Positions 1 through 27,479 of a stretch of DNA of 27,479 nt are shown here, one piece after another. The position numbers were made by a program, and so were the translations under genes. This DNA comes from a virus: IMG/VR virus record IMGVR_UViG_3300020442_001263, positions 1-27,479 of that record, one strand, 5' to 3'. The notes beneath the pieces are model-generated. The model had not been told where the DNA came from. It did no database searches and saw nothing but the letters and a program-made list of their open reading frames with translations. Positions within the stretch are counted from its first letter, which is position 1. Each line of letters begins with the position of its first letter.

Positions 1-448
1 GTACTTTATAGTCCTGTTGTTCAAGCCACCGTATCACATTATCCCAACGATCGTGTATGGGATCCTTATCTAGGCCAGGAAAGGACAAGTTATACTTCGA
101 TCTCCACAAAACAACAGACCTGTTGTTTGTAATTTTTACATTAGGGTGCCACAGTCCGTGAAGGGGATTAAACTCATCAACGTTGTTAATGAATCTGTAT
201 TTTGGGTTACTGTTAGTGGCATGAGTAACGGTTACGTTATTTCTTGGTAGCATTGTACTATACACATAGTACATTCGTTCTATTATAGTCTCGGGGTCGT
301 CGGGTGATTCTTTGAAGTCAAGATCATGCTTCCAATGGAAGTTGATGTTTACATCAGTGTCGTACTTTATAGAAGCGTTATGAGCGTATCCCAATCCTGT
401 TACAAAATCACCATAACCAAATCCACTTCGCCATTCAATTTTCAACAT
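1..448 (-). CDS. Partial GT-B-like glycosyltransferase or related protein (3' end cut by window edge)
   Basis: I translated this frame by hand: it is open from an ATG at 448 to the window edge, 149 codons with no stop. The first residues read MLKIEWRSGFGYGDFVTGLGY, minus the last residue a glycine-rich first strand and loop like those opening the N-terminal Rossmann domain of GT-B or heptosyltransferase-like enzymes. Near residues 116-149 a second strand-helix unit begins (VVLWRSK, then a helix with RWDNVIRWLEQQ), where the second Rossmann domain of such enzymes would start. The gene overlaps the stop of the upstream oxygenase-like gene by 14 bases, so translation is probably coupled; no clear Shine-Dalgarno is visible. 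The family assignment is inference from fold-like pattern only. That the frame is a real gene is well supported by length, codon content and operon position. Confidence 0.6.
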   Translation of the reverse strand, partial: MLKIEWRSGFGYGDFVTGLGYAHNASIKYDTDVNINFHWKHDLDFKESPDDPETIIERMYYVYSTMLPRNNVTVTHATNSNPKYRFINNVDEFNPLHGLWHPNVKITNNRSVVLWRSKYNLSFPGLDKDPIHDRWDNVIRWLEQQDYKV

Positions 449-1130
449 CTGTTTTGGGACCCATAGAGTCAATGTCAACGGGTATGTTACCTACACCAGT
501 ACATTCTTCAATAAGACTTTTCCAAAGTTCTCGGTGCTTTACAACCCATCCTATTGTTAATCTTGGCTTCTTAGTATAAGCAGTGTGCCAGAAAAGATTG
601 TCCATTTCATATCTTATATCGTTATAGTAACCAAATCTAAAATTCCAACCAGGTACATCTTGGAGAACCGTAAATTCATTTGTTTGCTGATTGTAATACT
701 TGAAGTACCCGTCACCGTCCATACTATATGTCATAAGGAAATTATATCCAGGTGCACCTCCATTGTGATGCCAACCTATAAAACCTTCTTCGGGATAGAA
801 CATAGTTAGAGCATTATGCGGAGATCCAATATAATTTACTAATCTGTTTAAATAAGGAACCGCTATACTATTCCAATATACACCTTTAGCCTCTATTAGA
901 TTAGTGTCGACTCCATACGCGCAACGGGGCCAGTCAAACTCTTTAGCAGGACACTCCAGCGCCTTATAAAGGTACTCATCTGAGTATCCCGATAATCCAG
1001 CAAAATTGGACTCTCCGCGTACACAACGAGATGTCAGCTCACGCATTACCTCTTCATCATTAAAAACCGCATCAGCAAAACTTGATAGGATTTTCTGAAT
1101 CGTAGGGTTGATCATTGTAAGTTGGTACAT
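435..1130 (-). CDS. 2OG-Fe(II) oxygenase-like protein
   Basis: This 231-residue protein has the layout of a 2-oxoglutarate/Fe(II) dioxygenase double-stranded beta helix. GWHHN at 119-123 supplies the first metal histidine, FWH at 180-182 the distal histidine, and PRLTIGW places Arg190 eight residues later, as expected for the 2OG carboxylate contact. The usual HxD/E acid appears to be Asn123 if H121 is the first ligand. Family members often hydroxylate proteins, nucleobases or small molecules; the substrate here is unknown. The gene sits between two glycosyltransferase-like genes. The ATG at 1130 has AGGA about ten bases upstream but makes a 59-base overlap with the preceding gene. An in-frame ATG at 1046 (residue 29) would remove the overlap, though its ribosome site is poorly spaced. 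I kept the longer start because residues 7-28 look like coding sequence. Confidence 0.6.
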   Translation of the reverse strand: MYQLTMINPTIQKILSSFADAVFNDEEVMRELTSRCVRGESNFAGLSGYSDEYLYKALECPAKEFDWPRCAYGVDTNLIEAKGVYWNSIAVPYLNRLVNYIGSPHNALTMFYPEEGFIGWHHNGGAPGYNFLMTYSMDGDGYFKYYNQQTNEFTVLQDVPGWNFRFGYYNDIRYEMDNLFWHTAYTKKPRLTIGWVVKHRELWKSLIEECTGVGNIPVDIDSMGPKTDVEN

Positions 1131-1872
1131 TCTCTAGATTCCTAGCTACTACCTTTTTCCAGTACTCCATACTACAGTACATATCTCTTGGTATTTGATA
1201 CACAACTGGAGACTTTACATCAACAGTTTGTCTACCTTCGGGTAACACACAATTGAACCTTCTGTCACCCTCTACAACCCTATCCTTAAACTTCTCGTAT
1301 TCAGGATACATTGCATTTACCATTGACCATAAAGTAAACATATCAAACCCTCTCCATATATCATGTGACCACTCATCATGTGGCCATGGGTTTGCTAATT
1401 GTTTTATATACTCGTTCCACCACGTATCGATAAACTCAACATTAAGATCATTCTTTTTGTACCAAGCTACTGCACCGTGAAAGTAAGGAAACAGTTTCCT
1501 ATCCTTATCGATATACTCAAGCTCCCTTCTAGCAATAGTATATACTAGATTTTTGGTCATGTGTATTTTATCTGTAATACCATCAAATACCTTTGCTATG
1601 TCAGGATGTATTATAATCGAATCGCAATCATTATAGAATGTATTATCATAAGGAGTCCGAGCCATGCACCACATCTTTGCACGTCTGTGGACTGGAATAT
1701 TGGTGACTATATTATCAAAAAGCTGGACAGCTCTATCATCTACAAACGTATCGTGTGTAAATAAGGTAACGTGAGCTTGTGGGTGCAAATCCTTTAGTGA
1801 TTGAGCTGATAGAATAGCTAACTCATAATACATCGCATTAAGAGATGCAACGTAGATATAACCATTATTCAT
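1072..1872 (-). CDS. GT-A fold glycosyltransferase (GT8-like)
   Basis: This 266-residue protein resembles small phage nucleotide-sugar transferases of the GT-A fold. Visible elements are an N-terminal strand-helix (YIYVASLN, then a helix ending LKDLHP), a second strand VTLFTH at 35-40, the metal-binding DxD as NDCDS with Asp82 and Asp84, FHGAVAWYKK at 131-140 where GT8-like enzymes have an acceptor-side strand, and HDEWSHDIW at 165-173 with acidic and histidine residues in the likely active site. No signal peptide or membrane segment is seen, so it should act in the host cytoplasm. Its start overlaps the preceding stop by eight bases. The acceptor could be host surface glycan precursors, phage DNA or virion proteins; nothing in the sequence decides. 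The family call is fairly safe, the substrate is not known. Confidence 0.7.
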   Translation of the reverse strand: MNNGYIYVASLNAMYYELAILSAQSLKDLHPQAHVTLFTHDTFVDDRAVQLFDNIVTNIPVHRRAKMWCMARTPYDNTFYNDCDSIIIHPDIAKVFDGITDKIHMTKNLVYTIARRELEYIDKDRKLFPYFHGAVAWYKKNDLNVEFIDTWWNEYIKQLANPWPHDEWSHDIWRGFDMFTLWSMVNAMYPEYEKFKDRVVEGDRRFNCVLPEGRQTVDVKSPVVYQIPRDMYCSMEYWKKVVARNLENVPTYNDQPYDSENPIKFC

Positions 1873-2347
1873 CTTTAAAACTTAACTCATCAAGATAATC
1901 TAGATAACCAACACAATCCATTTTTTTATCTTCAAGATATTTTTCGAACGCAACATATGCAATAAGGTTTAAGGTTATTTGATTCGGAGCTCGTCTTAAA
2001 GCAGATCTAATATCTTGACTAGCTTCTTTTATAAATGGCAACTCAAACATCTGAGCTTTTGTATCAAAAAGCTGTTTAAGTTCTACCGCCTCCTTTTTTC
2101 GTTGCTCATGCTCTTTTTCTCTTCGTTGATTGTCACGGTGTATCTTTAGCTCAGATTCATACTGAGCTCTAATCTCTTCAAGGTGGTAGTTTTCAACAAT
2201 ATAATCGAAGTATTCGTTTACTCCGACCTTGTCTTCGTGAGGTATTGAGAAAGACAGCTTTTCTGTAGATCCATCTTCATTGACAAGTTCACACTCTATA
2301 ACCTCGGGATTCAAAAGCCGAGGCTTCAATAATTTACTAAATTTCAT
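1865..2347 (-). CDS. Unrecognised protein with a charged coiled coil
   Basis: I do not recognise this 160-residue protein. The N-terminal 45 residues look like a small beta unit (repeated E/V strands around VIECELVNEDGS). Residues about 55-95 form a strongly charged helix rich in Glu, Lys, Arg and Gln, likely a coiled coil. The C-terminal 60 residues look helical (SALRRAPNQITLNLIAYVAF). It follows the hexapeptide-repeat gene with a two-base gap, and AGGA six bases before the ATG gives a good ribosome site. Its position immediately after a fibre-like gene and before modification enzymes would suit a fibre assembly chaperone or a small structural partner, but this is inference from context alone. 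Confidence 0.7.
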   Translation of the reverse strand: MKFSKLLKPRLLNPEVIECELVNEDGSTEKLSFSIPHEDKVGVNEYFDYIVENYHLEEIRAQYESELKIHRDNQRREKEHEQRKKEAVELKQLFDTKAQMFELPFIKEASQDIRSALRRAPNQITLNLIAYVAFEKYLEDKKMDCVGYLDYLDELSFKDE

Positions 2348-2349
2348 GT

Positions 2350-4272
2350 TTATCCTATTCTACGCCATAATGTAGTCTGTGAGATGGTTTGTATTGCAGA
2401 TCCAACTGAAGTTGCTCCAGAAGTGTATACAGCCGTTCCACCGTATTGAGCTCCTCCAGCAAATTGTGCAGGCCCTGCGAACCCTCCGGTACCGGTAAAT
2501 TGACCAATACCAGCAAACGCTACTGGTCCAACACCAGCAAACCCAGCTTGTCCACCAAACTGCGCAGGTCCTGTGTATTGTGCACCGCCAGCAAATTGTG
2601 CTAAACCAGTAAACTGAGCTAAACCACCATATTGAACCGGTCCATAGTATATGTCGGTAGTAAAGTATTGAGCTGGGCCAGTATATGTAACAGGTCCGTA
2701 ATATATGTCAGTATTAAAATACTGTACAGTAACAAAATATTGAGCTGGGCCAGTGAATTGCTGTACAGAAACATACTGCGTACCCGGACCGTAGTAAACA
2801 ACGAATGGACCGGCATATGATATTGGGGGGCCAGCAAATGCTGTTACAGGACCACTAAATTGAAAGGGTCCATAGTATTGTCCTACCCCTGTAAAGGTTC
2901 CGGTACCAGCAAAATTAGCAGGTAGTGGTCCATAGTAATCAATTGGTTCACCAAACGGTCCAAACGTGCCATCAGTAAACGGTACATTTGGAATTACTCC
3001 GGAATACTGTTTAGGTCCAACATAGTAAGCAAGTCCTGCAAACCACTGAAAACCTGCAAATTGTTGTTGACCAAAGTATTGAACTCCAGGACCCTGAAAA
3101 GTTGGTGGTCCGCCACCTTGCCCTGGTTGAAAGAAAGGATTTTCAGACCCCGCAAATGTTGCGGTTCCTGCAAACTGAGCTGTCCCAGTGAAACCCGTTG
3201 TCCCAGCAAATGGATTAGTTCCTACAAATGTAGTTTGACCAGTAAACGAACCAGTCCCAGCAAATGGATTTGTACCGACAAAAGTAGTTTGACCGGTGAA
3301 CTGTGCTGGACCAGTAAACTGAGCTGGACCAGTAAAATTACCCCCTCCACCAAATTGTGCTTGACCTGTAAATTGAGCTGGTCCAGTGTATGTAACTGGA
3401 GCAATACTAGTAAACTGAGCAGGTCCGCTATACTGTACAGGACCTACATAAGTGAGTGGCCCCGTATACTGTGCGCCCCCACCAAACTGAGCAGGTCCAG
3501 TAAAACTGGCGCTCGCCGATGTACTTCGTCTAGTATCCGTGATCGTACCTACGTTTACCCAAGTACCGGGAGTTGGAGCTGATTGTTGTAGAAGATACTT
3601 GCCTATATTATTGTCAACAATTCTTGATCTGACTGCTCGAGCTAAATCCGCGATCTGACTGTCTGTCATTAACTGCAGACTTGCTTCATTAGTATACGGT
3701 GCATATCTCAAAGGTCGGCACAGCAGCGTCGTTGAGTCAGTAATCTTTTTATACAGGAATGTTGAATTACTATTTGACTTGTCCACCTCATCCATGAGAG
3801 TAGCAGCAACTGTCCACGTACCACCATGAGCACTTGCGGGCGATGTATTTGATATCCTATAACACCCAGCAGCTTCATTTGTAACCATGTGGGTGATTAT
3901 GTCGTCTGCAAACGCGTCTAACTCCGTGTCAGTGAATTGACGAATAGCAGTGATATCATAGTCCCATGTAACAGGTTTATCTGAAGGATTGCCTATGTTA
4001 TTTGTGACTAGGTCTTGATAGAGAGTTATTGTGTTGGATGTAATACTAATGTCAGAAGAGCCTACGTCTTCTGTCCTAGTATCAACGTGAGTACCTATAG
4101 ATGTGTAGTTGCCATTTGACCCAGCTGTAAGAAAAAGATCTCCAGCTCCATCAGAAGAGGCAAACTTCTCTAACACTTTGTCTGCAATAGCAGTAAACTC
4201 AGCGTTAGAAACCATTTGAACCAAGGCTTCTCCCGGATGAGTTTTTAAGGTAAGTGTATTAGGTCTGGCCAC
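2350..4272 (-). CDS. Virion protein with three N-terminal repeat units and about 57 aromatic-glycine hexapeptides
   Basis: This 640-residue protein has two parts. Residues 1-256 contain three diverged copies of one unit, near 22-70, 115-165 and 203-250: a helix like ELDAFADDIITHMV, then a glycine and aromatic turn, then GTW or NYT with a short strand ending VGTITDTR or similar. Residues 257-621 are a run of [F/Y]-x-G-x-x-x hexads, many reading FTGPAQ, YTGPAQ or FAGGAQ; the run is interrupted around 377-388 and 430-450. The last residues (TLWRRIG) are non-repetitive. Start is GTG at 4272, two bases after the upstream stop, with a G-rich GGGGTGG before it. The composition and operon position suggest an elongated virion or adhesion protein; such repeats occur in marine T4-like phages, but I know no defined function. 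Confidence 0.8.
   Translation of the reverse strand: MARPNTLTLKTHPGEALVQMVSNAEFTAIADKVLEKFASSDGAGDLFLTAGSNGNYTSIGTHVDTRTEDVGSSDISITSNTITLYQDLVTNNIGNPSDKPVTWDYDITAIRQFTDTELDAFADDIITHMVTNEAAGCYRISNTSPASAHGGTWTVAATLMDEVDKSNSNSTFLYKKITDSTTLLCRPLRYAPYTNEASLQLMTDSQIADLARAVRSRIVDNNIGKYLLQQSAPTPGTWVNVGTITDTRRSTSASASFTGPAQFGGGAQYTGPLTYVGPVQYSGPAQFTSIAPVTYTGPAQFTGQAQFGGGGNFTGPAQFTGPAQFTGQTTFVGTNPFAGTGSFTGQTTFVGTNPFAGTTGFTGTAQFAGTATFAGSENPFFQPGQGGGPPTFQGPGVQYFGQQQFAGFQWFAGLAYYVGPKQYSGVIPNVPFTDGTFGPFGEPIDYYGPLPANFAGTGTFTGVGQYYGPFQFSGPVTAFAGPPISYAGPFVVYYGPGTQYVSVQQFTGPAQYFVTVQYFNTDIYYGPVTYTGPAQYFTTDIYYGPVQYGGLAQFTGLAQFAGGAQYTGPAQFGGQAGFAGVGPVAFAGIGQFTGTGGFAGPAQFAGGAQYGGTAVYTSGATSVGSAIQTISQTTLWRRIG
2410..3504 (-). 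repeat. Array of about 57 hexapeptide-coding units (18-base period)
   Basis: On the minus strand the coding sequence repeats with a basic period of 18 bases, each unit giving an aromatic residue, any residue, usually glycine, then three variable residues often ending in Gln. About 57 units fit in 365 residues; the mean is slightly above six because some units carry one to several extra residues. DNA identity between distant units is low to moderate while the protein pattern is kept, which implies selection on the pattern rather than only recent duplication. Confidence 0.85.
3202..3309 (-). repeat. 54-base tandem duplication (three hexads) inside the array
   Basis: Two adjacent 54-base units (3202-3255 and 3256-3309) both begin CCCAGCAAATGGATT on the plus strand and encode FTGQTTFVGTNPFAGT-type blocks. 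They are much closer to each other than to the neighbouring units. A second spaced pair offset by the same 54 bases, starting at 2641 and 2695, encodes the TDIYYGPV blocks (24 of the first 30 bases match). Confidence 0.8.
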
Positions 4273-4274
4273 AA

Positions 4275-4880
4275 TTAACCACCCCAGACTATAGTGTTAG
4301 CCTCATCCCTAATTGTAAGACGCCTATTTGAACTGTCAAAAAGAGATCCAACAGTCAAGCTATCAACACTTAAACTGTTAGCGCCAACATTAAAATCTAA
4401 ACCAGAACCTACGATGATAGGACCACCCATAGTACTGTGGTTACCACAGTTGTAGTGTAGTCTTGAAGGTGCCTCCATGGGTACTCTAAAACTGACTACA
4501 CCAACTTCTGTTCCATTGCCAGTAATACCAACCGTGTACTGGCTAGTGTTACCAGTTGTATTGGCTGTGTTAATATAGAAAGGATGGCCAGCTGCATTAA
4601 CGTCAAACTTATACAACTCACCTCTGTTAAGGTACAGAGTGGGGTTACTATTACCAAATGTACCAGTTCCATTAACAACGTAAGCACCAGCTCCACTGTT
4701 GGTTACAGTAAAATGGTTGGCAAGACTGGACCCATCACCGGTTAACGTACCGGCAAAGGTATTGTTTGCTGTCAATGAAGCAGCATCGTTTAGAATCTTG
4801 TTAGTAGTCAAACGCCACTTGTTAAACGAGTCCGATAACTCTACGTTTGCTACTGGGGATCCGGAAAATACAATAGTCAT
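4275..4880 (-). CDS. Virion protein with cupredoxin-like domain
   Basis: This 201-residue protein starts with a short docking-like motif (ANVELSDSFNKW, residues 11-22) that two fibre genes in the window share. Residues 78-160 look like a cupredoxin beta sandwich: LYLNRGELYKFDV, then AGHPFYI with His99, then HYNCGNHSTMGG with Cys145, His148 and Met151. This His...Cys-x2-His-x2-Met set is the full ligand pattern of a type 1 copper site. Proteins with this GHPF...C..H..M pattern occur in structural regions of marine T4-like phages; whether they bind copper in the virion is not something I can state. The C-terminal 40 residues are strand-rich (SLSVDSLTVGSL). A CATAAATA late-promoter box lies about 26 bases upstream, so this gene may begin its own transcript. 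The ribosome site is weak (GGGT eight bases upstream). Confidence 0.78.
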   Translation of the reverse strand: MTIVFSGSPVANVELSDSFNKWRLTTNKILNDAASLTANNTFAGTLTGDGSSLANHFTVTNSGAGAYVVNGTGTFGNSNPTLYLNRGELYKFDVNAAGHPFYINTANTTGNTSQYTVGITGNGTEVGVVSFRVPMEAPSRLHYNCGNHSTMGGPIIVGSGLDFNVGANSLSVDSLTVGSLFDSSNRRLTIRDEANTIVWGG

Positions 4881-4905
4881 CTTTTACCCACTTTACGTTT
4901 TGTTA

Positions 4906-4913
4906 TATTTATG
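4906..4913 (-). promoter_or_regulatory. Putative T4-type late promoter box (CATAAATA)
   Basis: The minus strand reads CATAAATA, matching the NATAAATA late consensus of T4-like marine phages (T4 itself uses TATAAATA). It lies 26 bases before the ATG of the cupredoxin-domain gene, which would give a short leader, and overlaps the stop codon of the upstream assembly-chaperone gene (4909-4911). Confidence 0.55.
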
Positions 4914-5397
4914 GCTTTGTTGGCCACGTTATGGTATTTGGGAACCCTGCTTGCGCAGGAACATCACGTAGCGCCTGCCTATATGTGGTCATTTCAGAAG
5001 ACATTGTTACGTCTGACAGAGCATAGAAATCTGTTTCTGCTAGCAACGAGTCTCTTTTAGCTCTTTCCGTTTCTGCAAGAGCACTAGTAACTTGGGCATC
5101 ATAATCTGATTGTTGTTGTTCAACTGTAACGGTATCTCCGTTCTCATCAGTGTACTCTACAAACTTAGAAGCTGTAACCCATCGCTCTTTCCAAACACCA
5201 TCTACCTGCTCAATACCGTCTTTGTATGCAATTTGATAATTATTAACAGATGGAGCATCAACTGCAGCAACTTCCTCTACACCTAACGCGCGGAGAGTGT
5301 TACTAGTCCAGTATTGTGGCAAGGACATATTTTTATTTTCTTCAATGAGCTGGACTCTTGTTTTTGGCTGCCCAGTGGCCAACTCTACGTATGTCAT
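4909..5397 (-). CDS. Tail-fibre/tail assembly chaperone (Phage_tail_APC-like)
   Basis: This 162-residue protein has the two-part layout of phage tail-fibre assembly chaperones. The N-terminal part (residues 1-60) carries KTRVQLIEENKNMSLP and an ALGVEEV segment, and the middle is a charged helix (AQVTSALAETERAKRDSLL). The C-terminal 50 residues match the assembly-chaperone signature: R-x-LLAETD, then YRQALRDVP, then GFP-x3-ITWP-x2-P at the end. Proteins of this kind help fold or trimerise the distal adhesin encoded next to them and usually are not in the virion. It directly follows the LamG-domain gene, its likely client, with a 12-base gap that holds a strong TAGGAG ribosome site seven bases before the ATG. 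Confidence 0.82.
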   Translation of the reverse strand: MTYVELATGQPKTRVQLIEENKNMSLPQYWTSNTLRALGVEEVAAVDAPSVNNYQIAYKDGIEQVDGVWKERWVTASKFVEYTDENGDTVTVEQQQSDYDAQVTSALAETERAKRDSLLAETDFYALSDVTMSSEMTTYRQALRDVPAQAGFPNTITWPTKP

Positions 5398-5409
5398 CTG
5401 ATTCTCCTA

Positions 5410-7638
5410 TCAGAACTTTGGATGAGAGCTTGTCGGTGGAGAGAAACCACTTGATGTATATCGGGCTATACCCATAGTGATTCTAAAGTCGTCAACGTAA
5501 CCACCGAGCCTCCTAGTATTATTGTGCATGCTGCCGATCACCAAATTAGTCGATTCGTAATCAGTAGTGTCGGAAGCTGTAATTACCTGTGTTCCATTTA
5601 TATACAACTTAGTACCTTGAGCACCACCTAAACCACCGTGGCATGTTCTAACTAATGCAAAGTGGTACCACTGTCCGGTTGTTGGTGCAGAAGCGGTAGC
5701 AGTAAATGTACTAGCATCTGCATGAATAAACCACTTTCCATTAGCAGGTGAAGTACCAAGAGCCAACCCGTCATTAGTTGCATTTTCATTCTGCTTGGAA
5801 ATTTCAAAAATTCCCATACCTGCAACCGATACTGGATTGGTAGTAAAATATACCCACCCCTCTATAGTTGCATCGCCTTGTCTTACAACAAATGGATCCT
5901 TACGATATATCTGCAGGTAGCTACCAGTATAATTTGACGGAGACCTATCATGCGCAGTGATTACATCTCCGGTACCATCAAACACTAAACCCCCAACGCC
6001 GAACTTTTTGACTGCAGATGAGGCTTGGGCATCGTCTTGCAAGACTAAATTGTTTATTCCAGTCTTGTCAAGTATCGTTGCATCCTGGGCTCTTAAAATT
6101 AATTCCGTTGTAGAACTAAAGGTTGTTAGTGTCGGACTAGATGGTACTGTGATAGTAGTGTCTAATGAATTACCATACGCTGCACTACCTCTAACCGATC
6201 TTATGTTGGACAGGTACCCATCTAGATAAAAATTGGCGTAGTTGCTGTGCACACCAATAGTAGTTGTGTCCGAGCCTGTTCCCATGTCGTAGTTGTAGGT
6301 AGTCGGGCTTAAAACTCGTCTACCATTATTATACATGGCCAGCTGGTTATTGTATCTTGTTACAACAATATGATTCCACGCACCTGCTCTTACTTTATCA
6401 TTCGCCGCACTCGATGATTTTACTTCGCTACCACTAGCCCCAGCATAAATTGTAATTCTACCAGAACTATCAATACCAATATAACGATTACTAGTGCTCT
6501 GACCAGCAATCATAGCAAAAACGCTGCGCCATTTATTAATATAAACCCAGCACTCGAAAGTGAAATCAGCTGTGCCGTAAGTTAAAGAGCGGCCGCTTGA
6601 AACAACTAACTGAGCATTTGGGTCGCTAGGAAAACCAAATGATCCTCCTGTACCGGAAATTGTAACTGGCCCATCTTTTCTAAATGGCGACCACGCTGAC
6701 ATTCTCGCGCGGTATTCACCTACAAACTCATTATCAAGTTCTTTATTTACATCAGTGGTAGACGGGGTGTTTCCTTCGCTATAAAAATCATGCCTATGAA
6801 AAGCCAAGAACATAGTATTATTTGGCACATCTGATAGTGCAAACTTTGCTGTCGGTACAGCAAAGTTACTGGTTGGATCATATACTGCTTGATTTCTAAC
6901 TATCCTTAAATTAGATAGGTTACATCGATTGTATCTATTGGTAGTTGTTTGGTGCCCTATGTGGAGAGCTCGACTGGCTCCTCCTCCTATAGAGTTACCA
7001 TATGAAGCACTTCCAGCATTTACACCATTTACACAAATGTAAATTGTACGGTTTACACCATCAGTCAAATGTCCAATGATCGCAATGTGATACCATTGGT
7101 TTACTTTAGTTAAAGGATTAGTAGTTGAATTTACCTGACTTGCATTATTAGTATCAAAGTAAATGTTTTGACCATTTTGATGTACAGCCCACCATTGTTC
7201 AGAATTAGTACCTTGGGTTGCGTTTGTGTCTAAGATTGTTGCAAGACTACCAGATGAATAGCTAGTGTTGAGTGTACTTGGCTTAAACCAAAACTCAATA
7301 GTAAACTCGCCATTTACACCAGCCAATGTTTGGCCCGAATGGTAATCGCCTTGGGTTTCTACACGAGAATAATTTACAGATGAGCCTTCCAGAACATTGG
7401 TTGCTCCACTTAAATCAACAGACCAGTTTGGAAGAAAAGGACTGAAAGCACCCTTGGAAACATACGAACTGTCTGTAATGGTATAGTTGCCAGCCGTATC
7501 AGTAATTGTACTGTTGTTGTCACCGTTAACTGCATCACCATCAATGAGAAGGGTTACGTTTTTAAAGGTGTTGTCACCTTCTCCAGTACCCGCCTGCCCT
7601 GCGGCTGCCTGCATCAATAGTTTGGAATTTTTGCTCAT
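5410..7638 (-). CDS. Adhesin-like virion protein with three LamG/concanavalin-like domains
   Basis: This 742-residue protein contains three copies of a laminin-G/concanavalin A-like jelly roll. Each copy has a hydrophobic strand (FTIEFWFKP at 112, FTFECWVYIN at 359, ATIEGWVYF at 591), a W-x-H strand (QWYHIAII at 181, AWNHIVVTR at 420, QWYHFALVR at 657) and a terminal strand (LSNLRIVRN at 241, LSNIRSVRG at 476, VDDFRITMG at 715). These folds commonly bind glycans, which fits a receptor-binding or host-surface adhesin. The copies are well diverged. The N-terminal 25 residues are Ala/Gly-rich and lack the docking motif of the neighbouring fibres. The ATG at 7638 overlaps the upstream stop (TAATG). 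Its assembly chaperone candidate follows at once. Function as a receptor-binding protein is inferred. Confidence 0.82.
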   Translation of the reverse strand: MSKNSKLLMQAAAGQAGTGEGDNTFKNVTLLIDGDAVNGDNNSTITDTAGNYTITDSSYVSKGAFSPFLPNWSVDLSGATNVLEGSSVNYSRVETQGDYHSGQTLAGVNGEFTIEFWFKPSTLNTSYSSGSLATILDTNATQGTNSEQWWAVHQNGQNIYFDTNNASQVNSTTNPLTKVNQWYHIAIIGHLTDGVNRTIYICVNGVNAGSASYGNSIGGGASRALHIGHQTTTNRYNRCNLSNLRIVRNQAVYDPTSNFAVPTAKFALSDVPNNTMFLAFHRHDFYSEGNTPSTTDVNKELDNEFVGEYRARMSAWSPFRKDGPVTISGTGGSFGFPSDPNAQLVVSSGRSLTYGTADFTFECWVYINKWRSVFAMIAGQSTSNRYIGIDSSGRITIYAGASGSEVKSSSAANDKVRAGAWNHIVVTRYNNQLAMYNNGRRVLSPTTYNYDMGTGSDTTTIGVHSNYANFYLDGYLSNIRSVRGSAAYGNSLDTTITVPSSPTLTTFSSTTELILRAQDATILDKTGINNLVLQDDAQASSAVKKFGVGGLVFDGTGDVITAHDRSPSNYTGSYLQIYRKDPFVVRQGDATIEGWVYFTTNPVSVAGMGIFEISKQNENATNDGLALGTSPANGKWFIHADASTFTATASAPTTGQWYHFALVRTCHGGLGGAQGTKLYINGTQVITASDTTDYESTNLVIGSMHNNTRRLGGYVDDFRITMGIARYTSSGFSPPTSSHPKF

Positions 7639-8642
7639 TATCCAAGTGCCTGACCTGCAGTGAACCCGTAGTAAGTAGTACCGTTATCGTTAGAAACGAA
7701 TACAAACATATCTACGGCACTAGCAGTTGATGTAAGGGTAGGAGCTGTAGTCTCTGGCCAATCAACAGAGCCTGGCCAAGTAATCGTATAACCTGATCCC
7801 CCACTATCTTGGATTACTTTGATTGTAAAACCAATTGAGCCTGTAGAAGGTGGATTGGCAAATGTATACACAACGTTATTAGCTAATGTATGCTCAAAGT
7901 TCTGGAAAGAAGAAATATCAAAACTAGCCGCATTACCTGTTACAGTATTGGTAATAGTTTTGACAGATTCTACAAAAGTATTAGAGAATGTATTTGCCGA
8001 GCTGATACCCGTAGCAGAAACGCTAGTTGCACTAGTCACGCTTCCAATATGAACACCGGTTGTGTTACCAACTAGATTACCAGTGACATTTCCGACCACA
8101 CTTCCTGTATGAACACCTGCTGTGTTACCTGTAAGATTACCGGTTACGTTTCCAACAAGGTTGCCTGTTATATTGCCTGAAGCTCCTACTGTAGTAAATG
8201 AACCAGCTGCAGGGGTAGATCCTCCAACAATTCCATCCAAGTTACCAGTAACATTACCTGTTACGTTTCCAGTATGGTGTCCTGCTGTGTTGCCTGTAAG
8301 GTTTCCAGTTAGAGTTGACGCTGCGATGTTGAGGGCAGCTGTAACATTATTAGCAGTAAGGTTAGCTGTTACCGCAACACTTTTTACCCCAAGACTGTGA
8401 TTAATAGTTCCACTGTTAGCAGCTAGACTATGTGTAATGGTAACTGTATTTGAAGTAAGATCGGCCGTAGAAGTATCTTTAAGAGCTGTGATTCCATTTA
8501 CGGTAGTGTTACCTGAGACAATTACGTTGCCACCAACTGTTCCACCAGTATCGCGATAAGCAGAACCGATAATTTGGTTGGTAATGTTAAACCACGTTTG
8601 AAACGTGTCCGTGGTTTGTACGTTTGCTAAATTGAGTGCCAT
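7638..8642 (-). CDS. TGN-repeat tail fibre-like protein
   Basis: This 334-residue protein begins with the shared motif LANVQTTDTFQTWFNITN (residues 5-22), followed by a strand-rich GGTVGGNVIVSGNTTVNG unit. Residues 111-203 are TGN repeats (LTGN, VTGN, LVGN with TAGHHTG and TAGVHTG blocks), typical of trimeric phage fibre shafts. GGSTPAAGSFTTVG at 140-153 is a hallmark of marine phage fibres. Residues 225-334 form a C-terminal beta domain with a TITWPGSVDWPETTAPTL core and a FVSNDNGTTYYGF end, a module seen at the tips of phage fibres. It shares an almost identical DNA block with the next gene upstream. It is probably a structural fibre or fibre-tip protein; the receptor is unknown. Confidence 0.8.
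   Translation of the reverse strand: MALNLANVQTTDTFQTWFNITNQIIGSAYRDTGGTVGGNVIVSGNTTVNGITALKDTSTADLTSNTVTITHSLAANSGTINHSLGVKSVAVTANLTANNVTAALNIAASTLTGNLTGNTAGHHTGNVTGNVTGNLDGIVGGSTPAAGSFTTVGASGNITGNLVGNVTGNLTGNTAGVHTGSVVGNVTGNLVGNTTGVHIGSVTSATSVSATGISSANTFSNTFVESVKTITNTVTGNAASFDISSFQNFEHTLANNVVYTFANPPSTGSIGFTIKVIQDSGGSGYTITWPGSVDWPETTAPTLTSTASAVDMFVFVSNDNGTTYYGFTAGQALG
8034..8312 (-). repeat. TGN-repeat coding region of fibre 1
   Basis: Short coding repeats of (L/V)-(T/V)-G-N with larger blocks reading TAGHHTG, TAGVHTG and TTGVHIG. At the DNA level the blocks near 8043-8070, 8103-8130 and 8271-8300 resemble one another, and 8241-8300 matches 9072-9131 of the neighbouring fibre gene at 52 of 60 positions. 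Confidence 0.8.
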
Positions 8643-8648
8643 TCTTCT

Positions 8649-9554
8649 TCAAGCTCCCGAATTATTGTCTGATACAAGATCATCTATCTTTTTTGACAAT
8701 ACATCAATTTGTTGTTGTAACTGTTTATTAGACTCCACTAAAAAACCTATCAATCCATTATACCTTACACTCTTTGAACCATCTTTGTTTAACGATACTA
8801 AATTAGGTACAACATTTTCAAGTTCTTGAGCGACAACACCATAACTTGGTTGATTAGTTTGTTTCCATTCAAACGAAACGCCCCTCAATTGATTTATAAC
8901 ACTACTTGCGCCCGTAATAGTTTCAATGTTCTGTTTGAACGAAGCATCAGATGTACTGTTAAAATCTAATGCGCTAACTTCTCCAGTATATACTCCAGTG
9001 TTAGATGTAATAGTGCTAGTAACAATACTTGTTGAATTTACATTCGTAGTAACTACACTTACAGCACTGACGTTACCAGTTACATTACCAGTCACATTTC
9101 CTGTATGGTGTCCTGCTGTGTTACCAGTTAGATCACCGTTAACATCACCTGTTACATTACCAGCAAGATTACCAGTGACGTTACCTGTTACATCACCCGA
9201 CAGATTACCCGTCACATTACCGGTTACGTTGCCATTCAAGTTACCTGTAAATGTTGCTGCTGCTACTGTACTAAATGATGCAGATACACCACCAGTAACA
9301 GCACCGCTGGTTATACTTAATGTGCCATCTGTTATAGTACTACCTGTTAATGTACTGGTAGCTGTAACAGTATTTGCAGTCACACTGTTAGTAACATTTA
9401 AGCGCTGCAATAACGAAGTATTACCAGTTACAGTGAGAGTACCATTAATAGTACCGCCCACCCTAGGATATGCTGTACTGGAAATTTCGTTTGTGCGATT
9501 AAACCACGAACGATACGTATCAGTAATTTGCAGATTCGCATAACCCAGTGACAT
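8649..9554 (-). CDS. TGN-repeat tail fibre with C-terminal S74 intramolecular chaperone domain
   Basis: This 301-residue protein has the shared start YANLQITDTYRSWFNRTN (residues 5-22), a strand-rich stem, TGN repeats at 102-161 and a C-terminal peptidase S74 chaperone domain from about 201. The latter shows SDASFKQNI at 202-210, INQLRGVSFEWK, then YGVVAQELENVVPNLV and a final coiled coil (about 272-295). In characterised endosialidase and fibre chaperones a Ser and a Lys five residues later form the self-cleaving dyad. Ser202 and Lys207 have this spacing, so cleavage before Ser202 would release about 100 residues after trimer folding. A GAGG ribosome site lies seven bases before the ATG. It is a shaft-like fibre protein, with no obvious receptor domain between repeats and chaperone. 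Confidence 0.88.
   Translation of the reverse strand: MSLGYANLQITDTYRSWFNRTNEISSTAYPRVGGTINGTLTVTGNTSLLQRLNVTNSVTANTVTATSTLTGSTITDGTLSITSGAVTGGVSASFSTVAAATFTGNLNGNVTGNVTGNLSGDVTGNVTGNLAGNVTGDVNGDLTGNTAGHHTGNVTGNVTGNVSAVSVVTTNVNSTSIVTSTITSNTGVYTGEVSALDFNSTSDASFKQNIETITGASSVINQLRGVSFEWKQTNQPSYGVVAQELENVVPNLVSLNKDGSKSVRYNGLIGFLVESNKQLQQQIDVLSKKIDDLVSDNNSGA
9072..9251 (-). repeat. TGN-repeat coding region of the S74 fibre
   Basis: About fifteen four-residue units of (L/V)-(T/N/S/A)-G-(N/D) followed by a TAGHHTG block, coded by a 12-base repeat on the minus strand. Part of it (9072-9131) is nearly the same DNA as 8241-8300 in the adjacent fibre gene. Confidence 0.8.
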
Positions 9555-9568
9555 CAGAAGCCTCTACT

Positions 9569-9781
9569 TTACTTTGAGACCAGTTGTTGTAAAAGTTGTT
9601 TAATCTCGCTCAAATCTTTCTGTAAGTCAAAAACTTTGTTTTCTACGTTTTCCAATCGCTTGGCCTTTTGTTGTTTACTAATGTAGGCAAGATATTCTGT
9701 CTTATCTACATTAAGTATTGCCTTGCTATGTGAATCACGAACTAAACCGTTGTGATCTTTTACCTTTAAAAAATCTGTCAT
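9569..9781 (-). CDS. Small conserved T4-like marine phage protein with C-terminal coiled coil
   Basis: This 70-residue protein reads FLKVKDHNGLVRD in its first 17 residues, then SKAILNVDKTEYLAY, a signature I associate with small conserved proteins of marine T4-like phages found beside the fibre genes. Residues about 40-69 form a clear heptad-like coiled coil (LENVENKVFDLQKDLSEIK). It overlaps the end of the large wedge/connector gene by four bases (ATGA), so the two are translationally coupled and may be partners. The biochemical role is unknown. Confidence 0.75.
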   Translation of the reverse strand: MTDFLKVKDHNGLVRDSHSKAILNVDKTEYLAYISKQQKAKRLENVENKVFDLQKDLSEIKQLLQQLVSK

Positions 9782-12700
9782 GCTAATGCTATCGCTCTGA
9801 AGTTACGGAAAGACGGAGCTCCAGCTGAATTAGTAGCATACATTACAATTTTAATACTAAAGGTGTTAAAATTATCGTAATTGGCGTTACCGTTAACATA
9901 CGAAATATCATCAGCAAAGTACTCATATTCATTAAACAGGTCTGACGCTTCGTTTACAATAGTAGAAGCCTGCCGCCTGGTCATTAGTACGTAAGGTCTT
10001 TCATCGAAGTTACTATCATCATCCTTATTTATAACACGATAATAAACTTCAACGGACGCCCCAGCTGGCATGTTTTGATCTACAAACACCTTCAAACTAG
10101 AAGCATCAAGCCCTTCTCCTAACGTCACTCGTCTAGTAATGTATCTGGACAAAGCATAATTATTACTAGGTTCTGTTTCTGCTACAAAGGTTCCTGTAGG
10201 AGGCACATTAATGATATTTTTAACCAACGTAACTGCAGTGGTACCAAGATCAAAATATGGTGAGATATGCTCGTCTTCAGATCTAAATGTTACCTTCATT
10301 TGCAGATCGTTGTTGGTTGCAATCTCTTTAGACGTTGAGAAATACAAATCCTGATTTGGAAGGACCTTTTCATACGGCAGCAAAGATCCTCCCGCATTCT
10401 TAGTTCTAATCTCGTAGACAGCATTAATGTTTTTCTGATCGTCATACTTCTTCATATTAATATTTGCAATGTCATATTGACCAACTGTATTAGCATATAC
10501 AGTATTTGCATCGTATGCTGCTCTACCAATGTTGTTTGCAGCAACTACCATATTAAAGTTAGAACCAGTTGTAAATTTGGCTTTGTTCAATACAAAACAA
10601 AGATCAGACTCTTGCTGGGCCGTCCAAGTTCTAGCATTCTGAGACTTGAACAAAGATCCAAGAGTAGGTTGCTCCGTAACAAACCCAGTACCATTGAGTC
10701 TCTCGTTACCAATTGTTGAGATGTGCGTAATGTACTCAAGAGAGTCAGAAAGCATTACCAAAGCGTACTCTCCAGGACGAAGATGTATAGGAGCTTTAAA
10801 ATTAACTCTCGTAGCAGTTAGAGACGTTGCATTTGCATTGATCTCACTAGGCTTAAGTGTTACACGTGACAGAGGAATTATTTCATCTGCACTTGGGAAA
10901 CCATTTACTGTTCGTCTTAGCTCTACTCGTAACGGTAGGTTGTTAGAATCCTTTTGAGCTATAAACACATCTACTGAAGTAACAAAAATACCTTCAGGAT
11001 AGAACTCACCAGGTACTTGGAAGGTCTGAGCCAGCGGATCATAGTACAGCTCACAGTTCCAGTTAGGATCATAGTTTGGACTATTTGGATCCTTTTTAGA
11101 TGCATTAATATTGGCAGCTGTTTGAATAGAGGCGGCCAAGTTTACCATTGTCTCGCTGTTGCTTGATCCTACAGGGCCAAACTCTCCACCAAGATACCTT
11201 TCAAGCCAATACTTATAACCTGCTACCTCTGGCCGACGACCAATAACCTGCTCATACCTTGCGGCAATAAAATTCTCACCAACATTTTTAGCATCAGCAT
11301 CTACAACATACACACCGCCTATCGGATTTCCATGGTGATCAACACGAGGCTGACCAGAAATCTCAGTGTATACTCTTTCGGGATCATCTGCCGTAGTCAA
11401 GAAGAACCCTCGCTCAGTCTTAGCGCTTGTAATGTAACCAGTTTGCTTCCGAACCAACTCATACCGTCTAGTCATGGTCGTGGTAGTTGTATATGTGTCT
11501 AATTTACCTTTTGAAGTAAATGTAGTGGCAACAAAGGAAGTAGAGAATTGTGGATTGATTAAGTTATCGCAGAATACGATATCAACATCACCTGCTTCAA
11601 ATCTTGGACCTATGTTCCTGGCATTAGATCCATCCGGCAACACAGTTGCATTTGGGTTAGCCCGATATGCAGAAGAACTCAACACTTGACGGTTGTTCGG
11701 GACCCAGAAGTATCCACTTACAGCTCCAAATTGATCCGTTACCACCTCTCTAGCAAACGAACCAGAATACAACACCTTTTCTGCTCGATCAGATGCAAAG
11801 GTATTGGGAGCCATATGATCAGTACAATCAACTCCACCTATGAATAGGAACATTTTAGTGTTTGGTCTTGCTCCTTCAATTGTGAAGTTGACCTTGCGTG
11901 TTCTCATATACGGATAGAAAACGCTATTCGTCAAAGCTCTTGAAGTAGAACTATCTGTGGTGACCTGTACTGACTTTTTGGTTACACTCTGTTGACCCTG
12001 TGTTGTAGTCTGAGCATTCCAAACTCCAGGACCATTTACAGCATTCTCGTCATTGGTACCAGCAAAGTTACCTTGAAGCTTCACTGTTTCGGTGACACCA
12101 GCACCAGTTGCCTGCCAATCACCATACTCGTAACCATCACCTACCTGTGCTTGGAGATACTCTAGGTGATCAAGATCACCGTTATTGTTTACGGTAACAT
12201 TTACGTTTCGAGTATCAGTCCAAGTATCAGACGACGGATCAAGGAAAGCAGTTCCAGTAAATGTTACTACTTGGAAGGGGTTAACATTAATAGTGTCTGA
12301 CGCTTCCTTCTGAGATACAAAAGCCTCTTCAGTAAAAGGAAGTGTCACAATCTTATTACTAACATTAAGAGTGCTAGATGTAGGAGTAACAGGAACATTG
12401 TCGCTCGTAAATCTAGGACGCATCACTTGTCTGAATCTGTCGATAGAAACTTTATAATCCGGATCAAACACATTTCCAATAGAATGTCCCTGGAAGGAGT
12501 CTACTACAAATCCGTTTTTAAATCTTGCATCACCATTATTGTCCAAGAACTGAGCACTTTGAACTTGACTCTCTAACAGATTAAGAGACGTGTAGTACTC
12601 AATGTTTTCAATCCTCTTTTCGAGACTGCCTATGTCCCTCATAGTGTAGCGACTGTTATCTTCCAGTTCTATTCTTAAATCCTTCTCATTGTAAGTATAA

Positions 12701-15474
12701 GGATTCATAAAAATAGTAGCTAGCAACATTGTGTCACTAGAAGTTTGAGGAATAGGAGGATTGTTTAACCTAGATTCTCCACTACTCAATACAAACTCGC
12801 CTGTCTGATCTAAAGCAAGTTTGTGGACTAGTCTCTTGTAGTAACTGTAATCAGCTTCTACTTCAAAAGTTTGAGAATCTACAATTTGATGTGAATCAAA
12901 GATTTTAGGTGAGCTGCTATACGTATTTGAATTGGTGTTAGCAGATCTAGTTGGTCTAAAATCCAAGACATCTCGTAACGGTACAGCCTGTCCAGATTTA
13001 GACGTATAAGATGGAATTGTTGAATAGTCTGGATAACTCAGGTTAGAGAAGTACCCAAGACCACCAGCGTGAGCATAGTAATCAAAACTCACTAAGATTT
13101 GATTGTTGCTAGCTTCCTCACCAGGTTTAAGCGTTATTGTAGAATGATCGTAAAATGAATCGTGAGCATTCTTGTTAAAATTAAATTTGTTTGTAACTAG
13201 GGATATCTGCGTGGTAACACCAGTGTTGCCACCTAGACCCGTAGCAGTCCAGTTAGCAACGTTGGCAGAAGTGTTTGCAGACACAAAACTTGTGTTACCC
13301 ATATAGATTGCATTGATCTTAATAACATCAGCGTAACCCAACGACAAAGATGTTGCCGATGAAGGGAAGCCTCCTTCAAAAGTCTTAGTACCAACTGTCC
13401 TAGTCTTTACTCGTCTTGTGTCATCTGTCACATCAATTGCTGCAATGATGTCACATACTCCAGTAAATGTAAGGTCATTTAAATCAATCAGTGCTTGACC
13501 TGGGTTACCTGGAGTAGCAGAAACCGTTACAGATCTTCCACCAGCAGTCATATCCAAGTTGCCAAGCGGAGTTGATCCAGTACCACCAGACTTAACTACA
13601 ACAATAAAGTTTTCAGTTTTTAGTGCATCAGCAAGAGCGCCAGTGCCACCTGAGAACCTTTCTTTACCATCAATGGTTTGAATCGTATGGGTACCACTGT
13701 TAAATGTTTTATCACCAAACTTTCTTTTAAATTTGTAGTCAATGTTTACAGTATTGGCAGTATGCTGATGCGGCATTAAGAAAAGGTTTCTATTAAAGTC
13801 GTTGTCTTCAAACGTCACATTTTCAAATGTAAATGGCTGACTATTAGATACAGTCGATGAGTTACTAAACGTAACTGTATCAAACAAAATTGATTGAACA
13901 ACAGTATTAGCTTTAAAACCAGCAGCTGTTAACGACTGACCGACCTTAATACCATCAACACTGTTGAATTGAACATCAGCGCTGCCGGCCGCAGCTGTAG
14001 CAGTTTTACTAAACGAAGTAATGCTTGATGAATCTATTTGAGCAAATGCTGTCGATGAGCTGTGTGTTCCTTTGAGAACGCTTTTCAAATTGTTTATAGT
14101 GAAACCGCTAGCAGTTACCCTAACGTCATATAAAAACAGTTTGTAAATTCTATTTGCACCACTACCAGTAGAGTACTCTATGTTTCTTACATGCGCTTCG
14201 CCTATCTTGGTTTTTGCACTAGGAATCGTAGATGCGTGCAGCTCTATACGGTCGTTAATGTTGAACAAGCCAGTAGTTAAACCAGAAATGAAAACGTAAT
14301 TACCATACAAAGCCGTTATCTTTTGCTCAGTAACTGTATCAAGAGCTCTTGCTTTTGGTAACGCTACATCTGTAGTGCCAGGATTATGGACTCTGTATCC
14401 TTTAACGTATGCTGTACCAAGGCCAAAGTTAGCTACTAGATTAGCGGCTGTTGAAATAGTATTAGCAATAGTAAGATTGAGACCCTCTACAGAATAGTTA
14501 CCAGACTCTTCAAAAGTTCGTTGAGCTAGTACATCTCCTAATCGATTGTAGTCTGGATCCGGTCTCTTACGAACAAGACGGCCGTCCTTTACTCTTGCTA
14601 CCTCAAAGTAATTGTTTGAAGTAAGAGGAGGCGCTCCAATATCGCTCAGCGGCTTGGTGGTAAGAGTTAAAGTTACCTTTAATCGATCTGCACCAGGAGC
14701 AGCGTAATTGTAGCTGCCTCTAGCAGGATCTGTAAGAGAAGTATCACTGTCAGATGTTACAAGAGTTTCAGTAGAAGTAAATCCAATACTTACAGCGTGC
14801 TCTACATTAGGGGCAACAGCAGCAGTTTGCTTATCTGCCCTGATAAACAATCCTTTATGGTAGTGGACAGATTCATCTGTACTATACAAAAAGCCTGTGG
14901 TGACTGGTAGCTTGGCAACATTGGTATCTCCGGCGCCAAGTACTTGTGCGGATCCAACATTACTGCTAGGAGGAAAGACGTTGTTAGCGTTAATGTACGA
15001 CGCACTAAAATCTAAAATTTCGTTATTAGATACTTTTGTGTAATCGTTTACAGCGTTAGCATTAGTATTAGCAGATTGAAGGTATTGAACGTAAAGGTGA
15101 TCAAATTCACCCCCGGCCGCGGTAACAGCTTTCTTTACTCTGTACAGTTTTTCCGAGTACCTGGATCGTACGTACAGTCCTTCAAATTGAGACACATTTA
15201 CTGATGATCCAGCATAAGTTGGCTTTACTCTAAACACACCAACAGTATCAAGCGCCTCGGTTGCTCCAGTAACTTCTGATCCATCTCTGAATACGTGATT
15301 ACCAAATCTGTGAATTTGGTTTTGAAGGATCGACTGTTGCTGAGTTAACTCTCTAGCTTGAACTGCAAATCCAGGACGATACAATATACGATGAAAATTC
15401 TTCGTTGGATCGAAGTCATCGTAGTAAGGATCTACGTTAAAGTTGGTAGTAAGATTATTGTTAGCAGTTGCCAT
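9778..15474 (-). CDS. Very large baseplate wedge/fibre-connector structural protein (DUF4815-type)
   Basis: This 1898-residue protein is the largest in the window. Its N-terminus (YDDFDPTKNFHRILYRPG at about 18-35, then QARELTQQQSILQNQIHRFG) is the DUF4815 signature of phage baseplate/tail proteins. Around 950 there is a helix (SLEKRIENIEYYTSL). Near 1199 there is a beta sandwich start (ARPNTKMFLFIGG). Near 1395-1450 is a DUF4214-like helical segment (YEQVIGRRPEVAGYKYWLER). From about 1476 follows DPLAQTFQVPGEFYPEGIFV, with LRVELRRTVNGFPS after it, as in T4-like gp10-type wedge proteins. It occupies the slot of T4 genes 9-12, just after gp8, and is three times the length of T4 gp10. It probably joins the wedge to the fibres; the exact T4 counterpart is uncertain. 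Confidence 0.85.
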   Translation of the reverse strand: MATANNNLTTNFNVDPYYDDFDPTKNFHRILYRPGFAVQARELTQQQSILQNQIHRFGNHVFRDGSEVTGATEALDTVGVFRVKPTYAGSSVNVSQFEGLYVRSRYSEKLYRVKKAVTAAGGEFDHLYVQYLQSANTNANAVNDYTKVSNNEILDFSASYINANNVFPPSSNVGSAQVLGAGDTNVAKLPVTTGFLYSTDESVHYHKGLFIRADKQTAAVAPNVEHAVSIGFTSTETLVTSDSDTSLTDPARGSYNYAAPGADRLKVTLTLTTKPLSDIGAPPLTSNNYFEVARVKDGRLVRKRPDPDYNRLGDVLAQRTFEESGNYSVEGLNLTIANTISTAANLVANFGLGTAYVKGYRVHNPGTTDVALPKARALDTVTEQKITALYGNYVFISGLTTGLFNINDRIELHASTIPSAKTKIGEAHVRNIEYSTGSGANRIYKLFLYDVRVTASGFTINNLKSVLKGTHSSSTAFAQIDSSSITSFSKTATAAAGSADVQFNSVDGIKVGQSLTAAGFKANTVVQSILFDTVTFSNSSTVSNSQPFTFENVTFEDNDFNRNLFLMPHQHTANTVNIDYKFKRKFGDKTFNSGTHTIQTIDGKERFSGGTGALADALKTENFIVVVKSGGTGSTPLGNLDMTAGGRSVTVSATPGNPGQALIDLNDLTFTGVCDIIAAIDVTDDTRRVKTRTVGTKTFEGGFPSSATSLSLGYADVIKINAIYMGNTSFVSANTSANVANWTATGLGGNTGVTTQISLVTNKFNFNKNAHDSFYDHSTITLKPGEEASNNQILVSFDYYAHAGGLGYFSNLSYPDYSTIPSYTSKSGQAVPLRDVLDFRPTRSANTNSNTYSSSPKIFDSHQIVDSQTFEVEADYSYYKRLVHKLALDQTGEFVLSSGESRLNNPPIPQTSSDTMLLATIFMNPYTYNEKDLRIELEDNSRYTMRDIGSLEKRIENIEYYTSLNLLESQVQSAQFLDNNGDARFKNGFVVDSFQGHSIGNVFDPDYKVSIDRFRQVMRPRFTSDNVPVTPTSSTLNVSNKIVTLPFTEEAFVSQKEASDTINVNPFQVVTFTGTAFLDPSSDTWTDTRNVNVTVNNNGDLDHLEYLQAQVGDGYEYGDWQATGAGVTETVKLQGNFAGTNDENAVNGPGVWNAQTTTQGQQSVTKKSVQVTTDSSTSRALTNSVFYPYMRTRKVNFTIEGARPNTKMFLFIGGVDCTDHMAPNTFASDRAEKVLYSGSFAREVVTDQFGAVSGYFWVPNNRQVLSSSAYRANPNATVLPDGSNARNIGPRFEAGDVDIVFCDNLINPQFSTSFVATTFTSKGKLDTYTTTTTMTRRYELVRKQTGYITSAKTERGFFLTTADDPERVYTEISGQPRVDHHGNPIGGVYVVDADAKNVGENFIAARYEQVIGRRPEVAGYKYWLERYLGGEFGPVGSSNSETMVNLAASIQTAANINASKKDPNSPNYDPNWNCELYYDPLAQTFQVPGEFYPEGIFVTSVDVFIAQKDSNNLPLRVELRRTVNGFPSADEIIPLSRVTLKPSEINANATSLTATRVNFKAPIHLRPGEYALVMLSDSLEYITHISTIGNERLNGTGFVTEQPTLGSLFKSQNARTWTAQQESDLCFVLNKAKFTTGSNFNMVVAANNIGRAAYDANTVYANTVGQYDIANINMKKYDDQKNINAVYEIRTKNAGGSLLPYEKVLPNQDLYFSTSKEIATNNDLQMKVTFRSEDEHISPYFDLGTTAVTLVKNIINVPPTGTFVAETEPSNNYALSRYITRRVTLGEGLDASSLKVFVDQNMPAGASVEVYYRVINKDDDSNFDERPYVLMTRRQASTIVNEASDLFNEYEYFADDISYVNGNANYDNFNTFSIKIVMYATNSAGAPSFRNFRAIALA

Positions 15475-15489
15475 ATTAGTTTCTCTTTA

Positions 15490-17025
15490 TCAAAACTTAA
15501 CTGTAATAGTAAAGTTTTCTGTTTGATCTGCGTCTCTTTCCAACGGTGCTTGAGTTACCATATAGATCATTGACCCACTAAAAGGAACTAGATCCGGTAA
15601 GGTAATGTTAGTAATCTGAGAGGTAACCCCTGTGCTATTAGCAGTGATCACTTCTGCATTTGAAAAATTACCATCCTTATATGTTAAGTGCAATACCCCT
15701 TGTGTTCCAGCTAAGTTTGTGTTGGCAAAATATACTACCCTACCTCGTGCACCCGACGTACCACCTGTAATAAACTCATCCTGAGCATATGTACCAGATA
15801 CGGAGCTGACTGTCAGTCTCATAGTCTGATCATATCTCAGACCATCAGCTACGCCACCGGTACTCCTCAACGTTGGATCTTTAAGGAGTCCAAATATCCT
15901 AAACTGGTTGTTTGCAGGGAAGAAGCCACCTTCACTGCCATCAATCTCTACGTTCAATGTTACGTTTTGAGCATACAGCTCTGTAACAGGATCTGAACCA
16001 TGTCCTCCCACTGGGGGCAAGTATGCTGTTGCTGTAGCTCCAGATCCGTATGTTGGATTGGCTGATATACCAACTTTTGCTAGAGAGTAGCTAGATCCCA
16101 AATTGATAGCGGTAATTTTCTGTACCACACCATTGTGGACGTTAGCATAAGCACTAGCTCCGTTACCATCTCCGGTTATATTTATTCGAGGACCTATGTG
16201 ATATGTGCTGGAAGTATTGGGACTTACTGAAAAAGCATTGTTAACCGTTACTAGTTTTGTAGTAGCGTTATAGCCAGTAATAACTCTAATCTGTCCAGCA
16301 CCAAGACCACTTGATATAAACAGAGATGATCCATTGTAAACATTGTCTGTGTCACTAGCAGTGTTAGCAACCTTTAACTGCGTCGTGCTAGTAATACCAT
16401 CAAAGATACCTCTGTTTTCAAGATAACCTGTTCCACCGCTAGTTACTTCATAGATTGGGATTGCTCCATTTGCAGCTGCTTGCTGTACGGCCCATTGTGC
16501 ACTACCATCATTAGAACGAAGTGTTTGTACCGGAATGAAGTTTGCACTACCAAATCTAACGAAGTCTGCTTGACTAACATCATACAAGAACTTCCACTTA
16601 TAACCATCACTGGTGGTAATAGTTGATGTAGATGTGCCTGACGGTGAAACAATACTACGAGCACCGTTATTGTTAAACAGGCACTTGTATACCTCGTTGT
16701 TACTATTAATTACATAGAAGTTGCTAGTAGGGATAGCAGCATCGTTATCTCTAAACTCGGTATATATTGTATTAGACTGCCATAGGTACTTAGTTACGGA
16801 CATCGTTACGTTATTGTTTGAAACCTTTTTCAACGCAGTCATACCACGCCATACCTGCCGTTGAGCAGTTTCCGTGTCGGCGATAGTGTCAGGTATTGAT
16901 TCATTAGCCCATGGATCTATCCTTGCATAGAATAGATACATTTGCGTGGGATCACCCTCATCAAAAGATTCTTTGAATTGTTGGGCAACATTCACTTGAA
17001 ATTTTTTACTAAGTGTATCTGGCAT
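15490..17025 (-). CDS. gp8: Baseplate wedge subunit gp8
   Basis: This 511-residue protein is a longer relative of T4 gp8 (334 residues). The N-terminus has the YLFYARIDPWANE motif (30-42), like the gp8 segment about a position with EPWS. DGYKWKFLYDV near 140 corresponds to DGYVWEYLFEI in T4. The C-terminus SGSMIYMVTQAPLERDADQT with a final FTITVKF matches the T4 end SGEMIYM...MDQTEEINILFTF closely. The extra length lies in the middle, which has GGTGY and GSGATATA-type beta repeats also present in the preceding gene product. In T4, gp8 is a wedge component around the hub. Twelve bases separate it from the upstream stop, and the ribosome site (AAAGAC) is weak. Confidence 0.9.
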   Translation of the reverse strand: MPDTLSKKFQVNVAQQFKESFDEGDPTQMYLFYARIDPWANESIPDTIADTETAQRQVWRGMTALKKVSNNNVTMSVTKYLWQSNTIYTEFRDNDAAIPTSNFYVINSNNEVYKCLFNNNGARSIVSPSGTSTSTITTSDGYKWKFLYDVSQADFVRFGSANFIPVQTLRSNDGSAQWAVQQAAANGAIPIYEVTSGGTGYLENRGIFDGITSTTQLKVANTASDTDNVYNGSSLFISSGLGAGQIRVITGYNATTKLVTVNNAFSVSPNTSSTYHIGPRINITGDGNGASAYANVHNGVVQKITAINLGSSYSLAKVGISANPTYGSGATATAYLPPVGGHGSDPVTELYAQNVTLNVEIDGSEGGFFPANNQFRIFGLLKDPTLRSTGGVADGLRYDQTMRLTVSSVSGTYAQDEFITGGTSGARGRVVYFANTNLAGTQGVLHLTYKDGNFSNAEVITANSTGVTSQITNITLPDLVPFSGSMIYMVTQAPLERDADQTENFTITVKF

Positions 17026-17037
17026 GTCTTTAACCGA

Positions 17038-19095
17038 TTAAATTACTCGAGTGTACCTTAGGATACCATTAGACGTGGCTCCGCCAACGAATGGTGTGTT
17101 CATAGTAAACGAGGTGTTGCTGAATACAGTATTAACTATATAGGTCGTGTTACCAACAGCTGAACCAAGCTGCTTGTCTTCAATCTCAATGAAGCTACCA
17201 CCCTGCAAGAATGTACCAAACGTTGCATTACCATCACCCTGTACGTTAAATGCTGTACCAAACATTACAGGCTCTGGTAAGTAGCTTGTGATAGCAAATG
17301 TCAAGAAGTTATTAACTACATTGTTATTCGCAACGTAGATGGTACCGTTAGCAGTTACAAACTGATTCTGTACTGTTAGAGCAGGTGCAACTATTGTATT
17401 AGAAGTAATTGACGGTACAATAGCAGCAAGTTCAATAACTATATTACCAAACGTTGTGTTGGCTGCTATACTTGGCAGACCTTGCTTACCACCGACTAGA
17501 TCAGAAGTCAATGCAGATTCAACTGTTACTCCGGAAGCATCAATTGTTTTACCAATGTTCACTGTACCAAATAGTTTAGTACCAGCTGGATGGATTACAT
17601 CGTGTACTATATCTCTATATGTTTTAAGAGCTGTAGATGAATTAATGTCATAACTGAATTGCTGATAGTAGTAATTATCCTGCAACCTCATATCAGAAGA
17701 CAACTGACCTTTTGTTCCTTTGTATGCTCCCGGAAGAGTTACAACACCCGAGATAACTGGATCACCAATACCGTTGTTAGTACCACCTCTACTTGTATTG
17801 ACTACTGTAACTGCATCAATAGCATTGTAGGATGTACCACCGTTCAATACTGTAATGTCGGTAATCGAACCGGGCTGGAACGAAGCATTTAACAATGCAT
17901 TGCGTCCTTTAAACCCTCCAAACCCATCCGGTAGGTCAAGTGGACTAACAATCGAATCCTCTGCTACTACAATTGGTAATGTTACATCATAGTTACCAAG
18001 AGTAGTAGTCAGCGATGCTATCTTGCCTGCTGTTATTGCAAAAGTCCCCAGTGCTGCGCTCAATGCAGTAGAGGAATTAGAAGAAGCAAGATTGGAACTT
18101 ATTACACCAGAGTTCGAACTATATGTCGGACCATAACCAATTGGTGTTTGTTTCAGATTCTCAATTGTATCAGTGTACCCAAATAAAGTCTCTGTGTTGG
18201 ATATGGACGCTACTGTAGCAGAACCAACTAAGCCACCCTTTACATTACCACCTGAAATTGTAATAACCGTGTCACCAACTGTATATCCACTACCACCACT
18301 TAGTATGTTAAAGTCTACAGCTTGGTTAGTAGTAGCGTCAATCCTACCTGTTGCTTGAGAGCCAGTAGTACTAGTTAAATTTACAAAGTCACCGACCTGG
18401 TGACCTGTACCACCAGTTGTACTAGCAGTACCAAATGTAACGTCTGTCAGAGGACCAATAGTATTAACAACATAACCACCTATACCATCACTAGTCAATA
18501 CTTGCTCAAGGTCAAAGAAAGTACCAGATACCTCCACCAACCTAAACTGAGTAACCGCAATACCATTTTCAAAAACAGATAGTACTCTGGTTACTTTGCC
18601 TTTTGCGCCGGAGTTCTGTCCCGTGACAACTTTATCGATAGCATTATCTAAGTTACCTGAGAAAGGCTGACCTAGTCTAAGGACTGTATCCTGCTGCCAC
18701 CTTCCGTCAGACGCTCTCAGAATGCTTTCCGAAGGTCTAACGACTGATATATCCTCGTCAAATAAAATTCGAAATAGAAGGTTATACGCAGCACTACTAC
18801 CTTTTGATCTATACAGATCCTTAATTCGTTTTGCGACTAATCTTTGATCGGCAAGAATAACCTTAGGAAAATCACAAAGTACTTCTTTCTTAAAGTATTC
18901 ATAAAACTTTTCAAGATCAGTAGTATCGATATCCTGATAGTTTAAAAGATTCCTACTAGCGTCCGTAGCTTGATTAGTAGTCTCCATCCACTCATAATAC
19001 GCTTTCATAAACGCAATGAGATTAGGACCATCCTCAACCAGATATTGAGGAAGCTGACTCTGTACTAACGCTGATGTTTTGTTATTTGTAGCCAT
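17038..19095 (-). CDS. Baseplate wedge structural protein in the gp7 position
   Basis: This 685-residue protein starts with a conserved helical module (residues 15-130): YLVEDGPNLIAFMKAYYEWME, minus the last residue, then DIDTTDLEKFYEYFKKE, then KRIKDLYRSKGSSAAYNLLF and an ILRASDGRW end. This module is common in baseplate proteins of marine T4-like phages. Later come beta repeats of GGTGHQVGDFV, GGSGYTVGDTVITI and GGTSYNAIDAV type, and a strand-rich C-terminus. It lies between gp6 and gp8, exactly where T4 has gp7, but is much shorter than T4 gp7 (1032 residues), and I cannot show sequence homology to it by eye. The start overlaps the gp6 stop by one base (TAATG). Role in the wedge is inferred from order and module. 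Confidence 0.8.
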   Translation of the reverse strand: MATNNKTSALVQSQLPQYLVEDGPNLIAFMKAYYEWMETTNQATDASRNLLNYQDIDTTDLEKFYEYFKKEVLCDFPKVILADQRLVAKRIKDLYRSKGSSAAYNLLFRILFDEDISVVRPSESILRASDGRWQQDTVLRLGQPFSGNLDNAIDKVVTGQNSGAKGKVTRVLSVFENGIAVTQFRLVEVSGTFFDLEQVLTSDGIGGYVVNTIGPLTDVTFGTASTTGGTGHQVGDFVNLTSTTGSQATGRIDATTNQAVDFNILSGGSGYTVGDTVITISGGNVKGGLVGSATVASISNTETLFGYTDTIENLKQTPIGYGPTYSSNSGVISSNLASSNSSTALSAALGTFAITAGKIASLTTTLGNYDVTLPIVVAEDSIVSPLDLPDGFGGFKGRNALLNASFQPGSITDITVLNGGTSYNAIDAVTVVNTSRGGTNNGIGDPVISGVVTLPGAYKGTKGQLSSDMRLQDNYYYQQFSYDINSSTALKTYRDIVHDVIHPAGTKLFGTVNIGKTIDASGVTVESALTSDLVGGKQGLPSIAANTTFGNIVIELAAIVPSITSNTIVAPALTVQNQFVTANGTIYVANNNVVNNFLTFAITSYLPEPVMFGTAFNVQGDGNATFGTFLQGGSFIEIEDKQLGSAVGNTTYIVNTVFSNTSFTMNTPFVGGATSNGILRYTRVI

Positions 19096-20969
19096 TAATA
19101 ACCCGACGTACCAGAACCAGACGTTGAACTAGTCGTTACACCAGTTTCTGTCGATGAAGTAACCTGTATAGTTGCGGCTAATTCTCTAGACCTTACTTCA
19201 ACAGCATCTGTTTGATTATTAGTAATAGAAACTGATGCATCAGCAAGCTGAATAATTTGATTACGTATTGACTTAATTACTTGATCCCTTGGAGTTGCAT
19301 TGACTTTGATAGAGTCTCCAACGAATGCAGTAGGCTGGAATGTGTTTACTGTAAATGAACCGCGGTTGTAATCTACCTTACCTGCCTTCTCATTAACATA
19401 TACTCTCCTGGTATCAACCAAACGGTATATTCTTACATTGCCATTACCGTCATCATCAAAGTAACAAGTAAACCCGTCTAATGTAAATCCACTAGACGAA
19501 ATGGTATATTGATGCCCTGCGTGTGGGTTATTGATAGGATTGTTAAAATTCAAAGTGTAGGATTGCTTGATAGTCATGTTAGGAATAAAACGCCGCTGCA
19601 TCTTTTCTGTAACCGCTACGTTTATAACACTCTGATCAATACTATCCACTTTCTTAATGAATTCTGACAAATAGAAATTACGCGCAAACAATCCAAGATC
19701 ATTACTATTGAACTTAGACATAGTACTGTTTACTTGATTGAGTAACGTATCACCATTCTTTGATGTTAGAGCAGGATTGTACCGTACATCGATAGTAGGC
19801 ACTACGTAAAGGAACTCGGGATCTACGAATACCGGCTGAGTAGTTACTACGTTTCTGTCTTTAAGAAGTTCTGTTAGTTCATCCTTACGGCTAGGAGTAA
19901 TAGTAGTATCACCAATAGGCTTTACGCTGATATACACTTTACCGTAGATAGGAGGACTATTTTGCTCACCACCCCACACAGCAATAGTTTGAAGGTCCGG
20001 AGCATTATTAATTAGAATGTTTTTATAATCGTTAGCAGTCACTGCGCGATTTTGAGCGGTATAGTTTCTTGGCGCATTAAATTTAATACTGTCTATAGAC
20101 TGAGCACCAGCACCGCCGCTTGCTTTAGAAGTCGTTCTATAACCGTACGTAGAATTACCGGCTAGGGTAAATGGACCCGTAAATGCAGTAGCACCGTTAG
20201 TAAGAGCACCGACAGTTACATTGTAATTAAGTTTAACAATATTACCATCGGTTAGTTTTCTGCCAAGTATACCATCACCGAATAATACTTCGAATCTACC
20301 ATCATTCTCTTCTTGCAAGAAGTATACAAAACTATTACCGTTTACTGCAGTGAGGTCTGTAGCAAGGGTATAATTACGTAATGCAGTATTAGAAGAACTC
20401 TGCTGTACATTTACTACCAGACTATCCGTATCACTATTATCGTTATTGAGAATATACCTGCTAGGGCTAGTACTACTAACTGTATATGATTCCTGTACAG
20501 GTTCCCCTTCCCTTACAACAATATCACCAAAATAGTTACCGCTAGAGTTTTTTTCGATTACAGTACTAGTAGGACTCAGGAACTTATATGATATACCGTC
20601 GATAGAAGTATTGAACTGAGTGTTAGCTGGAATAGTAACCGTAGATGGAGACCCTGGCGGAAATACCTGTACGAATATAGTAGCCTTTGCACCACGAGCA
20701 CTACTAGGAGTAAACCCGAGCATCTTAGCCCTACTAACAACATTGTTCCTAATAAGCGCACTGTCTAAGAACATCTCATTAGAAGCGAAGTTAGTATAGA
20801 TCGAATTATAGTACGTATTATAAGCAAGCAGCTGAATAATAGTCTGCATACCCGAACTTTCAAAGTCGTAGTCCTGAAACTCTGACTGACTAGAAAGGTA
20901 CGTCTGTAGATTAGCTTTGATCTGATCAAAGTTTATGTCTGTTACTAGTAGTGCGTTATTGGCAGCCAT
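19095..20969 (-). CDS. gp6: Baseplate wedge subunit gp6 (baseplate J-like)
   Basis: This 624-residue protein is close in length to T4 gp6 (660). The N-terminal half shows the baseplate-J pattern: FESSGMQTIIQLLAYNTYYN at 36-55, SNEMFLDSALIRNNV at 63-77, SRAKMLGFTPSSARGA at 79-94, and FGDGILGRKLTDGN at 230-243 with a following NYNVTVGALTNGA. In T4, gp6 dimers make the inner ring of the wedge and contact gp25 and gp53, and all three are present here. The tail end (SSTSGSGTSGY) is Ser/Gly-rich and probably disordered. It begins directly after gp25 with no gap; AAGG four bases before the ATG is the ribosome site. Confidence 0.92.
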   Translation of the reverse strand: MAANNALLVTDINFDQIKANLQTYLSSQSEFQDYDFESSGMQTIIQLLAYNTYYNSIYTNFASNEMFLDSALIRNNVVSRAKMLGFTPSSARGAKATIFVQVFPPGSPSTVTIPANTQFNTSIDGISYKFLSPTSTVIEKNSSGNYFGDIVVREGEPVQESYTVSSTSPSRYILNNDNSDTDSLVVNVQQSSSNTALRNYTLATDLTAVNGNSFVYFLQEENDGRFEVLFGDGILGRKLTDGNIVKLNYNVTVGALTNGATAFTGPFTLAGNSTYGYRTTSKASGGAGAQSIDSIKFNAPRNYTAQNRAVTANDYKNILINNAPDLQTIAVWGGEQNSPPIYGKVYISVKPIGDTTITPSRKDELTELLKDRNVVTTQPVFVDPEFLYVVPTIDVRYNPALTSKNGDTLLNQVNSTMSKFNSNDLGLFARNFYLSEFIKKVDSIDQSVINVAVTEKMQRRFIPNMTIKQSYTLNFNNPINNPHAGHQYTISSSGFTLDGFTCYFDDDGNGNVRIYRLVDTRRVYVNEKAGKVDYNRGSFTVNTFQPTAFVGDSIKVNATPRDQVIKSIRNQIIQLADASVSITNNQTDAVEVRSRELAATIQVTSSTETGVTTSSTSGSGTSGY

Positions 20970-21416
20970 TTACCTTACTCTTTCTATTGCTACTTCTAGA
21001 TCTACTGGGAATCGTTCATTGAATATCACAAACCTTATCTTAACAAACAGCGAATTAGAATCGGACCGTACACCGACCTTTACATCTCGAATATCTTCAC
21101 CAGCGACCGTTACGCTCTCAACCTTAGCACGAGGCTCGTAATTGTTTATAGCGGTTTCTATTTGCCTCCGCAACTGGTCCTGTAATAAAGGGTCATCAGT
21201 ATTCTCAAATAACATCGCCCTTATATTACCGCCGTATAAAGGCTCATAGGGACGTTCACCAAAGTTCGTTAAAATAAGATTGCGGACAGACCTTTTTACA
21301 GCATCCGCATTTTTAAGCACGGGAAGTTTACCAGTAGCTGGATGTGGCTTAAACGATACGTTAACATCACTGAAAACGACTTCTTTAAGTAAAGGGTTAA
21401 GAGAACCGCTAGCCAT
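20970..21416 (-). CDS. gp25: Baseplate wedge subunit gp25 (lysozyme-like fold family)
   Basis: This 148-residue protein has the gp25/TssE signature: VRNLILTNFGERPYEPLYGG at 44-63, then IRAMLFEN, then RRQIETAINNYEPRAKVESV. T4 gp25 (132 residues) forms the core of the wedge with gp6 and gp53 and helps start sheath assembly; the homologous type VI secretion protein is TssE. A GATAAATA late-promoter box lies about 30 bases upstream, so this may be the head of the wedge transcript gp25-gp6-gp7-position-gp8. The next gene (gp6) starts immediately after its stop. Confidence 0.95.
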   Translation of the reverse strand: MASGSLNPLLKEVVFSDVNVSFKPHPATGKLPVLKNADAVKRSVRNLILTNFGERPYEPLYGGNIRAMLFENTDDPLLQDQLRRQIETAINNYEPRAKVESVTVAGEDIRDVKVGVRSDSNSLFVKIRFVIFNERFPVDLEVAIERVR

Positions 21417-21445
21417 TATAGCATCCAGTTAGTTTAGTTTTACTT

Positions 21446-21622
21446 CTATTTATCGCTGTTCTTACTAGCTTGTATCTCTTGACGTAAAAGTTTACACAAC
21501 TTTGCAATCTCACTAAGAGATTTACGTGCTCTAGTACCAGCCGCCTTATTACCAGCCTCGAATTTTTCGTACTCTGTTGTAAGAGTAGCTACGTGATTAT
21601 CCAACATATCTTTAGTACTCAT
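21446..21622 (-). CDS. Small histone H1/Hc1-like basic protein
   Basis: A frame extending further upstream from GTG at 21676 exists, but the ATG at 21622 has an ideal AAGGAGGT four bases upstream, so I place the start there, giving 58 residues. The core EKFEAGNKAAGTRARKSL, minus nothing, followed by SEIAKLCKLLRQEI, resembles the Hc1/H1-like family of small helical proteins seen in phages and bacteria (AG-x-KAAGTRARK). Such proteins are linked to DNA or chromatin binding, though roles in phages are poorly known. It is rich in Lys and Arg with a single Cys. The stop codon is part of the GATAAATAG late-promoter sequence for gp25. It is an unusual cargo between hub and wedge genes. Confidence 0.8.
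   Translation of the reverse strand: MSTKDMLDNHVATLTTEYEKFEAGNKAAGTRARKSLSEIAKLCKLLRQEIQASKNSDK
21447..21454 (-). promoter_or_regulatory. Putative T4-type late promoter box (GATAAATA) for gp25
   Basis: The minus strand reads GATAAATA, fitting the NATAAATA late consensus. It lies 30 bases before the gp25 ATG. Its last bases are the final codons and stop of the Hc1-like gene (GAT AAA TAG), so promoter and stop are the same DNA. Confidence 0.55.
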
Positions 21623-21626
21623 TGGT

Positions 21627-21634
21627 ACCTCCTT
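21627..21634 (-). promoter_or_regulatory. Strong ribosome binding site setting the start of the Hc1-like gene
   Basis: AAGGAGGT on the minus strand, four bases before ATG at 21622, is the best Shine-Dalgarno match I saw in the window. It selects the internal ATG over the GTG at 21676 and suggests high expression of the 58-residue protein. Confidence 0.85.
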
Positions 21635-21675
21635 TTTAACCCATCCAAATAAATGCCATAAAGCATACTCGAGCA

Positions 21676-23076
21676 CTATAGCCCTACCTGTACATCTGTA
21701 ATAATACCGCCCGATACAATATACCGCACCTGATCAAAGCTACCCTTACCCGTAATGATTTCAAAGTTACCTCCTGTACCACCGCTAACAGCACCCGGGA
21801 TAGTAACATCACCTGCAAAAGCCCCTGCCGATGTTAACAATGTTGTTCCAAACTGGCTGTTACCTTCAAGAGAGCTGGCTGCAGTATTAGCAAACGCATC
21901 TAAATCAGCTTGTGCTTGTGGGTCTTGATCAAACGGTCTTGCAACAACCTCATCAATATTGGCCGTGAATTCTTTTACTGAACTAGGTGTTGCTACTTTG
22001 CCATCCGGTACTGCTTTCGCGGCTGGTAAATCCAACCCGGGAATAACACCCGCCAAGTGATTATCCATCTTAGATATCAGCTCTGTGCGATCAAGTTCAT
22101 CCTGCTTTCTTTGGTTCTCGAGATTAGCTACGTCCTGTACCTGCTGCGGTGTTCTATCCTGCACGGGAATTGCTGATGCGCTATTTCCTCGCGCCAATAT
22201 ATCTGCACGTGTTTCATCGGTCAGGTTCTGAACCAGTCCGGATACACCCCCCTGTAAACTAGACGGTAAGAAGTTTGGTGGCTTTCCTGTTACTTTACCA
22301 ATAGCAGTCTGTGCTTCAGAGACCGCGTCTATTACTTTATCGATATCTCCTACTGCACCTGCTATCTTTTCGTTTATTGTTTCAAGCACACTATCAACAG
22401 CATCTTCTTTGATTTCATAAGCACACAACTTCAAGTTCTGTTGTGCAGCGGAAGCAGCGCTAGCCAATCTTGCTAATGCGCTTGCAAACATCGCCAACTG
22501 TATTGCAAGGTCAATCATGGCGAGGGTATACGGACCGAAGAATTTACTAACCACCTTTCTAACCCAACTGATAATCTTTAGCGGATTACTAGGGAAGCTC
22601 ATCAGGCCATTAATAGCAGCAAGGTTTGCTAGCTCTGGTGCCGATGCCTTAATCTGGTCTTCTAATACCTTTGTATGGTCTTTAATAAACTGCTTAATAT
22701 TCTCACAGTCTGTATAGAATTCGATATCGTATATCATTCGCTCTACTTCTGCAGTAGGGAACAAGTCGCCAAAAGATGCATCACCAAAGTCAATAGTACC
22801 ATCTTCCTTAAACGTGATTGCTGACTTTGATTCAATAATGTGTGGTGCATCATCTGGCTTTGCAATATCTAATGCAGAAGCAGCAAGGTTAGCTTCCTCC
22901 CTCTTCTTACGACCGACATTAGTATAAGTCGATACTACAGTGCCCTTATTATTAATGATCTTGATATCGGTTTCATTAAGGTCTAGCTTAACAGCAGTCT
23001 TTGCACCTATGTTAGCTAGGCGCACTACCTTCTGAGCGTCTCTTTCAATTTTTAGTAGTTTGTTTTCAATACCCAT
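21676..23076 (-). CDS. Unrecognised hub-neighbour structural protein with an amphipathic/hydrophobic helix
   Basis: I do not recognise this 466-residue protein. Its N-terminus is a helix with charged residues (LLKIERDAQKVVRLANIG), followed by strands (LNETDIKIINNKGTVVSTY). Residues 107-150 are helical; 160-183 reads as a basic-hydrophobic segment (LKIISWVRKVVSKFFGPY) and 184-213 as an Ala/Leu/Met-rich helix (LAMIDLAIQLAMFASALARL) that could cross or touch a membrane. Residues 220-265 look coiled-coil. The last 25 (RYIVSGGIITDVQVGL) resemble the end of the gp5 homologue next to it (RIVTVTNGIITAV). It lies between gp5 and the Hc1-like gene, two bases after the gp5 stop. A central-hub, needle-associated or membrane-acting role is a guess from this context. 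Confidence 0.78.
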   Translation of the reverse strand: MGIENKLLKIERDAQKVVRLANIGAKTAVKLDLNETDIKIINNKGTVVSTYTNVGRKKREEANLAASALDIAKPDDAPHIIESKSAITFKEDGTIDFGDASFGDLFPTAEVERMIYDIEFYTDCENIKQFIKDHTKVLEDQIKASAPELANLAAINGLMSFPSNPLKIISWVRKVVSKFFGPYTLAMIDLAIQLAMFASALARLASAASAAQQNLKLCAYEIKEDAVDSVLETINEKIAGAVGDIDKVIDAVSEAQTAIGKVTGKPPNFLPSSLQGGVSGLVQNLTDETRADILARGNSASAIPVQDRTPQQVQDVANLENQRKQDELDRTELISKMDNHLAGVIPGLDLPAAKAVPDGKVATPSSVKEFTANIDEVVARPFDQDPQAQADLDAFANTAASSLEGNSQFGTTLLTSAGAFAGDVTIPGAVSGGTGGNFEIITGKGSFDQVRYIVSGGIITDVQVGL

Positions 23077-23078
23077 TA

Positions 23079-24098
23079 CTATGCCTCACTAACAGCTGTG
23101 ATGATTCCATTCGTTACAGTAACGATCCTACCACCGACAGCAGTAAACTTATCGGTAGCACCAGCATTGGATGACAGACCATCAGCTAGTACACTACCGA
23201 CTACTTTAACAGGGCCCTTCATAGTAATACCACTCTCAGTGCCCAAGTATATTGTCTTGCTTAATATGTTGGTGTGTAGAGCAGTTATGTTTATAGGACC
23301 AATACTAGACATCACTATATTATCATCAGCAAGCATCATCCAGTCGCCTGCTACCTTATCAATACGGTTACCAGGACCAGCAGCACCACCCATCTCAACG
23401 TAGCTGCCGTTCTTATGCGCAATGTGAATACGTTCGAATGCGTTGGTATCATCTACTTCGAATACATGGCCACTCTTTGTCTCCCAAACCTTGTTGTCAG
23501 GATACTTAGACTTAAATTCTTTCCACCCATCAAAGTAAGGTTCTGCAAAACCATAGAACCCAGCAGACTGTACTTCCATCGCTGCATTCTTTCGTCGTTC
23601 GATTAGTGGGTGAGGATAGTCTTTAGGATCACCCATCGCTGTATTATCATTACGAGCAAGTCTGTTGGTGTCAGGCTCATCGATTCTATCAGGTAGAGGA
23701 TACACACCATCCGGATCATAGAACCCTTCAGAAGGAGGCCCATTTACAGGATTGGGATTAGCCTCGGTCGGTATACCAGGAATTGCTCCCATCACCAAAG
23801 GCTCTCTAGCAATCTCTCCATCAAGGAAGATGCCCATCACCCAAGTGCCTTGTTGAATACCAGTTAGTGCTCCACCGATGCCACTATTGTTACCACTACT
23901 AACAGGCTGCATGATCTGAGCCCATGGTAAGTCTTCAGTAGTAACACCCGGCTCTCCATCAACAGCTCTCAAAGAGCTATTGTGCCAACCAAAGATACGA
24001 ACACGCAGACGGCCTAGCTTCAATGGATCTTCGTTGTCTTCAACAACTCCCATCCACATCACAGGATTGAATCCAAAGAACTCCTCTTTTACTTTCAT
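23079..24098 (-). CDS. gp5: Baseplate hub gp5-like OB-fold/needle protein lacking a lysozyme domain
   Basis: This 339-residue protein has the gp5/VgrG OB-fold at about 13-105: WMGVVEDNEDPLKLGRLRVR, then DLPWAQIMQPVSSGN, QQGTWVMGIFLDG and EPLVMGAIPG. A Pro-rich linker (106-165) and a strand-repeat region at 208-300 follow (GHVFEVDDT, RIHIAHKNGSYVEMGG, GPINITALHTNILSKTIYLG), typical of the triple-stranded beta-prism needle. T4 gp5 (575 residues) has a lysozyme domain between these two parts; here there is no room for it and no lysozyme motif. The ATG overlaps the gp27 stop (TAATG), with GGAG five bases upstream. It should form the central spike with gp27. Confidence 0.9.
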   Translation of the reverse strand: MKVKEEFFGFNPVMWMGVVEDNEDPLKLGRLRVRIFGWHNSSLRAVDGEPGVTTEDLPWAQIMQPVSSGNNSGIGGALTGIQQGTWVMGIFLDGEIAREPLVMGAIPGIPTEANPNPVNGPPSEGFYDPDGVYPLPDRIDEPDTNRLARNDNTAMGDPKDYPHPLIERRKNAAMEVQSAGFYGFAEPYFDGWKEFKSKYPDNKVWETKSGHVFEVDDTNAFERIHIAHKNGSYVEMGGAAGPGNRIDKVAGDWMMLADDNIVMSSIGPINITALHTNILSKTIYLGTESGITMKGPVKVVGSVLADGLSSNAGATDKFTAVGGRIVTVTNGIITAVSEA

Positions 24099-25552
24099 TA
24101 CGACTCCGGACTGTTATCAAATGCTTTGCCCTTTGGCTCGATGCCAAACGACTCTTTGGAACATGACAGCACAGTAGTGTATGTGTCTTGTGCTGTGTTG
24201 TAGTTATGTCTTATAGCAGTAACGATGAACGTAGCCTCTTGTCCGTATAGGAATAAGAACTTGCTCGTCTCTCCATCTAGTTGTGTTGGCTGAGGAATTT
24301 TTATCTTCACTAGGTTACCGATATAGATTTCTGCAATGCCTGGTGTAGTAATCTCAATGACGTTCGTCGACATGTTCGCTCGTTCATGTACTGTCTTCGA
24401 TAGGAATAGATCTCTCTTACGTGGAGCATTAAGTTGATCTCCTGCTTTGAATGGCTGCATTGCTTTAAAATAGGCTGAACTGTCTACTGGATACGTCTCA
24501 TTATCCTCTTCTATCTGGGAAACAATCATTCTCCTATGGGTAGAATACGCTTTTTTCGCTTTTCCCAGTTCTCCCTGCTCACTGACAAATTTTTTACCAG
24601 AATTATCAATATGATTTATTTGGTCCCAATTTTTTTTATAATCGAACTGAAATTTTTTCTTATCGGGTTCTTTTAGCGGATGAACCTTGAATCTTTTAAG
24701 GATTGGGTCGATTACATTGACTTCATTGTAATAAGCTCCTCTATGAGCCTGATCTAAATTATCAAATGAGTCTAAAAATTTTATATTTGAGATGCTTCTT
24801 GCTGGGAATGCTCCCTTTCCTTCTACCATCTGCTCTTCTTCTTTTGGAACTGACAGATAAAATTCGTAGTAAGGATCTCTCGGAAGTGTATTGGGTTGGA
24901 ATAAAATATAGAGAGGCATATAGATTACATAATCGATACTCTCAAAGAACAAATATGATGATGTTGAATCATAACCTGCTCCTCCTCCTGTAGGAGGGGC
25001 TTGACTCTCTTTTGCTATCTGATTGATAAACTGTAATGGATTCTGTCCTGATCCTACTCTTGTAATCTTATTGATACCTGGCCATATCACTAGTTCCTTA
25101 TCACCTTTCAAATAGTTCTTATAAACATCTTGTACTATCTCATGTGGTGTTTTTTCGATAAATGGCTTGTAGATATATTCTAATGAATTTTTATGTCCGA
25201 TCTTGGAGATAGCATGTAGAGTGTATACGTGATTGCGGTCCTTTACTCCTTGTCTACCAGATACCTTATAGACAACATACTCGGCTGTGAACTTCTTCTC
25301 ATTAGGATTACCATACTTAAAGGTAAGAGTCTCGTCTCCTACCAATGGGAACTTATCCAACAGTCCCATACTATCATTAATCACTACTTCCATTCTCATA
25401 AATGGACCGTACATATCTTCATACTGATTAAGCTCAATCACCATTAGATTGAGTACTAGCGATTCAGTAGCTAGAGGTGATGAAAGGGTCAGCTCATAGT
25501 CTAGACCATAGCTTTCATAGTATTCACGGGACGCAGCCGATCTAATTGACAT
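24098..25552 (-). CDS. gp27: Baseplate hub subunit gp27-like
   Basis: This 484-residue protein is longer than T4 gp27 (391). It directly precedes the gp5 homologue, as expected for the gp27-gp5 hub complex. Its first 150 residues read like the first tube-like beta domain of gp27: YELTLSSPLATESLVLNLMV, then YGPFMRMEVVINDSMGLL, DETLTFKYGN, then YTLHAISKIGHKNSL and PHEIVQDVYKNYLKG. The region 175-240 has a Gly-rich GGGAGYDSTS loop and the later domain ends in VLSCSKESFG. In T4, gp27 trimers adapt the threefold spike to the sixfold tube. It starts by TAATG overlap with the gp53 stop. Similarity is by domain pattern and position rather than by alignment. Confidence 0.85.
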   Translation of the reverse strand: MSIRSAASREYYESYGLDYELTLSSPLATESLVLNLMVIELNQYEDMYGPFMRMEVVINDSMGLLDKFPLVGDETLTFKYGNPNEKKFTAEYVVYKVSGRQGVKDRNHVYTLHAISKIGHKNSLEYIYKPFIEKTPHEIVQDVYKNYLKGDKELVIWPGINKITRVGSGQNPLQFINQIAKESQAPPTGGGAGYDSTSSYLFFESIDYVIYMPLYILFQPNTLPRDPYYEFYLSVPKEEEQMVEGKGAFPARSISNIKFLDSFDNLDQAHRGAYYNEVNVIDPILKRFKVHPLKEPDKKKFQFDYKKNWDQINHIDNSGKKFVSEQGELGKAKKAYSTHRRMIVSQIEEDNETYPVDSSAYFKAMQPFKAGDQLNAPRKRDLFLSKTVHERANMSTNVIEITTPGIAEIYIGNLVKIKIPQPTQLDGETSKFLFLYGQEATFIVTAIRHNYNTAQDTYTTVLSCSKESFGIEPKGKAFDNSPES

Positions 25553-26124
25553 TATGCTTGCTCGACTATATTTTCATACGTAGAGAGAATATTGGGTAGG
25601 TATCTCTTATCAAGTAACTTAATCTGAGAGCGAGCTTCGTTAAGTTCTAGCTCGTACGTATACTTATCTACAGCACGACGACTGGTTGGACTGGTCAGGT
25701 CGTATGTCTCTTTATCTACTACCACTGACCTCTTAGGTATGATAGTACCATCAAAGCGAACTATCTGCTCGTTCAATGTCTTTTCGTATACGTGATTGGT
25801 TTGCTTGGCTGCTTCCAATGATCCATACTTCCCTTTGATGTATCTTTCAAAGGAACGATCATCAAGTGGCCACTCAAACTGAGGATCGATGATGTTGTTA
25901 GTAAGAAGGATCACCCAGTCGAGAGTTGGATCGTTGTAATACTTATACGCAATGATGTCAGGTCGCTCGCCATCTTGCACGTCGTAGGTATACATAACAA
26001 CACTCTTGTCTCGCAAAAGCTCATTGATCTTGAACCGCAGAGTAATGTTAGTAAGTTTAAGAGGCTTACCGTTCTTCTTTAGATCGTAGCTGACTGTTGG
26101 CCATTCGTTAAACAGATAAGACAT
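25552..26124 (-). CDS. gp53: Baseplate wedge subunit gp53
   Basis: This 190-residue protein matches T4 gp53 (196) in length and pattern: YDLKKNGKPLKLTNITLRFK near the N-terminus, then VVMYTYDVQDGERPDIIAYK at about 41-60, YYNDPTLDWVILLTNNIIDP at 61-80 and WPLDDRSFERYIKGKYGS at 85-102. The middle segment is LysM-like, known from gp53. In T4 it joins gp6 and gp25 at the inner wedge and holds the wedge to the hub. The ATG overlaps the stop of the tube-cap gene by one base, with GAGGG upstream as ribosome site. Confidence 0.92.
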   Translation of the reverse strand: MSYLFNEWPTVSYDLKKNGKPLKLTNITLRFKINELLRDKSVVMYTYDVQDGERPDIIAYKYYNDPTLDWVILLTNNIIDPQFEWPLDDRSFERYIKGKYGSLEAAKQTNHVYEKTLNEQIVRFDGTIIPKRSVVVDKETYDLTSPTSRRAVDKYTYELELNEARSQIKLLDKRYLPNILSTYENIVEQA

Positions 26125-26987
26125 TAGCGACCCTCGTCAATCTTTTCTTGAGTAATGATATCAATCTCCGTAAACGTGAGACTAAGACCAACTGATACTG
26201 GTGCACCGTTCTCGTGAAAGTATGATCCACCATCAGGATTGTAATTTATCTGAAAGTCAGATAGTACTGATGTACCAAACTTAAATAGATAATTCTCGTT
26301 CTTGCTATTGAAAGCAATATCAAACTCATTTGGATACTTAAAGAATGCTGCTCCTTCAATAGTAGGATGCATATTAAGTTTAAACTTCTTGATGATGTTC
26401 TTTAGTGTAGTACTCTCTCCAGCATCTCTTGGACTAAACTTATACTGAAAACTGTGAGTCCTAAAGTTGACACCAGAGAAGATGACTGCCAAGTGTGGGT
26501 TAACTGCAATACCAGCTCCAACTGCTGCTCCTCTTGCAGCACCACCTAACGCAGCACCAACACCAGCACCGATAGGACCAGTTAGTCCTGCTCCAAGTAG
26601 TGCTGCTACCTCTGGACTAGCACTAAGACCAATTGCCTTAGCTTGCTCGACTGCTGCAGCACCAGCTGCTTCAGCACTAAACTGAGTCTCACCACTAGCA
26701 ACCTGCTGAGCAAAGTTACCAAGTACTCCTATTCCAGTACCGGTATCATACTGAGCATTGTATCCAGTAGATAGGTTAGATGGGATAGGAAGAGTAATGC
26801 CTCCACTAGAGCTTGAGTTTACTCTAGTGAGTTTAGTACTCTTACCTCTGTTCTTTGGAAGAAAGGAAATGTAGTTGTCAGTAATGTCTCCAGGGAACCT
26901 AAGATTACCTCCAGCAGAGATTGGTTGTAAAGCACTTCTCAGGGCATCTGAGCTAGCCTGGGTTATGTTATCATCTGCTTCTGCCAT
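26124..26987 (-). CDS. Baseplate tail-tube initiator/cap protein (gp48/gp54 family)
   Basis: The C-terminal 120 residues are the recognisable part: NPHLAVIFSGVNFRTHSFQY, then KFSPRDAGESTTLKNIIKKF and EFDIAF with a final strand GLSLTFTEIDIIT. This is the tube-protein-like fold of gp48 and gp54, which cap the hub and start tail-tube growth; in marine T4-like genomes the gene next to gp53 is usually called gp48. Residues about 90-170 are very rich in Ala and Gly (GAGVGAALGGAARGAAVGAG). A TTG six bases upstream (26993) could also start translation, but the ATG at 26987 with AGG nine bases before it is preferred, giving 287 residues. It is the first minus-strand gene, diverging from gp4 with only 20 bases between them. 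Confidence 0.82.
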   Translation of the reverse strand: MAEADDNITQASSDALRSALQPISAGGNLRFPGDITDNYISFLPKNRGKSTKLTRVNSSSSGGITLPIPSNLSTGYNAQYDTGTGIGVLGNFAQQVASGETQFSAEAAGAAAVEQAKAIGLSASPEVAALLGAGLTGPIGAGVGAALGGAARGAAVGAGIAVNPHLAVIFSGVNFRTHSFQYKFSPRDAGESTTLKNIIKKFKLNMHPTIEGAAFFKYPNEFDIAFNSKNENYLFKFGTSVLSDFQINYNPDGGSYFHENGAPVSVGLSLTFTEIDIITQEKIDEGR

Positions 26988-27007
26988 ATGCAAGCCTAAA
27001 TAGTTTT

Positions 27008-27445
27008 ATGAGAACACATAAGGGATACTATAAGCCACGCAATCCAAACAAGTATAAAGGTGATCCCGATTGTATTATTTATCGGTCCAGTTGGGAAAGG
27101 ATGTTTATGGTTTATTGTGATAACAACCCAAATGTGTTGGAATGGTGTAGTGAGGAAGTAATTATTCCATACAGATCACCACTAGATGGTAGACTTCACA
27201 GATACTATCCAGACTTCCTTATAAAGGTACGTACTGCTAGAGGTGGTACCGATACTATACTTATCGAAGTAAAACCATACGCTCAGACTCAGCCACCTAC
27301 TGTTCGTAGTCGTAAGACCAAAAAGTACATTAACGAGGTTGCTACTTACGGCATAAATAGTAGCAAGTGGAAGTTTGCTAAAGAGTACTGTAAAGATCGA
27401 GGGTGGAAGTTTCAGATCATTACAGAGAAAGAGCTAGGAATCTAA
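27008..27445 (+). CDS. gp4: Head completion protein gp4 (TnsA-like nuclease fold)
   Basis: This 145-residue plus-strand protein matches T4 gp4 (also called gp50; about 150 residues) in length and pattern. It carries the set of a TnsA/PD-(D/E)xK nuclease fold: SSWERMFMVYCDNNP with Glu30, then PNVLEWCSEE, YYPDFLIKV with Asp69, and LIEVKP with Glu87 and Lys89. In T4 the protein acts after packaging to complete the head so that the neck and tail can attach. No Shine-Dalgarno is apparent before the ATG, and the leader between it and the divergent gene is 20 bases. The next gene starts in its stop codon (TAATG). Confidence 0.9.
   Translation: MRTHKGYYKPRNPNKYKGDPDCIIYRSSWERMFMVYCDNNPNVLEWCSEEVIIPYRSPLDGRLHRYYPDFLIKVRTARGGTDTILIEVKPYAQTQPPTVRSRKTKKYINEVATYGINSSKWKFAKEYCKDRGWKFQIITEKELGI
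27076..27083 (-). promoter_or_regulatory. Possible late promoter box (GATAAATA) for the gp48 group, inside gp4
   Basis: The minus strand reads GATAAATA inside the oppositely oriented gp4 gene, 88 bases before the ATG of the tube-cap gene. It is the only such box near the start of the minus-strand series, where the 20-base divergent gap cannot hold a promoter. It lies in coding DNA, so chance is a real alternative. Confidence 0.35.
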
Positions 27446-27479
27446 TGGTAGCATACGTTTTCGATAGACTGATTGCACA
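27445..27479 (+). CDS. Partial gene, 5' end only
   Basis: An ATG overlaps the gp4 stop by one base (TAATG) and the frame is open to the window edge: MVAYVFDRLIA. AGGA lies six bases before the ATG within the gp4 end. Eleven residues are too few to name the product; it is evidently translationally coupled to gp4. Confidence 0.55.
   Translation, partial: MVAYVFDRLIA

Follow-up and report, generated by a model that had tools for sequence, protein, structure and literature searches.

A candidate fibre-modification cassette in uncultured phages, with a GT8-like glycosyltransferase and an oxygenase-fold protein carrying an H-x-N site

The window analysed here, a stretch of 27,479 nucleotides from the IMG/VR virus record IMGVR_UViG_3300020442_001263, likely holds a phage fibre-modification cassette, the core of which consists of a fibre gene, a small partner protein (C160), a GT-A glycosyltransferase (GTA), and a protein with the fold of the 2OG-Fe(II) oxygenases (OX). 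The core enzymes probably decorate the fibre chemically. All genes of the cassette lie on the minus strand. The fibre FIB640 (2350..4272) is composed of a conserved N-terminal domain, aromatic/Gly repeats, and a C-terminal TLWRR tail, with a [YF]xGPxQ-type repeat region at approximately 2395..3530. It is followed by C160 (1865..2347, 160 aa), a constant member of the core, and then by GTA (1072..1872, 266 aa) and OX (435..1130, 231 aa). A further putative glycosyltransferase, GTB (1..448), comes last and is cut by the window edge, which leaves its N-terminal 149 residues.

The original prediction had described GTA, OX, and GTB as an overlapping trio behind the fibre genes, and this arrangement was recovered from the open reading frames: the three genes stand downstream of the fibre genes, with overlaps of 59 bases between GTA and OX and of 14 bases between OX and GTB. 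The 59-base overlap is backed by the relatives of OX, because these start the protein at a point (MHQLS, MKPIPL, MKEVCL) matching the outer ATG at 1130. Residues of OX are numbered in this 231-aa form; with the inner ATG (1115) taken as the start, the numbers drop by five (His177/Arg185). The late expression that had been proposed for the trio is a suggestion drawn purely from gene position; the T4-type late promoter motifs CTAAATA and TATAAATA occur in one copy each in the window, neither of them close to the cassette. For CTAAATA, this single copy in the whole window compares with about 7 expected by chance. Elsewhere in the window, positions 5410-7638 encode a 742-aa protein in which repeated LamG/ConA-like domains can be recognized by eye and which looks like an ordinary adhesin, and a 145-aa ORF on the plus strand (27008-27445) resembles, again by eye, a head-completion nuclease of the T4 gp4 type.

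The unit is larger than the predicted trio, and its core is fibre-C160-GTA-OX. Among 179 loci, collected with iterated profiles through OX or GTA, these four genes were found adjacent and in the same order in nearly all cases. GTA and OX are neighbours in 174/174 loci, C160 and GTA in 176/176, and OX and GTB in 31/31 loci that bear both side by side, counts in which several loci share contigs and some are near-identical. Because these loci had been fetched by their own OX or GTA, reverse scans were run from the other members of the core: both enzymes were present in 61/61 loci anchored on C160 and in 56/56 anchored on the N-terminal domain of the fibre, counting loci with room for them and with scans that reached fairly close relatives only (the C160 profile being built from a subset of the alignment). 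Clustering of the OX sequences gave 96 groups at 85% identity and 42 groups at 60%, so the cassette does not stem from repeated sampling of a single phage. Downstream of OX the genes differ between loci, so the four core genes stay together amid changing surroundings.

The core gene set was found in more than a hundred uncultured phages. A search of 50,697 deposited phage records returned phage C48C1 alone for GTA and for the fibre N-terminal domain; for OX it returned C48C1 and, as a weak match, one record of an uncultured phage. C48C1 carries fibre-C160-GTA-OX in order, with a repeat fibre of 3347 aa; its pair of GTB and radical-SAM genes lies about 53 kb away. This very long fibre, seen in part of a 10-kb gene (L020:1-8449), has [YF]xGN-type repeats with inserted unique segments. 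The C48C1 genome (OQ984149.1) also encodes OX paralogues away from the fibres (18267-18920 and 40130-40804), one after a tail tube gene and one between a helicase and a NifU-like gene.

The identification of OX as a 2OG-Fe(II) oxygenase-like protein was followed up by structure prediction and comparison with the PDB. The AlphaFold2 model (pLDDT 93.7, pTM 0.89) is, with high confidence, an eight-stranded double-stranded beta-helix (DSBH), and its PDB matches are 2OG oxygenases, namely PHD2 (Z 9.1), bacterial P4H (Z 8.5), PiuC, Tpa1, OGFOD1, and ALKBH7. The active site is atypical. The iron triad usual for these enzymes, H-x-D/E...H, is replaced by H-x-N...H, with His121-His122-Asn123 (762..770, minus strand) placed at the position of H-x-D by aligning OX to PHD2 by eye. 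The distal His182 and Arg190 (561..587, minus strand), presumably a metal ligand and the residue that binds 2OG, stand where the two final DSBH strands of the model begin. W-H-x-N, the distal His, and the Arg that follows it are invariant in an alignment of 68 non-redundant relatives, and H-x-N was kept in 318/318 OX sequences, bacterial homologues included; the viral relatives sampled were the best 80 of 524. PHD2 and bacterial P4H thus share with OX the DSBH and, as judged by eye, the positions of the proximal and distal His and of the Arg, but they carry H-x-D in place of H-x-N and are about 10% identical to it. Judged by its model, OX is a protein of 2OG-oxygenase fold with an atypical site and not a canonical member of the superfamily.

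No match to the OX family was found in Pfam, PHROG, or NCBIfam, PDB sequence profiles returned nothing useful for OX or GTB, and family scans with the window's own GTA, OX, and GTB proteins were equally uninformative. A natural H-x-N oxygenase was not encountered in the literature covered, from which most subscription journals fall out. That OX hydroxylates is an assumption on our part, with an H-x-N site short of the usual carboxylate. A 2OG oxygenase can work with an incomplete triad, as AspH does: the usual carboxylate ligand is absent from this enzyme, and variants with one protein iron ligand stay active (PMC8252765). AspH resembles OX in falling short of the H-x-D/E...H triad and is nevertheless active (PMC8252765); it differs from OX in using two His and in acting on EGF-like domains, and no sequence relationship between the two proteins was found. 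Remote OX homologues in bacterial contigs (L182-L189) keep W-H-x-N, and several of them adjoin polysaccharide genes. The homologue in L184 bears a ParB-like C-terminal part, and L188 resembles a phage fibre region in which a separate ParB-like gene follows OX.

GTA was assigned to the GT-A glycosyltransferases with a DxD motif, and its relatives support this. Profile matches place it as a GT8/Nucleotid_trans-like enzyme: among its relatives, Pfam Nucleotid_trans matches at 3.5e-7 (the relative in L039 passes the cut-off with 30.9 versus 22 bits) and Glyco_transf_8 at 7.6e-6, and the window protein itself has no Pfam match. DxD was kept in 316/316 GTA relatives, and the Asp pair of the window's motif (Asp82-Cys83-Asp84; 1621..1629, minus strand) is invariant in an alignment of 67 rows. 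The residues named in the original prediction, Asp82 and Asp84 in GTA and His182 and Arg190 in OX, are thus all present, and their conservation in relatives is far above chance. GT8/Nucleotid_trans enzymes, glycogenin among them, are GT-A proteins with DxD like GTA; glycogenin was also matched by PDB profile, but weakly (E 0.065), which gives a lead for tyrosine acceptors only and not a demonstration of tyrosine glycosylation.

The GT-B character of the third gene was borne out on a full-length relative (L003:6695-7474), for which AlphaFold2 predicted a GT-B fold (pLDDT 89.7) nearest to the GT9 heptosyltransferases WaaC (Z 10.6) and TibC (Z 10.5). GTB had no Pfam or NCBIfam match, and its placement as a GT-B, GT9-like glycosyltransferase comes from the predicted fold. 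It shares the GT-B fold with WaaC and TibC; unlike them, it is shorter (about 260 aa), is without a sequence-family match, and stands outside the core. GTB is missing from most loci and, where present, is usually followed by a radical SAM/SPASM gene; the add-on to which the two belong often also includes a GT2 and a P4H-like oxygenase. It is a separable, optional accessory to the fibre-C160-GTA-OX core. In three loci (L019:6764-9066, L010:8202-10504, and L013:8143-10999), GTB is followed by a radical SAM/SPASM gene, an oppositely oriented GT2 gene, and a P4H-like 2OG oxygenase that has the ordinary H-x-D; in L012, GTB is replaced by a GT25 gene. The C-terminal end of phrog_61, a PHROG profile of 689 positions, is matched by the P4H-like protein of L019 and its N-terminal end by the GT25 protein of L012, which suggests phage proteins in which GT25 and a 2OG oxygenase are fused. 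The original prediction had let all three enzymes act in one pathway. This is well supported for GTA and OX, which linkage in both directions and covariation place in a unit with the fibre, and not for the trio as a whole, with GTB often absent, coming with radical SAM, and lying 53 kb off in C48C1; neither the H-x-N motif, nor the repeat fibre and C160 as partners, nor the optional nature of GTB had been foreseen.

After the conserved N-terminal domain, the fibres share a region of low complexity in which Tyr/Phe, Gly, Thr, and Ser abound. In 67 non-redundant fibres, Tyr and Phe together make up a median of 22.5% of the repeat region and Gly 19%, and the spacing from one aromatic residue to the next peaks at four and then at six, the latter being the [YF]xGPxQ form of the window. 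The motif [YF]xG was enriched at least 1.9-fold over shuffled sequence in each of the 67 (medians 25 observed and 6.3 expected). Beyond the recurring aromatic and Gly residues, the positions vary, so that the sequence fixes no acceptor. The repeats are of the [YF]xGx type and not of the collagen type, Gly-X-Y with Lys/Pro targets. Pro is absent from the repeat region of 19/67 fibres and Lys from 20/67, for which reason a hexose or other sugar linked to hydroxyproline or hydroxylysine, the product that the original prediction suggested looking for on virion fibres, is unlikely as a general product, each residue being missing in over a quarter of the fibres. A universal prolyl or lysyl target was rejected on the same composition. 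The N-terminal domain of the window's fibre (3523-4272) appears to consist of a unit of about 75 residues that recurs and contains GTW motifs. The literature covered, which again left out most subscription journals, yielded no description of such a class of fibres.

The composition of the repeats varies together with the core enzymes. In partial Mantel tests, which shared history can inflate and whose covariation could be mimicked by recombination between N-terminal domain and repeats, the distances between fibres in repeat composition correlated with OX distances when the fibre N-terminal domain was controlled for (partial r 0.41, permutation p 0.001), with those of GTA (0.36), and with those of C160 (0.37), and the correlation of the N-terminal domain itself with repeat composition came to 0.03 after allowing for OX. 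When OX and C160 were each corrected for the other, OX gave 0.25 and C160 0.17 as predictors of the repeats, and in the same comparison without GTB-bearing loci the values were 0.23 and 0.06. OX is the core gene farthest from the repeats, yet it predicts them at least as well as the adjacent C160. The covariation fits the repeats as the target of OX, and together with the linkage in both directions it makes it a well-supported proposal that GTA and OX are one functional unit with the fibre.

In the likely sequence of events, the low-complexity [YF]xGx region of the fibre would be the substrate, and C160, perhaps a fibre chaperone or adaptor, would probably bind or present the newly made fibre. 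OX, provided that its atypical H-x-N...H iron site is active, would oxidize a residue of the repeat, and GTA would use a nucleotide sugar to glycosylate the repeat, either at the new hydroxyl or at an adjacent Thr, Ser, or Tyr; the order in which OX and GTA act is likewise proposed here. GTB, which is optional, would be a further glycosyltransferase and may lengthen or diversify the decoration or act on a different target. A more specific version, which we put forward tentatively and hold to be doubtful, is a dedicated two-step decoration in which the H-x-N dioxygenase hydroxylates a residue of the Tyr/Gly repeat (the beta carbon of Tyr/Phe is one candidate position) and the GT8/glycogenin-like enzyme adds a sugar. 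If true, the product would be a fibrous protein that is not collagen, is heavily glycosylated, and has no described counterpart in phages.

The original prediction had left fibres, host surface glycans, and phage DNA side by side as targets, among which linkage and covariation favour the fibres. What speaks against the fibre is that some bacterial OX homologues adjoin polysaccharide genes and that two OX paralogues of C48C1 stand apart from its fibres. The main competitor, which we regard as unlikely, is that GTA, OX, and GTB alter the glycans of the host surface, either O antigen or capsule, for instance to block superinfection, and are found near fibres because both concern host recognition. 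It draws on those bacterial neighbourhoods and on host-recognition regions of pelagimyophages with GT8 and fibre genes, which were read as modifying the host O-chain (PMC7029224). Genes that modify surfaces, however, have no need of a single fibre family, yet all anchored loci with room carry both enzymes, and repeat composition covaries with OX. The nearness of the GTB fold to the LPS heptosyltransferase WaaC also points to the host surface, but TibC, which glycosylates an adhesin protein, is just as close.

It is a good deal less probable that OX oxidizes sugar and not peptide, with GTA glycosylating the fibre or another target and OX acting on the glycan or on the nucleotide-sugar donor. 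GTA does stand ahead of OX in the operon, and bacterial homologues in L182, L186, and L187 adjoin sugar-nucleotide, glycosyltransferase, and acyltransferase-like genes; few homologues adjoin polysaccharide genes, however, and the structural neighbours of OX are mostly oxygenases of peptides, amino acids, or nucleic acids, although the fold alone cannot tell. Hydroxylation followed by sugar transfer is known on nucleobases, and one of the C48C1 paralogues lies near a helicase gene, but the core has fibre genes around it and is bound to a single fibre family, which makes the modification of phage DNA bases by these enzymes very unlikely. The constant linkage to fibre and C160, and an H-x-N that is without the usual carboxylate ligand, would also suit an OX (and perhaps a GTA) that is no longer an enzyme and acts in fibre assembly or as a scaffold. 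This is very improbable, since H-x-N is invariant in 318 sequences and DxD in 316, and the distal His and the Arg are kept across the alignment, as would be expected of catalysts; AspH, moreover, is active despite its missing carboxylate (PMC8252765).

For the preferred reading, in which the fibre itself is modified, the nearest known arrangement is found in mimivirus, where the lysyl hydroxylase/glucosyltransferase L230 and the glucosyltransferase R699 modify collagen (PMC9546862), so that oxygenase and glycosyltransferase activities of a virus act on its own repetitive fibrous protein. The mimivirus substrate is collagen with Lys, whereas the [YF]xGx repeats of the cassette frequently lack Lys or Pro; in the cassette, furthermore, a gene of its own encodes each of OX and GTA, and OX is without a match to a known sequence family. 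The pelagimyophage host-recognition clusters resemble the cassette in having GT8 genes near tail-fibre genes (PMC7029224). In contrast to the cassette, they are read as modifying the host O-chain, and the portion of that source seen describes no fibre-C160-GTA-OX unit.

Current annotation misses OX because it matched no family in the libraries covered and hardly occurs in deposited phage genomes. Its invariant H-x-N, common to the bacterial homologues, offers a natural variant for direct tests of iron/2OG chemistry. Glycosyltransferases next to phage fibres are now mostly read as modifiers of the host surface, and the cassette provides a case in which the fibre is the likelier target. If this is true, phages would alter their own fibres chemically through an oxygenase and a glycosyltransferase devoted to that task, in addition to the switching of fibre genes and changes to host glycans, with a bearing on host range, fibre stability, and the evasion of host defences.

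Follow-up and report, generated by a model that had tools for sequence, protein, structure and literature searches.

A long aromatic-glycine array, apparently looped out of a triplicated anchor domain, in a candidate tail adhesin of a T4-like virus

Results

Genes at the locus

The window analysed here, a stretch of 27,479 nucleotides from an uncultured virus (IMG/VR record IMGVR_UViG_3300020442_001263), spans baseplate and tail-fibre genes of a T4-like myovirus whose gp6 is closest to those of Methylophilales and Pelagibacter phages (~40% identity). The gene for the array protein (Table 1) adjoins fibre and tail-assembly genes; the tail setting that had been proposed for it is therefore correct, and its position suggests that the protein is a component of the virion tail. 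A long ORF on the plus strand (3061-3582) is an antisense by-product of this gene. The gene at 4275-4880 was considered as a 2OG oxygenase and dropped, as it encodes a fibre-like protein without an oxygenase match. Other products of the region include a fibre-like protein of 742 aa in which LamG/concanavalin-like domains are matched three times (5410-7638; PF13385), a tail-fibre protein with a Peptidase_S74 intramolecular chaperone, 12/36-bp repeats and a weak Bactofilin match (8649-9554) and, between gp5-like and gp25-like baseplate genes, a 466-aa ORF without a PHROG match (21676-23076).

Table 1. Coordinates of the array gene, its parts and the two genes downstream
Feature	Position	Strand	Description	Basis
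Array-protein gene	2350..4272	minus	640 aa, GTG start	ORF; orthologues L236 and L239 with matching neighbours
Anchor copy 1 (aa 1-97)	3982..4272	minus		copy 1 vs copy 2, E 2.7e-8
Anchor copy 2 (aa 98-183)	3724..3981	minus	complete, final strand TFLYKKI	profile match; helix and hairpin predicted in L240 model
Anchor copy 3 (aa 184-251)	3520..3723	minus	runs to GTWVNVGTITDT, where the array appears to break it	copy 2 vs copy 3, E 4.9e-10
Array, regular stretch 1 (aa 257-375)	3148..3504	minus	[FY]xGxxx hexads	module count and coordinates
Array, irregular middle (aa 376-523)	2704..3147	minus	Pro/Gly-rich	low pLDDT over most of it; FGPxGEPIxxYGP kept in closest orthologue
Array, regular stretch 2 (aa 524-617)	2422..2703	minus		module count and coordinates
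C-terminal strand (aa 618-640)	2353..2421	minus	ends in TISQTTLWRRIG; putative last strand of copy 3, beyond the insertion	score gain; family-conserved ETYTLYVRV-like end
Companion protein	1865..2347	minus	160 aa, charged	profile match directly downstream of array gene
Glycosyltransferase-like protein	1072..1872	minus	266 aa, invariant DxD; overlaps 160-aa gene	alignment, Glyco_transf_8 match in one relative, synteny

Periodicity of the window array

The array protein contains 48 [FY]xG modules, the first starting at 3504 and the last ending at 2428 (minus strand), in agreement with the original prediction of an array at 2410-3504. The distance between neighbouring modules is exactly six residues in 35 cases, compared to 0.6 on average and at most 5 in 2000 shuffles of the same composition, and the autocorrelation of aromatic residues peaks at 6, 12, 18, 24 and 30. 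This confirms the predicted period of six with Gly at i+2; the predicted number of about 57 hexads was an overcount. Over ~360 residues, Phe or Tyr is found at almost every sixth position, usually with a small residue (A/G/T) at i+4. The array is discontinuous, two regular stretches being separated by an irregular middle (Table 1), and spacings of 5, 7 and 8 as well as gaps of 12-23 also occur. It is nearly uncharged (6 D/E, 1 K and 0 R in 361 aa) and rich in Gly, Pro and Gln. When the array is divided into quarters, sharing of 3-mers is highest between the first and the last (0.38, compared to 0.26 or less for other pairs). Codon use differs among identical hexapeptides, the four copies of FTGPAQ having four DNA versions; these synonymous spellings show that selection maintains the pattern in the protein, and that it did not arise by fresh expansion of DNA.

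A family of array proteins

Searches with the whole window protein identified no relatives in the phage collection, the viral contigs or the PDB, and no Pfam family at E 1. Relatives were reached through the DNA. A raw pattern of five successive [FY]xGxxx units matched mostly simple repeats and collagen-like [FY]SG repeats of viruses; the latter share the pattern but have Gly at every third residue, a feature absent from the window array. The proposed check for the pattern in other proteins thus returned mainly collagen-like sequences, yet it also revealed two true orthologues, L061 and L060 (L236 and L239 in their longer-flank versions, 57% and 41% identical to the window protein, respectively). 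Scans from the N-terminal domain of the orthologues gave eight loci, then 39 loci plus Phage C48C1 (Kyanoviridae), the sole match among 50,697 phage records; with the profile used, no relative was found in the bacterial and archaeal genome collection. Pfam, PHROGs and NCBIfam gave no convincing match to the family at the thresholds used, and it has only one named member, yet it extends over about 40 metagenomic virus contigs (the window, L236, L239, L240, L244 and L256 among them), with inserts of 74 to 3,064 aa. A literature search on phage C48C1 or YTGNYTG found no paper. As far as these libraries show, the array proteins form a real and undescribed family.

The hypothetical protein of C48C1 (WJE88074.1) is a true relative: it shares the N-terminal domain (28% identical across the matched segment) and, like the window protein, has the C-terminal motif and the downstream cassette described below. 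Unlike the window protein, it is 3,347 aa long, and its Arg-rich units are mainly tetrads and octads. Two further observations concern L236. Just upstream of its array locus lie two 2OG-Fe(II) oxygenase genes (4336-4923 and 4930-5535; PF13640), next to a gene for a collagen-repeat protein (2124-3989). In addition, comparison of L236 (5977-8037) with the near-identical contig L238 (5977-8040) shows a frameshift late in the L238 array with loss of the C-terminal motif, which is either a sequencing error or real variation.

Alignments place the array within a hairpin of a triplicated domain

Profile-profile alignment resolved aa 1-250 into three diverged copies of one ~80-aa domain (Table 1), and the triplicated N-terminal domain was found in the family as well. 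When copy 3 was compared with copy 2, joining the C-terminal tail of the protein to copy 3 raised the score from 57.5 to 67.3, a value reached by none of 60 column shuffles; the copy-3 alignment was extended by the true C-terminal tail only. The C-terminal motif (ETYTLYVRV, TTLWRRIG, KKLFLRIA and similar) is kept in complete family members, in which the array precedes a conserved [YT]xL[YW]xR strand. Since the final strand absent from copy 3 is provided by the C-terminus of the protein, the alignments place the array as an insertion within a beta-hairpin.

An AlphaFold2 model of the short-array relative L240, based on an alignment of 18 rows (pLDDT 71.6, pTM 0.68, with the array at low confidence), supports the insertion. 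Each anchor copy is predicted to contain a helix and two long strands. The strands form hairpin-like pairs in copy 1 (E62-73/E87-97) and copy 2 (E160-169/E175-183); in copy 3, strands E254-274 and E326-354 are separated by the array alone, their pairing being read from the order of secondary structures together with the sequence alignment. Combined, sequence and model are best read as a giant loop projecting from one hairpin of a three-copy anchor. The original prediction had recognized the array and missed both this position and the three-gene cassette.

A conserved cassette with a putative glycosyltransferase

In all relatives with downstream sequence, a gene of ~150 aa and then a glycosyltransferase-like gene of ~250 aa lie downstream of the array gene or genes, in the same orientation. 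The reading frames overlap in most cases, with a second array gene following in one lineage. Residues Y80, D82 and D84, which include the DxD motif, are invariant in 11 relatives of the glycosyltransferase-like protein. One relative matched Pfam Glyco_transf_8 (E 1.4e-3); the window protein itself gave no match to the Pfam glycosyltransferase families, and a chance-level match to Glycogenin-1 in the PDB (E 0.77) falls in the same region as the Glyco_transf_8 match. The direct support for a transferase consists of one sub-threshold-like Pfam match and the DxD motif; the array would be its putative substrate. The gene next beyond in the window (435-1130) encodes 231 aa, and a counterpart of ~225 aa is present in most relatives inspected.

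The arrays have two faces

Residues located between successive aromatics at even distance were counted by parity in 33 arrays, of which many are close relatives of one another. Gly and Arg are concentrated on the parity of the aromatics (39.5 vs 4.6% and 22.9 vs 0.3%, respectively), whereas Thr (5 vs 21%), Asn (3 vs 15%) and likewise Ser are enriched on the other. The same two-face rule holds array by array. Distances between [FY]xG modules are mostly even across the family, aromatic spacings of 4, 6, 8, 10 and 12 are mixed inside single arrays, and in homologous arrays Arg occupies i+4, on the aromatic face. A parity rule that holds across unit lengths is better explained by the alternation of a beta-strand than by disorder or by a solenoid with coils of fixed size. 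The window array is an Arg-free, Pro- and Gln-rich variant with some odd spacings, and the case for beta-strands is therefore less strong here than across the family.

Mirror order of the modules was also analyzed. At the level of blocks it is significant in several relatives; in the window array z is 0.3-0.8. Tests at the level of modules failed. Blocks lie in concentric order in several relatives, and in the L256 array protein (6980-9415) a ten-module block (modules 5-14) recurs in the same order at 67-76. Mirror order was set aside as proof of an out-and-back chain, since the L256 block runs in the same direction by eye and the window value is not significant.

Alternative folds of the array

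The original prediction proposed a solenoid. In this reading, the window hexads would form a left-handed beta-helix or a similar coil of three hexads per turn, with stacked Phe/Tyr replacing Ile/Leu/Val. The strict period of six across two stretches and the A/G/T residue at i+4 are features of the hexapeptide beta-helices (Pfam Hexapep), and the orthologue L060 has a sub-threshold Hexapep match (E 0.0068; 16.5 bits for a cut-off of 27). However, Hexapep proteins carry an aliphatic residue at i, where the window array has Phe/Tyr, with Gly at i+2 and no Pfam match. The structure prediction that had been suggested, run as AlphaFold2 on four sequences, drew strands of 3-4 residues every ~6 residues in the two regular stretches, although confidence was low (pLDDT 42.6 for the whole protein, 57-70 for the array). 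The array model resembled assorted beta-helices (VIA Z up to 14.6) and had no significant match in Foldseek. AlphaFold2 is known to produce false beta-solenoids for repeat sequences (PMC11795689), and such solenoids should not be trusted at face value. In addition, a normal core is too small for three large aromatics per coil, and relatives with spacings of 4, 6, 8 and 10 and with Arg on the aromatic face are ill-suited to a six-residue face and a buried core. Given the poor model, this bias, the mixed spacings and the Arg residues, we consider the solenoid itself unlikely, though it is the foremost alternative and keeps some probability for the array of the window; the part of the idea that stands is that ordered, aromatic-patterned beta-structure is the likelier state. 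Ice binding, for which the sole lead was a set of insignificant Foldseek rows of the poor model, was dropped. Binding to a glycan or a surface is a possible function of the array.

Alternatively, the array might be a disordered brush of stickers and spacers, in which evenly spaced aromatics (and Arg in relatives) are borne by a flexible chain of Gly, Gln, Thr and Pro that would act as an elastic and multivalent tether, comparable to FG-repeats or silk. Its nearly uncharged, Gly/Pro/Gln-rich composition would suit such a chain, as would the low pLDDT values in the L240 array and in the irregular middle of the window array. Under disorder, however, there is no evident reason for Gly and Arg to keep to the aromatic side and Thr, Ser and Asn to the other across unit lengths, and we regard a brush as a shade less probable still.

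An intertwined trimeric shaft with a shorter aromatic unit, modelled on the triple-stranded beta-helix of the T4 gp5 C-terminal part (octad VxGxxxxx), would agree with the likeness of VxG to [FY]xG, the alternating in/out residues and the tail-region location, but it is very improbable, as its chains run one way whereas the array must return to complete copy 3, and no sequence match to solved fibres was found.

Discussion

The reading that we prefer is a tail-associated adhesin in which a giant two-faced array, carried by the copy-3 hairpin of a triplicated anchor, forms an adhesive out-and-back fibre that is probably decorated by the glycosyltransferase-like protein; as a whole, it appears to us about as apt to be right as wrong. 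The repeat pattern, the triplication, the insertion at the level of sequence, the two-face alternation and the cassette are observed, whereas the hairpin fibre, its place in the virion, adhesion and glycosylation are inferred. The anchor core would be built from the three ~80-aa domains, each with strands, a helix and a beta-hairpin. The chain would pass through copies 1 and 2 and into copy 3 up to the outgoing strand of its hairpin, continue as the array and come back as the C-terminal strand. The array would most likely adopt extended beta-structure, with aromatics and Gly/Ala (Arg in relatives) on one face and small hydroxyl or amide residues plus Pro (Thr, Ser, Asn, Gln, Pro) on the other. 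From the particle it would project as a sticky hairpin with the irregular middle at its tip and grip the host surface through many weak aromatic contacts. The glycosyltransferase-like neighbour would probably decorate the hydroxyl face, with the ~150-aa protein as a possible chaperone or adaptor for glycosylation. By analogy with the systems discussed below, the most likely role of such a long two-faced beta-hairpin on the tail would be host-surface adsorption.

Several results count against a hairpin fibre. The array is of low confidence in the AlphaFold2 models of both the window protein and L240, mirror order is not significant in the window although it would be expected of an out-and-back chain, and odd spacings (5 and 7) as well as abundant Pro occur in the window array. 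For the array of 3,064 aa, a single hairpin would be implausibly long.

A bolder proposal can be made for these virus adhesins, namely that one hairpin of a triplicated, beta-prism-like anchor has grown into a two-faced beta-ladder of 74-3,064 residues, with aromatic-glycine (and arginine) pairing across antiparallel legs and a hydroxyl face glycosylated by the dedicated phage transferase of the cassette. This would be a fibre architecture unseen before, and we consider it doubtful. If the hairpin reading is true, even spacing and two faces would provide a simple rule for a long beta-fibre of freely variable length, and the cassette would be a candidate system by which a phage glycosylates an adhesin of its own virion.

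The cassette recalls glycosylated bacterial adhesins that have a dedicated neighbour transferase, such as AIDA-I/Aah and the serine-rich repeat proteins. In these systems too, a Thr/Ser-rich repeat adhesin is encoded beside a glycosyltransferase gene; they are bacterial, whereas the cassette of the window belongs to a phage and its glycosyltransferase is putative, being assigned from sequence.

Regarding the anchor, structural comparison of the L240 model ranked the MABP beta-prism 3tow (MVB12B; Z 7.4) and MPEG1 P2 (Z 6.0) first, with middling values under the level of kinship, and Foldseek gave no significant match for this model. In MPEG1/perforin-2, the P2 domain carries, on an MABP beta-prism, an extended hairpin that binds membrane lipids (PMC6753088). 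Together with the Bap1 loop described below, this hairpin is the nearest precedent for the proposed mechanism; unlike MABP, each anchor copy contains a predicted helix, and there is no sequence match.

A similar arrangement is found in Bap1 of Vibrio cholerae, in which an aromatic-rich loop of 57 aa lies within a beta-prism domain and attaches to surfaces and lipids; on membranes, the core of the loop becomes a beta-hairpin (PMC12965690). Both proteins have an aromatic-rich, pseudo-repeated loop inside a domain, the anchor here being a candidate beta-prism. The Bap1 loop, with four WbpKpnmY pseudo-repeats, belongs to a bacterial biofilm protein, whereas the window has 360 aa of [FY]xGxxx, and no sequence kinship is claimed. 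We regard Bap1 and MPEG1 as analogies of the array and not as its kin; if the analogy is true, the array protein would be a phage counterpart of the bacterial aromatic adhesive loops.
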